From: Bacteroidota bacterium
GTDB taxonomy: Bacteria; Bacteroidota; Bacteroidia; Chitinophagales; LD1
Length of the DNA: 64,000 nt
NCBI GenBank assembly: GCA_947475165.1
Contig: CANJLD010000010.1
Location: 62,001-126,000 of the forward strand
Direction of reading: 5' to 3'
Each line of letters begins with the position of its first letter. The stretch's first letter is position 1. Shown here piece by piece: positions 1 to 64,000 of this stretch. The notes under the pieces were generated by a model. The model was not told where the DNA came from. It searched no databases and saw nothing but the letters and a program-made list of their open reading frames with translations. Made by a program: the position numbers and the translations under genes.

Positions 1-2054
1 TTAATACTGAAATCGATAATAGCAGAAAGCGATTTCATGTCGAGGTCTTTGTAATTTTTCCATGTAGCGTCTAACGCAATAGCGGTGCTTACTGTTCCTT
101 TTAAATTTTTATCGGTAAGCGTTGCTTGTCCGAAGTTTTCGCATTCCTTAAAAATTGTTGGAATGGCAAGGTCAATAGCCGTTACATCTAATTTCATCAA
201 CAGCGAATTATCGGGAGTAAATTCTATTAAGCCCGAAGCGCGCACATCACCAGCCATGGCGAGTGTATTCAGATGATTAATTTTAATTAAACCGGGCGCA
301 AGCTGCACGTTAGTGCGCAACTCTTTAAACTCCATTTTGCGGAAAAGGAATCTGTCTACCTGCACATCAACATTTCCTTTCATGCTGAATATTTCGCGTA
401 TGTTGATTTTTTCTTTACGCTGCTGCACCGGTTTATTTTTGCGGTCGAATGTTTCGAGAATACCGGTGAGGTTGAAAGTTTGAATTTTTGCTTTCCCGTT
501 AATGCCCAACACAATACCGTTTGCTTTGCGCTTGGTGCTAAGGTTGTAGATGCAGGCAAAAAGATTTTCGATAGTACCGGTGAAGTTGAAGTCGGTGCTG
601 AGAAAATTAAGTGTAAAACCGGTGGCTTCAATAATCTGATTTTCATATTTCAGCAGACCGTTGATGTTACCATACGTAACTCCGTTTTGGCGGAACTCTA
701 CTTCGCCTAATTTGAATTCACCGCTACCGGTCAGCGTTGAATTTTCGGTATCGTTAAAATCATTTTTATTTCCCTTCAAGTGAAAGTTATTGAACGTAAC
801 CGTGCCGTCTAAATCCTGCAAAACAGAATCGGGAATAAAAGTTGCCACCTCGGTGAGATGCAAAACTCCGTTGGCATAAAAATCGAACGAAGGATTGGAA
901 AGATTAGTAAGGGTAAGCTTAAAGTTAAACGGCAAATCGTTCAAAGTGCAATTGAAATTGCTGATAGTGATTTTGTTATTGCCATTTTCATCGCTCTCGT
1001 ATTTTGCCGAAGCGTTTACATTCTTCAACAGTTTATTATAAGTGCCAAGTTTCAATTCACTATTCTTTAAATCGGCACTCACATTTACTTTCGGGAAAGA
1101 TGTTTTACTCACCACACCTTTTACATCAGCACTAATAGAATACTCTCCGCTGCCATCGGCATTGGCAAAATTGGCTCTGTATTTTTCAGGCAGTAGTGCG
1201 AAGAGTTTCTGAATATCTTTTCCTTCGTTCAGCAACGTAAAATCGAGCTGAGTTCCACTTTTGAGCGAAGCAAAAAAACCAGTGATACTGAAATCGGTTT
1301 CGTCAACTATAATTTCCCCTCGCTTGAAATTGTATTTCTTCTTTGCCTTGTTTACATCAAGTGTTACTTCGGCAGAAATACTTTTTCCTGCTAAAAACTC
1401 TTCCCCATTAGCGGAGATACGATTGACCAGAATTTTGCTTTTTGTATAGAGAAGAAAATATTCATCTTTAAAATTACCACTTAACAGAACGTCATTTAGT
1501 TTCAGATTTACATTTACCGATTGCGATTTGTCAACGTAAGTAAACTTTACGCCTTTTACCTGTGCCTGCATTAACTGAATGGAAAGTTCGTCTTTCGACT
1601 TTTCTTTCTTCGGCTTCAGAATTTCGAAATTGGTTTTACCGGTTTCATCTTTATACAAATTCAACTCGCCATCGCGCATTACAATTTTCGAAAACTCAAT
1701 TTCGTTTCCAAAGAGACTGTAAATATTACAGAGGAATGAAAACTCTTCCGCGCGTAACAACTTCTTGCTTCCGTTTTGTAAACGGTCATCAATACTTACC
1801 TCATTAAAGTTAAGCGAGGCATACGGAAAGTGTTTGATTAAGGAGAAACTGATTTCGCCTTTTACCTGCACCGGCACGGTTACCTGTTCGTTTATTTCGC
1901 TAACAATGCGTTGTTTTATTTTGTCTTCAAGCAACCAGGCTGTTAAAAAAGCAAGCAGTAAGACTGATACAATTACAACCGGTACAGCGATGAGAATTTT
2001 CTTCCATCGCGCCATTTGCTTTTTAGGTTGTTGTATTTGTTCTGCCGATTCCAT
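1..2054 (-). CDS. AsmA-family envelope protein, C-terminus cut by window edge
   Basis: The frame is open from an ATG at 2052-2054 to the left edge, giving about 684 residues without the C-terminus. The product starts with a short Gln/Lys-rich cytoplasmic segment, then one hydrophobic helix (about residues 19-42). After that comes the AsmA-like pattern of an amphipathic stretch and the sequence LIKHFPYASLNF, followed by long beta-rich sequence. AsmA-like proteins are inner-membrane-anchored periplasmic proteins linked to outer-membrane assembly or lipid transport; the specific role here is not known. It is divergent from the protease at 2181, with about 125 bp between the starts. The family call rests on the N-terminus and overall pattern. 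Confidence 0.75.
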   Translation of the reverse strand, partial: MESAEQIQQPKKQMARWKKILIAVPVVIVSVLLLAFLTAWLLEDKIKQRIVSEINEQVTVPVQVKGEISFSLIKHFPYASLNFNEVSIDDRLQNGSKKLLRAEEFSFLCNIYSLFGNEIEFSKIVMRDGELNLYKDETGKTNFEILKPKKEKSKDELSIQLMQAQVKGVKFTYVDKSQSVNVNLKLNDVLLSGNFKDEYFLLYTKSKILVNRISANGEEFLAGKSISAEVTLDVNKAKKKYNFKRGEIIVDETDFSITGFFASLKSGTQLDFTLLNEGKDIQKLFALLPEKYRANFANADGSGEYSISADVKGVVSKTSFPKVNVSADLKNSELKLGTYNKLLKNVNASAKYESDENGNNKITISNFNCTLNDLPFNFKLTLTNLSNPSFDFYANGVLHLTEVATFIPDSVLQDLDGTVTFNNFHLKGNKNDFNDTENSTLTGSGEFKLGEVEFRQNGVTYGNINGLLKYENQIIEATGFTLNFLSTDFNFTGTIENLFACIYNLSTKRKANGIVLGINGKAKIQTFNLTGILETFDRKNKPVQQRKEKINIREIFSMKGNVDVQVDRFLFRKMEFKELRTNVQLAPGLIKINHLNTLAMAGDVRASGLIEFTPDNSLLMKLDVTAIDLAIPTIFKECENFGQATLTDKNLKGTVSTAIALDATWKNYKDLDMKSLSAIIDFSI

Positions 2055-2180
2055 TCTTAATTGAACGCAACTTGTTTTATTAAATTTTGCTCTGTCTTAT
2101 TAAACACATTTAACAACCACCACGCGTAATAATAGTGCGATTTAAAAAAAACTACTTTCACGCCCCGACAAAATATACAC

Positions 2181-4469
2181 ATGCAAAAGTTACTTGCGAT
2201 AACCGCTTTCTTGTTAGTCTTTACCTGTTTTTCATCTGCTCAATTTGATGAAACTATACAACCGAAAAGCTTCAAACTATCAGATTCAGAATTACCGAAT
2301 ATTGTTCTTCCTGAGTTTGCAATGACTGCTGCGGAACAAGCAGATATAACGGATGTGAAGAATGGAGAACTTCCCAAATTTTCGCGCTCCATAAAAACAA
2401 ACATTACACTTAATAATTCAGGACAGTGGAAGCAACTTGTGAATGGCGACAGAATTTGGAGAGTAAAAATTACTTCCACCAACGCGCTTGCTTTAATTCC
2501 GCTTTTCGATAAACTGTATTTGCCCGAAGGTGCATTGCTACATATATATATGCCCAAACACGAAGAAATACTGGGCGCGTTTACCCATAGCAACACTCTT
2601 GAACTTCGCGGTTTTTGCACCGGTTTAATTCATGGAGAAACCTGCATTATTGAATACTACGAACCTGCATTGCAAAAAGGAAAGGGAATTTTAAGCATTA
2701 ACGAGATTGGTCATGCTTACCGGTGGGTTACTCCGCTTAAAGATGCTACCGGTGCGAGTGCATCGGGTTCCTGCGAAGTAAATGTTGCCTGCACAGAAGC
2801 TACCAACTGGGCTGACCAGGTGAGAGGAGTTGCGCGGATTTTAGTAATTGCCAATGGCGGACAAGGTTACTGCACCGGTTCGCTGGTAAATAATGTGAGG
2901 CAGGATTGCACACCTTATTTTTTAAGCGCACAGCATTGCAGTGAAGGAACTACTACCGCACAATATGCACAGTGGGTTTTTTATTTCAATTATCAGGCAT
3001 CTACCTGCACCGGCACAACCGGTCCGCAGAATAAAGTGGTGAACGGCTGCACCAAGGTTGCAGACAGCAATGACAATGGTGGCGATGGCGGTTCTGACTT
3101 TATATTGTTGTTGCTCAACAGTTCTCCACCTGTAAGCTATAATGTTTATTACAACGGCTGGGATAATACCGGTAATGTTTCAAACACGGGAGTTTGCATT
3201 CACCACCCTGATGGTGATATGAAAAAAATATCTACCTACACACAAGCTGTCACTTCCACCAGTTGGGGCGGAAATGTGCAGGGTACTCATTGGAACGTAA
3301 AATGGGCAGCCACCGCAAACGGGCATGGGGTAACGGAACCGGGATCTTCCGGTGCTCCTTTATTTAATAGTTTGGGTTTTATTTCGGGCACTCTCACCGG
3401 TGGAAATTCGTTTTGCAATACACCAAATTCGCCAGACAAATTCGGCAAAGTTTCTTACGACTGGCTTTCGAACGGCAGCGCTAACAACAGAAGATTAAAG
3501 CCGTGGCTTGACCCCGATAACACCGGCAGCATAAACCTGGCAGGCACTAATACCCCTTGCGGTAGCACCGTGCAAAATGATGCGGGCATTCAAACCATTA
3601 ATGCACCGGACGGGAATATTTGTTCTTCCACCTTTTCTCCTTCGTTTGTGTTGCGCAATTTTGGTGGAAATACTTTAACCAGCGTAACTATCAATTATCA
3701 GATTGACGGCAATGTTTACCAATACGATTGGACAGGCAATTTACCTGCAGGTGGTTCTGTTACCATTACACTTGCCAGCATTACACTTGCCGCGGGCAAC
3801 CATACGTTTACAGCAGAAACTATTTTCCCGAATGGAGGAACAGATAACAATACCGCAAACGATGTAAAAGCAAACAGTTTCATAATTATTCCCGCCAATG
3901 GAATTTTGAATTTGTATTTAAAAACCGATAGCTACGGAAGCGAAACAAGTTGGGATATAAAAAACGGTAGCAACAGCATTGTGGCAAGTGGCGGACCTTA
4001 TGGCGATGTAACCAATGGAGAAACATTGAACATACCGGTATGCCTTGCACCGGGTTGCTATACGTTTACCATTTACGATAATTTTGGCGATGGAATGAGC
4101 GATGGCGGCAGTGCCGGCATGCAATTAACCGGTAACGGAGGGAATCCTGTTTATGCCACGCTTACCAATATTGATTTTGGAAATGAGGAAAGCCATGTGT
4201 TTTGTATTACCGGTACCGGTGTGGAAGAAATAAAAACAGTAGTCATAAAAATTGTTCCAAACCCTTCAACCGGCATCTTTAATGTTCAATTTGCTGATGC
4301 GGACGAGAGAACAGTTCGTGTAATTGATGCGCTGGGTAGAATAATCAGTGAGCAGAAAGCCAACGGTAAAAGTTTGAGCATTAATCTTTCTAATGAAGGT
4401 AAAGGTGTTTACTTGCTTGAGATGCAGAACAACAACGAAAAAGTAATTAGAAAATTAGTGGTGCAATAG
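2181..4469 (+). CDS. Secreted trypsin-like (lysyl endopeptidase-type) protease with T9SS sorting domain
   Basis: This 762-residue protein has a signal peptide (residues 1-20, ending FSSA-Q) and a propeptide-like region to about 190. The S1-type catalytic core resembles bacterial lysyl endopeptidases: His252 in SAQHC, Asp306 in GGSDFILL and Ser390 in PGSSGAP. Many Cys residues probably form disulfides. After about residue 460 there is a CARDB/Ig-like segment, a region of about 100 residues with GDGMSDGG-type sequence, and a C-terminal sorting domain (VPNPSTGIFNV ... GVYLLEM ... RKLVVQ). It should be exported by Sec, moved across the outer membrane by T9SS and cleaved at the C-terminus. Substrate preference for Lys is family knowledge, not visible here. 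Confidence 0.9.
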   Translation: MQKLLAITAFLLVFTCFSSAQFDETIQPKSFKLSDSELPNIVLPEFAMTAAEQADITDVKNGELPKFSRSIKTNITLNNSGQWKQLVNGDRIWRVKITSTNALALIPLFDKLYLPEGALLHIYMPKHEEILGAFTHSNTLELRGFCTGLIHGETCIIEYYEPALQKGKGILSINEIGHAYRWVTPLKDATGASASGSCEVNVACTEATNWADQVRGVARILVIANGGQGYCTGSLVNNVRQDCTPYFLSAQHCSEGTTTAQYAQWVFYFNYQASTCTGTTGPQNKVVNGCTKVADSNDNGGDGGSDFILLLLNSSPPVSYNVYYNGWDNTGNVSNTGVCIHHPDGDMKKISTYTQAVTSTSWGGNVQGTHWNVKWAATANGHGVTEPGSSGAPLFNSLGFISGTLTGGNSFCNTPNSPDKFGKVSYDWLSNGSANNRRLKPWLDPDNTGSINLAGTNTPCGSTVQNDAGIQTINAPDGNICSSTFSPSFVLRNFGGNTLTSVTINYQIDGNVYQYDWTGNLPAGGSVTITLASITLAAGNHTFTAETIFPNGGTDNNTANDVKANSFIIIPANGILNLYLKTDSYGSETSWDIKNGSNSIVASGGPYGDVTNGETLNIPVCLAPGCYTFTIYDNFGDGMSDGGSAGMQLTGNGGNPVYATLTNIDFGNEESHVFCITGTGVEEIKTVVIKIVPNPSTGIFNVQFADADERTVRVIDALGRIISEQKANGKSLSINLSNEGKGVYLLEMQNNNEKVIRKLVVQ

Positions 4470-4489
4470 TTTGCTTGCGCCAGGTTTAT

Positions 4490-4957
4490 CTATTGTATTT
4501 CGAAAATAACTCGCAGTTCTTCCCACAAGGCTTTTTTATCGGCACCGCTTGTTAGCAGTTTAGTGAGTGGTTCGCTTTTTACCATTTTAATTCCGTCAAT
4601 GCTATAAGCTATATGCTTTTTGAAGGATAGGTTTTTGCTTACCGCAATTTCGCCAAATACTATAAGTGTTTTCACCGGAAAGTTTTTCCGTAGCCAAGCA
4701 AGCGAAGTATTTTTTGCAAACGCGGTATTCACCAAAACAATGTCTTCTTCTTTCAGTTTACAGGCTGTAATAATCTTAATCAGTTGCGTGCGCTCCTCTC
4801 CTTTTAGTGTTTCGCTGGTTGGTTGCGAAAACAAAATCACTACTTCTTTTCCGGTCTTTACTTCTACACCGGTCATGGTTTTGTTTTCCACACCGTTACC
4901 GGTGCTATATATTTTTTGCTTGTTGAAAATGGTTGCCGGTTGTGTGATTTGAAGCAT
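4490..4957 (-). CDS. Small cytosolic protein, possibly a divergent DNA polymerase III psi-like subunit
   Basis: The protein has 155 residues, no signal peptide and no membrane segment. The predicted pattern is alternating alpha/beta, with a strand KTLIVFG in the middle and a C-terminal helix with ALWEELRVIF. I do not recognise it firmly. The C-terminal ALW-E/Q-x-L/I pattern and the order of a helix with an acidic turn followed by a short hydrophobic strand recall HolD (psi) of DNA polymerase III, a small alpha/beta protein of similar size. It is divergent from ilvE (104 bp between starts) and convergent with the T9SS protease. Treat the psi idea as a lead only. Confidence 0.6.
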   Translation of the reverse strand: MLQITQPATIFNKQKIYSTGNGVENKTMTGVEVKTGKEVVILFSQPTSETLKGEERTQLIKIITACKLKEEDIVLVNTAFAKNTSLAWLRKNFPVKTLIVFGEIAVSKNLSFKKHIAYSIDGIKMVKSEPLTKLLTSGADKKALWEELRVIFEIQ

Positions 4958-5060
4958 ATTGATAACCTAATTAAATGTTCAAAAATAACTTTGTGCAACA
5001 AAGGCTAAATAGAAAGTTATTCTATTTTTGGCACAGGACTTACACTTATAATTTGAACTT

Positions 5061-6146
5061 ATGGGCTACAAGATAACTGTAGAGAAAACTAAGAACTCGA
5101 AACTTGACGAGATTGATTTTAATCATCTGCCGTTTGGTAAATATTTCTCTGACCACATGTTTATTGCCGACTACCGCGATGGCGAGTGGCACGATTGCCG
5201 GATAGTTCCTTTTGGAAATTTTTCGGTGCATCCTGCGCTTTCATCGCTGCATTACGGGCAGGCGATTTTTGAAGGCATGAAGGCGGAGTTAGATCCCGTA
5301 GGTAATCCTATCATCTTCCGCCCTTTAAAAAATCTGAACCGGTTGAACATTTCTACTGACCGTATGGCCATGCCCGAAATACCGGAAGAGCTTTTTGTGA
5401 GCGCATTGGATAAACTCATCAGTTTAGATAAAGACTGGATTCCAAGCACTCCGCATTCTTCGTTGTATCTGCGCCCTTACATGTTTGCTACCGAAGAGTT
5501 TGTAGGTATTAAACCGGCAGAGCATTTCCGTTTCTGCATTTTCACCAGTCCTGTGGGGGCTTATTACAGCCATCCGGTTAAGGTGTTTATACATGATAAA
5601 TATGTGCGGGCTTTTCCCGGTGGTGTGGGTTATGCCAAATGCGCGGGTAATTACGGGGCGGTAATGATGCCTACCCGCGAGGTGCAGAAAATGGGTTACG
5701 ACCAGATTCTTTGGTTAGATGGTATTCATCATCGCTATTTACAGGAAATTGGCACCATGAACATATTTGTGGTGATAGACGGGGTGCTGATTACTCCGGC
5801 TCTTGACCAGGGAACAATTTTGGATGGCGTTACGCGTGACAGTATTTTGCGCCTTGCCGAAAACGATGGTTTTTTAGTGCAGGAGCGCGATATTTCTATT
5901 GACGAGGTTATTAACGCTTACCACGAGGGTAAGTTGGAAGATATGTTTGGCACCGGCACGGCTGCGGTGCTTTCGCATATTGGCGAGTTTCATTACAAGG
6001 GTGAGAATTACGAATTGCCGGCTCTTGAAACACGCGATATTTCGAACAAACTGAAGGTGCGGTTAGCCGGTATTAAATCGGGCAAGGCTGAAGATATTTT
6101 TGGCTGGCTACACACGGTGCCGGTTTCGGTTTATGCTAATCAGTAA
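5061..6146 (+). CDS. ilvE: Branched-chain amino acid aminotransferase
   Basis: A 361-residue fold-type IV PLP transaminase. It catalyses reversible transamination of Leu, Ile and Val with 2-oxoglutarate in the cytosol. Visible motifs are HYGQAIFEGMKA (about 64-75), RLNISTDRMAMP (94-105), YLRPYMFAT (136-144), the PLP-binding lysine Lys193 in GVGYAKCAGNYG, and the phosphate-binding FGTGTAAVLSHIG near residues 299-311. Length fits the long eukaryotic/Bacteroidota class of BCATs. A TATTTTTG box at 5033-5040 may be the -7 promoter element, but no good -33 element was found at the right distance. It is followed by a short direct repeat at 6150-6213. Confidence 0.95.
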   Translation: MGYKITVEKTKNSKLDEIDFNHLPFGKYFSDHMFIADYRDGEWHDCRIVPFGNFSVHPALSSLHYGQAIFEGMKAELDPVGNPIIFRPLKNLNRLNISTDRMAMPEIPEELFVSALDKLISLDKDWIPSTPHSSLYLRPYMFATEEFVGIKPAEHFRFCIFTSPVGAYYSHPVKVFIHDKYVRAFPGGVGYAKCAGNYGAVMMPTREVQKMGYDQILWLDGIHHRYLQEIGTMNIFVVIDGVLITPALDQGTILDGVTRDSILRLAENDGFLVQERDISIDEVINAYHEGKLEDMFGTGTAAVLSHIGEFHYKGENYELPALETRDISNKLKVRLAGIKSGKAEDIFGWLHTVPVSVYANQ

Positions 6147-6149
6147 AAA

Positions 6150-6213
6150 CCCCTTCCCGCTTAGGCGGGATGAAACAAAATCCCCTTCCCGCTTAAGGAG
6201 GGATGAAACAAAA
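6150..6213. repeat. Two direct copies of a 31-32-bp sequence after ilvE
   Basis: Copy one (6150-6180) and copy two (6182-6213) both run ccccttcccgctta...gggatgaaacaaaa and differ at a few positions in the middle. Each copy contains a small inverted repeat (cccgctta/aggcggg). The rest of the gap up to 6428 shows only a short palindrome (tccgctga/cagcgga, 6378-6395) and no gene. Confidence 0.7.
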
Positions 6214-6428
6214 GGGGACTTTAATACACAGAGTCGGAGATTTTCTTCGGCTGTTTGTATTTTGAGGTTGTGCTTCATCCGCAGTGCCCTACGCAAAGCC
6301 GGAAGACACTGCTAGAAAAGAAAAACCTGCCAAAACCCCGTCTTTCATAACTGACTGATTATCTGGCTGAAAGACCATCCGCTGACATCAGCGGACTTAC
6401 TTGTGGACTTATTGTATAGAGGAATAAA

Positions 6429-8507
6429 TTAAAACCGCAAACGCATTTGCACCTTAATTTCGCTTTTGTGGTTGGTGTCAATCATATCCTGCCCGGTGCC
6501 GATGGTTTTTGCATCGAACATTTGGGTTTGCGAGAACCGGACCCAGAAATCGAAATTGCGCGTGGCGGTGTAACGAAGGGTTATGTAGTAGCGCATACCG
6601 TTGCCGTAATAGGAAGGAATGGAGAAGGAGTAAAGCACATCGTTTTCGTAAGCGTAAATGCGGCTGTTGTAAGAGTTGGTTTTAAAAATTGCCAACCGCG
6701 CATTAAACGAAAGCGGAAAGCTGAGGAGTTTGAAATTTACATCCTGATAAATGACAAAACCGTTTTCGGCTTTGCTGTTGCCGATTTTGTAATACGCCCA
6801 TTCAATACGGTTAGCGAGGGTTATTGCCTCGGTTACTTTATACTTGGCATTAAAGCGAACGGCTTGCCGCTGCTCGTTTACCAGATAATCAAAAGCTCCA
6901 TCGTTATCCGATTGGTTTTTCTTTTTCAGCTCGAACTTATAGCGCATATACATTTCCATTTTTTTGTTGGGCGTAAACGTAGCCTGCAAAAAATTATCAC
7001 TGCCCCAACTTGGTGCATCGGTTAAATATTTCAGCCACCGGCTCATGTATAAATCAAAATAAGCATCAAAGCGCAGCATAGCCACCGGGCGCACACTCAG
7101 GCCCAGATACAAACCGTTTTCGTTTTGCGGCTTACTGCCCTCGCCAAAAGCACTGGAGTAAAGTGTTTGATAATTGCGTCTGTAGTACCGGTGCACCACA
7201 CTAAAATCAACTTTCTTATCAAGGCTCACCATGACTCCGTTCAGCAAACCAAAACCGAGATTGTCGCTGATGGCTTCTTCGCCAAAGAAGTGAAAGTTCT
7301 TCACCACCACATGGTAATCTACACTGGCATTGATGAGCTGATTCTTATTTATGTCGAATTGATTGTATGGATAAAGTGTGCGGTTATACTTGCTTAAGAA
7401 ACGCGAGTAAACAGCGTTAGCGCCCACATGCCAACTGCGCTTGGAGTAAGAAATATTTCCACCGGTGGTGAGCAGGTTAATGGAGTTGCGGTCGTCAATT
7501 TCGTTTTGTGTTCGGTGGTAACCCGATTCATTGTAGGAGGAAAAAGATTCATCAACGCTGATGCTGGTATCGGCATCCGCAAGAATATTTCCGTCAATCT
7601 GTTTGTAAGAAGCGAAGGCTGTTACCGAAACGCCTTTTGCGCCCAATGTAAATGCGCCACCGCGCATAAAGTTGTATTCGTTTACCGAAGTATACGGGCG
7701 CAGAATCATTCCCTCGCGTTTTACGTGCATTACCATCGGGCTTTTGCGCACTCCAAAGCCGCTCCACATAATTAAACCCTGACCAAGGCGCACTTCAAAA
7801 TCGCCAAGTGCCAGTGCCTTCAGCACTTTTATTTCGCGCACAAAAATATGTCCGCTGTAATAATCGAAACCTTTCTTGTTGGAACGTTTGAAGAATTCCT
7901 CACCGGCATCTTTCTCGGCAGTAATACCGTAACTGAGTTTAGTGCCGTAGTTATAACGGAAGCGCGCAAACAAGCCAAAAGGTCTGCCGAGGTAACCGGT
8001 GCCATCGCTGCGCTTATAACCGGCACTCTTTTCAATTTGCTGACGGTAGCGCGTAACCAACATAAACTTGCCTTTACCAAAAAGTTGCTTGGCAGTGAAG
8101 TGTTCTTCGCGCACATCATTATCAACCTTTACATAAGGCAGCAACCGGTTAATCAAAACCAAATCAAAACCGGGAACTGCCTGCAATTCGAAAATGGAAA
8201 TCAGTTTGCCGTTTTTAGCAATATACTCCAGCAGCGAAGAAATCTGTTGGGCGTTCAGCAAAGGCAAATCGTCTAACTCGCTGGCTTCGGCTTTATTAAG
8301 ATTGATGGGATGCTCCTTAAAATATTCCAACTCATCAATGTAAGCATCGTAATCAAAACTTTCCGATTCTGTTTGCTGGGCATTGTTCTCTATTACATCC
8401 TGCACATCATTGCCGTCATTCAGTTGAACCGGTGGTTTAGGTTGAACCTGCGCATACAACCCGGTAACAACAAACAAGAAACAAGAAACAAGAAACAGGT
8501 ATTTCAT
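6429..8507 (-). CDS. Secreted protein with N-terminal helix-hairpin-helix domain and beta-barrel-like C-terminus
   Basis: A 692-residue protein with a signal peptide (cleavage near GLYA-Q, about residue 19). A ComEA-like helix-hairpin-helix segment follows at about 55-130 (INLNKAEASELDDLPLLN, then a second hairpin ELQAVPGFD). The remaining 550 residues are rich in alternating aromatic/polar strands with many short Gly and Tyr motifs, ending in a terminal Phe (MRLRF), as in outer-membrane barrels. This architecture is common but unexplained in Bacteroidota. The stop overlaps nothing, but its start overlaps the 3' end of the upstream PorV/PorQ-like gene by 4 bp, so the two are probably co-transcribed. 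The signal-peptide codons are made of a heptamer repeat (8465-8499). Confidence 0.8.
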   Translation of the reverse strand: MKYLFLVSCFLFVVTGLYAQVQPKPPVQLNDGNDVQDVIENNAQQTESESFDYDAYIDELEYFKEHPINLNKAEASELDDLPLLNAQQISSLLEYIAKNGKLISIFELQAVPGFDLVLINRLLPYVKVDNDVREEHFTAKQLFGKGKFMLVTRYRQQIEKSAGYKRSDGTGYLGRPFGLFARFRYNYGTKLSYGITAEKDAGEEFFKRSNKKGFDYYSGHIFVREIKVLKALALGDFEVRLGQGLIMWSGFGVRKSPMVMHVKREGMILRPYTSVNEYNFMRGGAFTLGAKGVSVTAFASYKQIDGNILADADTSISVDESFSSYNESGYHRTQNEIDDRNSINLLTTGGNISYSKRSWHVGANAVYSRFLSKYNRTLYPYNQFDINKNQLINASVDYHVVVKNFHFFGEEAISDNLGFGLLNGVMVSLDKKVDFSVVHRYYRRNYQTLYSSAFGEGSKPQNENGLYLGLSVRPVAMLRFDAYFDLYMSRWLKYLTDAPSWGSDNFLQATFTPNKKMEMYMRYKFELKKKNQSDNDGAFDYLVNEQRQAVRFNAKYKVTEAITLANRIEWAYYKIGNSKAENGFVIYQDVNFKLLSFPLSFNARLAIFKTNSYNSRIYAYENDVLYSFSIPSYYGNGMRYYITLRYTATRNFDFWVRFSQTQMFDAKTIGTGQDMIDTNHKSEIKVQMRLRF
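8465..8499. repeat. Heptamer tandem repeat in a signal-peptide coding region
   Basis: Five consecutive 7-bp units: taacaac, aaacaag three times, aaacagg (+ strand). They encode the hydrophobic core of the signal peptide of the gene at 6429-8507. Confidence 0.85.
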
Positions 8508-9343
8508 TTCTTCTTCTTAGCAGTAAACGAATAAATGATAGCCGCCTGCGGAGTAAAACCAAGCACCGGATGGTATGAAGAAGCCAAATCAATATTCAGC
8601 CCTTTTACATTTACTCCCAAACCAAACGATGCACTGAAAGGAGTTGTCTGCGCACCGGCACGTATGTGCAGATACTTAATAGGGCGATATTCAATGCCGC
8701 CTTTAAACTGCGGTTTGTAATGAATATCCTGTTCGTATTCTGCCGCCAGTAAAACTTTAGGCGATGGCTCGTAGCCCAATCCGAATTTGATAACGGTTGG
8801 CAAACGCTCGCCAAACACTTTATCTAGTTTATAAGGAACCGGATTGTAAAGGTGTGCGCCAATCGTCAACACTTTCCACGGCTTGTATTGAAAGCCTACT
8901 TCAAACGTAAAGAAATTGCGATTGCCGTTTTCTAAAATCGTCATACGCAAAAAATCAAACTGCAAGCCCATCGAAAACTTCTCTCCGAACTTTCGCGCGT
9001 ATGCCAAACCAATTTTTGTTTCGTTGTAATATTTGTAGCCGTAATAATTCGCACTCAAACCAAAGGTTCCCACTTTAGCACTCACCGGTATTACCAAAGC
9101 ACCGTTGAAGTTATTGATAGATGCGTTTACAAATTTTCTGTCGCCATAAACACCAAAGGAATAGTTGGTCATATATGCCAAACCCGCCTGATTGTTAGTG
9201 GTTGAGAATACATTGGAAAGGGCAATGGAAGCATTGCCCATAGCTGCTGCACGAGCACCGGCAGCAAAGTTATCACCAGAAGCGTTAGATGACAGACTAT
9301 AGACAACAGATAACAGACTTGCGAGTAGAAGTTTCTTCATCAA
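8504..9343 (-). CDS. PorV/PorQ-like outer-membrane protein (FadL-type barrel, T9SS-linked family)
   Basis: This 279-residue protein has a signal peptide (residues 1-22) followed by the family signature GARAAAMGNASIALSN and a short NQAGLAY motif. The rest consists of barrel strands with aromatic girdles, ending IIYSFTAKKKK. PorV and PorQ belong to this family; in T9SS they act at the outer membrane in handling secreted cargo and in the attachment complex. The N-terminal motif fits the family well, but which member it is cannot be decided by eye. It overlaps the HhH gene by 4 bp and is divergent from the SDR at 9397. Its signal-peptide codons contain a heptamer repeat (9287-9321). Confidence 0.75.
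   Translation of the reverse strand: MMKKLLLASLLSVVYSLSSNASGDNFAAGARAAAMGNASIALSNVFSTTNNQAGLAYMTNYSFGVYGDRKFVNASINNFNGALVIPVSAKVGTFGLSANYYGYKYYNETKIGLAYARKFGEKFSMGLQFDFLRMTILENGNRNFFTFEVGFQYKPWKVLTIGAHLYNPVPYKLDKVFGERLPTVIKFGLGYEPSPKVLLAAEYEQDIHYKPQFKGGIEYRPIKYLHIRAGAQTTPFSASFGLGVNVKGLNIDLASSYHPVLGFTPQAAIIYSFTAKKKK
9287..9321. repeat. Heptamer tandem repeat in a signal-peptide coding region
   Basis: Five 7-bp units on the + strand: agatgac, agactat, agacaac, agataac, agacttg. On the minus strand they read as tctgt-type heptamers and encode the SLLSVVY-like core of the PorV/PorQ-like signal peptide. Confidence 0.8.
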
Positions 9344-9396
9344 GTCTAATGTAAACGGATTTTGGTTGAAACAAATAAATTTGCGGTTAACAAAAT

Positions 9397-10173
9397 ATGA
9401 ACATGAATTCTATCAGAGGGAAATGGGCGTTGATTACCGGTGCTACTTCGGGGTTCGGAAAAGCCACCGCAGATTTATTTGCTAAAGAAGGTTGTAATGT
9501 AATTATCACCGGCAGAAGAGCCGAGAAGTTAGAAGCACTCACTAATATTCTGAAGGAGAAATACAATGTAATCGTCCTCTCCTATTGCTTCGATGTGCGC
9601 GAGTTGAACAAGTGCGTAGAAATGGCAAACGATTTAGCCGAGCGCGAAATTGTGCCTGATGTTTTGGTGAACAACGCAGGGCTCGCCTCCGGTAAAAACA
9701 AAATACACGAAGGGCTAATTGGCGATTGGGAAAAAATGATTGACACAAATGTGAAAGGCCTACTTTATATCACGCGCTCTATTTTACCAATGATGGTGAC
9801 ACGCAACGAGGGACACGTTATCAATATCGGTTCTACTGCCGGTCACATCGTTTACCCGGAAGGCGGAGTTTACAATGCCAGCAAGTTTGCCGTAAAGGCA
9901 TTGAACGAGGCAATCAATTTAGATTTGGTTGGAACCAACATTCGTTGTTGCTCCGTTGACCCCGGTGCTGCTGAAACAGAATTCTCTAAAGTTCGTTTTC
10001 ATGGTGATGAAGAAAAGGCGAAGAAAGTTTACGAAGGTTACGAGCCGCTGCAACCGGAAGACATTGCCAACATTATTTATTTCATAGTAACCTCACCGGT
10101 GCATGTAAACATTACTAACCTGGTGGTGTATCCCACAGCACAGCGAAGTTTTTATGTTTGGGATAAGAAGTAA
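9397..10173 (+). CDS. SDR-family NAD(P)-dependent oxidoreductase, YdfG-like
   Basis: A classical short-chain dehydrogenase of 258 residues. The Rossmann motif TGATSGFG is at 14-21, with basic residues GRR at 39-41 pointing to NADP(H). NNAG is at 92-95, and the catalytic set is Ser146, Tyr159 and Lys163 (YNASK). The closest recognisable group is the YdfG/3-hydroxy acid dehydrogenase branch (VDPGAAETEFSKVRF). The likely reaction is oxidation of L-allo-threonine, serine or 3-hydroxy acids; this is inferred from the family. A TAAATTTG box at 9376-9383 could be a -7 element, but it would leave a very short leader. A second in-frame ATG lies two codons in. Confidence 0.9.
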   Translation: MNMNSIRGKWALITGATSGFGKATADLFAKEGCNVIITGRRAEKLEALTNILKEKYNVIVLSYCFDVRELNKCVEMANDLAEREIVPDVLVNNAGLASGKNKIHEGLIGDWEKMIDTNVKGLLYITRSILPMMVTRNEGHVINIGSTAGHIVYPEGGVYNASKFAVKALNEAINLDLVGTNIRCCSVDPGAAETEFSKVRFHGDEEKAKKVYEGYEPLQPEDIANIIYFIVTSPVHVNITNLVVYPTAQRSFYVWDKK

Positions 10174-10218
10174 AATGATTACACAGATAAAAACAATTGA
10201 TTACACCGATTAATTCAC

Positions 10219-10605
10219 ATGCGACCTAAAAAGAAAGACCCTATAGTTGAATTATATAAACAGCTGAAACCGCTGCTGGAAAGATATTCTCCGCCACTGA
10301 TAGCCAAGAAAGATTCAGTTACCGGTTATGAACTGCGGAGCAATAAACAAGTAGTAATTGCGGATAAAATGACCAGCGAAATAATTTTTGCTGCCTTCAT
10401 GGTTCAAAAAGGATATGTAGGCTTTTACTACTTCCCTGTATACACGCATCCCGAAATACGCAAAAACCTGCCGCCTAATCTGCTTAAATTTTTAAAAGGT
10501 AAATCATGCTTTCACGTTACTGAAGAAAGCCCCGAACTATTTGTAGATATTGAAGCCGCCTTAAGGTTCGGTTTTAATTTTTATAAAAAGCAGGACTGGA
10601 TTTAA
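10219..10605 (+). CDS. DUF1801 / YdhG-like small protein
   Basis: A 128-residue cytosolic protein beginning MRPKKKDP. It shows the DUF1801 (YdhG/YjbR-like) pattern: an N-terminal helix, GYELRSN, a strand pair around GYVGFYYFPVYTHPE, then LLKFLKGKSCFHV and a C-terminal helix ending YKKQDW. Its function is unknown; some family members are linked to iron handling. It starts 45 bp after the SDR stop and is followed at once by a clear terminator. Confidence 0.75.
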   Translation: MRPKKKDPIVELYKQLKPLLERYSPPLIAKKDSVTGYELRSNKQVVIADKMTSEIIFAAFMVQKGYVGFYYFPVYTHPEIRKNLPPNLLKFLKGKSCFHVTEESPELFVDIEAALRFGFNFYKKQDWI

Positions 10606-10610
10606 TGCTT

Positions 10611-10644
10611 AACCCCGAAAGAGTTTGGAACCCTTTCGGGGTTT
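10611..10644. terminator. Bidirectional rho-independent terminator
   Basis: Inverted repeat aaccccgaaag / ctttcggggttt with a 10-11-nt loop, flanked by A and T runs. It lies between the convergent DUF1801 and HMA genes. Confidence 0.85.
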
Positions 10645-10653
10645 GATAATAAT

Positions 10654-11019
10654 TTAGTCCGCATCACCGGGCATAGGCTTTTGACAGCACATAGGAAGCT
10701 TAGCAAATGCGGTTTCGTTCTTCTTTACTCCATCGGCATCGTAACCGGTAGCAGCAATTACTTCGCGCAGTATATCGGGATTTGTTTTTGAAGGGTCGTA
10801 TTTAATTTTGATTTTCTTGTTATTCAGATTCAGCAAGGCTTCTTCAACACCCTCAGTTCCTTTTACTGCCTTCTCTATTCGTGCTTTACACGAACCGCAG
10901 ATAGCCGATGTTTTAATAGTTACCGTTTGGCTTTTTTGCTTTTCGGCTGCTGTAACACCGATAGAAAGAACAGCAATAAGTATAAACGAGCAGAGAAATG
11001 ATTTAGCTTGATTGTTCAT
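10654..11019 (-). CDS. Exported heavy-metal-associated (HMA) domain protein
   Basis: This protein has 121 residues with a signal peptide (about 1-25, VTAA-E). One ferredoxin-like HMA domain follows (about 31-98) whose metal site is Cys41-x2-Cys44 (CGSC); a second Cys pair lies at 111-112 (MCCQKP) near the C-terminus. Such MerP/CopZ-like domains bind Cu(I), Hg or similar soft metals and hand them to partners. It lies 61 bp downstream of the TonB receptor on the same strand and is probably in one unit with it. The extra C-terminal CC pair is unusual for a plain HMA chaperone. Confidence 0.85.
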   Translation of the reverse strand: MNNQAKSFLCSFILIAVLSIGVTAAEKQKSQTVTIKTSAICGSCKARIEKAVKGTEGVEEALLNLNNKKIKIKYDPSKTNPDILREVIAATGYDADGVKKNETAFAKLPMCCQKPMPGDAD

Positions 11020-11080
11020 GTTGTTTAATTTTTGTGTAGTAAAGATAACGATTGAATTAAAGAAACAGTTTTCAATTAAC

Positions 11081-13066
11081 TTACTTTAAAGAAAACCTTA
11101 CACCGGTAAACGCCATTGCTCCGCGCAGTGGCCCCCAAATAAGTGAAGCATCAAACTGATTGCTGAATGGTTGGTCTCCTGCAATGATTGGGTTCTTCTG
11201 CGAAAAATTGACGAGGTTCTCTCCTCCCAAATAAACTTCCCACTGTTTCCATTTAAAAGTAACCTGTGCATTCAGTTGAAAGAAATCTTTTGACTTAGTA
11301 TCACGCTGATTAGCTACATCATTAACCGAAGTATCTGGTATACGCGTTTTGCCGAACCAATTTAAACCGGTGTTGAAACGCCAGCGATTATTCTTAGTAG
11401 AATATTGTAAGGAAACCAAACCACGGTGCCGCGGACGAAGCGGAATAATTTTTCTCCCGCTCTTGAAATCTGTTTTTGCCTGCTCGTACTTGTAAGCCAG
11501 TTTTACTTCAAAGCGTTTAATTACTTCATAGCTCACTTCAGCCTGCATCGCGTTGGCAAACGACTTACCGGTGAGGTTATAAAACTGCAATAAGCGCGCA
11601 TCTTCTAAATCTACCACGGTTTGATGAATAAAGTCGGTGCGGTAATAATCAACGCTGATGCTTCCTTCGCGGAAATTAAGGAAGAATTTATAATTCAAAC
11701 TTGCCCCGTAATTCCAGGCTTCTTCCATTTTAATGTTCGGGTCTATTACTATTTGGCGGCTGTTGGCAAGCAAGCCGAAGTTCTCGGCAAACAAAGTAGG
11801 TACGCGATAACCCCTGCCTACCGAAACACGGAAACTTAAATCGTAAAGAATATTCCACTTTAAGTTAAAGCGCGGGGATACAAAAGTGCCGTAAATGTTA
11901 TGCTGATCAACACGCATACCGGTTACGAGCATTACTTTTTTGTCTTTACCAAAGTTGAAACTCGCTTCGGTAAAAATGCCTGGAACAATTTCGAGCCGCT
12001 TTCTTTGAAGCGTATCAAACGTTTCGGTTACATAATCGGTTTGCACCGATGCGCCAATCTTTAAGGCATCATCTCTTTCGTTCAGATTCTTCTGATAAAT
12101 AAAATTGAGATAACCGAAATACTCTAACGCGTTGTAATCTCTTCTGCCCACATAACCAAATTGATTCTGATAAATGTATTTGTATTGAATGCCGATGAAA
12201 TTCTCCTTAGGAAGATTGAAAGCAGTTTTTGCAAATATTTCCGCCCGATTAGTTCTCAAACGCATTCCCCATTCGTTTTGAATAAAGCGGTCTTCGCTGG
12301 TCTTAAAATGTTTAGAACCTCCTTTCCTTTCTTCAATATTGACTATGGCACCGAACAAAACCATTCCGCCTTTAGGTATAGTATAAATAAACCGGTGGAA
12401 CAAGTTTATGTTTTTCACTAGCGGATTATCCAGATAATGGTCGTGGTTCATATCCATCTTAAACAAAGAAAGCTGACCATTAACCGAAGTGAGTGTACTC
12501 CATTGCTCGTTTATCTTAGTAGCTGAAATTAAATTCAGTTCACTTCGCAAATCCTGATTGAGAAATAGGTTGACGAACAGCCGGTCGGCATTTTGTGGCT
12601 TTTTCAACTCTACATTTATCTGACCGGTCATACCTTCATACCCATTCACCACACTACCCGCGCCTTTGTTTACCTGAATAGAACTTATTAGCGGACCGGG
12701 AATATAAGTCAAACCAAAAGTCTGCCCGAGCGAGCGGATGCTGGAAATGTTCTCTACCATAATCTGCGTATACATGCCGTCTAAACCCAGCACGCGTATT
12801 TCTTTGGCACCGGATACTCCATCAGTAAAATTTACATCTACGGTAGCGGTGTTTTCAAAACTCTCACTCAGGTTGCAACAAGCGTCTTTCACTAAGTCAC
12901 CGGAGTTAATTACTTCCACATTCATGGGAGTCATTTCTAAACGGGTAGCCTTCTTGGTGGTAATTTCAACGTTCTTTAAGTCTACTTGATTTTGTGTGGT
13001 GTCGGTTTGTGCGCGCAGCGCGATAACGGACAACAGACCACAGGCGACAGATAATACAGATTTCAT
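11081..13066 (-). CDS. TonB-dependent outer-membrane receptor, probably metal-linked
   Basis: A 661-residue TonB-dependent receptor. The signal peptide is about residues 1-19. There is no carboxypeptidase-like extension. The plug domain starts with VDLKNVEITTKKAT and includes RVLGLDGMYTQIMVEN and the plug end QINVELKKPQ. The 22-strand-like barrel ends MAFTGVRFSLK with a final aromatic pair. An early Cys pair (KDACCNLSESFE) is typical of a Bacteroidota receptor group found with HMA and HYC_CC_PP proteins. Its HMA neighbour downstream and Cys-rich neighbour upstream suggest copper or another soft metal as the substrate; this is inference. Its signal-peptide codons are a heptamer repeat. Confidence 0.88.
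   Translation of the reverse strand: MKSVLSVACGLLSVIALRAQTDTTQNQVDLKNVEITTKKATRLEMTPMNVEVINSGDLVKDACCNLSESFENTATVDVNFTDGVSGAKEIRVLGLDGMYTQIMVENISSIRSLGQTFGLTYIPGPLISSIQVNKGAGSVVNGYEGMTGQINVELKKPQNADRLFVNLFLNQDLRSELNLISATKINEQWSTLTSVNGQLSLFKMDMNHDHYLDNPLVKNINLFHRFIYTIPKGGMVLFGAIVNIEERKGGSKHFKTSEDRFIQNEWGMRLRTNRAEIFAKTAFNLPKENFIGIQYKYIYQNQFGYVGRRDYNALEYFGYLNFIYQKNLNERDDALKIGASVQTDYVTETFDTLQRKRLEIVPGIFTEASFNFGKDKKVMLVTGMRVDQHNIYGTFVSPRFNLKWNILYDLSFRVSVGRGYRVPTLFAENFGLLANSRQIVIDPNIKMEEAWNYGASLNYKFFLNFREGSISVDYYRTDFIHQTVVDLEDARLLQFYNLTGKSFANAMQAEVSYEVIKRFEVKLAYKYEQAKTDFKSGRKIIPLRPRHRGLVSLQYSTKNNRWRFNTGLNWFGKTRIPDTSVNDVANQRDTKSKDFFQLNAQVTFKWKQWEVYLGGENLVNFSQKNPIIAGDQPFSNQFDASLIWGPLRGAMAFTGVRFSLK
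13019..13060. repeat. Heptamer tandem repeat in the TonB receptor signal peptide
   Basis: Six 7-bp units on the + strand: cgcgata, acggaca, acagacc, acaggcg, acagata, atacaga. They cover almost the whole signal-peptide coding region. Confidence 0.75.
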
Positions 13067-13102
13067 CTCTTCATTCTTTAAAACATAAATAGTTTAGTAA
13101 TT

Positions 13103-13145
13103 GTCGTTGCGCAAGGGGATTGCTTCGCAGAGCCTCGCAATGACG
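13103..13145. repeat. REP-like dispersed repeat
   Basis: A short sequence of the gcttcgcagagcctcgc / aatgacg type with imperfect complementarity to its left end (gtcgttgcg). It shares a 24-nt core with one arm of the longer inverted repeat at 63664-63744, so it is a single REP-like half of the same family. Confidence 0.65.
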
Positions 13146-13165
13146 TTATGCTTGAGAGAGGAAAT

Positions 13166-13561
13166 CTAAATCCTGAAAGTTTGCGTAAAGGTGTTTTCGC
13201 TTTTGCTGAAAACTATTGGCGGTGATGTGTTGGCTTGATTAAGCGTAACAACATTAACCGGAGAAGAAATAAAGATTTGTGAAACCGGAAGCACAGCAAC
13301 TGTTGCTGTAACTTCTTTTACCTGAGTTTGCTGATTGATAAAATCCTGCTTCAGATATTTTGAACTTACCTCGCAACAGGAAGATTTTTTGATAACACAT
13401 TTGCCATCCATTTTCTTTTCAGCACAGCAATGTTTTGGCTGACCAATGCTGATGTGCGTGTGCTTTGTTTTAAGACAAGTGTGCGCGTATATAGTCTGTC
13501 CGCTGTCGGCAAACAAAATGAGAAGAGTTATAATAAAAGTAATATCGCGCTTTAAAAGCAT
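13166..13561 (-). CDS. HYC_CC_PP-family-like secreted Cys/His-rich protein
   Basis: A 131-residue protein with a hydrophobic N-terminus (signal peptide to about residue 26). Ordered metal-ligand-like motifs follow: His27-Thr-Cys29, HCC at 44-46, Cys55, SCC at 61-63, and a Pro-Pro near 114. This matches the HYC_CC_PP family, named for that order; the first motif is HTC here. Members are usually next to TonB receptors and HMA proteins, as in this window. A role in metal sensing or binding in the periplasm is inferred. The gene is about 100 bp upstream of the TonB receptor with the same orientation, with a REP-like repeat in between. Confidence 0.75.
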   Translation of the reverse strand: MLLKRDITFIITLLILFADSGQTIYAHTCLKTKHTHISIGQPKHCCAEKKMDGKCVIKKSSCCEVSSKYLKQDFINQQTQVKEVTATVAVLPVSQIFISSPVNVVTLNQANTSPPIVFSKSENTFTQTFRI

Positions 13562-13579
13562 AAGTCAAATATAGGTAAA

Positions 13580-13614
13580 CAGTTCGCAGTTCACAGTTTG
13601 CTGTTTACAGTTTT
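13580..13614. repeat. Heptamer tandem repeat, intergenic
   Basis: Five 7-bp units: cagttcg, cagttca, cagtttg, ctgttta, cagtttt, lying between the divergent HYC_CC_PP-like gene and the TauE gene. Confidence 0.8.
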
Positions 13615-13653
13615 TAACGCGCGTGAAACTTTAAACTTTAAACTTGCAGTGAA

Positions 13654-14457
13654 ATGGATATTTACCTCATACTCGGTTACACAGGCGCGGTGCTCACCGG
13701 TTTAATATTGGGCTTGTTAGGTGGTGGTGGCGCACTTCTTTCTATACCGGTGCTGGTTTACTTTTTCCATATCCCTCCAACGCTTGCTACCGGTTACTCA
13801 CTTTTTTTAGTAGGCATTACGGCTTCGAGTGGTGCGGTGCAAAACATTCGTAAAAAATTAGTGAATTATGAGGCAGTGCTTTATTACGGTGCGCCTTCGT
13901 TAATCACGGTTTATTGTATGCGCAGGTTTGTAATGCCCGCTTTGCCCGATGTGTTTTTTACCACCGATAGTTTTACACTCGACAAAAATCATTTCATTCT
14001 TTTCGTTCTATCGGTGGTCATGTTTATTGCCGCGTATAAAATGATTACTACTAAACCTGCTGAAGAAAAAGCAGCTACCGGTGCCGGTATTGACCGTCTA
14101 AAGCTGTCGATGTTAGCGGTGCTGATTGGAAGCTTTCTTGGTTTAGTAGGAGCCGGTGGCGGTTTTTTAATGATACCTGCACTTATTTATTTAGCAAACT
14201 TAACCATGCGCAAAGCGGTAGGCACTTCGCTGTTGCTGGTAGCAGTTAATTCATTCATCGGCTTTTTGGGCGATGTGCATTCTAACCCGCACATGGACTG
14301 GAAGTTTCTTTTCACTTTCTCCGCCTTTTCTATAGCCGGTGTAATTACCGGTAACTATCTCCACAATTTTGTAAAGGGCGATACTATGAAAAAATACTTC
14401 GGCTGGTTTATTCTTTTAGTAGCCATACTTATGGTGGCGAAGGAATTATCGAGGTGA
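13654..14457 (+). CDS. TauE/SafE-family membrane exporter
   Basis: A 267-residue multi-pass membrane protein with about eight helices. It has the two family repeats GLLGGGGALLSIPVLVY (about 21-37) and LVGAGGGFLMIPALIY (about 162-177), each followed by a conserved small-residue helix. TauE/SafE proteins export sulfite, sulfoacetate or related organosulfur anions; some Bacteroidota copies sit in respiration or metal clusters. It stands between the metal-linked set and the SCO/cytochrome genes, so a role with sulfur or copper is possible but not shown. Confidence 0.9.
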   Translation: MDIYLILGYTGAVLTGLILGLLGGGGALLSIPVLVYFFHIPPTLATGYSLFLVGITASSGAVQNIRKKLVNYEAVLYYGAPSLITVYCMRRFVMPALPDVFFTTDSFTLDKNHFILFVLSVVMFIAAYKMITTKPAEEKAATGAGIDRLKLSMLAVLIGSFLGLVGAGGGFLMIPALIYLANLTMRKAVGTSLLLVAVNSFIGFLGDVHSNPHMDWKFLFTFSAFSIAGVITGNYLHNFVKGDTMKKYFGWFILLVAILMVAKELSR

Positions 14458-14656
14458 TTGATAATGTAGTTACAGCCTGTTGACTAAAGGCAACTCACTC
14501 CATTAACCTGTTAGTATTCCCACCACAGAAAATTAAAAACCTACAGCATTCCACTTGTATATATGCCTATGTAATTTGTATCTTGTTAAGCGTAGCTATC
14601 ATATTAGAACTTTAGTTCTACAAGTCGCGTAACTCTTTTTACAAAAAAACAGAGCT

Positions 14657-15157
14657 ATGTCAATGCAAATAAACAATACGCCCGAAGATTTATCTCCAGT
14701 ATCAGCCGAAATTGAGGTGAATAAGCAGATAGAAAATTTACCGGTAAGCGACCCTATGACGTTTGTGGTAGAAGACGACAAAGCCAATAATTTTTTGTGT
14801 CAAATGACTTTAGAAGAAGTGGGCATTACTAACCTTCACATGTTTATGCGTGCCGAGCCAACGCTGGATGCTTTGAAAAATTTAGTAAAAACCAATCAGG
14901 AATTTCCTTCGCTTATTTTGCTCGATATTAATATGCCGGCAATGGACGGATGGGCTTTCTTAGAACAATACCGCGCTTTTCCAGAAGCTGCAAGAAGCAA
15001 AACTACTATCTACCTTTTTTCAAGTTCCGACCATCCGAACGATTTAGCTAAAAAGGAGATGTATCCGGAAGTATTGGATTTTTTAGCAAAGCCACTTTCA
15101 GAAGAAGTTGCAAATACTTTGAAAGAAAAATACTTTCGCCCGCGTATCGCTGCTTAA
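14657..15157 (+). CDS. Single-domain response regulator with N-terminal extension
   Basis: A 166-residue protein. Residues 1-33 are a polar extension without clear fold. A complete CheY-like receiver follows: acidic pair Asp40-Asp41 (VVEDD), phosphoacceptor Asp90 (LLDINMP), the Ser switch in LFSSSD (about 122-124) and Lys145 (AKPL). There is no output domain, so it probably acts by protein-protein contact, as in Bacteroidota phosphorelay shuttles. No kinase gene is adjacent. It begins 199 bp after the TauE gene and ends 12 bp before the SCO gene, so it may be transcribed with the respiration genes downstream. Confidence 0.88.
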   Translation: MSMQINNTPEDLSPVSAEIEVNKQIENLPVSDPMTFVVEDDKANNFLCQMTLEEVGITNLHMFMRAEPTLDALKNLVKTNQEFPSLILLDINMPAMDGWAFLEQYRAFPEAARSKTTIYLFSSSDHPNDLAKKEMYPEVLDFLAKPLSEEVANTLKEKYFRPRIAA

Positions 15158-15169
15158 GCGATTCGTATT

Positions 15170-15778
15170 ATGCGGATAACAAATTTACTACTACTCAGTC
15201 CTCTCCTTTTAATCTTTAGTTGCAATCCCGATAAACTTCCCGTTTACGGAACTAAAACTATTTCGCCTGCAACCGGTGACAGTATAGATTATACGCTTCC
15301 CACTTTTGCCTATGTTGACCAAGACAGTAACCTAGTAAGCGAAGCAACTACACAGAACAAAATATTTGTTACCGAATTTTTTTTCACTTCCTGCCCAAGC
15401 ATCTGCCCCAAGATGCAGGCTCAGATGCTGCGCGTGTATGAAAAGTATAAATCGAATTCTGATGTTATCATTCTTGCTTTCACCATTGACCCGCAGCGCG
15501 ATTCGGTTGGCAAACTAAAATCTTATGAAAAGAAGTTGGGCATTGAAAGTTCGAAATGGCATTTGCTTACCGGTGATAAAGATTCGATTTATACTTTGGC
15601 CGAAAGCTTTTTAGTAAGCGCAGCCGAAGATGCAGATGCACCGGGCGGGCACGTGCACAGTGGTAATTTTATATTGGCAGATAAGCAAAGAAGGCTGCGC
15701 GGTTATTATGATGGAACGAAAGAGGAGAGCGTGCAAAAATTATTAGACGAACTTGATTTGTTACTGAAAGAAAAGTAA
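15170..15778 (+). CDS. SCO1/SenC-family copper chaperone lipoprotein
   Basis: A 202-residue protein with a lipobox (LLIFSC, lipidated Cys18). Its thioredoxin-like SCO domain has the copper motif Cys75-x3-Cys79 (CPSIC) and distal His161/His163 (GGHVHSG). SCO proteins deliver copper to the CuA site of cytochrome c oxidase or act as thiol reductants in the periplasm. The next gene encodes a membrane-anchored cytochrome c only 4 bp downstream, which supports a respiratory role. Start chosen at the first ATG with a lipoprotein signal. Confidence 0.93.
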   Translation: MRITNLLLLSPLLLIFSCNPDKLPVYGTKTISPATGDSIDYTLPTFAYVDQDSNLVSEATTQNKIFVTEFFFTSCPSICPKMQAQMLRVYEKYKSNSDVIILAFTIDPQRDSVGKLKSYEKKLGIESSKWHLLTGDKDSIYTLAESFLVSAAEDADAPGGHVHSGNFILADKQRRLRGYYDGTKEESVQKLLDELDLLLKEK

Positions 15779-15782
15779 ACCG

Positions 15783-16202
15783 GTGGACAAGAATAAAATC
15801 ATCCGATACCTTGCACCATTCGCCATTGTTGGCATTATCATCATTTTTATTTTGAATGTAATTACACACGGAAGCATTCAGCATCCGGGCAAAAGCACTT
15901 ACCAAAGCCGGTGCGCACAATGCCATGGAGATAATGGCGAAGGAATAAAAGCACTTACTCCTCCCTTGTTTCAAGCCGACCTTCCCGTTCAGCATTTCGA
16001 TTCATTGCCTTGCTGGATAAAGTTTGGAATGAATCACTCGATTAAAGTAAACGGTATTGATTACGACCAGCCCATGTATCCTAACGAAGTAGATGAAATA
16101 CAAACCGCGAACGTTATTAATTTTATGTGCCAGGAGTTTTTCAATTACGACACCACCGTTAATTCAATTTGGGTAAAACAAAAATGGAAAGATTGTGAAT
16201 AG
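15783..16202 (+). CDS. Membrane-anchored mono-haem cytochrome c
   Basis: A 139-residue protein with a GTG start 4 bp after the SCO stop. One N-terminal membrane helix is at about 8-26, then the haem site Cys44-x2-Cys47-His48 (CAQCH). Possible Met ligands lie in the QPMYP segment. The C-terminal part contains extra Cys residues (PCWIKF, MCQEF). It is probably an electron carrier on the periplasmic side and may work with the SCO protein. The ACCGGT hexamer spans the intergenic gap and start region. It overlaps the next gene by 8 bp if that gene uses its GTG start. Confidence 0.88.
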   Translation: MDKNKIIRYLAPFAIVGIIIIFILNVITHGSIQHPGKSTYQSRCAQCHGDNGEGIKALTPPLFQADLPVQHFDSLPCWIKFGMNHSIKVNGIDYDQPMYPNEVDEIQTANVINFMCQEFFNYDTTVNSIWVKQKWKDCE

Positions 16203-17265
16203 AATAATGGCGTTACTGCTCTTACTAATACTTGTTTCGTGTAATCAATCTAAACCCGTTAATGAAACAGTTGAGCAATCCGTTCCGTTAACTGCTTCGC
16301 TACCAGTTGCACAAACAGCATCTTTCGAAACCGGTGCAGTAATTCCATCTGTTGCTTTGAAGAGCAATTCATCCGAAACATTTGCACTTTATCTACCAAA
16401 AGACTATTCTGATTCAGCAAAGCTACCGGTCATCATTTTCTTCGACCCTCATGGCGATGGAGCATTGCCATTGAATTTGTATAAAGAATTGGCAGATGAA
16501 TTTCATTTCATTCTTGTTGGCTCTAACAGTTCTAAGAATGTAATGAATATGCAACAGGCAAAACAGGTTGCCGATAATTTGGTGGCTGAAGTAAAAACAA
16601 GATTCTCCATTAATAAAAAGAGCATCACACTTTGTGGATTTAGTGGCGGAGCAAAAGTTGCCTTAATAAGCGCGGCTGAAAACAGTTCTGTTTCATCTGT
16701 TATTTATTGCGGTGCAGTTGCTCAGTTTACTCCTACTCATCCGCTTTTGTTTTTAGGCTTTGCCGGAACGCGTGATATGAATTATACCGATGTGGTTTCG
16801 TTCGGTTGGGATTTAATGAGCAACAGCGCAAAGTACATGATTGAATGGAATGGCAAGCATGAGTTTCCGGATGCCAAAACATTTAAAGACGCGTTTGTAT
16901 TTCTGACCACCGGTTCTGTTCCTGATTACGAAAAGAAGAAAGCAACAATCAACGTGAAAGAACTGGTCGAAGAACAAAACTACAAGATAAGACTTCAGCA
17001 AGCCTTCCAAACACAGGATTTAAACTGGTGGAAACAGGAAATTGCATCGCTTAATTCTAAAAAGAAAACATCTCCGATGTATGAGCGGTTGCTCGGCTTT
17101 GTTTCGCTTGCCTGTTATTCTTATTCCAACCAAACGTTGCAACAAAACAATTTGCAAGCAGCAGAGAAAATTCTTTCCATCTACCAACTTGCCGACCCCG
17201 GCAATAAAGATTGCGAAACATTTATGGTTGAATTGCAGAAAAGAAAAACCGGCACTCATCAATAA
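16195..17265 (+). CDS. Lipoprotein with alpha/beta-hydrolase-like domain
   Basis: A 356-residue protein. The frame opens with a GTG overlapping the cytochrome gene by 8 bp; an ATG at 16207 gives an equally good lipoprotein signal (LLLLILVSC). A hydrolase-type region covers about 60-240: a strand LPVIIFFDPHGDG, nucleophile elbow GFSGG (Ser in CGFSGGAK), an RD pair in FAGTRDMNY, and His in NGKHEFP. The C-terminal 100 residues are helical and carry no motif I know. It resembles dienelactone hydrolase/esterase-like proteins; the substrate is unknown. It may be co-transcribed with the SCO and cytochrome genes. Confidence 0.75.
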   Translation: MNRIMALLLLLILVSCNQSKPVNETVEQSVPLTASLPVAQTASFETGAVIPSVALKSNSSETFALYLPKDYSDSAKLPVIIFFDPHGDGALPLNLYKELADEFHFILVGSNSSKNVMNMQQAKQVADNLVAEVKTRFSINKKSITLCGFSGGAKVALISAAENSSVSSVIYCGAVAQFTPTHPLLFLGFAGTRDMNYTDVVSFGWDLMSNSAKYMIEWNGKHEFPDAKTFKDAFVFLTTGSVPDYEKKKATINVKELVEEQNYKIRLQQAFQTQDLNWWKQEIASLNSKKKTSPMYERLLGFVSLACYSYSNQTLQQNNLQAAEKILSIYQLADPGNKDCETFMVELQKRKTGTHQ

Positions 17266-17291
17266 GAGCTAAACTTTTCTACATTTAAACC

Positions 17292-18842
17292 ATGACCAAA
17301 AAATGGCTGGCGATTTTCTCTGCACCTGTTCTCGCCTTGCTGGTTTATTTATTTCTATCGCATCATAACTTTTCACAACAGGCAGCTTTAATGGCAGTTG
17401 TAGTAACGTGGGTAGCCGTGTGGTGGCTGACCGAAGCGTTACATTTGGGAGTAACTTCCCTCCTTCCGTTTGTTTTAATTCCGCTATTCGGCATTATGAA
17501 AACAGAGGAAGTTGCCATGCAGTACATGGACCAAATCATCTTTCTTTTCATGGGCGGTTTCTTTCTTGCCTACGCTATGGAGAAATGGGGACTGCATAAA
17601 CGCGCAGCATTCCGCATTATTATGCTCACCGGTAATACTCCTTCAAAAGTTTTGTTCGGCATTATGATTACCACTTACCTTATTTCGAATTGGGTGAGTA
17701 ATACTGCCACAGTTATGATGCTGATACCGGCAGTAATGGCAATTATTTCGCAGAAAGAAATTTACAGCAAAGAGAGCCGAAAGAATATTTCTACCGCTAT
17801 TCTCATTGGTCTTTCGTTCAGTGCAACAATTGGTGGAATGGGAACACTCGTTGGCACTCCTCCTAATATGATTTTTGCAGGCATGTATGCCAATCAGTTT
17901 CCAACCGGTCAACCGGTTACCTTTTTAAACTGGATGGCTTTCGGCATTCCTTTCTCGCTCACGCTTTTGTTTGTCTGTTATTTTATTTTGAAGAAGATGT
18001 TTATTCCAGTTCATCACAATATCAAATTTGATATGAGCTACATTCAACAGCAGCATACAAATTTAGGCAAGATTGGATACGAAGAAAAAATTGTGCTGAG
18101 CATTTTCATTACAACAGTTCTCCTCTGGTTCTTTCGCGAAAATCTCAACTTAGGTTTTGTAACCATTCCCGGTTGGACAAAACTCTTCGGCAATATGTCG
18201 GGCTACATTAAAGACAGCACTGTGGTCATTTTCACTTCGTTCTTTTTGTTTCTAATTCCAAGCCGTGCCATGATTCAGAACCGTGGCACGGCTATGCAAG
18301 CCAACGAAGCAGACCCTGATAACCTAAACGTAGAAAGCAATACAAGCGAAAACCTTTTAGAGTGGAAGGATGTTGCCAGACTTCCACTCAACATTATTTT
18401 GCTTTTCGGCTGCGGCTTTGCTATGGCAAAAGGTTTTGAAGCATCCGGTTTAAGTTCTGCTATTGCCGTGCGGTTGAATGTTCTTCACGGAATGCCAATA
18501 GTCCTTATTTTATTAGGAGTAGCTGTATTGGTTACCGTTTTAAGCGAGTTTGCATCGAACACTGCGAGTATTCAATTGGTGCTTCCAATAATTATTCCTT
18601 TAGCCGCAAGCCTTGGCGTTAATCCTCTTCTTTTAATGCTCACCGCTACATTTAGTGCATCGCTTGGGTATATGTTACCGGTGGCAACTGCTGCCAACAC
18701 AATAGTTTATGGTACCGGTGATATCGATGCCAAAGAAATGATGCGCGCAGGAATTATTTTAGATATTGCCGGTATAATTTTACTCATGTTGTTTATGCTT
18801 ACCCTCGGTAATTGGGTTTACGGCTTTAAAATTTTCGGATGA
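17292..18842 (+). CDS. SLC13/DASS-family anion:Na+ symporter
   Basis: A 516-residue membrane protein with about 11-12 helices. It carries both DASS signature turns: SNTATVMMLIP (about 136-146) and SNTASIQLVLP (about 425-435), plus the family helix WWLTEALHLGVTSLLP near residues 39-54. These proteins import dicarboxylates, citrate, sulfate or similar anions with sodium. The substrate cannot be read from the sequence. A cytoplasmic loop of about 40 residues (about 325-365) contains a low-complexity Asn/Glu stretch. Its stop overlaps the start of the GH16-like lipoprotein by 4 bp (ATGA). Confidence 0.92.
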   Translation: MTKKWLAIFSAPVLALLVYLFLSHHNFSQQAALMAVVVTWVAVWWLTEALHLGVTSLLPFVLIPLFGIMKTEEVAMQYMDQIIFLFMGGFFLAYAMEKWGLHKRAAFRIIMLTGNTPSKVLFGIMITTYLISNWVSNTATVMMLIPAVMAIISQKEIYSKESRKNISTAILIGLSFSATIGGMGTLVGTPPNMIFAGMYANQFPTGQPVTFLNWMAFGIPFSLTLLFVCYFILKKMFIPVHHNIKFDMSYIQQQHTNLGKIGYEEKIVLSIFITTVLLWFFRENLNLGFVTIPGWTKLFGNMSGYIKDSTVVIFTSFFLFLIPSRAMIQNRGTAMQANEADPDNLNVESNTSENLLEWKDVARLPLNIILLFGCGFAMAKGFEASGLSSAIAVRLNVLHGMPIVLILLGVAVLVTVLSEFASNTASIQLVLPIIIPLAASLGVNPLLLMLTATFSASLGYMLPVATAANTIVYGTGDIDAKEMMRAGIILDIAGIILLMLFMLTLGNWVYGFKIFG

Positions 18843-20605
18843 GTTCACAGTTCACAGTTTGCGGTTCGCGGTTTGCTGCTTGCAGTTTGCAGTTTACCCT
18901 TTGCCTATTGTTTCTCTCTTCCTGCATAAAGCAAAAGCCAACAGTTATTGACCCCGGCAAACCAAAACGCCCCAATCAGGAATACTTCGACAAGAAATAT
19001 TTACTGCATAAAATGGCTGATGATTTTTATAAGGACGATACATTAAATCAAAGCTTTGACGGAGCGTACAATAATGTGTTTGTGGAATTTAAACCGCTTG
19101 GCTACGATTCTAAATTCAATTTTCAATATACACACATTTACAGCGACAAATGCGTTTACCACACAAGCGACAGCATTTGGAAATTTGCTGAAGTTTGTTT
19201 TCCGAACACCTGCCTTACAAAAGCTAAAGCGTATGCCAGCGCAATTATTCGCAACACTTCAAAACAGAAGAAAACATTTTACGTACGCTTGTTCTATCAG
19301 AATACTACGTATTGGTTTCCTACCGATAGCAGCATTGACTTAACCGGTGAAGATTATCTGGATAATTATTACGGGGCATCTTCAATTGTTTTGGTTGAAG
19401 TGAATGCCGAAGATTCTGCTGCGGTTAAAATTCCATACACTATCGGTATGAATCCGAAGAATGAATTTGATGTTGATTATTCAAAAGACCCTGCGCGTTC
19501 AGGCAACTACGAATTTATCTTGCTGGCTAAAGACGAAAAAGATGATTTGCTGCTGAACGAAAACCTTGATTTGAAAAAGACAAACCCGTTTGCCGAAGTA
19601 AAGCGCGATGAATTAAAAAATGCAGGAAACAAATATTTCAATTACACTTCATACGTTGGCTCACACCATTTCAAATTCATCTTTCTCGATGAATTCTTTG
19701 ACGATGTAAACGATATAACTCCGAATCATATTTACATTCCCAAAGACGGCAAAGAGAAACCACTCTGCGATACCTGCACCGGTTGGTACAGAGCGATTAT
19801 TAATGAAAATTGGAACGTAAAAGAATTCTTTGAAGGCTATATTCATAAAGCAGGTTTCGTAAAAGCCGACTATGGAATTAAAAAAGAAAATTGCAAAATT
19901 GATACAAACGGAGTAACGCTTACTATTCCAAAATCGCGCAGAGGCGATTACAAAAAAACATGGGGCGAGTTTCTTTTCGGGCAATCTATTAAATACGGAC
20001 ACCTCACTGTTCGCGCAAAGTTCTCGCACATGATGACCAAATACGGTGGCGCAAATGGCATTGTCCATAATCTTTGGCTTAATCAGCGCGACCATGATGA
20101 TGTTGATACTACAAACCCTTACCACACACTCCGCAATGGCAGTGGCAAGCAGCCCTACGAAATTGATTTTGAAATATGGAGTTCCACTCCTCTTGACGAA
20201 TCAACTTTTTGGAACAACAAATGCTTTATCAATTATTCTATTGTTGATTATATGCGCGATGCAAATGTTCAGTTAAAACCCGGTGAACAAAAGAAAGCGG
20301 GCAACTACGAAATTGAACGCTACAACCAGCGGCAGGCAAGTGTTATAGGGAAAGAATTTGAACGCGATTACTTCAATTATTTTCACACTTACGAATTGTA
20401 TTGGTATCCCGATAAAGTTCGATTCTTAGTTGATGGCTACGAACAAGCTGTGATTACAAAAGATATGGCAAAGATTCCCGACAAGTATATGTTCTTGTGG
20501 ATTGGCTCACCGATGTATCAGGATGGCACTTATTTCCTGCAATCGGATATTCCGTTTCTAAAACACGATAAGCAAACGATAGTTGATTATATCCGTATTG
20601 ATTAA
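18839..20605 (+). CDS. Lipoprotein with GH16-like (concanavalin-type) domain
   Basis: A 588-residue protein. The signal peptide ends in a lipobox (FLSSC, Cys about 31), and its codons are a heptamer repeat. Residues about 60-330 form a domain I do not recognise. The C-terminal 270 residues resemble glycoside hydrolase family 16: YGHLTVRAKF, the catalytic pattern Glu441-x-Asp443-x-Glu445 (EIDFE), FHTYELYWYPDKVRFLVDG and QTIVDYIRID. GH16 enzymes cut beta-1,3/1,4-glucans, agars and related polymers; the substrate here is unknown. The 4-bp overlap with the SLC13 transporter implies co-translation, which is unusual because SLC13 does not import sugars. Confidence 0.82.
   Translation: MSSQFTVCGSRFAACSLQFTLCLLFLSSCIKQKPTVIDPGKPKRPNQEYFDKKYLLHKMADDFYKDDTLNQSFDGAYNNVFVEFKPLGYDSKFNFQYTHIYSDKCVYHTSDSIWKFAEVCFPNTCLTKAKAYASAIIRNTSKQKKTFYVRLFYQNTTYWFPTDSSIDLTGEDYLDNYYGASSIVLVEVNAEDSAAVKIPYTIGMNPKNEFDVDYSKDPARSGNYEFILLAKDEKDDLLLNENLDLKKTNPFAEVKRDELKNAGNKYFNYTSYVGSHHFKFIFLDEFFDDVNDITPNHIYIPKDGKEKPLCDTCTGWYRAIINENWNVKEFFEGYIHKAGFVKADYGIKKENCKIDTNGVTLTIPKSRRGDYKKTWGEFLFGQSIKYGHLTVRAKFSHMMTKYGGANGIVHNLWLNQRDHDDVDTTNPYHTLRNGSGKQPYEIDFEIWSSTPLDESTFWNNKCFINYSIVDYMRDANVQLKPGEQKKAGNYEIERYNQRQASVIGKEFERDYFNYFHTYELYWYPDKVRFLVDGYEQAVITKDMAKIPDKYMFLWIGSPMYQDGTYFLQSDIPFLKHDKQTIVDYIRID
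18843..18898. repeat. Heptamer tandem repeat forming a lipoprotein signal peptide
   Basis: Eight 7-bp units: gttcaca twice, gtttgcg, gttcgcg, gtttgct, gcttgca, gtttgca, gtttacc. Three units make 21 bp, so the translated signal peptide itself repeats every seven residues (SQFTVCG then SRFAACS). Confidence 0.88.
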
Positions 20606-20613
20606 CGACTATT

Positions 20614-22740
20614 TCAATCAAACTTCACCACCTTAAATTCAGTTCTTCGGTTTACTGAATGTTCTGAATCTGTGCAAGGCACATAGTCCACACATTTGTT
20701 ACGAATTTTTTCTTCGCCATAACCAATGGCTATCAGGTGCGTTTTATCAACTCCATGCGTAAACAGATAATCAACACAGGCACTGGCACGCTCGGCTGAA
20801 AGCACCATGTTGTAAGTGCCATCGCCTCGTGAATCGGTATGCGCACTTAACTCTACCTGAATATCAGGGAAGGCCTTCATCGCCTTAACTACTTTATCTA
20901 AATCTGCAGCTGCGGCTGGTCTGATTTTATTGCTGCCATATTCAAAATAAACATTAGGCAGGTCGAAGATGATACTGCTGTTGTAAAATGTAAGCTGAAC
21001 TTTTTCGCTTATCGGAGTAGAGGGAGTAAAGCCCATGGTAGAGATAGTTTTAATAAACTTATCGTAAACCCCATCCTGTCCGTTCAGTTTCTTTACCACC
21101 TTTAAATCATACTCCTGCTCGGGATATAAATCAAACTTTACCATTCCGTTGACATCGCTTTTTTGTTCTATTACCTCACCGGTGTTTTTATTGATAAGAA
21201 AAGCAGTAGCTCCTTCCAACTGTCCTCCGTCTTTTTGCGATACATCTACTATCAAATCAATACCGCCACGGGGTTCAAGCGCAATAACTTTACGGTCGTT
21301 GCCGGTTGGGTTTGCTGTAATGGTGCCGCTGTATTTAGTAAAGCCGTCTTTAGTGGCTTCCAGTTTATACGAAGTACCGGGTATAAGATTAAAAACAAAT
21401 TCACCTTTAGCATTAGTGCGAACGCGTTTCATACCTCCGGTTTTAGAAATAAGCGACACTATTACGCTGTCTGTTGCCGTTCTTGTTTTTGCGTTCACCA
21501 CCATTCCTTTAACCGGTTCCGCAATTCGCTTAAACTTATAAATATCATCGCCCCCAACTCCTCCGGTGCGGTTACTTACTAAAAAGCCATTCCTGCTGGT
21601 TTCATCGGTTACATAGCCAAAATCATCGGCTGCAGAATTAGCCGTAGCTCCAAGATTTTGCACATTTCCCCAACCGGTACCGGTTGATGTGACAGAGTAA
21701 ATATCCAGTCCGCCAAGCCCAACGCGACTGTCGGAAGAAAAATAAAGTGTGCCATCATCGGCAATAAATGGAAACATTTCGCTGCCCGGTGTATTCACTT
21801 CGCTGCCCGCATTAACCGGTGCGCTCCATCCGGTTTCGCTTTTAATGCTTACATAAATATCTGTCTCGCCCAGCGAGCCCGGTCTATCGCTACTGAAATA
21901 AAGCTTGCTTCCGTCTTTTGACAGCGAAGGGTGCGTTACATTAAAACTATCGTTGTTAAGTGGCAGCGGCTTAATGTTTACCCACTTGTTTTTCTTCGCA
22001 TCAAAATCGGCATGGTATAAACCAAGCTTGCGCACACCATCCGGTCCCTTCCTTTTATAATTGGTGCGGGTAAATATCATTTCCTTTCCATCGCGGCTAA
22101 AAGTGGCGGGGCCATCATTCAAACGCTTGTTTATTTTCCCTTTTATTTTTTCCGGTGTTACTGTTTCACCGGCAGCGGCACTTTGCTGCTGATACAAATC
22201 GAAATAGCCGGAAGTATTGCCTCTGTCTGACGCAAAAACAAGTCTGCCATTATTGTAAGAAGGACCAATTTCTGAACCGGCAGAATTATCGGGCAAAATG
22301 TTTAGCTCATAAATTTTTGAATCTTTTGCCAATGGCAAAACATCTTCTTCAAAATTTTTAAACTCGGTAGCGCGTTGGTCAGTAGGGGCTGCTGCTGCAA
22401 AACTTTGGTAGGCAGCATCGGCTTCGGTATACTTTCCGTTTATGCGCAGCAACTGCGCATAGTAAAATTTGCAAACAGGTTTTGCCTGCGGGTTTGCAAT
22501 AAGCACTTTATATATGGCTTCAGCACTCGTAAAATCTTGCAGCATGGTAAATGCGTTTGCCAGTTTTTCCAGGGCGGCTATATCATTGGCATCTTTATCT
22601 ACCGCTTTTTTATACATGGCAGCGGCTTTTTCAAACCGGGAACTACGCATTAGTTTATCGCCCTTTTGCACATAACCGGTTTGTGCAACAGCCGATAAAA
22701 CAGCAAGAACAAATAAAAGCAGTAAGCAAAAACGGTTCAT
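20614..22740 (-). CDS. PorE-like OmpA-family protein (TPR, PD40 propeller, CRD, OmpA)
   Basis: A 708-residue protein if started at the ATG at 22738-22740, which gives a proper signal peptide (MNRFCLLLL ... AVAQ). An upstream ATG at 22803 is in frame but adds a poor leader. Domains in order: two or three TPR units (about 22-130); WD40-like PD40 repeats with FASDRG, FSSDRPG and FSSDSR signatures (about 155-385); a carboxypeptidase-regulatory-like beta domain (about 395-480); another beta segment; and an OmpA peptidoglycan-binding domain (about 580-708, HTDSRGDGTYN). This is the layout of PorE, which tethers T9SS to peptidoglycan, but Bacteroidota have several such paralogues, so the exact role is inferred. 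Confidence 0.85.
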   Translation of the reverse strand: MNRFCLLLLFVLAVLSAVAQTGYVQKGDKLMRSSRFEKAAAMYKKAVDKDANDIAALEKLANAFTMLQDFTSAEAIYKVLIANPQAKPVCKFYYAQLLRINGKYTEADAAYQSFAAAAPTDQRATEFKNFEEDVLPLAKDSKIYELNILPDNSAGSEIGPSYNNGRLVFASDRGNTSGYFDLYQQQSAAAGETVTPEKIKGKINKRLNDGPATFSRDGKEMIFTRTNYKRKGPDGVRKLGLYHADFDAKKNKWVNIKPLPLNNDSFNVTHPSLSKDGSKLYFSSDRPGSLGETDIYVSIKSETGWSAPVNAGSEVNTPGSEMFPFIADDGTLYFSSDSRVGLGGLDIYSVTSTGTGWGNVQNLGATANSAADDFGYVTDETSRNGFLVSNRTGGVGGDDIYKFKRIAEPVKGMVVNAKTRTATDSVIVSLISKTGGMKRVRTNAKGEFVFNLIPGTSYKLEATKDGFTKYSGTITANPTGNDRKVIALEPRGGIDLIVDVSQKDGGQLEGATAFLINKNTGEVIEQKSDVNGMVKFDLYPEQEYDLKVVKKLNGQDGVYDKFIKTISTMGFTPSTPISEKVQLTFYNSSIIFDLPNVYFEYGSNKIRPAAAADLDKVVKAMKAFPDIQVELSAHTDSRGDGTYNMVLSAERASACVDYLFTHGVDKTHLIAIGYGEEKIRNKCVDYVPCTDSEHSVNRRTEFKVVKFD

Positions 22741-22823
22741 ACAAAACATTTGATGATGAAAATAAATATTCTGCCAAATGTAAATTGAAACCGCTAAGAA
22801 CAAAACAGCAACTTAGTTTGCCT

Positions 22824-23549
22824 TTATGCCCTCATGCCGCTCAACAACCTGCGAATGGAGATGAGGTGTAGCAACAAAGCAAATGGCACTACAAAAGCAG
22901 GAAGCCATATAAAAGGAAAACTGAACACCACAGTATTGGCAGGTTCGTTCATAAAATAACGAAACGGATAGGGCGTAGAGAGAATAGCAACTGCTACAAT
23001 GTTTATCAGGAGCAGCAGCCCTGCAAAATTCCAAACCAACGCTACTTTAGGCGACCATGTTTTCTTTACAAAACAGTAGTAAGCAATAAACGGAGCGGTA
23101 ATGCCTACGAGTATATCGAAGTTGCGTCCTTCAAAAGTCATTTGCACCGGTATTACATTGTAGCGGTAAAGTAGCCACAGAATGAACTCCATTAATATGC
23201 GGAAGCTTTGCAGGTAAACCAGCCAGAAATTGTTGTAATGCTCGTTAAGGTCGTGAAACTGTTTGGAATAAAAGAGAACTAAGAAAAACACAAGTGGCGG
23301 AATAACCACCAATAACAAACGCGGTGGCATAGCGGTAAAATCATGAAGCAAGCCCGATGATGCAATAAGCAGGGTAAAGGTGAGCCACACTAAAACAACT
23401 ACAATGGCAGATACAAAATTATTCCTTTGCTCCTCCGCAGAAAGGCTCGCTCTTTGGCTGCTTACATAAACCGCTATTAAAATTAAGAAGGCAATGGCGA
23501 ATACCAGCGAAATGAAAAGCGCGGAGATGTGTAAAGGTATTGACTGCAT
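22824..23549 (-). CDS. Multi-pass membrane protein of unknown function
   Basis: A 241-residue protein with about seven hydrophobic helices, short polar loops and a basic C-terminus (SIRRLLSGMRA). I do not recognise the family. A soluble loop near residues 29-43 (SSQRASLSAEEQRN) and a central FHDLNEHYNNFW segment are the only polar parts. It lies 48 bp downstream of the DUF6498-like membrane protein on the same strand. Confidence 0.7.
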   Translation of the reverse strand: MQSIPLHISALFISLVFAIAFLILIAVYVSSQRASLSAEEQRNNFVSAIVVVLVWLTFTLLIASSGLLHDFTAMPPRLLLVVIPPLVFFLVLFYSKQFHDLNEHYNNFWLVYLQSFRILMEFILWLLYRYNVIPVQMTFEGRNFDILVGITAPFIAYYCFVKKTWSPKVALVWNFAGLLLLINIVAVAILSTPYPFRYFMNEPANTVVFSFPFIWLPAFVVPFALLLHLISIRRLLSGMRA

Positions 23550-23596
23550 TTATTTCAAAATCTTACGTTCAAAAGTAGGAGCAAAAAACTCATCCA

Positions 23597-24289
23597 TCAA
23601 GCGGAGTTGTCCACTTGATTTTTTGCAATGTTGTGTATTTGCGAAATGTCAAAGTCTTTCAAAAGCAGGTCTAAATAAATTTTGATAACAACAAAAATAA
23701 CCAGCACCGGATAGCCGTTGCCGGTTACACTAAAAATAAAACCACCTACTATAACCACCAACTGTTGCACAAAAATACGCGGATAGGGTTCAAACATTTG
23801 TTCTGCCATAGTTCGCTTAGTGTATTTGCCGTTAAGAATAAAATCATTTACAAAACCCAATGCATTGTTTACTACAAAAGCTACTAATGCAATGTTGTAA
23901 GAGTCTTTCTGCATAAGAGATAAAATAACCTGCATTACTACAGCAGGTCCGAATGAAGAACCTGCACCCACACTGCCTGAAAAGAAAATGGCAAGCTGTA
24001 TGAACACAAAAAAGAAATAGTGAACAACAAAAAATGGAATCATTGCCAGACCGGTTACACCGGTTTCATCGGGCTTGGGCGGCAAACCGTAGTAATACAC
24101 CGCAACCATTCTGAACACATTGAACCCGCCCACCACAATAGTTTCCAGCGCATAGCAAATGAATACACTTTCGGGTTTCCAGTTTAAAAACAAAACACCC
24201 AGGAAAGGGAAAAGGTTCCAGAGAATAACCGGAATAGAGTTCTTGTCAAGTTTTGGTTTGTAAGAAATAAGAAGCTTAGGTTGCTCCAT
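23597..24289 (-). CDS. DUF6498-like membrane protein
   Basis: A 230-residue protein with about five or six helices. It starts with a short polar segment, then IPVILWNLFPFLGVLFLNW and the motif FICYALETIVVGGFNV, which fits DUF6498. Several Gly/Phe-rich helices follow, with a long loop before IFVQQLVVIVGGFIF. Its function is unknown. It begins 3 bp after the HMG-CoA lyase stop, so it is almost certainly co-transcribed with that gene. Confidence 0.72.
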   Translation of the reverse strand: MEQPKLLISYKPKLDKNSIPVILWNLFPFLGVLFLNWKPESVFICYALETIVVGGFNVFRMVAVYYYGLPPKPDETGVTGLAMIPFFVVHYFFFVFIQLAIFFSGSVGAGSSFGPAVVMQVILSLMQKDSYNIALVAFVVNNALGFVNDFILNGKYTKRTMAEQMFEPYPRIFVQQLVVIVGGFIFSVTGNGYPVLVIFVVIKIYLDLLLKDFDISQIHNIAKNQVDNSA

Positions 24290-24292
24290 ACT

Positions 24293-25162
24293 TTAGTGTT
24301 GTGCAGGAAACACCGAATTAGCTTCCCTGAATGCTTCATCAAATGCAGTAAGGCTGAAATTTTCTCCCAATTGTTCAACAGAAAAATAGTTGAGCAGGTT
24401 TTCGGTAGGCATATTGCCAATCAAATCATCTTTTGCCATAGGGCAACCGCCATAGCCTTTAATTACCGAATCGAACCTGCGGCAACCGTTATCGTAAGCG
24501 GTTTCAATTTTTTCTTTCCAGTTATAAGGGGCGGTGTGCAGGTGCACTCCTATTTCAAATTTAGGGAAGACGGGAATAAGCGTTGAAAACAGATACTGAA
24601 TAATTTTCGGCTCTGCCACACCAACAGTATCGCTGAGCATAAACGTTTTTACATCAAGCACCGAAAGCTTTTCCACCCACTGCTCCACTATCTGCGGACT
24701 GTAGTCATCGCCATAGGTATTGCCGAATGCCATGCTGATGTAGATAATCAGTTCTTTGTTGTGGTGGTCGGTGAGTTGTTTAATTCTTTTTACGCGCTCT
24801 ACCGATTCGGCAATGGTTGAATTGGCATTGCGCTTTTGAAAAGTTTCAGAAACCGAGAACGGAAAACCAAGCGAATCTATCTGCGGAAACGCACAGGCAT
24901 CTTTAGCCCCGCGCTCGTTGGCAATTATGGCAATCAGTTTCGATTTGGTACTGCTTAAATCAAGCCCGTCAAGCACCCGCGCGGTGTCTGCCATTTGCGG
25001 AATAATTTCAGGCGAAACAAAACTGCCGAAATCAAGCGCATAGTAACCTACCTTAAGCAGTTTGTTGATGTAAGAGATTTTCTTTTCGGTATGTATAAAC
25101 TGCCGGATGCCCTGCATAGCATCGCGCGGACATTCAATAAGCTTTACCGGTTCTTTACGCAC
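24293..25162 (-). CDS. Hydroxymethylglutaryl-CoA lyase family protein
   Basis: A 289-residue TIM-barrel enzyme of the DRE/HMGL group. Visible are the N-terminal metal/catalytic motif ECPRD (Arg13, Asp14, equivalent to GPRDG), the metal-binding His207-x-His209 (GVHLH) and the lid-cysteine motif GYGGCPMA with Cys240. The reaction is cleavage of HMG-CoA to acetoacetate and acetyl-CoA in leucine breakdown. The CPRDA variant of the first motif departs from the usual GPRDG, so a related aldol substrate is possible. It is the first gene of a minus-strand run with the two membrane proteins. Confidence 0.88.
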   Translation of the reverse strand: MRKEPVKLIECPRDAMQGIRQFIHTEKKISYINKLLKVGYYALDFGSFVSPEIIPQMADTARVLDGLDLSSTKSKLIAIIANERGAKDACAFPQIDSLGFPFSVSETFQKRNANSTIAESVERVKRIKQLTDHHNKELIIYISMAFGNTYGDDYSPQIVEQWVEKLSVLDVKTFMLSDTVGVAEPKIIQYLFSTLIPVFPKFEIGVHLHTAPYNWKEKIETAYDNGCRRFDSVIKGYGGCPMAKDDLIGNMPTENLLNYFSVEQLGENFSLTAFDEAFREANSVFPAQH

Positions 25163-25318
25163 GGTTCAAACCTAAGAAAAATTGCCAATTGGCAAGTTGC
25201 CACAAAGCCCGCTTTGTAATACAAGTCGCGCTTTGAAATTTATTTCCAGTTCTTGCAATTTTTCTTGCCTTTCGTTCGTCCATCTCCGAAACCTTTTAAA
25301 CCCACACCTGTAAAAGAT

Positions 25319-26263
25319 ATGATGAAGCTTGGTATACGCATTAAATGGCAACTATTAAGAACCCGTCTTTATCTTGAGCGTTTACACCCGCGTATGTTCT
25401 TCCTACCGGTTGTTGTATTTCTGCTCTCCACACTTTCGCTTACGCTGTATTACACGCTTTTTCAATACACCGCCTTCTGGCAACACTGGAGCGAAGCCAA
25501 CGGCAACGCTTTCCACTTTTGCGAAATGAACCACATGGATGAACTGGTTCGTCAACCGGCAAACACCTGGAGCAACCTCGGTTTCTTTTTAGTCGGACTG
25601 TTTACCCTTACGCTTGGCATACACGATTTAAAATATTCGGAGCGAAAGAAATCCGATAACTTTCTTGTTCGTTACCCGGTGTTCTCTATCATGTTCGGGG
25701 TTTCTTCCATCTATCTTTTTATCGGCAGCTTCTTTTTTCATGCTTCGCTTACCGAGTTTTTTCAGAAGCTGGACCAAACCGGCATGTGTTCGGTAGTAGT
25801 AATGGTGCTGGTTTTTAATTTCTACAAAATATTTCCGCTCATCCGCATTAAAGGCAAATACAAAAGCTCACACGCTATCATGATTGCCTTCGGCATGGGC
25901 TTGAACTACCTAATCTATTCTTCGCTATATAAAATCAATATCAATATCCTTTTCCCATCGCTGGTGTTGTTTGTGTTTTTAACCAGTTGCTATTACCTGC
26001 TTTTTATAAGTAAGGAACATTACTTTACAAATTACCTGTGGGCAGGCGTTTCTATTCTTGTTCTGTCCAGCACTATCTGGATTCTCGACCGCACCAGCGT
26101 GGTATGCAACCCTACAAGCATTTTTCAGGGACATGCCTTGTGGCATATTTTTAATGCGGCAAGCATCCTGTTTATTTATCTCTACTACCGCTCAGGTGTT
26201 GCCCCTCTCCAAAAAGTGATTGTGGCTAAAGAAGAAAGAAGGGCACTCCGCAGAGGAGAATGA
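25319..26263 (+). CDS. Ceramidase-type CREST membrane hydrolase
   Basis: The best start is the ATG at 25319 (314 residues); the frame is open back to a TTG at 25253. The protein has about seven membrane helices. All CREST-superfamily metal-site elements are present: Ser-x3-His in GSFFFHAS, the Asp in FQKLDQTGM, and His-x3-His in GHALWH. The alkaline-ceramidase region FHFCEMN ... PANTWSNLGFF precedes the second helix. Alkaline ceramidases cut the amide bond of ceramides. A sphingolipid-making Bacteroidota host makes this role plausible. It is followed by the 42-bp repeat array. Confidence 0.8.
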   Translation: MMKLGIRIKWQLLRTRLYLERLHPRMFFLPVVVFLLSTLSLTLYYTLFQYTAFWQHWSEANGNAFHFCEMNHMDELVRQPANTWSNLGFFLVGLFTLTLGIHDLKYSERKKSDNFLVRYPVFSIMFGVSSIYLFIGSFFFHASLTEFFQKLDQTGMCSVVVMVLVFNFYKIFPLIRIKGKYKSSHAIMIAFGMGLNYLIYSSLYKININILFPSLVLFVFLTSCYYLLFISKEHYFTNYLWAGVSILVLSSTIWILDRTSVVCNPTSIFQGHALWHIFNAASILFIYLYYRSGVAPLQKVIVAKEERRALRRGE

Positions 26264-26446
26264 ATAGTTGTGTAAAGCAGCCCAACCCTTTAAGGTAACT
26301 GAATATTAGTTTGTACCTTTTTTGACCCTATACAAGACCTTTTATAGTTTCTACATCTTCACACACCTGCAATCCTCTAAGTATTCCTTTTGGCTGAACT
26401 GGATTAGAAGAAGGCGAACGGGAAACTGTAACATATCTAATCAAGC

Positions 26447-26824
26447 GAAATACTGTATCGGGAACTTTCCCGAGGCACTAAATGGAGTGAAATACTGTGT
26501 CGGGAACTTTCCCATGATACCAAATGGAGAGAAATACTGTGTCGGGAACTTTCCCGAAGCACCAAATGGAGAGAAATACTGTGTCGGGAACTTTCCCGAA
26601 GCACCAAATGGAGAGAAATACTGTGTCGGGAACTTTCCCGAAGCACTAAATGGAGAGAAATACTGTGACGCACGTTCGTGTGTTGCACTAAACCGAGAGA
26701 AATGATGCGACACACGAGCGCGGAGTGGAATAAACCGAGAGAAATAATGCGACACACGAGCACAGAGTGGAATAAACTAAGGGAAATAGTGCAGTCAACG
26801 AGCGCGGAAAGGAGTATTTCCGCC
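26447..26824. repeat. Tandem array of nine 42-bp units
   Basis: Units start at 26447, 26489, 26531, 26573, 26615, 26657, 26699, 26741 and 26783, spaced by exactly 42 bp. Units 1-5 are near-identical and carry the dyad CGGGAA-ct-TTCCCG (unit 2 altered at the right arm). Units 6-9 keep only gaaat at the start and some of the 3' part, and have other sequence where the dyad was. Because 42 is divisible by three and the unit lacks stops in three frames, long repetitive frames appear on both strands; none has a convincing start or family, so I do not call a gene. Confidence 0.92.
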
Positions 26825-27043
26825 TTTGGTTGGTGTTATAGGCTCTCGTCACCAACAAACAATGCTCCGCTCGTCCTCATCTGTAGCCAACCCGAGCCTG
26901 GCTGACGAGGATGCCATTACCACAGCGTTTGTAACGCTTGTGTCACGGCACAACCTCCGCCTCGGCATTCTATGATAGTTAAGTCATACCGGGCAAAATA
27001 GAAAGGGTTTCACTTCTTCCTTTATCATTCTCATATTCGCACA
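26825..27043. other. Gene-free spacer after the 42-bp array
   Basis: No gene is visible. The stretch holds short inverted repeats, for example ggttggtg / caccaac near 26830-26855 and cgtcctcat / gacgaggatg near 26874-26913. The base composition is richer in CG dinucleotides than the neighbouring genes. Together with 26264-26446 and the array, this makes a 780-bp interval without a credible coding region. Confidence 0.5.
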
Positions 27044-27976
27044 GTGACCTTAGTTGACAACCGCAACACATCCAACCCTTACCTTAATCTTGCCATCGAA
27101 GAATTCCTCATTCGCCATGCCAATTGCAGTGAACTGGATTATCTCCTGCTTTACATCAACCAGCCCTGTATAGTTCTCGGAAAGAACCAAAGTATTTATA
27201 AGGAAGTAAACTTTGAATTTCTAAGAAACAAAAAACTGCAACTTTGCCGCAGAATATCCGGTGGCGGAACGGTTTACCAGGATAAGGGAAACCTGTCCTT
27301 CAGCTTTATCTCTAAGTTTTCGGAACAGAAAATAAATAACTACAAGCTATTCAATCAACCGGTGGTAGATGCATTAATGAAGATTGGTGTAAATGCCGAA
27401 ATGGATGAACGCAACAACATTTTGTGTAACGCCCGCTTGAATGACGAAGTCGGACAGGGCAAAAAGATTTCAGGCAACGCACAATTCACCAACCGCACTA
27501 ACATCATCAGCCACGGCACACTTTTGTTCGATGCCGATTTGGATGTATTACGAAGCTGCTTAAAGGAGAATAACTTCAAAGTAGAATCAAAAGCAGTGAG
27601 TTCCGTCCGCAGTTCGGTAATGAACATAAAAGAGGTAACCGGTCAGGTTTCATCAACAGAAGCATTGAAAGATTATTTGCACAAAGAATTGAAAGCGGAA
27701 AAACTTCTACAGTTTACAGAAGAAGAATGGAACACCATTCAGAAAAGCGCAGCAGATAAATTCAAATCGTTTGAATGGGTTTATGGAAGAAGCCCGGTGA
27801 CAAAGATTGTGAAAGGAGAAATAGAGATTGAAGTGGAAGAAGGAATAATTACAGAAATCAGAAATCAGAAATCAGAAATCAGAAATTTGATTGGAACGAG
27901 GTACGAATTCAATGCAATAAAAAAAGCGTTGGAGAATGTTCCCAACGCTTCTGAATTATTAGCTGCTTTGTTTTAG
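27044..27976 (+). CDS. lplA: Lipoate-protein ligase
   Basis: A 310-residue enzyme with a GTG start. It activates lipoate with ATP and attaches it to E2 subunits and GcvH. Motifs are GKNQS (46-50), the lipoyl-AMP loop RRISGGGTVYQD (69-80), the binding Lys141 in GKKISGNAQF, and a small C-terminal accessory domain. The linker before the last 30 residues is encoded by five tandem heptamers, giving an EIRNQKSEIRN repeat. The start is preceded by no clear ribosome-binding site, as is usual in this phylum. Confidence 0.9.
   Translation: MTLVDNRNTSNPYLNLAIEEFLIRHANCSELDYLLLYINQPCIVLGKNQSIYKEVNFEFLRNKKLQLCRRISGGGTVYQDKGNLSFSFISKFSEQKINNYKLFNQPVVDALMKIGVNAEMDERNNILCNARLNDEVGQGKKISGNAQFTNRTNIISHGTLLFDADLDVLRSCLKENNFKVESKAVSSVRSSVMNIKEVTGQVSSTEALKDYLHKELKAEKLLQFTEEEWNTIQKSAADKFKSFEWVYGRSPVTKIVKGEIEIEVEEGIITEIRNQKSEIRNLIGTRYEFNAIKKALENVPNASELLAALF
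27853..27887. repeat. Heptamer tandem repeat inside lplA
   Basis: Five 7-bp units: agaaatc four times, then agaaatt. It lies in the C-terminal linker of the lipoate ligase and keeps the frame open. Confidence 0.9.
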
Positions 27977-27982
27977 TCAGCT

Positions 27983-28666
27983 TTATTTTGTTGGTGCTAA
28001 AGCCTCAAGCAAACTTCCCGGCTCAGGTTTGCCTGCATACTTCGGGTTCTTATTCCACTCATACACACGCACACCGTCAACATACTTAGCTACAAAGGCG
28101 TCTTTAATTCCCATTTTGCGCACATCATCTACAAAGTTCTTTGCCACTTGCTCTTCAGGGAAATAAGAAATGATATACCGGTTCATGCCATCCACTTCTT
28201 CGTAACCAATGTAACGCGGCTGGTCAAAATATTTGTTGATGTTAAACTCTTTATATAAACCAATCTGCACTTTATAAACTGTTCCCTGTTGCGGTGCATT
28301 GCTCATAGCCGTTTGCACCTTAGTTATAACTGTCGAATCTGCTCCTTCTACATGTTCCCCTTTTAAGAGAGAAGCTTCATCTTTCGCATTTTTTAAATCA
28401 GTATCAAGCGATGCAATTTTATTTTCTAACTCCGCCTGTTTAGTAGAAGCATACGCTAAATCATCTTTCAATCTTTTAATTTCTGCATCGTTGCTATCGA
28501 GTGTAGCACGTATGTCTTCCATCTTTGCTTTGTAACCGGCTAGATCCTTTTCGTAGGTTTTTAATTCATCCTTCAATCGTTTCTTTTCTGCCTTGGTAAG
28601 TTCTTGCCCGAAAGTAAACTGCGTGAACAATGATGCAAAAGCAAAGAGTGTGAAGAGTTTTTTCAT
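27983..28666 (-). CDS. Exported coiled-coil protein with SPOR-like domain
   Basis: Started at the ATG at 28664-28666 it has 227 residues and a proper signal peptide (MKKLFTLFAF ... TFGQ); an upstream ATG at 28729 adds an unlikely leader. Residues about 25-110 form a heptad-rich coiled coil. Residues about 128-210 resemble a SPOR domain (VYKVQIGLYKEFN ... YIISYFPEEQVAKNFVDDVR), which binds denuded peptidoglycan at division sites. The likely location is the periplasm. Its 3' end lies 6 bp from the convergent lplA stop. Confidence 0.8.
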   Translation of the reverse strand: MKKLFTLFAFASLFTQFTFGQELTKAEKKRLKDELKTYEKDLAGYKAKMEDIRATLDSNDAEIKRLKDDLAYASTKQAELENKIASLDTDLKNAKDEASLLKGEHVEGADSTVITKVQTAMSNAPQQGTVYKVQIGLYKEFNINKYFDQPRYIGYEEVDGMNRYIISYFPEEQVAKNFVDDVRKMGIKDAFVAKYVDGVRVYEWNKNPKYAGKPEPGSLLEALAPTK

Positions 28667-28762
28667 GTCGTATAATTGTATGAAACAAATGTATTTGAAA
28701 CCAAGCGCAGCCGCTATGACTCTTTCCACAGAATACTATCTTGCTGACTTAAAAAACATTCA

Positions 28763-29629
28763 ATGCACCAAATAGAAAATGATTACCTGAAAGTAAGAGT
28801 CCGTGAATACGGAGCAGAGCTGACTTCTGTTTTTGATAAGAAGAATAACATAGAACATTTATGGCAGGCCGATGAGAAGTTCTGGGGATGGCATGCACCG
28901 GTCTTATTTCCTGTAGTAGGAAGATGCCTGAACGATGAGATACTGATTGACGGAAAGAAATACCCGATGGAGAAGCACGGCTTTGCTCGTAAATCAAATT
29001 TCAAATTGTTAGAGTTAAGTCAGGAAAAAATGATTTTATCGCTTACAGATTCTGATGAAACATTTAAACTCTATCCATACAAGTTTGAGTTTCTGATTGG
29101 CTACCGGCTGAAGGGAAACAAATTGCATGTTTCGTATGAAGTGAGAAATAAAGATGATAAGACTATTTACTTTCAACTGGGTGGACATCCGGCTTTTGCC
29201 GTTCCGTTTAACGCGAATGAGAAATATGAAGATTACTTTATTGAGTTTGCAGCTACCGAAAACTCAGCACGACATTACATTGATGCAAACGGATTTTTTG
29301 ATGGAAGAACAGAAACAGTGCTTGATAATTCGAACCGAATTCAGTTACGCAACGATTTGTTTAAAGATGATGCGCTGATATTTAAAGATTTGAAGTCGCG
29401 CAAAGTTTCTATCAAAAGCAAAGACCATTCACATTCCCTATCTGTCGATTTTAACGGATTTAATTACTTGGGCTTATGGGCAAAAGAAAATGCTCCGTAT
29501 GTGTGCATAGAACCTTGGTTAGGTTGTGCCGGTACTGCGGGAGAACCGGTGGAGTTCAAGGATAAAGAAGGAGTAGTTAAACTGGAAACCGAACAGAAAT
29601 TTAACGCTGATTTTGTGGTGAGCATTTAA
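28763..29629 (+). CDS. Aldose 1-epimerase-family protein (LacX/YeaD-like)
   Basis: A 288-residue galactose-mutarotase-like beta-sandwich. It starts with IENDYLKVRVREYGAELTSVF and has LWQADEKFWGWHAPVLFPVVGR, HGFARKSNF, a GGHPAFAVPF motif with the conserved His, and the C-terminal CIEPWLGCAGT. These residues match the LacX/YeaD branch, whose members act on sugars or hexose-6-phosphate anomers. The precise substrate is unknown. It ends at a strong terminator. Confidence 0.87.
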   Translation: MHQIENDYLKVRVREYGAELTSVFDKKNNIEHLWQADEKFWGWHAPVLFPVVGRCLNDEILIDGKKYPMEKHGFARKSNFKLLELSQEKMILSLTDSDETFKLYPYKFEFLIGYRLKGNKLHVSYEVRNKDDKTIYFQLGGHPAFAVPFNANEKYEDYFIEFAATENSARHYIDANGFFDGRTETVLDNSNRIQLRNDLFKDDALIFKDLKSRKVSIKSKDHSHSLSVDFNGFNYLGLWAKENAPYVCIEPWLGCAGTAGEPVEFKDKEGVVKLETEQKFNADFVVSI

Positions 29630-29630
29630 A

Positions 29631-29669
29631 ACAGAAGTGCCGGGTACTAGAGACCCGGCACTTCTGTTT
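29631..29669. terminator. Bidirectional hairpin terminator
   Basis: Perfect 15-bp arms (acagaagtgccgggt / acccggcacttctgt) with a 9-nt loop followed by tttg. It separates the epimerase gene from the convergent T9SS repeat protein. Confidence 0.88.
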
Positions 29670-29685
29670 TGTAACCTGTGTATGA

Positions 29686-32600
29686 CTACCTTACCAAAGT
29701 AACATTACCGGTCTGTGTATGTTTCTTTCCTTCAGTGAACGTATACTCAAGATACCAAACATACGAACTTAGCGGCTGCGTTCTGCCCTGATAAACCCCG
29801 TCCCAGCTTTCAGTAACATCGGCTGATTCAAACACCAGTTCCCCCCAACGATTATAGATTTTGATGTTATACCTTTTTAAAGCAGATGAAGTTTTAACCC
29901 TGAACAAATCGTTGGCACCATCACCATTAGGTGAAAATGCGGTAGGTATATACAAAACGTTGGTTTCCTCGGTGCAGGAATTGAACGACACATTTACCGA
30001 ACCCGAAACAGTGCAGCTGTTTGCCTCAACAACGGTAACAGAATACGCTCCTGATGTTTGCGGTGTGATTGTCTGCGTGTTTTCCCCACTACTCCAAGCA
30101 TAACTTGTGTATCCGGATCCGGCATCAATCACTACTAACGAATCCTGGCAAGTAGAAACTGCACTGCCAAGGTTTACAGGAGTAGTTGCAATTTGCGAAA
30201 CAAGAGCTGAAGATGTTCCCGAGCAGGTAGCATCTGTTGCCGTAACTGAATAAGTACCTTGGGTTACAGTAATACTTGCGGTAGTGCTGCCATTACTCCA
30301 GGTATAACCTGTTCCACCGGTTGCTGTAAGTGTTGTGTTGGCTCCCGGACAGTAAGTCAATACCCCTGTAATAGTTACCGTTAAGCTTGATGACTCAGTT
30401 ACCGTAGCCGTAGCCGTAGCCGTACAGCCACTGGCGTTGGTTACTACTACTCCATACGTACCTTGAGTAACAGTAACAGTTGCACTATTTCCAATGTTGT
30501 TTGCGCCTGCATCAGTCCAAGCATAGCCTGTTCCTCCACTGGCAGTAAGGGTAGTATTTCCACCGGTGCAGTAAGTTAATGAACCGCTGATAGTAGCAAC
30601 CGGTACAGCTAATTGTGCGGCATTGCTGAAAGAGATACTAAGTGCAGAATTACAAGTCCCATCACTTGCTTCTATCGTATAGCTTGTTCCTATTACCATA
30701 CCGCTTATTGCACCACCTGCACCTGCCGAAGGGCCGGTAGGGGCAAATATGTAGGTAAGTGCAGCATTGTAATTACTGATAGTACTGCTGCCGTCTGCCG
30801 AGCAAGTTGCAGGAGTAGTTGAAACAGCAGGAACAGCCGGTGGCGCACCTGCCGCATTATTGCTGAAAGCGATACTTGGTGCAGAAGTACAAGTTCCATT
30901 ACTTGCATCTACTGTATAACTTGTTCCCGTTACCATACCGCTTATTGCACCGCCCGCACCGGCTGTAGGACCTGCAGGAGTAAAGGTATACGTGAATGCT
31001 GCATTGTAATTGCTGATAGTACTGCTTCCGTCTGCCACACAAGTTGGCGGAGTAGTTGTAATGCCGGGAACAGCCGGAACAGATAATTGTGCTGTATTAC
31101 TGAAAGAAACACTTGGGGCTGACGTGCATGTTCCATCACTTGCTTCTACCGTATAACTTGTGGCTGTTACCATACCACTTATTAACCCTGCCGCACCTGC
31201 TGAAGGACCGGCAGGTGTGAATATGTATGTAATAGCTGCATTGTAATTACTAATCGTGCTGCTCCCATCTGCTGAACAGGTTGGTGGTGTAGTTGAAATT
31301 GTGGGAACAGAAGGCGGTGCGGTTGCATTACCATTACTGAAAGAAGTGCTTGGCGCTGAAGAACAAGTTCCATCACTCGCTTCTACCGTATAACTTGTCC
31401 CTGTTACCATACCGCTTATTGCACCGCCCGCACCTGCTGAAGGACCGGCTGGTGTAAATTGATAGGTGATAGCCGCATTGTAATTACTAATAGTACTACT
31501 ACCGGCTGCCGAACAAGTTGGCGGAGTGGTTGAAACCGTAGGCACTGCCGGTGTAAGCAACTGAGAAGCAATACTAAAAGAAGCACTAGGCCCTGATGAA
31601 CAAGTTCCATCGCTGGCATCTACTGTATAACTTAATCCGGCTACCATACCGTTTACTACACCACCTGCACCTGCAGTAGGATTAGAAGGTGTAAACGTAT
31701 ACGTAAACGCAGCATTATAATTAGTGATAGTAGCGATACCAGTTGCTGTACAACTTGGTGGTGTAATTGAAACAGTAGGCACCGCAGGTGGAGCAGTTGC
31801 TGCCGCATTGCTGAAAGAGGCACTTGGTGCAGAAGCACAACTTCCTGTACCATCAACTACCGTATAGCTAGTGCCTGTTACCATACCACTTATTGCACCA
31901 CCGGCACCTACTGTTGGACCAGCCGGTGTAAATGTATACGTTGAAGCAGCATTATAATTGCTGATAGTACTGCTACCGGCTGCCACGCAGGTTGCCGGAG
32001 TGCTTGAAATGGTTGGGGTAATGGGAAGTGCAATGGTGGTGTTATAAGTAATAAGAATACCCCCTGCAGCACCAACCCCACCGTCCTCACCGTTAGTACC
32101 TCCTTCTCCTCCTCCCCCGTAGGAGGAGCCGTTAGACCCTAAAGACGCGGGTCCGCTGCCACCTGTACCACCTCCGGGAGCTGCACCTGCACCACCCGGG
32201 CCAGGGGTGCCGCCACTGCCATTAGTGCCCGGGGTACCCGTAGTATTGGTACTGCCTCCGCTGGCGCTGCCTCCTGCACCACCGCTACCGGCACTGCCAT
32301 TGGTACCTGAACCACCGGTACCTCTTGCGCCTCCGTTGGCGGTAAGGGTTACCGGTGTGCCACCCTGGGCGGTACCATTAAAAGAACTGTTTCCTCCGTT
32401 AGTGCCGTTGCCACCCGATGTCCCATCATCTTCCCCGCTTCCACCACAACCGCCACCACCTATACTGTAAGAAAAGGTTGAGCCCGGTACTACGTTGATA
32501 GTTACAGTAACGTAACCACCCCCACCACCACCGCCACCACCACGGGCATTAAAGAAACCGCCATTACTACCGCCACCCCCACCTCCACCTCCACCGCCAC

Positions 32601-32766
32601 CGCCATATACCTGCACGGTTACCGAGGTAACATCGCAAGGCACTATCCAGGTGCCGGTAACAGACGCCCCGTTACAGCCGGCAGGGCCGGGCAGGGTTAC
32701 ATCCTGCGCCATAGCGGCAACAAACAGGAGCAGAAGTATACATACAGTGGAAATATTTTTTTTCAT
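29686..32766 (-). CDS. Large secreted repeat protein with T9SS type B (CHU_C) sorting domain
   Basis: Start chosen at the ATG at 32764-32766, giving a signal peptide MKKNISTVCILLLLF...AMAQ and 1,026-1,027 residues; an upstream in-frame ATG at 32802 is poor. Order: a short beta segment; a Gly-rich region (about 50-240) with long Gly runs; six tandem 79-residue repeats (about 250-720, each with SNYNAA, FTPAGP, GMVTGTSYTV and DGTC); SprB-like/PKD-like beta domains with CSGT/TYSVT sequence; and the gliding-motility C-terminal domain (YIPTAFSPNGDGANDLF, IYNRWGELVFES, YVWYLEYTF). It is likely a cell-surface adhesin exported by T9SS. Repeat copies are highly alike and could vary in number. Confidence 0.9.
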   Translation of the reverse strand: MKKNISTVCILLLLFVAAMAQDVTLPGPAGCNGASVTGTWIVPCDVTSVTVQVYGGGGGGGGGGGGSNGGFFNARGGGGGGGGGYVTVTINVVPGSTFSYSIGGGGCGGSGEDDGTSGGNGTNGGNSSFNGTAQGGTPVTLTANGGARGTGGSGTNGSAGSGGAGGSASGGSTNTTGTPGTNGSGGTPGPGGAGAAPGGGTGGSGPASLGSNGSSYGGGGEGGTNGEDGGVGAAGGILITYNTTIALPITPTISSTPATCVAAGSSTISNYNAASTYTFTPAGPTVGAGGAISGMVTGTSYTVVDGTGSCASAPSASFSNAAATAPPAVPTVSITPPSCTATGIATITNYNAAFTYTFTPSNPTAGAGGVVNGMVAGLSYTVDASDGTCSSGPSASFSIASQLLTPAVPTVSTTPPTCSAAGSSTISNYNAAITYQFTPAGPSAGAGGAISGMVTGTSYTVEASDGTCSSAPSTSFSNGNATAPPSVPTISTTPPTCSADGSSTISNYNAAITYIFTPAGPSAGAAGLISGMVTATSYTVEASDGTCTSAPSVSFSNTAQLSVPAVPGITTTPPTCVADGSSTISNYNAAFTYTFTPAGPTAGAGGAISGMVTGTSYTVDASNGTCTSAPSIAFSNNAAGAPPAVPAVSTTPATCSADGSSTISNYNAALTYIFAPTGPSAGAGGAISGMVIGTSYTIEASDGTCNSALSISFSNAAQLAVPVATISGSLTYCTGGNTTLTASGGTGYAWTDAGANNIGNSATVTVTQGTYGVVVTNASGCTATATATVTESSSLTVTITGVLTYCPGANTTLTATGGTGYTWSNGSTTASITVTQGTYSVTATDATCSGTSSALVSQIATTPVNLGSAVSTCQDSLVVIDAGSGYTSYAWSSGENTQTITPQTSGAYSVTVVEANSCTVSGSVNVSFNSCTEETNVLYIPTAFSPNGDGANDLFRVKTSSALKRYNIKIYNRWGELVFESADVTESWDGVYQGRTQPLSSYVWYLEYTFTEGKKHTQTGNVTLVR
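30600..32020. repeat. Six in-frame tandem repeats of about 237 bp inside the T9SS repeat protein
   Basis: Each unit encodes about 79 residues and contains one Cys near its start and one near its end. The first unit is the most divergent; the inner four are nearly identical in sequence. Confidence 0.85.
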
Positions 32767-33012
32767 TCGGTTAACAATTTCGGTATAAACAGAATTGTAC
32801 AAAGGGGTTTAAAACCAAAATATAATAAGCTAAGACGCAGATAGCATGTGCGTGGTGGGATATTGTTGAACAAAAAATCAACAATGTTTGCCAACTGTCG
32901 TGCCGGACTGCAAGCGTTTTTGTATTTCAATCCGGTTATTGATTTTAAAATCTTCTATTCAGGAAATTCTTATTCTCCTTTGACCATCAGCAATTTTAAT
33001 TTTCAACAACAG

Positions 33013-33043
33013 TTTGAATTGTGAGAACAGCAAACTACATTCG
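33013..33043 (+). promoter_or_regulatory. Candidate clpS promoter
   Basis: TTTG at 33013-33016, 19 nt, then TACATTCG at 33036-33043, one mismatch from the Bacteroidota TAnnTTTG -7 box. It lies 18 bp upstream of the clpS ATG. Confidence 0.5.
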
Positions 33044-33061
33044 TTACCTTAATTACCTGAC

Positions 33062-33343
33062 ATGAGCACTTCGCATTCAACCTTGCTGCAGCCCGATATT
33101 GATTTGGGCGAAAGCACCACACAGCTTCACCGCCTTATTCTGCATAACGATAACCACAACACTTTTGAATGGGTAATTGAAACCCTGATGGAAGTTTGCA
33201 AACATTCAGCCGAGCAGGCTGAGCAGTGTTCTTATATCATCCATAGCAAAGGAAAATATGCTGTAAAGAACGGCCCCTTCAAGATTCTTAAACCTATGAA
33301 GGAGGCAATTACCGAGCGGGGAATAAACGCTACTATAGAGTAA
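33062..33343 (+). CDS. clpS: ATP-dependent Clp protease adaptor ClpS
   Basis: A 93-residue protein with the ClpS core: LILHNDNHNTFEWV (the N-degron pocket region), then VCKHSAEQAEQCSYIIHSKGK and a C-terminal helix with LKPMKEAITERG. ClpS binds substrates with N-terminal hydrophobic residues and delivers them to ClpAP/ClpCP. No clp gene is adjacent. A promoter candidate lies just upstream, and a heptamer repeat fills the gap to the next gene. Confidence 0.92.
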   Translation: MSTSHSTLLQPDIDLGESTTQLHRLILHNDNHNTFEWVIETLMEVCKHSAEQAEQCSYIIHSKGKYAVKNGPFKILKPMKEAITERGINATIE

Positions 33344-33346
33344 GTG

Positions 33347-33381
33347 CAAAATCCAAAATCAGTAATCTAAAATCCAACATC
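33347..33381. repeat. Heptamer tandem repeat between clpS and the acyl-CoA dehydrogenase gene
   Basis: Five 7-bp units: caaaatc twice, agtaatc, taaaatc, caacatc. They occupy nearly all of the 43-bp intergenic gap, where the ribosome-binding region of the next gene should be. Confidence 0.88.
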
Positions 33382-33386
33382 TCTTC

Positions 33387-35003
33387 ATGGGACAATACTT
33401 TAACGAAGAGCACGAAATGTTTCGCCACACGGTGCGCGATTTTGTGCAAAAAGAAGTAGCTCCCAACATCAATAAATGGGAAGAAGAAGAAAAAATTCCG
33501 CGCGAGATATTTTTGCGCATGGGTGAACTAGGTTTACTGGGCATTAACTTCCCCGAAGAATACGGTGGCACCAATAACGATTTCTGGCACACCGTAGTTT
33601 ACCTCGAAGAACTTGCCAATAACACTTGTGCCGGTTACGCGGGAGCGGTCAGTGTTCACCAATACATGGCAACCAATCATATTCTTTTGGCAGGGAGCCA
33701 TGCGTTGAAAGAAAAATATCTGCGTCCATCTATTGAAGGCAAATGGGTGGGCAGTATTGCCATTAGCGAACCGGGCGCGGGTAGCGATGTGGCTGCTTTG
33801 CGTTGCACAGCAAAACGCGAAGGCGATTACTACATAATAAATGGCAGCAAGACTTTTATCACCAATGGCGTTTACGGAAACTTTGTAACCGTTGCTTGTA
33901 AAACCGACCCCGAAGCAGGCTTAGCCGGTGTAAGTTTAATTGTGGTTGACCAAGGTACACCGGGTTTTACCACCAACAAGTTGAAGAAGATGGGATGGAA
34001 AAGCAGCGACACCGGTGAGCTGTTTTTCGACAATGTAAAAGTTCCCGTTTCTAATTTGGTGGGTAAAGAAGGACAAGGGTTCTTCTATATCATGGAAAGT
34101 TTTCAATTAGAAAGATTGGTTGCCGCTATTATGGGCGTAGCCGGTTGCGAGCGCGGAATAGATTACACGCTTAAGTATATGCACGAGCGTACTGTGTTCG
34201 GCAAGCCTATTGAAAAATACCAGGTGCTGCGACACAAAATGGCAGACATGATTACCGATGTGGAGATAACTAAACGCTTTGTATACTATTGTTGTGATTT
34301 ATTTTCGAAGGGAATTTTTGCGGTGAAAGAATGCAGCATGGCCAAGATGAAAGCCACCGAACTTGGTAAGCGAGTAGCCGATGAATGTTTACAGATGTTT
34401 GGCGGTTATGGTTACATGAGTGAATACCCGATTGAGCGCGGTTACCGCGATGCACGAGTAGGAACCATAGTAGGCGGCACTACAGAAATTATGAAAGAAA
34501 TAATTTCGAAAATTACTATTGACGGAGTGAATTACGAAAGTGCCTATAAAAACATGAAAGCACAATCAACAGAAAAAACGGTGGTGCCTAAGTCGCCAAC
34601 AAAAAAAGATAAACAAGAAACTACTAACAACAAAGATATTTCTTCACCAAACACAAACAACAAAATGGGAGCAACTCCACAAACGGCAAAAGAGATTGTC
34701 TACTCTCTTCCAACGCGATTAAAACTTGACAAAGTAGAAGACAGCACTGCATCGGTTTTTCATTTCAAATTAGATGGCCCCACCGGTGGCGAGTTTACCG
34801 CAGCAATTAAAAACAAAGTAGTAACCGTTACCGATGGATTAGTTGGCGAAGCAAGCTGCGTGATTACAGCAAAAGCTACCGATTACGAAGATTTAGAATT
34901 AGGACGCGGCAACCCGCAAATGATGTTTATGATGGGTAAAATCAAAGTAACTAACCTAGGCGAGGTAATGAAGTTCATTACTTATTTCCAGCGATTGGGA
35001 TAA
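33387..35003 (+). CDS. Acyl-CoA dehydrogenase fused to a C-terminal SCP2 sterol-carrier domain
   Basis: A 538-residue fusion. Residues 1-380 are a full acyl-CoA dehydrogenase: SEPGAGSDVAALRC (FAD/substrate region, 127-140), FGKPIEKYQVLRHKMADM and QMFGGYGYMSEYPIER. The catalytic base is Glu242 (QLERLVAA); the position used by medium-chain enzymes is Gly364 (IVGGTTE), so it belongs to the long-chain/isovaleryl-type group. A Lys/Thr/Asn-rich linker (about 390-430) leads to an SCP2 domain (about 430-538: GGEFTAAIKNKVVTV, ASCVITAKATDYEDL, MMGKIKVTN), which binds lipids or acyl-CoA. Fusion may hold long or branched acyl substrates near the active site. A terminator follows. Confidence 0.93.
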   Translation: MGQYFNEEHEMFRHTVRDFVQKEVAPNINKWEEEEKIPREIFLRMGELGLLGINFPEEYGGTNNDFWHTVVYLEELANNTCAGYAGAVSVHQYMATNHILLAGSHALKEKYLRPSIEGKWVGSIAISEPGAGSDVAALRCTAKREGDYYIINGSKTFITNGVYGNFVTVACKTDPEAGLAGVSLIVVDQGTPGFTTNKLKKMGWKSSDTGELFFDNVKVPVSNLVGKEGQGFFYIMESFQLERLVAAIMGVAGCERGIDYTLKYMHERTVFGKPIEKYQVLRHKMADMITDVEITKRFVYYCCDLFSKGIFAVKECSMAKMKATELGKRVADECLQMFGGYGYMSEYPIERGYRDARVGTIVGGTTEIMKEIISKITIDGVNYESAYKNMKAQSTEKTVVPKSPTKKDKQETTNNKDISSPNTNNKMGATPQTAKEIVYSLPTRLKLDKVEDSTASVFHFKLDGPTGGEFTAAIKNKVVTVTDGLVGEASCVITAKATDYEDLELGRGNPQMMFMMGKIKVTNLGEVMKFITYFQRLG

Positions 35004-35025
35004 ACAACGCTTGTTATGCAAACCC

Positions 35026-35054
35026 AAAAAGGCATCCCGATAGGATGCCTTTTT
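35026..35054 (+). terminator. Rho-independent terminator of the acyl-CoA dehydrogenase gene
   Basis: Arms aaaaaggcatcc and ggatgccttttt with a 5-nt loop, 23 bp after the stop codon. Confidence 0.9.
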
Positions 35055-35183
35055 ACATTTTGACCCTATTCATTTCTTATAATTTTTAATCTGTAACAAA
35101 CCTAAACTCCATATTAAACTTGTAATTAATACTGCAGAAAAAAAATTGTAGTTACGTAGACCACAGTCGCATAAGATTTATCA

Positions 35184-35214
35184 TTTGCAAACTTTTCCAA
35201 TTCGTATATGTTTG
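35184..35214 (+). promoter_or_regulatory. Promoter of mdh (Bacteroidota consensus)
   Basis: TTTG at 35184-35187, 19 nt, then TATGTTTG (TAnnTTTG) at 35207-35214, giving a leader of about 30 nt before the mdh ATG. It is the clearest sigma-ABfr-type promoter in the window. Confidence 0.75.
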
Positions 35215-35250
35215 CACCGCTTTTTGAAAAAAAACTAAAACAATTACAAT

Positions 35251-36186
35251 ATGAAAATTACAGTAGTAGGTGCAGGTGCAGTAGGCGCAACAGTTGCCGA
35301 TAACATTGCCCGCAGAGAACTTTGCCATGAATTAGTATTGGTAGATATTAAAGAAGGAATTGCCGAAGGGAAAGCAATGGATATGAACCAGACTGCTACT
35401 TTGCTTGGGTTTGATACCAAGGTGGTTGGCTCTACTAATGACTATACAAAAACAGCCGGCAGCGATGTGGCTGTTATTACTTCGGGTATTCCGCGCAAGC
35501 CTGGGATGACCCGCGAAGAATTGATTGGCACTAATGCTTCTATTGTAAAAACTGTAGCTGAAAATCTTTTAAAACATTCTCCGAACATCATTATTGTAGT
35601 TATCAGCAACCCAATGGATACTATGACATATCTGGCATTGAAATCGACCGGATTACCTAAGAATCGTATTATAGGAATGGGCGGAATTCTTGACAGCTCG
35701 CGCTTTAAATATTATTTGACTCAGGCTTTGGGTTGCTCGGCTTCTGATTTACACGCAGTAGTTGTTGGCGGACACGGTGATACTACTATGATTCCTTTAA
35801 CACGTCTTGCTACATTGAACGGCAATCCGGTTTCGAATACTTTAGATGCCGAAGCATTAAAGAAAGTAGCGGCTGATACTATGATTGGTGGTGCTACATT
35901 GACTAAGTTGATTGGAACTTCTGCCTGGTATGCCCCGGGTGCCGCGGGAGCTGCATTAGTAGAAAGCATTGTGCGAGATGAAAAGAAAGTTTTCGCTTGT
36001 TGTGTTTCGCTGGAAGGTGAATACGGACAAAATGATATTTGCTTAGGCGTGCCGGTAGTAATTGGCAAGAACGGCTGGGAAAAAATTATTGATTACAAAC
36101 TGAATGCTGAAGAGCAGGCAGAGTTTAATAAAAGTGCAGATGCTGTTCGCAGTATGAACAGCGTACTCAGCACTTTGACGTTGTAA
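35251..36186 (+). CDS. mdh: Malate dehydrogenase (LDH-like type)
   Basis: A 311-residue enzyme that oxidises malate to oxaloacetate with NAD in the TCA cycle. Visible: GAGAVGATVA dinucleotide motif (7-16), Asp32 for NAD specificity, substrate arginines Arg82 and Arg88 (GIPRKPGMTREEL), catalytic Asp148 and Arg151 (LDSSRF), and catalytic His175 (VGGHGDTTM). Length fits the LDH-like MDH group common in Bacteroidota. Clear promoter and terminator on both sides show a single-gene unit. Confidence 0.96.
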   Translation: MKITVVGAGAVGATVADNIARRELCHELVLVDIKEGIAEGKAMDMNQTATLLGFDTKVVGSTNDYTKTAGSDVAVITSGIPRKPGMTREELIGTNASIVKTVAENLLKHSPNIIIVVISNPMDTMTYLALKSTGLPKNRIIGMGGILDSSRFKYYLTQALGCSASDLHAVVVGGHGDTTMIPLTRLATLNGNPVSNTLDAEALKKVAADTMIGGATLTKLIGTSAWYAPGAAGAALVESIVRDEKKVFACCVSLEGEYGQNDICLGVPVVIGKNGWEKIIDYKLNAEEQAEFNKSADAVRSMNSVLSTLTL

Positions 36187-36225
36187 TTTTTTGATGCGGA
36201 TAACACCAACAAAGGCAAAAACATA

Positions 36226-36256
36226 AAAAGTCTCTTACCACCGTAAGGGACTTTTT
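36226..36256 (+). terminator. Rho-independent terminator of mdh
   Basis: Arms aaaagtctcttac and gtaagggactttt (one G-T mismatch) with a 4-nt loop and a T run. Confidence 0.88.
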
Positions 36257-36268
36257 TATTTTCGGCAG

Positions 36269-36697
36269 ATGAAGAAGAAAAAAATTCCCGTTAAAATTAT
36301 TCTTGAAGCATTAGATGCTACCGGTTATCACTTATTTGTAAACGTAACTGTAAACAATAAACGCTGTCGCTTTTTAATTGACACAGGTGCATCGCATAGT
36401 GTGGTTGACAAAGCTTATTTTGAAAAACATTTTGATAAGAAGAGTTTGAAAACTGTAAAGCAAGCAACCACCGGCTTGCATAGTTCAACCACCGAATCGC
36501 ATTTTGGAAAGATAAAAGAGATGAAGATTGGCAGCCTTTTGGTAAAGAACTTTACCGCAGCAGCAATTGATCTTGCTCACGTAAACCGCACTTACAAGAC
36601 TTTAAAGAAACCTGCTATTCATGGCATACTCGGCTCTGATTTGATGCTGAAGTATAAAATGAAAATAAATTACGAAATGCTGAGGATTGAGTTTTAG
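36269..36697 (+). CDS. Retropepsin-like aspartic protease
   Basis: A 142-residue protein whose active-site Asp38 lies in FLIDTGASHSVV, followed by a flap-like segment (TTGLHSSTTE) and the second conserved turn GILGSDLM. Retropepsin-like proteins of this size act as dimers. There is no signal peptide, so the protein is cytosolic or membrane-peripheral. Bacterial members are poorly known; substrate unknown. The start is the ATG 13 bp after the mdh terminator, followed by a run of four Lys. Confidence 0.85.
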   Translation: MKKKKIPVKIILEALDATGYHLFVNVTVNNKRCRFLIDTGASHSVVDKAYFEKHFDKKSLKTVKQATTGLHSSTTESHFGKIKEMKIGSLLVKNFTAAAIDLAHVNRTYKTLKKPAIHGILGSDLMLKYKMKINYEMLRIEF

Positions 36698-36717
36698 AAA
36701 CTCCACTCGGTTCGCTT

Positions 36718-38553
36718 TCATTTTCCGTCTTTCTTCAACAATACATAACCATTCACTGAACTTACTTCTACCGAGGTATCGGTGAGCTTTGAGTAGAATG
36801 AATCAAAGAGCAGTTTTATCTTGTTGCTACGCAAATCGGTAGCCTCGAAAGTTAAGTCTGCCGGTTTTGCATTGTTGTAATTATTGTATTTGTTGTACGG
36901 CAACTCTCTTAGCTTTTTTGCAATGCTATCTAATTGCAATTCAAATTGCTTTTCGCCTTTTACATAAAAGGTCATTTTGTTTTCATCGAGTTTAGTAAAA
37001 CTTTCACTTTTCTTTTCATCTCCATCTTGATACTGCCCGCCATTAGTAAAATGGTAAATATGGTCGTAACCTGAGACATCAACGCCCTCTATATAGTTCA
37101 GTTGCTCGCAATATACATTAAAGCTCAGGTCTGCTTCGCCTTCATCACGATAGTTGGCATAACCATGGATGCCTATGCATTTCTTTATAGCATAGGTTTT
37201 TTCGTACCTGCGGCTTAATGAATCATTAAATATTTGCTTTTGGCAATCTGCGTTGAACCAATCTTTCATACCATCAAAGTTGTGTGCAGAGTTTAAGTAA
37301 TCGAGAATGGAGTTTATCTGGTTAAGGTCTTTGATGGTTATCTTCTCTGCCTCTTTTTCAGATAGCATGGCAATTTTATTTCCTGCAAACGCTCCGCTCT
37401 TTTCTAACAAAAGATGTAGGCGTTTTAGCTGACTGCGTTCAGACACGCTGAACATTCCCCACGGGCCAAAGCAACTACCGAATATAAACAGACAGAGTGT
37501 AAGCGGAATGAGAATGATGTTTTTGGTTTTACTGAAAATAAAGTAAAGCGTAATGATGGCTAGCCAAGTACCTAGCATGGCAACTATGTATCGCTCAATG
37601 GTAACACCATAAGCCGAAATGCGAATACCGATGGCAATGAACAGCAAGACAATCAACGGCACTAAGCTGAAGTAATAAAAGCGCGAGAATGTTTTAATCC
37701 ATTTATTTTCTTCTTCGTTGCGGATAGGATACACCAACAAGAGAGAAAGAATACCGGTAACCGAAAAACCGAGTATCAAGTTTGCCACCCAGCCTTTCGG
37801 CAAACTCATTTGAACTAGAATTTTAGCTGTGTATGCATATAAGATGAGTAGATAAATAGTAACCAGCGGAATTAAAACATACTGTGTAAATATCTTCAAT
37901 CCTTTCGGGTAAGACTTTTCTTCGTTCAGCCTGTTTACCGGTTCGGCAATTCCACCCAAGAAAAAGATGGTGTTGAACATTCCTGAAATTACAATCCAGA
38001 GGTCGCCATAAATTTCACCGGCAAAATCTACGTTGAACAATTGGTCTACCGCCAATATGGCACCGGCTAAACCCAGGTACAGCACCGTACTATACAAAGC
38101 CGCAGTAAGAAAACGCAGAAACAATTGCTTATTGAATTGCCAAAAACCATTCAGTTCATCTTCCACAAAAAATGCAGAGAACGCCACCAGTAAGTGCAGC
38201 CCTGCACTCCAAAAAAAGAAACGATAGAAGATGGGACCTTCGTTAGTATTTAAACCACTGATTGAAAAATAAAATTGCACCAGCACAAACAATGCAGAGA
38301 GAAGAGCAATAAATTTAAAAGAGGATTTAGCCAATGTGCGCTCACAAAAAATATAAACGGCAAAGAACAAGGGTAAGCCCAGCGAACTCACCATCATTAT
38401 TTTTGATAGTGTTTCTGTTTGATAGTCTCCACGGTATTGAAAGAGCATAATACCGGCAACCGTTCCTGTAAGAGCTGACAGTATTACAAATGGAAAACGT
38501 TTGGTAATATGTAGCAGTGAGCTAACAAGCAGTTGTACCGATGGGAGTTTCAT
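36718..38553 (-). CDS. DUF4153 membrane protein
   Basis: A 611-residue protein. The N-terminal 380 residues hold about 11-12 hydrophobic helices with the DUF4153 pattern (ILSALTGTVAGIML near the start, FFLGGIAEPVNRLNEEKSYPKGLKIFTQYVLIPL in the middle). The C-terminal 230 residues are soluble and mixed alpha/beta. Its function is unknown; some relatives lie in sensory or envelope settings. It is convergent with the retropepsin gene (20 bp between stops). Confidence 0.82.
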   Translation of the reverse strand: MKLPSVQLLVSSLLHITKRFPFVILSALTGTVAGIMLFQYRGDYQTETLSKIMMVSSLGLPLFFAVYIFCERTLAKSSFKFIALLSALFVLVQFYFSISGLNTNEGPIFYRFFFWSAGLHLLVAFSAFFVEDELNGFWQFNKQLFLRFLTAALYSTVLYLGLAGAILAVDQLFNVDFAGEIYGDLWIVISGMFNTIFFLGGIAEPVNRLNEEKSYPKGLKIFTQYVLIPLVTIYLLILYAYTAKILVQMSLPKGWVANLILGFSVTGILSLLLVYPIRNEEENKWIKTFSRFYYFSLVPLIVLLFIAIGIRISAYGVTIERYIVAMLGTWLAIITLYFIFSKTKNIILIPLTLCLFIFGSCFGPWGMFSVSERSQLKRLHLLLEKSGAFAGNKIAMLSEKEAEKITIKDLNQINSILDYLNSAHNFDGMKDWFNADCQKQIFNDSLSRRYEKTYAIKKCIGIHGYANYRDEGEADLSFNVYCEQLNYIEGVDVSGYDHIYHFTNGGQYQDGDEKKSESFTKLDENKMTFYVKGEKQFELQLDSIAKKLRELPYNKYNNYNNAKPADLTFEATDLRSNKIKLLFDSFYSKLTDTSVEVSSVNGYVLLKKDGK

Positions 38554-38644
38554 GGAGTAGGTTTTTGCACTTGTAAAGGTATTAAAACACCATACAGATA
38601 CTATATAGCAAGTTGCACTTACGCTCTACTCTTAGATCTTTGTT

Positions 38645-40177
38645 TTATTTAGGTGTTACCTCCAGCAGTTTTACCTCGCGCGATACATTTTCATAATCTA
38701 CGGCTTTCTCTACGGTTAGCATAACCTTCCCTTCGCTGTTCGGGTAAACGTTTTCCATGCAGGTAAAAAAATCGCTGGAGGTGTTCACTACCTTTTTGGT
38801 TTCAGGTTCGCTCCCATCTGCATTTAAACGGGTACATTGCAAATTCATATTGTGCTCTTCATCGGCTTCCCAATCGGCATTGTAAAAAAGGTAAGCATCG
38901 TTGCCCTTAGCGTATCCCTTTAATGAAAAGGCATAGCAAACGGTTGAACTTATTTGCTTTTTAGGTATAAAGTGCTGTGCGGTTACATTCATGTTATCAT
39001 CTATCCGGTAGGCAATCATGTAATTCCTTTCAATGGAAGGTGCTTTACTCTTATCTGCATTGGCAATAGTATCGCTGTATTCAGCGAGCAGCATAAAATT
39101 TTTACCGGATAGCGGAAGCACCTGTTGTATTTTAAGGTTAGAAAACTCCTTGCCTTTTTTAAACGTATTAGCAGCCGCAATTTGTGGAATGAACTTGGCA
39201 TTAGGAGTTATCTCCCGCTGACCGGTTACGGTTAAGTTCTCATCGAATTTAATCAGTGCGATTCCTTTCAGTGCTTTATCCTGCGCACTGCTGAAGAAAT
39301 CGTATGCAACAATTACTTCGCCACTGTTTAATGCGGTTACAATAGGGTCACAAAAGTATTTGCCGGGCTGTGAAATGAGTTCGAACGGTGCGGCTTTATC
39401 ATCACTGTTTTTACCCACCGAAAAGAAATAATATTTCAACTGACCTTTTACAGCCGTGCTTTGCGAAAGCGTAATAACATCTTCCCGCACTTTGGTTTCA
39501 ATCAGCATCAGGCCGCTGTTGTTTACGCTCATCGTTACAAACTTCAGATACTCCTTCATCGTTTTAAAGTCGAAGGTTTTGGAGAATACCTCACCGGTGG
39601 TGTTATCGGTTATCATCACCTTATACCTTTGTTGTTTGTAATAAGGTTTAAAAAGAATAGCGGTCTTGCTCCTGTCAGGGCTTTCGGAAATTTCGATGGA
39701 AGATGGCGCGAAATAATCATCCTCTTCATTAAATACGGTTACCGGTTCACCGGCAGGCAATAATGTATTAGGGTCGTAATCCTGCCGCATGATAACCGGC
39801 AGTTGTCTACGCCCATCGCGTTTATCGAGCAATACAGTTACATCTTCGCGTTTACCGCATTTAGCATAGAAGAGCGAAACTTTATTATTCACAAAAGCAG
39901 CTTTCAGATAAAGCGTCTTCTCTCCGAAAGAAGGATACGATTCAGAAATCTTACCTGCTTTAAAACTCTGTGCGTATTTGAAAATTTTATAGCGCGGTGG
40001 CTTGTTGAGTGTGCCGGGTGTTTCAAAACCTATTACGTACCACGAACCTTTGTAGTCGCCTAATACTTCAATACCAGGCTGGTCAATAACTGAACTTGTT
40101 TTAATATCGTAACCGGTGGCGAAAAGGTGTGTGAAAAGAAAACCGGTAAAAATTGCTGTAAGTATTTTTTTGAGCAT
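38645..40177 (-). CDS. Secreted protein of unknown function
   Basis: A 510-residue protein with a signal peptide (about 1-20, HLFA-T). It consists of many short beta-strand segments with YxxxF and GxxY patterns, compatible with a beta-propeller or beta-solenoid. I see no catalytic motif, no T9SS sorting domain and no lipobox. It lies 17 bp downstream of the HMA-DUF4396 gene on the same strand and may be co-transcribed with it. Confidence 0.7.
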   Translation of the reverse strand: MLKKILTAIFTGFLFTHLFATGYDIKTSSVIDQPGIEVLGDYKGSWYVIGFETPGTLNKPPRYKIFKYAQSFKAGKISESYPSFGEKTLYLKAAFVNNKVSLFYAKCGKREDVTVLLDKRDGRRQLPVIMRQDYDPNTLLPAGEPVTVFNEEDDYFAPSSIEISESPDRSKTAILFKPYYKQQRYKVMITDNTTGEVFSKTFDFKTMKEYLKFVTMSVNNSGLMLIETKVREDVITLSQSTAVKGQLKYYFFSVGKNSDDKAAPFELISQPGKYFCDPIVTALNSGEVIVAYDFFSSAQDKALKGIALIKFDENLTVTGQREITPNAKFIPQIAAANTFKKGKEFSNLKIQQVLPLSGKNFMLLAEYSDTIANADKSKAPSIERNYMIAYRIDDNMNVTAQHFIPKKQISSTVCYAFSLKGYAKGNDAYLFYNADWEADEEHNMNLQCTRLNADGSEPETKKVVNTSSDFFTCMENVYPNSEGKVMLTVEKAVDYENVSREVKLLEVTPK

Positions 40178-40194
40178 ACGTTTTCTTATTCGTA

Positions 40195-40908
40195 TTAGTG
40201 GCAGGCTTTGTTATACTTTTTAAGCTTGTAATAATTATACGGCAAAGGCACAAGAAAGCCAGCCACCGATGCTACCGCAAACGCCAACCAGTATTTGGGA
40301 GAATTGAATGCCGCCTTACCACCGGTCACCATAAAATCAGAAGCGTTCATGGCTATTTCCATTGTTACCATGCTGATGAACGACATGGAGAAAGCTGTAG
40401 TAAAAGCATTTTTCCAATCAAAACTTTCACGCACTTTAAGAATGATGGTTTCAAGCAACACCGATGTGCACAAACCCGATACAGTAGCCAAAGACATTTG
40501 CGTAAGCATAGATGTGTGCGGGTAATATGCTTGCAAAAAAATAATGGTTCCGAAATCTCCAATGCTGCAACCTATTAAGCAGTTGAGTGTGTTGAAAGAA
40601 GCGCGTTTCCATTTATCTATATCGTTCCAAAACCCGACCGTTGACGATTGACCATTGACCATTGAGCCAATGGGAGGAAGTTCAGTAGATACTGTTTCTG
40701 TTTCTTCCAGAATATCATAACCGGCTTGCTGAAGAAGTTCGGTTACATCTTCTTTACTCAACTCCTCTCCTGCTGCTGTAATTGTTTTTACCGGTTTACT
40801 CAAATCAACTTTCCATTCATTAATCTTTAACGAAGAATTGAAGAAAGGCTTTATGCTTTCGACACATCCGGCACAATGAAGCGTGGTTGGCAGAACTATT
40901 GTATTCAT
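40195..40908 (-). CDS. HMA domain fused to DUF4396 membrane domain
   Basis: A 237-residue protein. Residues 1-70 form a heavy-metal-associated domain with the site LHCAGCV (Cys12, Cys15). A linker (about 75-90) is encoded by heptamer repeats. Residues 95-237 match DUF4396: WKRASFNTLNCLIGCSIGDFGTI, then three to four membrane helices, and a final KACH. DUF4396 proteins are thought to move or sense copper because of such HMA fusions. The C-terminal Cys-His may add a ligand. It is 1-2 bp from the M20 peptidase gene and probably shares its transcript. Confidence 0.85.
   Translation of the reverse strand: MNTIVLPTTLHCAGCVESIKPFFNSSLKINEWKVDLSKPVKTITAAGEELSKEDVTELLQQAGYDILEETETVSTELPPIGSMVNGQSSTVGFWNDIDKWKRASFNTLNCLIGCSIGDFGTIIFLQAYYPHTSMLTQMSLATVSGLCTSVLLETIILKVRESFDWKNAFTTAFSMSFISMVTMEIAMNASDFMVTGGKAAFNSPKYWLAFAVASVAGFLVPLPYNYYKLKKYNKACH
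40636..40663. repeat. Heptamer tandem repeat in the HMA-DUF4396 linker
   Basis: Four 7-bp units: gaccgtt, gacgatt, gaccatt twice. They lie exactly in the interdomain linker. Confidence 0.82.
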
Positions 40909-40909
40909 C

Positions 40910-42286
40910 TTAACTTTCCTTACTCATTTCTGCAAAGTTCTGATAAAAATACGGGAGTGTTTCTATGCCTTTGTAATAATTAAACAATCCGTATTTCTCG
41001 TTTGGCGAGTGAATAGCATCGCTGTCTAAGCCAAAGCCGAACAGCACTGACTTTATACCCAACACTTTCTCGAACATGGTAACAATAGGAATACTGCCAC
41101 CGGTGCGCAGCGGTATAGGTGTTTTGCCAAAAGTTGTTTCCATAGCTTTGGAAGCTGCTTTGTAGGCTATAGAATCGGTCGGGGTAACAGCAGCCTCACC
41201 ACCATGATGCGGCATTACTTTTACTTTAACCGATGCCGGTGCAATCTTTTTGAAATGCGCTTCGAACAATTGCATGATGGCTTCGCTCTTTTGGTTCGGC
41301 ACTAAGCGCATCGAGATTTTTGCATAGGCTTTTGACGGAAGAACTGTCTTTGCCCCCTGACCGGTGTAGCCTCCCCATATTCCGTTTACATCGAGCGTAG
41401 GACGGATAGAAACTCTTTCGAGCGTTGAATACCCTTTCTCGCCCAACACATCATTTATATCTAAGTGCGCTTTGTAGTCGTTCAAATTAAACGGGGCGTT
41501 TGCCATGGCATCGCGCTCCTCTTTGCTTACTTCATCTACATTATCGTAAAAGCCCGGAATGGTAACACGTCTGTCTTTATCGTGCAGCGAGGCAATCATA
41601 TCGCAGAGAATATTGATAGGGTTTGCCACCGCACCGCCATACACACCGCTGTGCAAATCGCGGTTGGGTCCGGTTACTTCTACTTCTACATAACTTAAAC
41701 CGCGCAGACCGGTGGTAATACTCGGCACATCGTTGCTTATCATCGAAGTATCGGAAATCAAAATTACATCGGCTTTAATTTTCTCTTTGTTCGCTATGGC
41801 AAAGGTTTCAAGGTTTACCGAGCCTACTTCTTCTTCGCCCTCTATCATAAACTTTACGTTGCAGGGCAGGGCGTTATTCTTCATCATCATCTCAAAAGCC
41901 TTTACGTGCATATACATCTGCCCTTTATCATCGCAGGCACCGCGGGCGTATATGTTGCCGTCTTTCACCACCGGTTCAAAAGGAGGGGAGTTCCACAGGT
42001 CTAAAGGGTCAGCGGGCTGCACATCGTAGTGGCCGTAAACCAATACGGTGGGCAGCTTTGCATCTATTATCTTTTCGCCATACACCACCGGGTAGCCCTT
42101 GGTGGGCATTACCTCTACTTTATCTGCACCGGCATTTTTTAATTGCGCTGCCACAAACTGCGCGGCACGGTTTACATCGGGGGCATATTGCGCATCGGCA
42201 CTTATAGATGGTATGCGGAGAAGGTCGAGTAACTCGTTCAGGAAACGCTCTTTGTTTTGCTCAAGGTATGGTTGTAGTTGCTGCAT
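40910..42286 (-). CDS. M20-family dipeptidase/carboxypeptidase
   Basis: A 458-residue co-catalytic zinc peptidase. Metal and catalytic residues are His86 and Asp88 (YGHYDVQP), Asp119 (ARGACDDKGQ), Glu151/Glu152 (IEGEEEVGS), a later Asp (ISDTSM) and a C-terminal His (DSDAIHSPNE). A dimerisation domain (about 200-360) includes DLHSGVYGGAVANP. It is CNDP/DapE-like dipeptidase type. No signal peptide, so it acts in the cytosol on peptides. It heads a minus-strand run with HMA-DUF4396. Confidence 0.92.
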   Translation of the reverse strand: MQQLQPYLEQNKERFLNELLDLLRIPSISADAQYAPDVNRAAQFVAAQLKNAGADKVEVMPTKGYPVVYGEKIIDAKLPTVLVYGHYDVQPADPLDLWNSPPFEPVVKDGNIYARGACDDKGQMYMHVKAFEMMMKNNALPCNVKFMIEGEEEVGSVNLETFAIANKEKIKADVILISDTSMISNDVPSITTGLRGLSYVEVEVTGPNRDLHSGVYGGAVANPINILCDMIASLHDKDRRVTIPGFYDNVDEVSKEERDAMANAPFNLNDYKAHLDINDVLGEKGYSTLERVSIRPTLDVNGIWGGYTGQGAKTVLPSKAYAKISMRLVPNQKSEAIMQLFEAHFKKIAPASVKVKVMPHHGGEAAVTPTDSIAYKAASKAMETTFGKTPIPLRTGGSIPIVTMFEKVLGIKSVLFGFGLDSDAIHSPNEKYGLFNYYKGIETLPYFYQNFAEMSKES

Positions 42287-42487
42287 GTTTTTGTTTTGGT
42301 GGGGCGAAAATAGAAAAGCTTAGGAGTAGAGAACCCTATGTTTTATAGTATGGGCGTTCGGGCGGGCTTTCGCTGCAATCTTTTTAACCACGCAAAAGCT
42401 AAGCATAAAAAGGATTTACGCTCTATCCCTAACGCAAACAGCCGAATACAAATGCCCGGCTGCATTCTTGCGTCAGTTAGTGAATTG

Positions 42488-42991
42488 TCATTTTAAATAT
42501 GAAATGATTCCCGTATTATCAGGTGTTATCACAATCTTTTTTCCATTCTTTAAAGTAATAAGAATGTGATTTTTATCTTGTGTACCGTACAAAACAAAAT
42601 TACCTAAAAGAGGTGATCTAAATTTTCCCCAATAACCAAATAAACCCCCACTACCTAAAGTCCTTACGGCTCCCTTAAGTTGTTCATTTTGTAACACTTC
42701 GATTGAAGATATTTCTCCCTTTTTAAATTCCTTTTTATAAAAAGGACCCAATATTTTCAGACTGTCATTATCTACTTCATATCTTGAAACACTAAAACCG
42801 TAGGCACATATACTTGCTACCAAAAGGAAGATACTTAAAAAGAAAAGTAAAGATAAAGTCCAAAAACTATTTCCCAATTTGTAGTATACGAATATTTTTC
42901 TGCCCAAAATAGCTAAGGACAGAATTATTACTGCTAGGCAAAAAACAGTAGTAAGTTGTGTTTGTAAATCAAATGAAGCCTTAAAATTCAT
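42488..42991 (-). CDS. Small membrane protein with PH-like C-terminal domain
   Basis: A 167-residue protein with two helices (about 12-30 and 43-65), then a beta-rich domain (about 70-165) containing FKKGEISSIEVLQN and GKKIVITPDNTGIISYL, similar to bacterial PH-type domains. Function unknown. Copy A of the island palindrome lies 30 bp upstream of its start. The gene contains no ACCGGT site, unlike most genes here, and about 200 bp of nondescript sequence separates it from the M20 gene. Confidence 0.7.
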   Translation of the reverse strand: MNFKASFDLQTQLTTVFCLAVIILSLAILGRKIFVYYKLGNSFWTLSLLFFLSIFLLVASICAYGFSVSRYEVDNDSLKILGPFYKKEFKKGEISSIEVLQNEQLKGAVRTLGSGGLFGYWGKFRSPLLGNFVLYGTQDKNHILITLKNGKKIVITPDNTGIISYLK

Positions 42992-43020
42992 GGTATTCTA
43001 TTATATTAAACATTACCCCT

Positions 43021-43048
43021 CGCAGAGTCTCCGTCTCGGGACTCTGCG
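43021..43048. repeat. REP palindrome copy A
   Basis: Arms cgcagagtc / gactctgcg with the 10-nt centre tccgtctcgg. The surrounding 46 nt (43011-43056) are identical to copy D. Confidence 0.9.
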
Positions 43049-43075
43049 TGATTGAACGGCAAACTATTCTGTTTT

Positions 43076-43660
43076 CTATACATTGGATAAATCTATATTA
43101 TTTAACTCGCCTACATGCATTACCTCATACGCTGTGTGTTTACCATCGTAGTAAAAGCCCGCAGAGCTATGCTCATAGGCTGACGGATGTTCAGCTAAAT
43201 TCCATTTACCGGTGCAGGGGTTGTTGTGTATGTATTGGAGTTTTGTGGTAAGCATACTATCGCTGATACATTCTTTACAATCGAAAGATGGTTGAAACAC
43301 CTGATGCAGTTTGCCGCGCTTTTTGTCGGTGTTGTTAACTCCGGCTTTTAGTTGATTGAGAATGCCGGTATTGTTTTGTTGAGTTAGCTGTTCAATAATG
43401 CCGTAAGCTAAAAACCGTTTTCCGTTTCCTACCCTGGTGTTGATGCTTTGTCCGGTGTTTCGGAATGCGATGACTGCATGAAGATGGTTGGGCATGATAA
43501 CATAACCTATGATGTGGTTTCCTTTTTCTTTAAGATAGTTGAACCATGTGTAAACGAGGTGGTAGCTGTTGGTGGTTTGGAACAGGGGCAACCAGTTATA
43601 GCAGGTGAGGGTGATGAAGTAAACGCCATTATTGAATGGTTGTTTGAAGCGGACTGTCAT
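43076..43660 (-). CDS. REP-associated tyrosine transposase (RAYT, Y1_Tnp family)
   Basis: A 194-residue protein starting MTVRFKQPFNNGVYFITLT. It carries the HUH metal motif His59-x-His61 (MPNHLHAVI) and a C-terminal catalytic-tyrosine helix LQYIHNNP (Tyr143), the signature of IS200/IS605-like RAYTs. Such enzymes nick single-stranded REP hairpins and spread or maintain REP/REPIN sequences. It is intact, flanked by palindromes A and B, and its start codon lies inside the duplicated right-end sequence. Three further copies of the palindrome lie within 2.3 kb, so it is the likely source of the family. Confidence 0.92.
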   Translation of the reverse strand: MTVRFKQPFNNGVYFITLTCYNWLPLFQTTNSYHLVYTWFNYLKEKGNHIIGYVIMPNHLHAVIAFRNTGQSINTRVGNGKRFLAYGIIEQLTQQNNTGILNQLKAGVNNTDKKRGKLHQVFQPSFDCKECISDSMLTTKLQYIHNNPCTGKWNLAEHPSAYEHSSAGFYYDGKHTAYEVMHVGELNNIDLSNV

Positions 43661-43734
43661 GTGGGTTAAATGTAAAAATTTTTGTGGTGGGTTGGTCGTT
43701 CAGTCTCGCAGAGTCCCGAGGCGGAGACTCTGCG
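43658..43734. repeat. Right-end repeat with REP palindrome copy B
   Basis: The palindrome is at 43707-43734 (arms cgcagagtc / gactctgcg, centre ccgaggcgga, inverted relative to copy A). The first 67 bp, beginning at the RAYT start codon, match 45929-45995 with one difference, so the two genes share start codon, leader and probably promoter. Confidence 0.88.
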
Positions 43735-43783
43735 GAGGGGGAAAATCTGTTCCTTTGTTATCTTTCGTTCATTATATCACTAC

Positions 43784-44212
43784 ATGGCTAAGTTTTATTT
43801 ACTCTTTTTTTTAGTCTTACCTTCTTTTCTTTTGTTTTCACAGCAAGAAAAAACATTTCATGTTCAAAAGAGACCGAGTGTAAAAATTGCAGAGAAGGAA
43901 TTTCATCGTACATTTTTTATTTCTCTGAATAACTTTCTGTTAGATACAGGTATATCCGTTGGCGATACAATCAGAATGAAAGGCCAACGATTCCCTTTAG
44001 GAAAATGCACTTTCACTATTAGTAATAAAGGAGAAATTTTTAAAGCGGAAATGTTACAAGGCGTAGTTACACCCGCGCTTTTGATAGTCCTTAAACAAAA
44101 GCTATTCAAAAGCCCCACTGCAATTTGCTTTGCAGAAATACAAGAAGTAAAAACTACAAAAGGAGTGGTAGTAAGCAAAGGTGGGCAGGCTATTGTCAAA
44201 TTGCTGTTTTGA
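43784..44212 (+). CDS. Small exported protein of unknown function
   Basis: A 142-residue protein, started at the ATG at 43784, which gives a clean signal peptide (MAKFYLLFFLVLPSFLLFSQ). The frame is open upstream through palindrome B, but that extension has no signal-like start. The mature part is a mixed alpha/beta domain with one Cys pair (KCTFT, ICFAE) and no motif I recognise. It lies between palindromes B and C and has no ACCGGT site. Confidence 0.68.
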   Translation: MAKFYLLFFLVLPSFLLFSQQEKTFHVQKRPSVKIAEKEFHRTFFISLNNFLLDTGISVGDTIRMKGQRFPLGKCTFTISNKGEIFKAEMLQGVVTPALLIVLKQKLFKSPTAICFAEIQEVKTTKGVVVSKGGQAIVKLLF

Positions 44213-44243
44213 CCTCAACGACAGGAGAGATATCCTTACCCCT

Positions 44244-44270
44244 CGCAGAGTCCCGCCTCGGGACTCTGCG
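44244..44270. repeat. REP palindrome copy C
   Basis: Arms cgcagagtc / gactctgcg with a 9-nt centre ccgcctcgg. The arms extend outward to cccct / gagggg. An A run follows at once. Confidence 0.88.
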
Positions 44271-44311
44271 GAGGGGAAAAAAAATTTACCTTCGAAATAC
44301 AAACCTTTTTT

Positions 44312-45100
44312 ATGAAAGCTGTCTGCACTTTGTTGTTTGCATTTTTCGCGCTAAGTTCTTTTGCTTCTGATAGTATTCCAAAGCCGTTTAAATGGGGGTT
44401 TAAGTTTAATTACGAGGCAGTGCGCTCGGTGCCCCGCTACTTATATATAGAGGACAAAAAGAAAGCAGCGGAATTCAATTTCACTTTTCTGAATATTGGT
44501 TGGGGGTTTCAGATATATGAGAAGAAGCAAAGAAACTATCATGAGATTTCCTTATCGCGAATCTGGTACTCGAATAACCGAGAGGGATACCGGAGTGTGC
44601 GAATTAATGCCTTAGATTCTTCACGGATGTACAGAAACAATGAAAATTTTCAGATAGGATTAAGATACAGCTATTACCTGCAAACAAGCAGCAGAAAAAA
44701 AGAGAAAAGGCACAAGTTCTTTCTCGAATTTCCTTTCGAAATTTTTTACCATAAAAATACTGCGGGCTGGTACCATGATTTTGATACGCTGAATAATTAC
44801 AAACCAAGCGAGGCTTACGAGAGCGATGTGGTTGGTTTTAGTTTTGGCATAACACCTCATTACCATTATTTTATTACCAATCAGGTATACCTTGACGTTG
44901 CCATACCGGTGGCATACACCGGTATGTATTGCTTTACCCGCACTTACAGCGATGACGGAACACCCCTTGGTTTTGTAATGAATAAAAGTTCAGGCTACTT
45001 TAACGAGTTTGGAAATGTTATACCTTTCTCTCTTCGCCTTTCGCTGGGGGTAAAACTCTATACACCGCAAAAGAAGAAACCGTTAATGACTACTCAATAA
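44312..45100 (+). CDS. Exported beta-barrel-like protein of unknown function
   Basis: A 262-residue protein with a signal peptide (about 1-18, SFAS). The rest has alternating aromatic strands (FKWGFKFNY, EISLSRIWYSN, FQIGLRYSYYLQ, LRLSLGVKLY) typical of small outer-membrane barrels. Unlike its neighbours in the island it has two ACCGGT sites near the 3' third. It lies between palindromes C and D. Confidence 0.7.
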   Translation: MKAVCTLLFAFFALSSFASDSIPKPFKWGFKFNYEAVRSVPRYLYIEDKKKAAEFNFTFLNIGWGFQIYEKKQRNYHEISLSRIWYSNNREGYRSVRINALDSSRMYRNNENFQIGLRYSYYLQTSSRKKEKRHKFFLEFPFEIFYHKNTAGWYHDFDTLNNYKPSEAYESDVVGFSFGITPHYHYFITNQVYLDVAIPVAYTGMYCFTRTYSDDGTPLGFVMNKSSGYFNEFGNVIPFSLRLSLGVKLYTPQKKKPLMTTQ

Positions 45101-45132
45101 CCGGACTATGCTTGACAGAACACATTACCCCT

Positions 45133-45160
45133 CGCAGAGTCTCCGTCTCGGGACTCTGCG
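45133..45160. repeat. REP palindrome copy D
   Basis: Identical to copy A, including the flanking bases on both sides (46 nt in all). Confidence 0.9.
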
Positions 45161-45211
45161 TGATTGAATAGAGAAGCCAAACAAAATGCCCGCGAATGCG
45201 GGGCGTGGTGC

Positions 45212-45931
45212 TTACCTATCTGCAAAGAAACCTTGAAAAACACCATTTGTCACGTGAATGGAGTCATGAGGTGCATTCGTATTGAAGAGCTTACACTTGA
45301 AATTAAATTTTACCAATATTACTCTTGCCTCTGAATTTCTGATAATGTTATCTATGTACAGTTTCACCCAGTCAATCTCATGAGATGTTGCATTGTTGTA
45401 TTTTACTTCTGTTATCTCAAAATGATTAAATGTATCAAGATGAGCGGGCGTTGGTAAAACAAAACCAAATGAATTTTGAAAAACATATGGGTTGGTAGTT
45501 GTATTTAATATGATGTTAACCCCTTGTTTGTTTTGTAGGTGCTGTATCTCAAGTATTCCTGTTTTGAATGCGTCATAAAAATCAACCTCATTTTTGGGAA
45601 CCCATCCCCCTTCTATAGAATCCATTTGCGTTTTCAAGAAGTATTTTTGAAAACTTATTGCAACTAAGGGCTTGTTACTTTTATCCTGGAGAATACTATT
45701 GTAGTGCATTAACACACTATCTGACGATGGGTCTGACAGAGTTGCAATTGTTCTTCCTGGTATTAATTGAAAGTTTGAATTCCCCACTTTGTATTCAGCA
45801 TAACCAGTGTAGCTATCCGCTCCTGCATCATACTTCAATATGAATGCCGCTGCTGGAACAAAAACTGTTTTGCCGCAACCAAACTGAAGTAGAATAAAAA
45901 CTACTGCCAGTAATTTGAAGAGTGCTTTCAT
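45212..45931 (-). CDS. Lipoprotein of unknown function, passenger of the REP-bounded unit
   Basis: A 239-residue protein with a lipobox (LLQFGC, Cys19). The mature part is beta-rich with AAFILKYDAGADSYTGYAEY, FEITEVKYNN and a C-terminal FQGFFADR. I do not recognise it. Its start codon and 67 bp upstream are the same as those of the RAYT gene, so expression of both may follow the same promoter. It carries no ACCGGT site. Confidence 0.7.
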   Translation of the reverse strand: MKALFKLLAVVFILLQFGCGKTVFVPAAAFILKYDAGADSYTGYAEYKVGNSNFQLIPGRTIATLSDPSSDSVLMHYNSILQDKSNKPLVAISFQKYFLKTQMDSIEGGWVPKNEVDFYDAFKTGILEIQHLQNKQGVNIILNTTTNPYVFQNSFGFVLPTPAHLDTFNHFEITEVKYNNATSHEIDWVKLYIDNIIRNSEARVILVKFNFKCKLFNTNAPHDSIHVTNGVFQGFFADR

Positions 45932-46005
45932 GTGGGTTAAATGTAAAAATTTTTGTGGTGGGTTGGTCGTTCAGTCCCGCAGAGTCCCGAGGCGGTGACT
46001 CTGCG
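45929..46005. repeat. Right-end repeat with REP palindrome copy E
   Basis: The palindrome is at 45978-46005 (centre ccgaggcggt), followed by gggggcttttttata, so it may also work as a terminator in the + direction. The first 67 bp copy the RAYT leader. Confidence 0.85.
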
Positions 46006-46021
46006 GGGGGCTTTTTTATAA

Positions 46022-46711
46022 TTATCCCACCACCGGCCTCTGCGCCCACTTAAAAATAACCTTACCGGCAGTAAGCACTAATGCAGTGCTTAAGCCAACA
46101 GTGCCGGCAATCATTCTTCCCTTTCCGTTCCATACATCGGCATTGCCCATGTTTGGAGCCTGTGCCTGTGCAAAGCCCGAGAAAGTGCCCACAAAAGCAG
46201 CGGTATTCCAGTGTGGTATATTAGCATAGTTAATAGCCGCATTGCTGTTAATATAAGTAGCCCAGGCGCCCGGTGCGGCAACTACGGCTTTCCAGTAAGC
46301 ATCGCTTGCCTTGGCTAAACCAATAGCCCCGTAAATAGATGTTTTAGAAATAGTATTGATATCGCTTTGTGTTAGTTGCTCGGTGCAGGCATCAAAAAAA
46401 TCGCCCATGCTGTCAATGCTTTGTTCTTTAATACCGCAAAACACTGCATCTATCATAGCAGCTTCGCTGCCATCAAAATTAAGGTTCTGTGCATTTTTTG
46501 AATTTACATAATCGTTTACACTGTTGGCCATAGCAATGACAATAAACGGCAGTTCGTCCGGTGGCTCGGGTAAGGCAGCTAAATAAGCCTCTATAGTAGC
46601 GCTAAGGTCATCGTAAGTAGGGCTGCCGGGCAGGTTGGCTATAATATAGTCTAAGCCATCGGTAAATAAAGTATCGCCTTGTTTGTAAGGGTTTAAAACG
46701 GGAATTGCCAT
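46022..46711 (-). CDS. Protein of unknown function with C-terminal hydrophobic segment
   Basis: A 229-residue protein without a signal peptide. The N-terminal two thirds are helical (YDDLSATIEAYLAAL; DAVFCGIKEQSIDSMGDFFDACTEQLTQSD), then a Gly/Ala-rich stretch and one hydrophobic helix (MIAGTVGLSTALVLTAGKVIF) near the C-terminus. I do not recognise the family. Its upstream region is the 42-bp array at 46776. It carries no ACCGGT site. Confidence 0.65.
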   Translation of the reverse strand: MAIPVLNPYKQGDTLFTDGLDYIIANLPGSPTYDDLSATIEAYLAALPEPPDELPFIVIAMANSVNDYVNSKNAQNLNFDGSEAAMIDAVFCGIKEQSIDSMGDFFDACTEQLTQSDINTISKTSIYGAIGLAKASDAYWKAVVAAPGAWATYINSNAAINYANIPHWNTAAFVGTFSGFAQAQAPNMGNADVWNGKGRMIAGTVGLSTALVLTAGKVIFKWAQRPVVG

Positions 46712-46775
46712 GTGTTGAAATTTATAGGTTTAAAAATTTACTTCCTGCCGGTATTAACCGGTTTGCCGTTCGAAA

Positions 46776-47063
46776 ATTCACGGAATACATCGTGTAATTC
46801 CTGTTTTCATCTCAATCATTCCCGGAATACATGCTGTAATTCCTGTTTTCATCTCAGTCATTCCCGGAATACAGGCTGTAATTCCTGTTTTCATCTCAAT
46901 CATTCCCGGAATACACACTGTAATTCCTGTTTTCATCTCAATCATTCCCGGAATACATGCTGTAATTCCTGTTTTCATCTCAATCATTCCCGGAATACAT
47001 GCTGTAATTCCTGTTTTTAGTCAACTAATTCCCGGTTTAATTGCAGTAGAAACAGGAATACTT
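46776..47063. repeat. Second tandem array with a 42-bp period
   Basis: Units start at 46776, 46818, 46860, 46902, 46944 and 46986, with a degenerate seventh from 47028. Each has attcccggaatac, a variable 3-4-base centre, then tgtaattcc, so that ggaat-aca and tgt-attcc form an imperfect dyad around a variable core, followed by tgttttcatctcaatc. Frames on both strands stay open (for example a 14-residue MIEMKTGITACIPG repeat), but without start or family support. It fills most of the 360-bp gap between two minus-strand genes. Confidence 0.92.
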
Positions 47064-47071
47064 TCATTCAG

Positions 47072-47719
47072 TCAGGCTACTAATACTAATACTACCTGCG
47101 AGTAGGGCGGCACACCCGTATCTTTATTAGTAATTACCTGCTTGCGGCAGTAAATTTTAGTGCCGGGCACTGCACCGCTTACCCAGTTAACACTGCTGCG
47201 GGTAGATACCACAGCGGTGGTAAAATTGATGCCGTTGCTGCTGGTTTGAAAAATGTAAGAAGCAACTATCCCCTTATCGGCAGCCTTAGAGGTAAAGCGC
47301 AGCATACCTTGTGTATTAACTACATTAGTTACGGCAAAATCGGGCTTTACCCTAGCGTTAGTAGTTTTTACCCGCATTCCGCAGCCTTGAATAATCTGAC
47401 GCGATGCTTCTTCGTTTGCTGCACTATCTGAAGCTAACTGCACTTCGGCTTTAAGCATGTTAGCATCGTTTACTACTGCTGCCAGCGAAATGTCGCGCGT
47501 AGCAGCTGTGCCTTCGGCACGGGTGCCTGCTGCGGCTTCATCGGCAACTAAGGTGGCAATGCGCCCGTTAATAGCGGTAACCACACCCGCTGCAAGGGTA
47601 ATATAAGTGTTGCCCGGTGCGGTAGTCAGTTTAAGCATAAGTTCGTGCATATCGCTTATAAACTGAGGAACTTTGCGCGAAATGGCGAATACTGCAATAA
47701 TTCGTTTTTTGTAAGCCAT
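47072..47719 (-). CDS. Cytosolic or non-classically exported protein with Fn3-like C-terminus
   Basis: A 215-residue protein. The first 130 residues are helical and Ala-rich (LMLKLTTAPGN ... DISLAAVVNDANMLKAEVQLASDSAANEEA). The last 80 residues resemble one fibronectin type III-like beta-sandwich (ASYIFQTSSNGINFTTAVVS ... YCRKQVITNKDTG). No signal peptide and no known family. It is divergent from the XRE regulator, and its 5' region carries two direct repeats that could be operators. It carries no ACCGGT site. Confidence 0.65.
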   Translation of the reverse strand: MAYKKRIIAVFAISRKVPQFISDMHELMLKLTTAPGNTYITLAAGVVTAINGRIATLVADEAAAGTRAEGTAATRDISLAAVVNDANMLKAEVQLASDSAANEEASRQIIQGCGMRVKTTNARVKPDFAVTNVVNTQGMLRFTSKAADKGIVASYIFQTSSNGINFTTAVVSTRSSVNWVSGAVPGTKIYCRKQVITNKDTGVPPYSQVVLVLVA

Positions 47720-47790
47720 GATGTTTTGTTTTTAGGTGATGAAATAATGAGGGCAAACATACAGGCGCAGGCAGACCTCTGAAAGTTTTT

Positions 47791-47835
47791 ACGGTTGTGC
47801 CGTGAAACCAAAACGGTTGTTTCGTGAAACCGTTT
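47791..47835. promoter_or_regulatory. Direct repeats upstream of the Fn3-like gene, possible operators
   Basis: Two copies of ACGGTTGTKYCGTGAAACC start at 47791 and 47813, 22 bp apart. The second also forms a palindrome AAACGGTT / AACCGTTT (47811-47818 and 47828-47835). Confidence 0.55.
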
Positions 47836-47948
47836 TTGGAACATTTTGGGAACCTGACTAAGAAAGGCTTAAAACAGGCGTTTTACCAATGTCACAGAAT
47901 TGTCATTTTTTTAAGAAAACCCGAATATTTTCCTTTTCTATTATAAAA

Positions 47949-47993
47949 TTTACAACCACAATCAGCGTTTTTACAACCAAACAGGTTGTAAAA
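47949..47993. promoter_or_regulatory. Palindromic candidate operator in front of the XRE regulator
   Basis: A perfect inverted repeat TTTTACAACC-aaaca-GGTTGTAAAA (47969-47993), with another TTTACAACC half-site at 47949-47957, 21 bp (two helical turns) from the first. It ends 40 bp before the regulator ATG, a typical autoregulatory position. Confidence 0.65.
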
Positions 47994-48033
47994 CCCGGAA
48001 CCATTATTTATAAAACCCCCTAAATAACCGGTT

Positions 48034-48384
48034 ATGTATGCAAACGAAAACCTTCGCAATTGGCGTTTAACCCGAGGCTATAAACAATATTATATGGGCA
48101 AGCAGGTAGGCATAACCGCACAGGCTTACGGCAAAATAGAACGGGCAGAAAGCCAGCTTACCAAAGAGGCAGCCATTAAATTTGCCCTCGCGCTTGATAT
48201 ACCTTTAGAGGAAATTTATATTGGCGAAGGCAGTGTTGCTAAAGAAAAAACCCTGACCCCAAAAGAGGCAGAGCTTTACGAAAAACTAATGCAGGAAAAA
48301 GACGAACGGATAAAAGATAAAGACAAAGTAATTGCCTTACAGGAAATTATAATACAGGAAAGAGAGAAGAAGAAAAAGAGGTAA
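48034..48384 (+). CDS. XRE-family HTH regulator with C-terminal coiled coil
   Basis: A 116-residue protein. The helix-turn-helix is at about 4-60 (RNWRLTRGYKQYYMGKQVGITAQAYGKIERAESQL), then a loop IPLEEIYIGEG, and a charged helix to the end (EAELYEKLMQEKDERIKDKDKV) suited to dimerisation. The palindrome just upstream suggests it regulates itself, and it may also act on the divergent Fn3-like gene at 47719. Such solitary XRE proteins are common in accessory islands. Confidence 0.88.
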   Translation: MYANENLRNWRLTRGYKQYYMGKQVGITAQAYGKIERAESQLTKEAAIKFALALDIPLEEIYIGEGSVAKEKTLTPKEAELYEKLMQEKDERIKDKDKVIALQEIIIQEREKKKKR

Positions 48385-48390
48385 CTGCTT

Positions 48391-49134
48391 TTACTTTACC
48401 ATGCTAAGCATAAACACATAATCATGACTTACGTATTTTTGGCCTTCGCGCTCAAAATTTACCTGGCTGGCAATATTATGCAGACGGGCAGAACCGGTGG
48501 CGTAGCGGCAGCCGCCTTCTTTCATGGCGCGCTGCAGGTAGCGGGCTATATTGGTAAACAAATGTTTTTGCCGGTGTTGCGGAAGTAAACCTATATAAGG
48601 AGTGTAAGAGTTTTCGCCTTTAAATTCGGTAGCCGCACAGCCTATAAATGCTCCGTTTAGTTTTATGAGCCAACCGCGTTTGGCGGGGTTGCCCTGCCCA
48701 AAATAATTAGTGGCAATGTGGTTGGCAAAATTTTCTATCTGCAATTCTATTGGAAAATATTTCTCCAGCATTTCGTTTCTGAAAAACCCCATCGGCACTT
48801 CGGTGTAACTGTCTTTTACCAGCTGTTTCATTTGCTCCTGCTGCCTGCCATTGCAGGGTATAAATTCCATTTCGGGAAGTTCTAAAGGCGGCACTTCGTA
48901 TGTATGTAAATCGAGATTGTATAACCGGTGAATATCGAGCAGGTGAAAAGGAAAGCCTATGCGGTTTAGTAAAACAAAAAGGTCGTCACCGGGGTTCAGA
49001 ATTTTTAAGCGGACAAAATCAAATTGCTCTTCTATAATTTGCTGGCGAAGTACTTCCGGGTTTTGCAATACCCCTTCGTACCGCCCGAACTTTATGTGGA
49101 AGAGTTTGCTTTCGTTTTCAGAATGAATAATCAT
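48391..49134 (-). CDS. GNAT-family N-acetyltransferase
   Basis: A 247-residue protein with a C-terminal GNAT domain: GAFIGCAATEF (strand 4), the acetyl-CoA loop GLLPQHRQKHLFTNIARYL (about 187-205), and a final strand near NFEREGQKYV. The N-terminal 110 residues resemble the extra domain of WecD/dTDP-fucosamine acetyltransferases, so a nucleotide-sugar or amino-sugar acceptor is possible. It is convergent with the XRE gene (6 bp between stops). Confidence 0.82.
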   Translation of the reverse strand: MIIHSENESKLFHIKFGRYEGVLQNPEVLRQQIIEEQFDFVRLKILNPGDDLFVLLNRIGFPFHLLDIHRLYNLDLHTYEVPPLELPEMEFIPCNGRQQEQMKQLVKDSYTEVPMGFFRNEMLEKYFPIELQIENFANHIATNYFGQGNPAKRGWLIKLNGAFIGCAATEFKGENSYTPYIGLLPQHRQKHLFTNIARYLQRAMKEGGCRYATGSARLHNIASQVNFEREGQKYVSHDYVFMLSMVK

Positions 49135-49194
49135 CAGCCACTAATTACACGAATTAAATACAAATTGAAATTACCTTAACTCCGAAAGGCTTTT

Positions 49195-49283
49195 TGTCAT
49201 TCCGAACGTAGGCTTTGCGAAGTGAGGAATCTTGTATTTCATTGGTAAACAAAATACAAGATACCTCGTTCCTCGGTATGACA
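49195..49283. repeat. REPIN-like inverted repeat between dapF and the GNAT gene
   Basis: Long imperfect inverted repeat: tgtcattccgaac ... gaggaatcttgtattt on the left and its complement (aaatacaagatacctcg ... tatgaca) on the right, with a short loop near 49242. Confidence 0.75.
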
Positions 49284-49336
49284 AAGCGCTTTTTTGCTGT
49301 CTTCCGAATAACTCTGGTTCAAACCCTTTCGGGGTT

Positions 49337-50116
49337 TTATATCTCCACCGTTCCTTCAAAAACCTTTTCAGCCGGACCCACCAGGTAAATATTCCGGTAG
49401 CCTCTGCCTGACGGCTCAAATTTTATCAGCAATTTACCACCGGGGGTTTCAATGTTCACTTCGTTCATCAGCGTTCCGCTTTTTGAAGCCAAAGCCAGCG
49501 CACTTGCCACCACACCGGTGCCGCAGCTTAGTGTTTCGCCCTCTACTCCTCTTTCGTAGGTGCGCACAAACAATTCGTTACTGCTTTTCTTTTCTGCAAA
49601 ATTTACGTTGATGCCTTCGGCAGCAAATCTCTCCGAGTAACGAATTTTCTGCGCCTCCTCTACTACTTTCAAATTACTTACTCCGTTTACAAACTGAACA
49701 TAATGTGGCGAACCGGTGTTCAGCACATAATCGCTGTTATAGTTTTCTATCGCCTCCACATCTTTCATTTTAAGCGATACAACGCCATTGCTCAAAATTT
49801 CGCCTTCGTGCTCGCCATCTATTGCCGTAAATTTACAACGGGCAGAAATTAAACCCAAATCATGCGCAAATTGAATCAGACATCTTCCACCATTTCCGCA
49901 CATCGAGCTTTCGTTTCCATCGCTGTTGAAATACACCATCTCAAAATCATAACCCGCTTTGTTTTGCAGGTAAATAAGTCCATCGCCCCCAATACCAAAT
50001 CTGCGGTTACACAATTTTTCGATGGTGGCGCGTTCATTAGTTAAACCGGAGGTGCGATTGTCAATCATCACAAAATCGTTTCCGGTGCCCTGGTATTTAT
50101 AGAATTTAACGAGCAT
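49337..50116 (-). CDS. dapF: Diaminopimelate epimerase
   Basis: A 259-residue enzyme that converts LL- to meso-diaminopimelate for lysine and peptidoglycan synthesis. The catalytic cysteines are Cys73 (SMCGNGGRC) and Cys198 (LSCGTGVVA). The N-terminal signature YQGTGNDFVMID and FGIGGDGLIYL are also present. It is divergent from htrA. A ccctttcggggtttt sequence at its 3' end may help termination. Confidence 0.96.
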   Translation of the reverse strand: MLVKFYKYQGTGNDFVMIDNRTSGLTNERATIEKLCNRRFGIGGDGLIYLQNKAGYDFEMVYFNSDGNESSMCGNGGRCLIQFAHDLGLISARCKFTAIDGEHEGEILSNGVVSLKMKDVEAIENYNSDYVLNTGSPHYVQFVNGVSNLKVVEEAQKIRYSERFAAEGINVNFAEKKSSNELFVRTYERGVEGETLSCGTGVVASALALASKSGTLMNEVNIETPGGKLLIKFEPSGRGYRNIYLVGPAEKVFEGTVEI

Positions 50117-50157
50117 TAAGTATAAGTGTTAAAACGTTTTAATTCAAGTAACTTTAG

Positions 50158-50190
50158 CTTGCAAAATTCATTGAATAGGAAATAAATTTG
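50158..50190 (+). promoter_or_regulatory. Candidate htrA promoter
   Basis: CTTG at 50158-50161, 21 nt, then TAAATTTG at 50183-50190 (perfect TAnnTTTG). This would give a leader of about 40-45 nt before the ATG. Confidence 0.5.
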
Positions 50191-50239
50191 TGCTGCAATC
50201 GTTTTCAAGTTCAAAGCATAAAAATAAAAATCAAAAAAT

Positions 50240-51733
50240 ATGAGTATCAGAAAAATCGGATTCACCGCCTTTGTTGCCTTCGTAAGCGCCTTTGCCGCTG
50301 TAGCAACATTCAATTATTTCGGCTTTAACAAGCAACAGGTTTCTATAGTTGAAGGAACTCCTGCAAAGTTTGCCGCCTATGAAAAAAGCAACACTTCGCA
50401 GCCTATCGATTTTCGGTATGCGGCCGCTACATCTACACCGAGTGTAGTGCATATCAAATCTACCTTTAAAGCCGAAAGAGTAACTTCTAATGGTTACCAA
50501 GACCCTTTTCAGGATTTGTTTGGCAACGATTTCTATAAATATTTTCATGGACAAAATCCATATAAACCACAAGCTCAGGTAGCCACCGGTTCCGGTGTAA
50601 TTGTTTCTAAAGACGGGTATATAGTAACCAACAATCACGTAGTAGAAAATGCCGATGAGGTAGAGGTGATGATGAGCAATAACAAAAGTTATAAAGCAAA
50701 AATTATAGGCCGCGATGCCGATACCGATTTGGCTCTCGTAAAAATAGAAGCCAGCGAACTACCGGCTATTGATTTTGCCAATTCAGATTCTGTGTTGATT
50801 GGCGAATGGGTAATGGCAGTGGGTAATCCTTTTAATTTGGAATCAACAGTTACAGCAGGTATTGTAAGTGCCAAAAGCAGAAACATAAATCTGTTAGGTA
50901 ATCAGGAACAGAAACAAAACAACACTGCTATCGAATCGTTTATTCAAACAGATGCTGCTGTGAATCCCGGCAACAGCGGTGGAGCTTTAGTAAATGTAAA
51001 TGGTGAGCTAGTGGGTATCAATACCGCTATTGCTTCGCCTACCGGTACGTATGCCGGTTATTCGTTTGCGGTTCCATCAAACATTGTAAAGAAGGTAATT
51101 TTCGATTTAAAGAAATTCGGAATAAGTCAGCGCGGATTTTTGGGTGTATCTATCCGCACTATGGATGATAAAACCGCTAAAGAAGTCGGCTTCGATAAAC
51201 CTTACGGGGTGTATGTAGATGGAGTGAACAAAGGCTCTGCTGCCGAAGAATCGGGCTTAAGAAATAAAGATGTGATTACTAAAATTAACGGTGTAAAGGT
51301 AAACTCATCACCGGAGTTGCAGGAGCAGGTTGCGCGCTATAGCCCCGGTGATAAATTAGAGGTAGAAGTTATACGCGATGGAAAAACTTCCTCAATCAAT
51401 GTAACGCTCAAGAACAAATACAACACCGTAGCACAAATTGATAACACCAAAGATATTCTGAACGTATTGGGCATAAAGGTTGAAAATCTTTCTGCCGGAG
51501 AATTAAGAAACTTAGGTGTGCAGGGTGGAGTAAAAGTAACTGACCTTCAAAACGGAAAGCTTTTAGAGTTTACCGATATTAAAAAGGGATTTGTAATAAC
51601 CCAGATTGACGACCAACCGGTAAACAATGTAGACGACTTTGTAAATATGCTGAAAGAGAAAAATGGGAAAGTGTTGATAGAAGGAATTTATCCGAACAAG
51701 CCAATGAGTTACTTGTATGCGTTTAGGATGTAA
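50240..51733 (+). CDS. Deg/HtrA periplasmic serine protease
   Basis: A 497-residue protein with an N-terminal membrane/signal segment (about 5-29). The trypsin-like domain has His133 (NNHVV), Asp163 (ADTDLAL) and Ser246 (GNSGG). Two PDZ domains follow (about 285-385 and 400-497). These proteases degrade misfolded envelope proteins. The second PDZ is more divergent. The gene is divergent from dapF with its own promoter-like box and is followed by a very long hairpin. Confidence 0.93.
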   Translation: MSIRKIGFTAFVAFVSAFAAVATFNYFGFNKQQVSIVEGTPAKFAAYEKSNTSQPIDFRYAAATSTPSVVHIKSTFKAERVTSNGYQDPFQDLFGNDFYKYFHGQNPYKPQAQVATGSGVIVSKDGYIVTNNHVVENADEVEVMMSNNKSYKAKIIGRDADTDLALVKIEASELPAIDFANSDSVLIGEWVMAVGNPFNLESTVTAGIVSAKSRNINLLGNQEQKQNNTAIESFIQTDAAVNPGNSGGALVNVNGELVGINTAIASPTGTYAGYSFAVPSNIVKKVIFDLKKFGISQRGFLGVSIRTMDDKTAKEVGFDKPYGVYVDGVNKGSAAEESGLRNKDVITKINGVKVNSSPELQEQVARYSPGDKLEVEVIRDGKTSSINVTLKNKYNTVAQIDNTKDILNVLGIKVENLSAGELRNLGVQGGVKVTDLQNGKLLEFTDIKKGFVITQIDDQPVNNVDDFVNMLKEKNGKVLIEGIYPNKPMSYLYAFRM

Positions 51734-51758
51734 ACCCCCAACCCCCTAAAGGGGGCTT

Positions 51759-51801
51759 AAATGCAAACAGCCGATGAAGTCTTCATCGGCTGTTTGCATT
51801 T
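51759..51801. terminator. Long perfect palindrome after htrA, nested in a second inverted repeat
   Basis: Arms of 21 bp (aaatgcaaacagccgatgaag and its complement) with a single central t. It is flanked by an outer G/C-rich inverted repeat (51734-51758 with 51813-51842, ccccctaaaggggg-type). The outer right arm overlaps the end of the next minus-strand gene. It may end transcription from both sides. Confidence 0.8.
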
Positions 51802-51832
51802 TGTATTGGCTGTTAAGTCCCCTTTAGGGGAT

Positions 51833-52666
51833 TTAGGGGTTAAAAACATCAGTAAGCACCTGGTTTATCTCCCACCAACTATCAATGTATTTACTGCGCG
51901 AAAGATTAAATTCTATAACAGTATTTTCTATTCTAAATTTCTTTCCTTTTTCGGTTTGTGTTTTATAGCTCACGTTGCAAACCACATGAGCAACGCCTTC
52001 TTCTTTATCAATGTCAACTTTTACTAAATCGTATTGGTCGAGTTTAACATTGTGATGCTTGCTCCAAAAATCTTCAATCTTTTCGCGCAGTTCTTCCACT
52101 TCCATCGAAAGTCCGATGCCGTCTTTCATTTCTTCGCTGTAATGGTCATCGAAAAAAACATGTCCGCGGTTAAAAATGGACTGTAAGCAATAGAATACTG
52201 CCGTACGCACATCATACTCAGGGTTCGGATAAAACTCTTCGTAAATAAACTGGTTCACCCAGCCGCGCACTTTTACATCTTCTATCTCATGTTTGAATAA
52301 TTCTTCTGTTATAAATCGGTACACTTCGCGTTTAGAAGTTTCTGCTAATACACTTAGCGATACGTAGTTTTTATCCATCAACTTCGTCAATCTCTTTAAC
52401 TCTTTCTCCACTTCTTTATCGCTTAAATCGTTTACGTGGTTGTATTCGGGCTCGCCAATAAACTTGTAAACCGTAGTAACTTTCGAGTGGTCATGCAGTT
52501 TATGAAAACTCATCACTTGTTTCAGAAACTGATTCTCTACATCGGGCGGCAAACCTTCACCGCCCATAAAATCGCCACCAAACTCAGCCATCATTTTCAG
52601 CTTCAGTAATTCATTTTCGGTATTCAGTTCTTCCGGAGTTTTTTTATCGCGCTTTTTCTTAGCCAT
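51833..52666 (-). CDS. Cytosolic protein of unknown function
   Basis: Start set at the ATG at 52664-52666 (MAKKKRDKKTPEELN), giving 277 residues; a start eight codons upstream is less likely. The protein is charged and helical, with a long acidic/basic mix, RSKYIDSWWEINQVL at the end and several paired Asp/His segments (VFFDDHYSEEM). No motif I know. The 3' end lies inside the htrA hairpin region and the gene is divergent from the histidine kinase (78 bp). Confidence 0.68.
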   Translation of the reverse strand: MAKKKRDKKTPEELNTENELLKLKMMAEFGGDFMGGEGLPPDVENQFLKQVMSFHKLHDHSKVTTVYKFIGEPEYNHVNDLSDKEVEKELKRLTKLMDKNYVSLSVLAETSKREVYRFITEELFKHEIEDVKVRGWVNQFIYEEFYPNPEYDVRTAVFYCLQSIFNRGHVFFDDHYSEEMKDGIGLSMEVEELREKIEDFWSKHHNVKLDQYDLVKVDIDKEEGVAHVVCNVSYKTQTEKGKKFRIENTVIEFNLSRSKYIDSWWEINQVLTDVFNP

Positions 52667-52744
52667 AAATTGAAAATAATAATTTCTCAAATTCCTGCCT
52701 GTCTGGCAGGCAGGCAGAATTCTAAATTCGAATATCTTTATCGC

Positions 52745-53743
52745 ATGTTCAGAAAATTTTTCTCACCCGGTCCATTCAAAACGTTTTACCTGGTGTTTAC
52801 TTACATTCTTGCTTTTTCGCTTTGGTGGGCTTACCTTTTATACGCTAAAAACGAAACGGCTTTTAATGAAAAAATAGAACTGTATAAAATCAATTTCGAG
52901 AAAATAAATCCAGGTGTTGACTATAATTCATCAAAGCAATACACTGATATTATATCCAAATATCACCGGCAAAAATTTATGATTATTACCGAAGGCGGTG
53001 TATTCATCCTCCTTCTTTTGCTAGGATTACTAAGAGTGCGGAAAGTCTTTTTGCGAGAAATGGAATTGGCAGCACAACAGCGCAATTTCCTGCTTTCTAT
53101 TACGCACGAATTAAAATCTCCACTGGCTACCATTAAACTCTCCCTGCAAACTTTAACTAAACGGAAATTAGAGGCCGAGCAATCGGAAAAACTAATCGGC
53201 AATTCACTCCTTGACCTTGACCGACTTGAATCGTTGGTTGACAATATCCTGTTCGCTGCTAAAATTGAACGCGAAGAACCTGGTCTTTCAAGCGATGAAA
53301 TAAATATTTCGGAAATTGTTCGCTCAGTAGCCGACAGGTTTTCTCAAAACAAAAAGGAAATTGTTATAAGTGAAGAAATTAAAAACGATGTGTATTTAAA
53401 TGCAGATACACTCGCCTTTACTTCTGTAGTAATTAACCTGATAGAAAACGCTATCAAATACTCACCGGAGCAAACAGAAATAAAAGTAACCTTGATAGAG
53501 GATGAAGATAATGTTTTGCTTTCAGTTGCCGATAGTGGAATTGGAATAAGCGATGAAGACAAAAGCAAAGTGTTTGAAAAATTTTACCGCGTAGGAAACG
53601 AAGACACGCGCAAAACGAAAGGCACAGGTTTAGGCTTATACATTGTAAAACGGGTAGTAGAAATTTTCAAAGGCGAAATTTCTATTGCCGATAATTCGCC
53701 TAAAGGAACGGTTTTTAATCTTCGTTTTGCTAAGGCGAAATGA
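52745..53743 (+). CDS. Membrane sensor histidine kinase
   Basis: A 332-residue kinase from the ATG at 52745; the frame runs upstream to 52670 through a tgcctgtctggcaggcagg repeat that does not look coding. Two membrane helices (about 13-33 and 80-97) enclose a periplasmic loop of about 45 residues. HisKA has His121 (SITHELKSP), then the N box INLIENAIKY, DSGIGI and GTGLGLYIVKRV of the ATPase domain. The OmpR-type regulator 120 bp downstream is its natural partner. The signal is unknown. Confidence 0.92.
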   Translation: MFRKFFSPGPFKTFYLVFTYILAFSLWWAYLLYAKNETAFNEKIELYKINFEKINPGVDYNSSKQYTDIISKYHRQKFMIITEGGVFILLLLLGLLRVRKVFLREMELAAQQRNFLLSITHELKSPLATIKLSLQTLTKRKLEAEQSEKLIGNSLLDLDRLESLVDNILFAAKIEREEPGLSSDEINISEIVRSVADRFSQNKKEIVISEEIKNDVYLNADTLAFTSVVINLIENAIKYSPEQTEIKVTLIEDEDNVLLSVADSGIGISDEDKSKVFEKFYRVGNEDTRKTKGTGLGLYIVKRVVEIFKGEISIADNSPKGTVFNLRFAKAK

Positions 53744-53863
53744 AATTCGGTCTACAAACTATTTTTCATCAACCCCGTTTTTTTACAATTCTGTGACACT
53801 TCTTATTTTTTTTCATCGTAAAATTATGCCATCAAATTATCTCACTTCTTAAACCACTGAGTT

Positions 53864-54562
53864 ATGACCCCACGAATACTGTTAGTAGAAGATGAAGAAA
53901 ATCTTTTAGAAGCGATTAAACTGAATCTAGAATTAGAAGGTTACGATGTAGAAGTTGCCGAAACCGGTAAGAAGGCGTTAAAGATAACGCAGACTCAACG
54001 CTTCAACTTAATTATTCTCGATGTTATGCTTCCTGAAATAAATGGCTTTGAGGTATGCGAAAACATTCGCATGAAAGATACCGATACACCTATTCTGTTT
54101 CTTACCGCTAAAGATTCAAGCGAAGACAAATTGAATGGTTTTAAACTGGGCGGTGATGATTATTTGACCAAACCGTTTAATTTGGAAGAGCTGCTGATGC
54201 GCGTAAAGGTTTTAGTGAAACACAGCAAGCGTGGCGGACAACAACAGAGTGCGGCAAAAATATACAAGTTCGGTGGCAACGAAATAAATTTTGTTACCTA
54301 CTTAGCCAGTTCGGTAAACGGCAGTGAAATTACTTTGACAAAAAAAGAAATTGCCTTGCTTAAATTATTGGTTGACCGTAAAGAGTCAGTAGTATCCCGT
54401 ACACAGATTTTGCATTTTGTATGGGGCTACGATGTGACCCCTTCTACCAGAACAGTTGACAATTTCATCAATAACTTCAGAAAGTATTTTGAGAAAGATG
54501 CTTCTGACCCAAAACATTTTCACTCGATACGAGGTGTAGGATATAAGTTTACTGAATCGTAA
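53864..54562 (+). CDS. OmpR/PhoB-family response regulator
   Basis: A 232-residue regulator. Receiver domain: acidic Asp10/Glu11 area (VEDEE), phosphoacceptor Asp53 (ILDVMLP), Thr switch in FLTAKD, Lys103 (LTKPF). A winged-helix DNA-binding domain covers about 130-230 (ALLKLLVDRKESVVSRTQIL ... VDNFINNFRKYFE ... IRGVGYKF). It is activated by the kinase just upstream and ends at a strong terminator. Confidence 0.95.
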   Translation: MTPRILLVEDEENLLEAIKLNLELEGYDVEVAETGKKALKITQTQRFNLIILDVMLPEINGFEVCENIRMKDTDTPILFLTAKDSSEDKLNGFKLGGDDYLTKPFNLEELLMRVKVLVKHSKRGGQQQSAAKIYKFGGNEINFVTYLASSVNGSEITLTKKEIALLKLLVDRKESVVSRTQILHFVWGYDVTPSTRTVDNFINNFRKYFEKDASDPKHFHSIRGVGYKFTES

Positions 54563-54571
54563 ATTATCTTC

Positions 54572-54620
54572 CTGCAAATAGAAATGCTATTGACTTAGTC
54601 AATAGCATTTCTATTTGCAG
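54572..54620. terminator. Long perfect hairpin between convergent genes
   Basis: Arms of 23 bp (ctgcaaatagaaatgctat plus tgac and complement) with loop tta. It separates the response regulator from the convergent barrel gene at 54633. Confidence 0.88.
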
Positions 54621-54632
54621 AATAAATATCTA

Positions 54633-55241
54633 TTAGAGTTTAAACACCATACCTCCGTGAACCAATTTAGGATAGCCAACTTCTAGGTTCACTCCAATTT
54701 TATCGGTAAAGTAATAACGCGCTCCTGCTTGAATACCTCCAAAGGCTATTGGCACAATACGCGTTTCGTTGCTGTAAAAAACAGCAGCAATACCCGAACC
54801 CACATTTACTCCACCATAAATATCTAATTTATCGGAGTGAATATCCTTACCGGTTTTATCGGCAATTAATTGATAGAAGTGAAAATTAGCAATTACGCCA
54901 ACCGGCACATTCAATTCTCCAGCACTACCATAACTGCCATATCCTCCCCACCAGTAACCGTAGCTTCTGTAATAACCGGCACGCCCCCCAATGCCGGTTG
55001 TAAAACCAATACCTACATAGTCATGCACACCAAATTCTCCCAAAAAATTAAACTGCCCGGTAAGCGGGCTGTAGAAATTTCCGTAATAACTGCTGGCGGC
55101 ATTATCAATATGGAAAAACTGAGAGGCTCCAAACCCAATGCCTAATAATTTTGTGCTTTTTTCCCACGCCTGTGCCTGTGCTTGTTGAATAGCGAGCGAA
55201 AGAACAATAGTCAATGCCGCTGTATAGAATACTTTTTTCAT
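54633..55241 (-). CDS. Small outer-membrane beta-barrel protein
   Basis: A 202-residue protein with a signal peptide (about 1-23, AQAQA). About eight strands with the pattern KLLGIGFGASQF, DYVGIGFTTGIGG, LDIYGGVNVGSG, IAFGGIQAGARYYFTDKIGVNLEVGY, ending MVFKL. A Tyr/Gly/Trp-rich loop (YYRSYGYWWGGYGSYGS) is unusual. It resembles OmpW/OprF-like small barrels. Function unknown. Confidence 0.8.
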   Translation of the reverse strand: MKKVFYTAALTIVLSLAIQQAQAQAWEKSTKLLGIGFGASQFFHIDNAASSYYGNFYSPLTGQFNFLGEFGVHDYVGIGFTTGIGGRAGYYRSYGYWWGGYGSYGSAGELNVPVGVIANFHFYQLIADKTGKDIHSDKLDIYGGVNVGSGIAAVFYSNETRIVPIAFGGIQAGARYYFTDKIGVNLEVGYPKLVHGGMVFKL

Positions 55242-55429
55242 GATGTTTATTTTTTAAAGATTATAAAATTCGATGCAAATATATTTTACAGAAAAACACG
55301 AGTCGCAAAAAATTACTGACAATTTTCAAGAGCATTGCAATACTTGTTGCCTTTATCAAACAGGCTAATTACAATAAAACTGAATGATTCTTATCTTGCG
55401 CACCAATTAGTTAAACAAAAAATAAAACA

Positions 55430-56350
55430 ATGGAAAACAACCAAGGCGAAGGAAACAAGAAACTATACATCGGTATTATCATACTGTTGTTGTTACTTAA
55501 TTGCGGAACTCTTTACTTATATCTTACTACCAACAAAGCTAAAACCGATTTAGGCGAGCAGAAAGTAGCGTTAGAAAATGATTTCAAAACGCTGAGTGAT
55601 ACTTTGGATTCTAAGAAAATGGAATTAGAGCAGTTTAAAGGAAAGAATGCAGAATTAGATGCTGAAATTACAGCTAAGCAAGACGAAATTGATCAGCAGA
55701 AAAAGACTATTGCCGGTTTGTTTGCTAAAGGAAAAATGACCGGTAAGGAATTAGCCGCAGCAAAAGAAAAAATTGCGCAGTATGAGTCTTCAATTGGCGA
55801 TTTGAAAAAGAGAGTAGAAGAACTTACTCAGCAAAATCAAGAGCTGAATACACAGAATCAACAACTTTCTACCGACCTCACCACAGAAAAACAAACTACT
55901 TCAAAACTTTCTGAACAGAACCAAGGCTTGAGCAAAAAAGTTGAGTTAGGTTCTTTACTTCAGTTAAAAAATATTTCTGTTGCCGGTATCAAGAAAAAAG
56001 GAAACGGTAAAGAGGTAGATGTAAAAAGAATTAAGCAAGTAGAAAGTCTTCGCATCTCGTTTGAGACAGGCGAAAACAAAGTATTGGATGCAGGTAATCT
56101 TGCTTTATATATTAGAATCATCAATCCTAAAGGCGAAACTATTTCAGTAGCTGACCAAGGTTCTGGCACATTAAAATTAGCTGACGGGCAAGATGTTCAA
56201 TACAGTAAAAAAGCCGATTTTGACTACGCTCAAAGCAATAAGAAAATCAGCGTTTACTGGAGTCAGAATTTAACTGCCGCAGGAACATATAAAGTAGAAG
56301 TTTACCAAAGCGGTTACGCTATTGGCTTAGGACAAGTTGAATTGAAATAA
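55430..56350 (+). CDS. Membrane-anchored coiled-coil protein (tandem paralogue 1)
   Basis: A 306-residue protein. A short polar N-terminus (MENNQGEGNKK), one membrane helix (about 13-32), a coiled coil of about 120 residues (QKVALENDFKTLSDTLDSKK ...), then a beta-rich C-terminal domain (LQLKNISVAGIKKKG ... LRISFETGENKVLDAGNLALYIRI ... GTYKVEVYQSGYAIGLG). I do not know the family by name. It is a paralogue of the next gene; the two share most of the coil and C-terminal domain. Confidence 0.8.
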   Translation: MENNQGEGNKKLYIGIIILLLLLNCGTLYLYLTTNKAKTDLGEQKVALENDFKTLSDTLDSKKMELEQFKGKNAELDAEITAKQDEIDQQKKTIAGLFAKGKMTGKELAAAKEKIAQYESSIGDLKKRVEELTQQNQELNTQNQQLSTDLTTEKQTTSKLSEQNQGLSKKVELGSLLQLKNISVAGIKKKGNGKEVDVKRIKQVESLRISFETGENKVLDAGNLALYIRIINPKGETISVADQGSGTLKLADGQDVQYSKKADFDYAQSNKKISVYWSQNLTAAGTYKVEVYQSGYAIGLGQVELK

Positions 56351-56371
56351 GAATACAGCATTCATAAATAG

Positions 56372-56404
56372 AAAGCCTCCCGCAGAATTGCAGGAGGCTT
56401 TTTT
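56372..56404 (+). terminator. Terminator between the coiled-coil paralogues
   Basis: aaagcctcc / ggaggcttt hairpin with internal gca/tgc extension and a T run. It implies separate transcription of the two copies. Confidence 0.85.
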
Positions 56405-56528
56405 GTTTTCGCGAAAATTCCTCTTACAAAAATATACACTCAACTTAGTATATGTAGGTAATTGAGATTTAAAAAAATTTGCAGGATTCTACATTTGCAT
56501 TACATTTATTAAAACAAAACCAAAACAC

Positions 56529-57458
56529 ATGGAAGAAAATCAGGAAAGCGGCAACAAGAAAATATATGTAGCAATTATTGCTTTGTTGTTACTTATTAAC
56601 GGGGTTGCGTTATACTTACTTTACTCTGAAAATAAAGCGAAAAAAGATTTAGGCGACCAAAAAATTGCGCTGGAACACGACTTCAAAAACCTTTCTGACA
56701 CTCTTGATTCTAAGAAAATGGAACTGGAGCAATACAAAGGAAAGAATGCAGAACTCGACAGCCTAATTACCGCTAAGCAAGACGAAATTGACCAGCAAAA
56801 GAAAACCATCTCAGGTTTGTTTGCTAAAGGCAAAATGACCAGTAGCGAGTTAGCCGCAGCAAAAGAAAAAATTGCACAGTTTGAAGTATCTATTGCTGAA
56901 TTACAGAAAAAGGTAGATGAATTGAGCAAACAAAATCAGGAACTTACTTCTCAAAATCAGCAACTTTCTACGGACCTTAGTGCAGAGAAACAAACTTCTT
57001 CAACACTTTCAGAACAAAACAAAGGATTGAGCAAGAAAGTTGAATTGGGTTCTTTACTACAACTGCGCAACATAGAAGTAGTTGGCGTAACCGGTAAGAA
57101 AAACCGTAAAGGCGAAGATATTACCATCAATAAGGGCAAGAAAACCGAGCAACTCCGCATTAGCTTTGAAACCGGTGACAATAAGGTGTTAGAAGCCGGA
57201 CCGGTAAGTTTATACCTGCGCGTGTTGAATCCGAAAGGCGAAACTATTTCAGTGGCTGACCAAGGTTCGGGAAGTATTAATTTGGCGGGCGGTTCAGAAA
57301 CTGTTCAATATACCAAGAAGGCAGATTTTGACTGGAGCCAGACCAACAAGAAAATTGTGGTTTACTGGAGCAGCAATGTAAAAGAAGCCGGAACTTATAA
57401 AGTTGAAGTTTACCAAAGCGGTTATTTAGTAGGGCAAGGTACCTGCACACAGAAATAA
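56529..57458 (+). CDS. Membrane-anchored coiled-coil protein (tandem paralogue 2)
   Basis: A 309-residue protein with the layout of the preceding gene: MEENQESGNKKI, one membrane helix (about 12-31), a long coiled coil (LEHDFKNLSDTLDSKK, KQDEIDQQKKTISGLFAKGK), then the C-terminal domain (LRISFETGDNKVLEAGPVSLYLRV, GTYKVEVYQSGYLVGQG). A TACATTTG box at 56490-56497 may be its -7 element. Differences are spread along the length, so the duplication is not recent. A role as a periplasmic spacer or scaffold is only a guess. Confidence 0.8.
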   Translation: MEENQESGNKKIYVAIIALLLLINGVALYLLYSENKAKKDLGDQKIALEHDFKNLSDTLDSKKMELEQYKGKNAELDSLITAKQDEIDQQKKTISGLFAKGKMTSSELAAAKEKIAQFEVSIAELQKKVDELSKQNQELTSQNQQLSTDLSAEKQTSSTLSEQNKGLSKKVELGSLLQLRNIEVVGVTGKKNRKGEDITINKGKKTEQLRISFETGDNKVLEAGPVSLYLRVLNPKGETISVADQGSGSINLAGGSETVQYTKKADFDWSQTNKKIVVYWSSNVKEAGTYKVEVYQSGYLVGQGTCTQK

Positions 57459-57474
57459 TTACTGACTAACAAAT

Positions 57475-57508
57475 AAAAAAGCCTCTCGAAAAATCGGGAG
57501 GCTTTTTT
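57475..57508. terminator. Bidirectional terminator after coiled-coil paralogue 2
   Basis: aaaaaagcctctcg / cgggaggctttttt hairpin with a 6-nt loop, between convergent genes. Confidence 0.88.
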
Positions 57509-57528
57509 ATTTTATGAAACTATGCCAA

Positions 57529-58332
57529 CTACAAATTAATAGTCTCCAATCCCTGACCTGCAGCGAGAAGTTCAGCAATGTCAAATACTTTTACATCCTG
57601 TTGTTTGTCTTTCGATTTTACTCCATCGGTAAGCATAGTATTACAGAAAGGACAAGCGGCTGCAACAATTTGCGCATTGCTTTCCAACGCTTCTTCGGTA
57701 CGTGCAATATTTATTCGTTTAGTTCCCTTTTCATCTTCTTTAAACATTTGTGCGCCACCAGCACCGCAACACAATCCTTTTGTGCGGCAACTCTTCATCT
57801 CTACTAATTCGGCATCCAATTCTTCTAAAACTTTGCGAGGTGCTTCATAGATTTCATTGGCGCGTCCGAGGTAGCAGGAGTCGTGGTAGGTGATTTTCTT
57901 TCCTTTAAAAGTAGCGGTATCTGTAATTTTTATTCTGCCCTCATCAATCAGTTTTTGAAGAAAAGTAGAGTGGTGAATTACTTCATAGTTTCCACCGAGC
58001 GAAGGATACTCATTCTTCAAAATATTAAAACAATGCGGACAGGTAGTTACAATCCTCTTTACTCCGTACGTATTCATTACTTCAATATTCTGCAAAGCCA
58101 GCATTTGGAATACAAATTCGTTTCCTGCACGCTTAGCCGGGTCACCGGTGCAGCTTTCTTCAGTTCCAAGAACTGCAAATTTAATATTGAGGTGATTCAG
58201 AATTTTTACAAACGAGCGCGTAACTTTTTGCGCGCGCTGGTCAAAACTTCCTGCACAACCTACCCAAAAAAGAACTTCAGGAGTTTCACCGCTTGATGCG
58301 TATTCTGCGTATGTCTTTACTTGCATGCTCAT
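57529..58332 (-). CDS. CCG-domain Fe-S protein (HdrB/GlpC-like)
   Basis: A 267-residue protein with two cysteine-rich CCG-type modules: ESCTGDPAKRAGNE, TTCPHCFN and HDSCYLGR, CCGAGG, ACPFCNTM. Such domains bind non-cubane 4Fe-4S clusters in heterodisulfide reductases and related oxidoreductases. It starts 5 bp after the membrane ferredoxin gene, so the two should form one complex. Possible physiological partner: electron-transfer flavoprotein feeding menaquinone (inference from family and from the fatty-acid genes in this genome). Confidence 0.88.
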   Translation of the reverse strand: MSMQVKTYAEYASSGETPEVLFWVGCAGSFDQRAQKVTRSFVKILNHLNIKFAVLGTEESCTGDPAKRAGNEFVFQMLALQNIEVMNTYGVKRIVTTCPHCFNILKNEYPSLGGNYEVIHHSTFLQKLIDEGRIKITDTATFKGKKITYHDSCYLGRANEIYEAPRKVLEELDAELVEMKSCRTKGLCCGAGGAQMFKEDEKGTKRINIARTEEALESNAQIVAAACPFCNTMLTDGVKSKDKQQDVKVFDIAELLAAGQGLETINL

Positions 58333-58337
58333 AACTA

Positions 58338-59660
58338 TTATCCGTTTTTCCAGTTCAATCTGTCTTGCTGGCTAAATTGCCAAGGCGCACCGTTGTTTTC
58401 CATTGCGGTGAACATACCGTTCCATTCTGCCGGTGCATTGCTTTCTTCCATTACTAAGTTTCTTCTCAACTGAACTATGATTTCTAATGGCGAAATCATA
58501 ATCGGACATTCCTCTACACAAGCATTACAAGTTGTGCAGGCGCGTAATTCTTCTACACTTATGTAATTGTTTTCAATCAAACTCTTGGCGTCATCTTTCC
58601 AAACTCCGTCGTTTGCATCGCGGTTTCTTCCCACTTCTTCTAACCGGTCGCGAGTGTTCATCATTATTTTGCGCGGGCTTAAAAGTTTGCCGGTTTGGTT
58701 GGCAGGGCAGGCTGCAGTACAGCGTCCACATTCGGTGCAGGTGTATGCGTCCAACAAATTTTTCCAGGTTAAATCAAACACATCTTTTGCTCCAAACTTC
58801 ACCGGTGCTGCATTTGCATCAACCGGTGGAGGAACCGCACTCGGATCCATCATCAACTTAATTTCTTTGGTTATCTCCGGCATATTGTTGATGTAGCCTT
58901 TCGGTTGTAAGCGACCGAAATACGTATTCGGAAATGCGAGGAGAATGTGTAAGTGTTTCGAATATGGCAGATAAACAAGCAACGCTAAAACACCAAGCAT
59001 ATGTCCCCACCATCCACTTCGCTCAACAATGTGTAAACAGGTTTCACCGCAACCGGCAAACAGCGGCATAAAAAATCCGCTCACTAAAAATCCGTATTCG
59101 CCATTGTGCAAAGCCATATCGGCTGTGTTCATACTGAAAATACAGGCGAGCAAATAAATTTCGGAAAGTAAAATGAGCGTAGCGTCTATTACCGGAAAGC
59201 CTTTCAACTCCGGTTTGTTTAAACGCGGAACTCTCAGTATCCATCTTCTTGAAAGAAAAGCAACGGTGGCAATAAATACAAATACAGAAGCAACTTCGAT
59301 AAACGAAATAGTGAATACATATATAGACCGAAGCGCACTGATGTTTTCCACCGCATGAAAAATAATCCGGTGGCTTCCGGTTAAGCCGTCAATAAAAATT
59401 TCGAGTAATTCAATTTGGGTGATTACAAAGCCTGCGTAAATAAAAAAGTGTAACACTGCAGGCGTAATGTTCTTAAACATTTTCTTCTGCCCGAAAGCAA
59501 TTAGCAAAAGATTTTTAAGTCGCTCTGACGAGTTACCGGATAAATCTTCGCTCTTACCGTGCATGATATTTTTATAAACAAAGTAATAGCCTTTGAAAGC
59601 AAAATATCCTGCTACAGAACAAAGAACTATAAACAATACAATCTGAATTATGGTGAACAT
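58338..59660 (-). CDS. Membrane-bound 4Fe-4S oxidoreductase subunit (NarI-like plus ferredoxin)
   Basis: A 440-residue protein. About five to six membrane helices in the first 250 residues, with His pairs suited to b-type haem. A soluble domain follows with two 4Fe-4S motifs: CTECGRCTAACP (about 308-319) and CTTCNACVEECP (about 375-386). The architecture resembles HdrE/NarI fused to HdrD-N or the membrane part of ETF:menaquinone oxidoreductases, with the CCG part on the next gene. It should pass electrons between soluble donors and quinone. Confidence 0.88.
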   Translation of the reverse strand: MFTIIQIVLFIVLCSVAGYFAFKGYYFVYKNIMHGKSEDLSGNSSERLKNLLLIAFGQKKMFKNITPAVLHFFIYAGFVITQIELLEIFIDGLTGSHRIIFHAVENISALRSIYVFTISFIEVASVFVFIATVAFLSRRWILRVPRLNKPELKGFPVIDATLILLSEIYLLACIFSMNTADMALHNGEYGFLVSGFFMPLFAGCGETCLHIVERSGWWGHMLGVLALLVYLPYSKHLHILLAFPNTYFGRLQPKGYINNMPEITKEIKLMMDPSAVPPPVDANAAPVKFGAKDVFDLTWKNLLDAYTCTECGRCTAACPANQTGKLLSPRKIMMNTRDRLEEVGRNRDANDGVWKDDAKSLIENNYISVEELRACTTCNACVEECPIMISPLEIIVQLRRNLVMEESNAPAEWNGMFTAMENNGAPWQFSQQDRLNWKNG

Positions 59661-59733
59661 ACGTTGATAAATGAGTCGCGGCTAAAATACATTTTTGCGA
59701 AAGAAAAACAATTAAGCTATTTTCAACTCAACT

Positions 59734-62151
59734 ATGGTAAAACGAATACAACTGTCTACTCTTCTTCTTATATTTTGCATGGTGCTTTTACAGGCGCAAA
59801 CCAATTCAAAACTCGACTTACGAACTTTCAAAAGGCTTAGTTCAGGAGAAGTAAGAAATGAAAATATTCACCTTTTGGTGAGAGGAGATATTACCCGCAT
59901 CAAACAATTGGCAGAGCAATATGGAGGGAGATATAAGTATGGCTATAAGAATATAGCTTCAGTAGAAATTCCCGAAAAAAATCTGATTGCATTCTCTAAT
60001 GAATATGCTGTGCGGGAAATTGAAAACCCGAACATTCGCGGCAAGGCATTGATGGATACAGCACGAATCAGAAATAATATTGACAGCGTTCATACCGGTG
60101 CATTGCCGCTAGCGCACGATTTAAAAGGGCGCGGTGTTATTGTTGGAATTATTGATGGAGGTATCTACTGGCAGCATCAGGATTTTAAAAATGCCGATGG
60201 CAGCACCCGCATACGTTATATATGGGATGAAGGTGTAACAGGAACCAACAAACCGTTGCCATACAATTACGGGAACGAATGGAACTGGACGGATATTGAC
60301 AATGGAAATTGCACGCACGTTGAACCCTACAACACCGGTTGCATTGATTACAGTCATGGAACTTGTGTAGCAGGAATTGCTGCGGGTAATGGAAATTCTG
60401 TTGCCTCAGATTCTTTTCTTTCAGGCAGATATACCGGTCTGGCTCCTGAGAGCGAAATAATTGTTGTTCGTGTAAATGTATGCGATGATAATTTTGCCAC
60501 TCACATGGCCGATGCAATTGATTACATATTTAAAAAAGCAGATGCCCTTGGCAGACCTTGCGTTATCAATACCAGTTTAGGCGATTACTACGGCTCGCAT
60601 GATGGCAAAGATTTAACCACCGAGTTGATTGAAAATTTATTGGACGAAAGAAACGGACGCGTTTTAGTAGCAGCCGCAGGCAATGCAGGAAATATTGACC
60701 ACCACCTCAGTTACAATATTACCAGCGATACTTTTTATACGTTTTTCAAATACAGCAATTTTGCAAGTGCCGTGTATTTTGATTGGTGGGCTGATACAGC
60801 TGCATTTAAAAATGCAAAATTTGCTATTGGCTGTAATGATGCAAGCGGAGTTGATTTAGGATTGACTGCTTACTTTAATGTAATCAACGATTTCAACCCT
60901 GCACCGGAAGCTACGGTTACGCTCACCCGCAATTTGTTTGACGCGAACTTTACAGTGCTGTTAGGTCAGGTTAATTTGCAGGTTACCTGGCACGATAACC
61001 GTTATCATTTCGAGGCACTTATTAATCCGGCTAACGTGAACAACCTTTGGCGTTTTCAAACTACCGGTAGCGGCACTTTCGATTTGTGGAGCAGTGAGGC
61101 TTTAATAGGCGGTTCGGATATTGTAGAGAACTTAAACAATCTTCCTATTCAGTATCCAAACTATAAACATGCCGACCATTTTAAATCATTGGTTTCTTCG
61201 TGGCAGTGCAGCGATAAAGTAATTACGGTGGGCAATTATTCTAATCGTGCCAACTATTTAGATGTGGATTCAAACGAATTTAACCTGACGGATAATTTTC
61301 ATGTGGAAGGTCCGAACGTGGTGCATTATGATGAAATTGTGGGCAAGCGTTTTAATACTTCAAGCTTTGGCCCCACGCGCGATGGTCGTTTGAAGCCGGA
61401 TATTATGGCAACCGGCAGCACTATTATGTGCACCGGTGATTTAAACGACATTGGTTTGAAGCTAAACAGCCCGCTTAACAGGTTTAAAGTTGGCTATGGA
61501 GGCAAACACTTACGCAATGGAGGAACATCTATGGCTTCGCCAATTGTTGCCGGTATTGTTGCTTTGTATTTAGAAAAACGCCCTACTGCTAACTATTCAG
61601 AAATTAAAACAGCGCTTATTTGCACGGCTGTAAAAGATTCTTTCACCGGACCGGTGGCTAACAACGAATACGGCAACGGAAAAGTAAATGCGTTTGCAGC
61701 TCTTACACAAACCACCTGCATTACTTTCGGGGCTATGGATACTTCGTGCTTAAATTATAATCCGCTGGCTAATGTAGATTCGGGAAGTTGTATTGCTGCG
61801 GTTTATGGATGTATGGATTCAACTGCCGATAATTATAATCCGCTGGCTAATGTGAGCGATGGCAGCTGCACTTACACCGGTATTAAAAATATTTACGGTT
61901 CAGAAATTTCGGTGCAGGTAATTCCTAATCCGTTTGCCGCTCAAACTAATTTCAGAATTGAAGGATTGAATTTTGAGAGAGGAGAAATAAAAATTTTTAA
62001 CCAGGTTGGTGCCGGTGTTGATGCTATAAAACTGAGCGCGGGAAAAACAGATTACCTCTACCGTAGCCAAAAATTAGCCAAAGGAATTTATTATTACGTA
62101 TTGAATGTGGACGGAAAAAATCTGAAAGCAGGAAAATTAGTGGTGGAATAA
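59734..62151 (+). CDS. Secreted subtilisin-family (S8) protease with T9SS sorting domain
   Basis: An 805-residue protein with a signal peptide (about 1-20), an inhibitor-like prodomain (about 40-125), and an S8 catalytic domain with Asp141 (GIIDGG), His208 (DYSHGTCVAGIAAG) and Ser599 (GGTSMASP). A large beta insertion of about 170 residues is present between His and Ser, as in kumamolisin/fervidolysin-like members. Two short Cys-rich repeats of CMDSTADNYNPLAN type come before a T9SS sorting domain (VIPNPFAAQTNF ... KGIYYYVLN ... KLVVE). An exported scavenging protease. Confidence 0.93.
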   Translation: MVKRIQLSTLLLIFCMVLLQAQTNSKLDLRTFKRLSSGEVRNENIHLLVRGDITRIKQLAEQYGGRYKYGYKNIASVEIPEKNLIAFSNEYAVREIENPNIRGKALMDTARIRNNIDSVHTGALPLAHDLKGRGVIVGIIDGGIYWQHQDFKNADGSTRIRYIWDEGVTGTNKPLPYNYGNEWNWTDIDNGNCTHVEPYNTGCIDYSHGTCVAGIAAGNGNSVASDSFLSGRYTGLAPESEIIVVRVNVCDDNFATHMADAIDYIFKKADALGRPCVINTSLGDYYGSHDGKDLTTELIENLLDERNGRVLVAAAGNAGNIDHHLSYNITSDTFYTFFKYSNFASAVYFDWWADTAAFKNAKFAIGCNDASGVDLGLTAYFNVINDFNPAPEATVTLTRNLFDANFTVLLGQVNLQVTWHDNRYHFEALINPANVNNLWRFQTTGSGTFDLWSSEALIGGSDIVENLNNLPIQYPNYKHADHFKSLVSSWQCSDKVITVGNYSNRANYLDVDSNEFNLTDNFHVEGPNVVHYDEIVGKRFNTSSFGPTRDGRLKPDIMATGSTIMCTGDLNDIGLKLNSPLNRFKVGYGGKHLRNGGTSMASPIVAGIVALYLEKRPTANYSEIKTALICTAVKDSFTGPVANNEYGNGKVNAFAALTQTTCITFGAMDTSCLNYNPLANVDSGSCIAAVYGCMDSTADNYNPLANVSDGSCTYTGIKNIYGSEISVQVIPNPFAAQTNFRIEGLNFERGEIKIFNQVGAGVDAIKLSAGKTDYLYRSQKLAKGIYYYVLNVDGKNLKAGKLVVE

Positions 62152-62196
62152 ACCTCTCCTAACCTCTCCGAAGGAGAGGAAAATATATAAAGCAAC

Positions 62197-62700
62197 ATGA
62201 AGAAAGTTCAGATTTTAAACAGCGAAGAAATACAGCAGAAAACCAGAAGAATTGCCTACCAAATTGTAGAAGACAATTACGATGAAAGCGAGCTTATTCT
62301 GATAGGCATAAAGCCCAACGGCTTTGAATATGCCGAACAACTGAAAAAAGAAATTGAAGCCATTGACGATATTAAAGTGGTGTTGCTCGAACTCTCGATG
62401 AATAAATCGAAACCCTTAGATGAGGAGATTAAAGTGGATCTGGGCAAAAAATCGCTCGATAAAAAAACGGTGATAGTGGTGGACGATGTAGCCAACACCG
62501 GCAAAACACTTTACTACGCTTTAAAGCCCATCATGGAATTTTTCCCAAAGAAAGTTCAGGCGGCTGTGCTGGTTGACCGGCAACATAAACTGTTCCCCGT
62601 TTCGCCCGATTTTGTAGGGCTTTCGCTTTCCACCACTTTACAGGAACACATTCATGTAAAGTTTGACGGCAAAGGAAAAGGCTCGGCTTATCTTTCGTAA
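62197..62700 (+). CDS. Phosphoribosyltransferase (PyrR/Hpt-like)
   Basis: A 167-residue type I PRTase with the PRPP loop VIVVDDVANTGKTL (about 93-106), a PPi loop GIKPNG (about 33-38) and a C-terminal substrate hood. The shape resembles PyrR or hypoxanthine PRTases, but the substrate is not evident. It lies 45 bp after the S8 protease gene; the sequence between contains a short aacctctcc-type repeat. Confidence 0.85.
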   Translation: MKKVQILNSEEIQQKTRRIAYQIVEDNYDESELILIGIKPNGFEYAEQLKKEIEAIDDIKVVLLELSMNKSKPLDEEIKVDLGKKSLDKKTVIVVDDVANTGKTLYYALKPIMEFFPKKVQAAVLVDRQHKLFPVSPDFVGLSLSTTLQEHIHVKFDGKGKGSAYLS

Positions 62701-62772
62701 TTCGTTGTAGCGTATTCTTTTGATGAATATGATAAACCTCCTCACCGGTTAACTTCTACTAACTTTCATATC

Positions 62773-63582
62773 ATGAAACTTCTCAAAAAAATATTCATAG
62801 GCCTGGTGGCCATTTTTGCTTTGCTGTATATGGCGCTTTGCGGCTTGCTTTGGTTTAAGCAGGAGAAAATGATTTTTCATCCTCATCCGCTGCCTGCTGA
62901 TTATAAATTTGCTTACACCGGTAATTACAGCGAGATAAAAGTGCCCACCTTTGATGGCAAAACTCTAAGCGGTGTTTTGTTTAAAGCCGATACATCAAAA
63001 GGTCTTGTATTTTATCTGCACGGCAATGCCGGTGCGCTTGATACGTGGGGCGATATTGCGGACATCTATACTTCGCTTGGCTACGATATTTTTATTCTGG
63101 ACTATCGCGGTTTTGGCAAAAGCGAAGGCACTATTAGCAACGAAGAACAGTTCTATAAAGATGTGCAAGCTGCTTACGATGTAATGAAAAAACAGTATGC
63201 CGAAAGCAAAATTGTGGTAGAAGGTTATTCCATTGGCACCGGTCCGGCTGCTATGCTGGCTTCTGCCAATAATCCTAAGCTTTTAATTCTTCAGGCACCT
63301 TACTATAGCTTAACCGATGTGGGCGAGCATTTATATCCGAGCATTACTCCAAAATTTTTGAACCGGTATACATTCGAAACTTTCCGGTATGTGCAAAGCT
63401 GCAAGTCACCGGTAGTAATTTTTCATGGCGATGCTGATGAAACTATTTACTACGGCTCATCGCTTAAACTTAAAGAGCATTTTAAGCAGGGCGATACTTT
63501 GTTTACTCTTAACGGTGCACTTCACGGCCGTCTTAATCAGAACGAAGATTATCAGCGGGAGTTGAAAGAGTTGCTCCGGTAA
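62773..63582 (+). CDS. Membrane-anchored alpha/beta hydrolase (ABHD13/17-like)
   Basis: A 269-residue protein with an N-terminal membrane anchor (about 7-26). Hydrolase domain: oxyanion HGNAG (about 83-87), nucleophile elbow GYSIGTG (Ser about 157), acid Asp in HGDADE (about 220), catalytic His in GALHGRL (about 250). The YRGFGKSEG motif is typical of this branch. Substrates of bacterial members are largely unknown; acyl esters or thioesters are likely. It ends at a strong terminator. Confidence 0.88.
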   Translation: MKLLKKIFIGLVAIFALLYMALCGLLWFKQEKMIFHPHPLPADYKFAYTGNYSEIKVPTFDGKTLSGVLFKADTSKGLVFYLHGNAGALDTWGDIADIYTSLGYDIFILDYRGFGKSEGTISNEEQFYKDVQAAYDVMKKQYAESKIVVEGYSIGTGPAAMLASANNPKLLILQAPYYSLTDVGEHLYPSITPKFLNRYTFETFRYVQSCKSPVVIFHGDADETIYYGSSLKLKEHFKQGDTLFTLNGALHGRLNQNEDYQRELKELLR

Positions 63583-63617
63583 CCAAAAGCCTGACGGGCA
63601 ACCGTGACAACTGAAAC

Positions 63618-63651
63618 AAAAAAGCCTCCCGATAAATCGGGAGGCTTTTTT
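63618..63651 (+). terminator. Rho-independent terminator
   Basis: aaaaaagcctcccgat / tcgggaggctttttt with loop aaa and T run. It is the third terminator here with an aagcctcc-type stem (also 56372 and 57475). Confidence 0.9.
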
Positions 63652-63663
63652 GTTTGGTTTCCT

Positions 63664-63744
63664 CGTCATTGCGAGGCTCTGCGAAGCAATCCCCCTATTA
63701 CGAAGGGAGATTGCTTCGGTCGCAGAGCCTCCCTCGCAATGACG
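63664..63744. repeat. REPIN-like inverted repeat
   Basis: Left half cgtcattgcgagg plus ctctgcgaagcaatc; right half gattgcttcggtcgcagag plus cctccctcgcaatgacg. The arms pair over about 33 bp with small mismatches. The same sequence type occurs as a single half at 13103-13145. Confidence 0.82.
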
Positions 63745-63758
63745 CATCTATGATTTAT

Positions 63759-64000
63759 TTACTCTGCCACATTGGTAAACGTAATTTTAATATGACCGGG
63801 ACCCACACCTACTAAGCGCACCATTAAAAAATCGCCAACGGTTCCCAAACCGGTAGCTGCGGCAAACTCTGCGCTCGAAAAATCTACGTTGCCTATGGCT
63901 AAATCGAGCAGCGGGTCGCCCATATTATACAGCGCGGCAGGGGTAGCACCGGCATAAGCCTGCAGGGCATTATTGGTTATTTCAATAAGCACCCGCGTGT
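63759..64000 (-). CDS. Partial gene, protein of unknown function
   Basis: The frame ends at 63759 and runs open to the right edge (at least 80 residues: VLIEITNNALQAY ... VGPGHIKITFTNVAE). A GTG at 63992 could be a start, but the frame continues upstream, so the true start is probably outside the window. The composition is Ala/Gly-rich and soluble, similar in character to the unknown proteins at 46022 and 47072, though I see no clear homology. Confidence 0.6.
   Translation of the reverse strand, partial: TRVLIEITNNALQAYAGATPAALYNMGDPLLDLAIGNVDFSSAEFAAATGLGTVGDFLMVRLVGVGPGHIKITFTNVAE

Follow-up and report, generated by a model that had tools for sequence, protein, structure and literature searches.

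How does a gene for a putative lipoprotein come to lie between the same two ends as a neighboring, unrelated RAYT gene? Both sit in the window, the 64,000-nucleotide stretch of Bacteroidota DNA analyzed here, and their features are collected in the table. RAYTs are presented in the literature as domesticated, single-copy genes without evidence of mobility of their own (PMC8266576, PMC8049555). We find whole RAYT units, one unit bearing a gene, and deletion derivatives in a single bacterial order, so that one can test whether RAYTs of this group still transpose actively and whether their ends can transport genes and supply them with a promoter. On balance, the arrangement of repeats makes it probable that the gene occupies a transposase-less RAYT unit, joined to a captured promoter and start codon, and this is the sole clear case we found.

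Table. Features of the RAYT unit, the lipoprotein-gene unit, and the repeat between them (positions within the window)
Feature	Position	Strand	Basis or remark
Complete RAYT unit, REP to REP, 729 bp	43013..43741	-	Second copy in this genome, on contig C6, 90.6-90.7% identity
Left REP of RAYT unit	43013..43056	+	Repeat comparison
RAYT ORF, 194 aa, with NHLH and YIHNNP	43076..43660	-	Profile match, invariant motif residues, predicted fold
RAYT start codon, leader, putative promoter	43657..43705	-	-7-like box TACATTTA at 43667-43674, 6 nt from ATG
Right REP of RAYT unit	43699..43741	-	Repeat comparison
Symmetric solo REP, with ORF 43787-44212 on one side and ORF 44312-45100 on the other	44236..44278	+	Repeat comparison
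Transposase-less lipoprotein-gene unit, 886 bp from REP to REP	45125..46010	-	Repeat comparison
Left REP of gene unit, identical to RAYT left REP	45125..45168	+	Repeat comparison
Terminator-like hairpin behind lipoprotein gene	45189..45202	-	Weak: 2 such sites in region, shuffles average 3.0
Putative lipoprotein ORF, 239 aa, matching no known family	45212..45931	-	"Lipoprotein" judged by eye from N-terminus
Start codon and leader identical to those of RAYT	45928..45976	-	Box TACATTTA at 45938-45945
Right REP of gene unit	45970..46010	-	Repeat comparison

The predicted structure of the RAYT (pLDDT 92.2) identifies it as genuine by fold, its closest PDB structure being 4er8_A (E 6.3e-07), followed by ISDra2, IS200-type, and IS608 TnpA, although it scores below the curated cut-offs for both NF047646 (E 1.2e-19, 70.6 bits against 80) and Pfam Y1_Tnp (16.9 bits against 23). 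Residues H59, H61, and Y143 are invariant among 19 RAYT sequences, and Y143 is the likely catalytic tyrosine, going by the YIHNNP motif. Inverted REPs flank the gene on both sides, and both hairpins were recognized by eye at 20 of 22 RAYT loci; at L119 and L132 the 3' side extends beyond the contig. The GT[AG]G tag is absent beside the REP, and left ends carry TTACCCC / GGGGTAA as an outer tag. Of 20 RAYT leaders, 11 have a promoter-like box 2 to 9 nt ahead of the start, compared with 5 of 43 control ORFs, a count in which the RAYTs are not independent (three are copies in one relative, G094) and from which two of the 22 leaders, with start codons that were not located, were left out. A plasmid collection gave two RAYT matches at 26-27%, and a contig search of named relatives gave one distant RAYT, in Flavisolibacter.

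The likeness between the two sets of ends, as the earlier note on this DNA had described it, held up under alignment. At the left, 43010-43056 and 45122-45168 are identical at 47 of 47 bp; at the right, 80 of 83 positions agree between 43657-43739 and 45928-46010, the mismatches falling at 43706/45977, 43725/45996, and 43736/46007, so that the single difference claimed within 45929-45995 is exact. The lipoprotein gene does share the RAYT start codon and leader, since the right-end match includes an unbroken 49-bp run (45928-45976) across the leader up to the RAYT start codon, and the same ATG begins both ORFs. Each end holds one hairpin palindrome, in opposite orientations at the two ends. Chance repeats can be dismissed as the source, an exact 47-bp repeat being expected about 4e-22 times in the genome.

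The two ends differ in kind: the left scarcely exceeds a single REP unit, and the right is RAYT specific. The left consists of the REP at 43013-43056 plus 3 bp (ACA) outside it, and YGAGTGAA, the tail of the REP, is found behind other REPs as well, at places on contig C3 and at C10:133541. By itself the left end is just a REP, which could have arrived separately. Searching the genome with the right end gave 16 matches, of which three are full length (the RAYT in the window on contig C10, the RAYT on C6, and the lipoprotein gene), 12 cover the REP side only, and one (C15, 26 nt) is promoter-like and lies beside a different hairpin; the whole 83-bp end is thus no general REP feature. Because 5 of the 16 REP-like places found in the genome sit in these 3 kb, the two inverted REPs around the lipoprotein gene are unlikely to be coincidental.

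The matching ends lie 2.1-2.3 kb apart, and the left REP of the gene unit equals that of the RAYT even at bases where other left REPs differ, as would be expected if two ordinary REPs flanking the gene had been overwritten by the nearby RAYT ends through gene conversion, with no unit ever having existed. We regard conversion as the whole explanation as very unlikely, as the right-end tract would have to extend 49 bp past the last REP mismatch and halt at the start codon, over DNA with no known prior homology.

Weaker likeness continues beyond the start codon: from the ATG on, the lipoprotein gene and the RAYT agree at 16 of 23 nt. Among 305 further starts, taken from mechanical ORFs of at least 130 aa in loci of this genome and its relatives, one reaches 16, and that one scores 20, as does the start of the second RAYT. 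A junction at this point would also arise if a RAYT unit had inserted just upstream of the lipoprotein gene and then lost its RAYT and left REP through a deletion running from one ATGA start region to the other, which would fuse promoter and start codon to the gene; the REP downstream would have come on its own or been converted from the nearby left REP. RAYT units do lie close to gene starts, with the C10 unit stopping 21 bp before the ATG of the next gene and the C6 unit overlapping the start of a Por_Secre_tail gene, and in another genome (G106) a permease gene has a RAYT leader and ATG upstream and no RAYT. Such promoter capture is nevertheless doubtful to us, requiring a second, independent event that placed an identical, correctly oriented REP behind the gene; its outcome overlaps that of the reading we favor, and what differs is the order of events. 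More generally, a local join, by deletion or illegitimate recombination with a REP arriving separately or by conversion, accounts for the same sequence.

Whole RAYT units in this lineage occur in multiple copies with unrelated flanks, contrary to the usual picture of a single-copy gene with no sign of mobility. This genome holds two and its relative G094 three. The C10 and C6 units share 90.6-90.7% identity, whereas their 150-bp flanks share only 44.0 and 48.5%; in G094, the units on C36 and C4 are 97.2% identical over 760 bp and those on C4 and C32 98.6% over 653 bp, with left flanks at 43-45%. G094 also contains internally deleted units with both ends kept: at C36:81133, unit positions 1-104 are fused directly to 680-734, and at C29:130690, positions 1-40 are followed by 18 nt and then 613-737. 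These multi-copy and internally deleted units make a unit with foreign contents plausible, and the permease gene behind a RAYT leader in G106 points the same way.

We therefore return to a transposase-less derivative of the neighboring RAYT unit as the probable, if far from certain, setting of the lipoprotein gene. Units of this RAYT group run from one REP through promoter, start codon, and RAYT to a second REP, and are copied whole to new places. Such a unit, or its two ends, may have come to sit 2.1-2.3 kb from the RAYT and then lost its RAYT ORF, after which patchy identity would have let the lipoprotein gene join the remainder at the start codon or up to about six codons from it. The captured RAYT promoter would now drive transcription of the gene. 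As both ends are kept, the RAYT could possibly cut out and paste the unit in trans, as with MITEs and MIC elements. The former presence of a RAYT is deduced from the ends alone because no coding remnant was found inside the gene unit (best match 15 nt, E 0.21).

The passenger itself is obscure. No clear relative of the lipoprotein was found in 395 other genomes of the order and none in the plasmid collection; a match in G024 (30%, part of a 597-aa frame, E 7e-5) was not accepted as one. Fold prediction without an alignment gave a pLDDT of 39.9 and was set aside. Weighing against the favored explanation are its single instance, the absence of an empty site, and the lack of lipoprotein relatives that would show the gene free of these ends.

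The earlier note had gone further, raising a possible mobilised passenger cassette, and here the evidence divides. A gene other than a RAYT does lie between both RAYT ends, and RAYT units are indeed copied among unrelated flanks, as would fit a stronger, nonexclusive form of our reading, in which the RAYT moved 45125-46010 here whole, in the manner of a MIC element. However, the gene unit is single copy in the genome, the gene lacks a clear relative in the other genomes of the order, and no second passenger or sign that the unit ever moved was found, so we hold this version to be unlikely. Right-end and REP searches of this genome returned no other passenger among the matches to the ends. Using a subset of RAYT leaders as queries, we found no second gene replacing a RAYT in 14 genomes, although the G106 permease gene does stand behind a RAYT leader, individual inspection covering matches other than three 33-nt REP matches (L146, L147, L149) and 14 REP-only matches. 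In 59 other genomes, with at most 15 candidates scored per genome, seven had a leader match at E <= 0.001, none within the leader's first 26 positions. Several candidates fell away: G096 C30:290 and C1:21288 are broken RAYTs, a 32-nt match at G106 C1:102860 was taken as chance, and the ORF behind G094 C36:38490 is REP repeats read as protein.

The target is not duplicated when an IS200-type element inserts, and hence there is no duplication to look for at the gene unit. Among relatives, no empty site of the gene unit can be read, because the neighborhood is not conserved in the 14 genus loci examined. The M20 gene next door is present in 15 of 18 genus genomes, including this one. In its vicinity, the 14 other loci yielded none of the genes of 42488-51733 at E <= 1e-5; six of these loci are under 10 kb because the contig begins or ends there.

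Among known systems, the RAYT unit most resembles a REPtron or TIRtron, a RAYT (TnpA_REP) gene framed by inverted repeats, for which Quentin subclass 2.6 represents the Bacteroidetes (PMC6006769, PMC3733652, PMC2817692). It shares the HUH transposase with NHLH and YIHNNP motifs, the framing by non-GTAG hairpins, and further genome copies of these; it differs in that whole units are multi-copy, where a 2021 account states that evidence for tnpA_REP mobility is lacking (PMC8266576). Its placement in subclass 2.6, made by motif and by eye, is provisional, and the WQ motif in the subclass table seems to be FQ here (HQVFQ). As to the missing GT[AG]G tag, atypical structures are on record for that subclass (PMC6006769). 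REPINs are two inverted REPs with a short spacer and no transposase gene (PMC3116915, PMC8049555). Like these and MITEs, the gene unit has two inverted REPs without a transposase gene, and G094 supplies internally deleted units; unlike such short, geneless, many-copy elements, it spans 886 bp, carries a 239-codon ORF, and occurs once.

Mobile promoters are repeats that supply genes with a promoter. The class has been named (PMC8049555), and the present case would resemble it, except that the promoter arrives jointly with a start codon and both lie between two ends. Among the open-access papers listed, no title or abstract start described a gene between RAYT ends, which is weak evidence of absence with subscription papers outside the search.

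IS231 is a DDE-type element. MIC231 consists of IS231 ends around a non-transposase gene and is moved in trans (PMC3913671, PMC2266710). Because other insertion sequences are thus known to have units that carry a gene and lack a transposase, calling this locus a new kind of non-autonomous element was too strong. It shares two features with MIC-like elements, both element ends around an unrelated, non-transposase gene and a related transposase in the same cell; it differs in that RAYT hairpins, from an HUH system resembling IS200, take the place of DDE inverted repeats, that the leader and start codon of the transposase serve the gene, and that any movement of the unit is hypothetical. Should this Bacteroidota RAYT move autonomously and mobilise the gene unit in trans, with the gene expressed from the transposase promoter and start codon, a prospect we rate as improbable, the locus would be an HUH counterpart of MIC elements, its promoter-plus-ATG end a ready-made expression site for captured genes.

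The ends that the earlier note had described as framing both the RAYT and an unrelated lipoprotein gene, in a possible mobilised cassette, are present in the sequence. The left ends are identical at 47 of 47 positions. The right ends match at 80 of 83, including an uninterrupted 49-bp stretch across the leader, and the same ATG begins the RAYT and the lipoprotein ORF. The two ends differ in kind: the left consists of a REP unit plus three bases, with a tail (YGAGTGAA) also found behind REPs elsewhere in the genome, and the right extends past its REP into about 45 bp of RAYT leader. Identity 3' of the ATG is patchy (16/23 nt), placing the junction either right at the start codon or in the first few codons. 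Among 305 further ORF starts drawn from this genome's loci and those of relatives, only 1 reached at least 16/23, scoring 20; the start of the second RAYT likewise scores 20.

Features of the RAYT and lipoprotein-gene region, in window coordinates
Feature	Position	Strand	Remark
RAYT unit	43013-43741		
RAYT left end	43010-43056		
RAYT	43076-43660	-	
RAYT right end	43657-43739		
Solo symmetric REP	44236-44278		among the five REP-like places within 3 kb
Lipoprotein-gene unit	45125-46010		
Lipoprotein-gene left end	45122-45168		
Lipoprotein ORF	45212-45931	-	
Lipoprotein-gene right end	45928-46010		
ORF	46022-46711		
Tandem array	46776-47017		42-bp unit, 5.8 copies, 95% matches; upstream of ORF 46022-46711

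Six nucleotides upstream of the ATG, the RAYT leader carries TACATTTA, a putative promoter box close in sequence to TANNTTTG, the Bacteroidota -7 element. Such a box lies 2 to 9 nt upstream of the start in 11 of 20 RAYT leaders versus 5 of 43 control ORFs from the window, where the 20 exclude two of 22 leaders for which the script found no start and include three copies from one genome. A box this close to the start would leave the transcript almost without a leader, and promoter and start codon would then move together as a single module. On another contig, C15 (L012, around 2898-2965), a similar loop occurs in a different hairpin, behind which a TTTTACATTTAACGCAC stretch resembling the RAYT leader lies shortly upstream of an ATG; this hairpin may be another REP beside a promoter.

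The 194-aa RAYT protein contains NHLH and YIHNNP, and H59, H61, and Y143 are invariant across 19 sequences. Its family scores lie under curated cut-offs; the best match of its structure model (pLDDT 92.2) among the PDB chains searched is 4er8, a RAYT-REP complex, followed by ISDra2, IS200-type, and IS608 TnpA. In its motifs it resembles subclass 2.6 of Quentin et al. (PMC6006769), a group from Bacteroidetes with hairpins of atypical structure on its flanks; the WQ motif in their subclass table seems to be FQ here.

Copies of the ends were counted across the genome (45 contigs, 3.88 Mb) by similarity to the two window ends. The 83-bp right end gave 16 matches, and the three of full length lie at the RAYT on C10, the lipoprotein gene, and a second RAYT on C6. 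Left ends continuing into inner RAYT sequence belong to the two RAYTs and to the remnant of another on C12; at the lipoprotein gene, itself single copy, the left end is the 47-bp block only. This census found at least 16 REP-like places, five of them in the 3 kb that contain the RAYT and the lipoprotein gene. The solo REP resembles the outer halves of the left and right ends, like a unit collapsed to one hairpin.

Over 732 alignment columns, the units on C10 and C6 share 90.6% identity, against 44.0 and 48.5% in their 150-bp flanks. The C10 unit ends 21 bp short of the ATG of the gene that follows, and the C6 unit (L009:2964-3694) overlaps the start of a Por_Secre_tail secreted-protein gene (L009:1436-3034), so insertion just before genes happens. 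The longest frame of the latter gene takes the REP into its N-terminus, or else its own start was lost. The presence of this Por_Secre_tail gene next to the second RAYT, together with the type of RAYT, suggests that the organism belongs to the Bacteroidota. Among three contigs of the related genome G094, units are 97.2% identical over 760 bp (C36 and C4) and 98.6% over 653 bp (C4 and C32, close to the C32 contig end), and their 150-bp left flanks are 43-45% identical. Two contigs of another relative, G015, carry the same initial 114 bp of the unit, up to where one contig ends, and differ upstream. Judged from these copies, RAYT units appear to be mobile in this genome and its relatives. Such copies with unrelated flanks are at odds with the usual picture, as PMC8266576 and PMC8049555 describe RAYT-type genes as single copy and the former states that evidence of mobility is lacking. 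RAYT-like matches at E <= 1e-12 occur in 50 of 119 genomes (own included), many of them distant, and hairpins were seen by eye on both sides of the RAYT in 20 of 22 loci, the 3' side of the other two lying beyond the contig end. G094 (L138-L149) combines near-identical units with internally deleted ones and with clusters of REPs, and is a good system for studying RAYT mobility.

Two units of G094 lack the RAYT and keep both ends, one joining positions 1-104 to 680-734 and one consisting of 1-40, 18 nt, and 613-737. In the same coordinates the lipoprotein-gene unit is 1-44 plus 631-727 (92.8% over these 97 nt), with a foreign gene between. The best-supported reading is a transposase-less RAYT unit, in which the gene would have joined a captured RAYT promoter and start codon. 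Such a junction needs no special machinery: ATG is the start codon of most genes, ATGA is frequent, and a join would persist only if expression was preserved. The gene may have replaced the RAYT of a second unit. Alternatively, a RAYT unit may have inserted upstream of the gene and lost its RAYT through a deletion from one start to the other, with the REP on the far side of the gene arriving separately; insertion just before genes, as in this second history, is seen in the C10 and C6 units. Movement of the gene-bearing unit is possible, since both ends are complete.

Other passengers were sought with 14 RAYT leaders in 13 genomes, several of which hold more RAYT-like genes than leaders used (nine matches in G096, for example). 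Fourteen of the 20 matches fell at the source RAYTs. The remaining six were a RAYT start at a contig end in G015, two broken RAYTs in G096, a probable chance match on C1 of G106, and two on C12 of G106 (95043-98264; L177/L182). At this last locus, a PEGA-like secreted gene (17.6 bits; cut-off, 20.8) lies between genes for a solute-binding protein and a permease, and has RAYT 5' ends on both sides in the same orientation. By eye, the permease gene is preceded by a RAYT leader with its ATG, to which it is linked by a short frame whose stop overlaps the permease start. The architecture differs from that of the lipoprotein-gene unit, but the locus is a case of a RAYT leader in front of a host gene. 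One leader gave 12 matches in G094 and no passenger among them. One leader in four genomes of another genus likewise gave no passenger; of its 16 matches, the two that were complete or almost complete lay at RAYTs.

The lipoprotein ORF matched no Pfam family and no credible NCBIfam family (one match, 15.2 bits against a cut-off of 389), and searches of overlapping sets of 59 and 395 other genomes gave no clear relative, nor did the plasmids searched. Its GC3 is 32.1% versus 49.7% for the RAYT, with ORFs at 42488 and 43787 lower still, and no RAYT remnant was found inside its unit. Across 14 loci of the genus, of which six are short, the DNA upstream of the M20 gene shows no conservation, so an empty site was not readable there.

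Among the papers listed in partly unspecific searches of the open PMC literature, none dealt with a gene between RAYT ends. By what the unit would do, the closest kind is the MIC element (PMC3913671), a transposase-less gene-bearing unit of other insertion sequences. The gene unit has two of the features of MIC elements, and its movement is only possible; we therefore call it MIC-like rather than a proven member.
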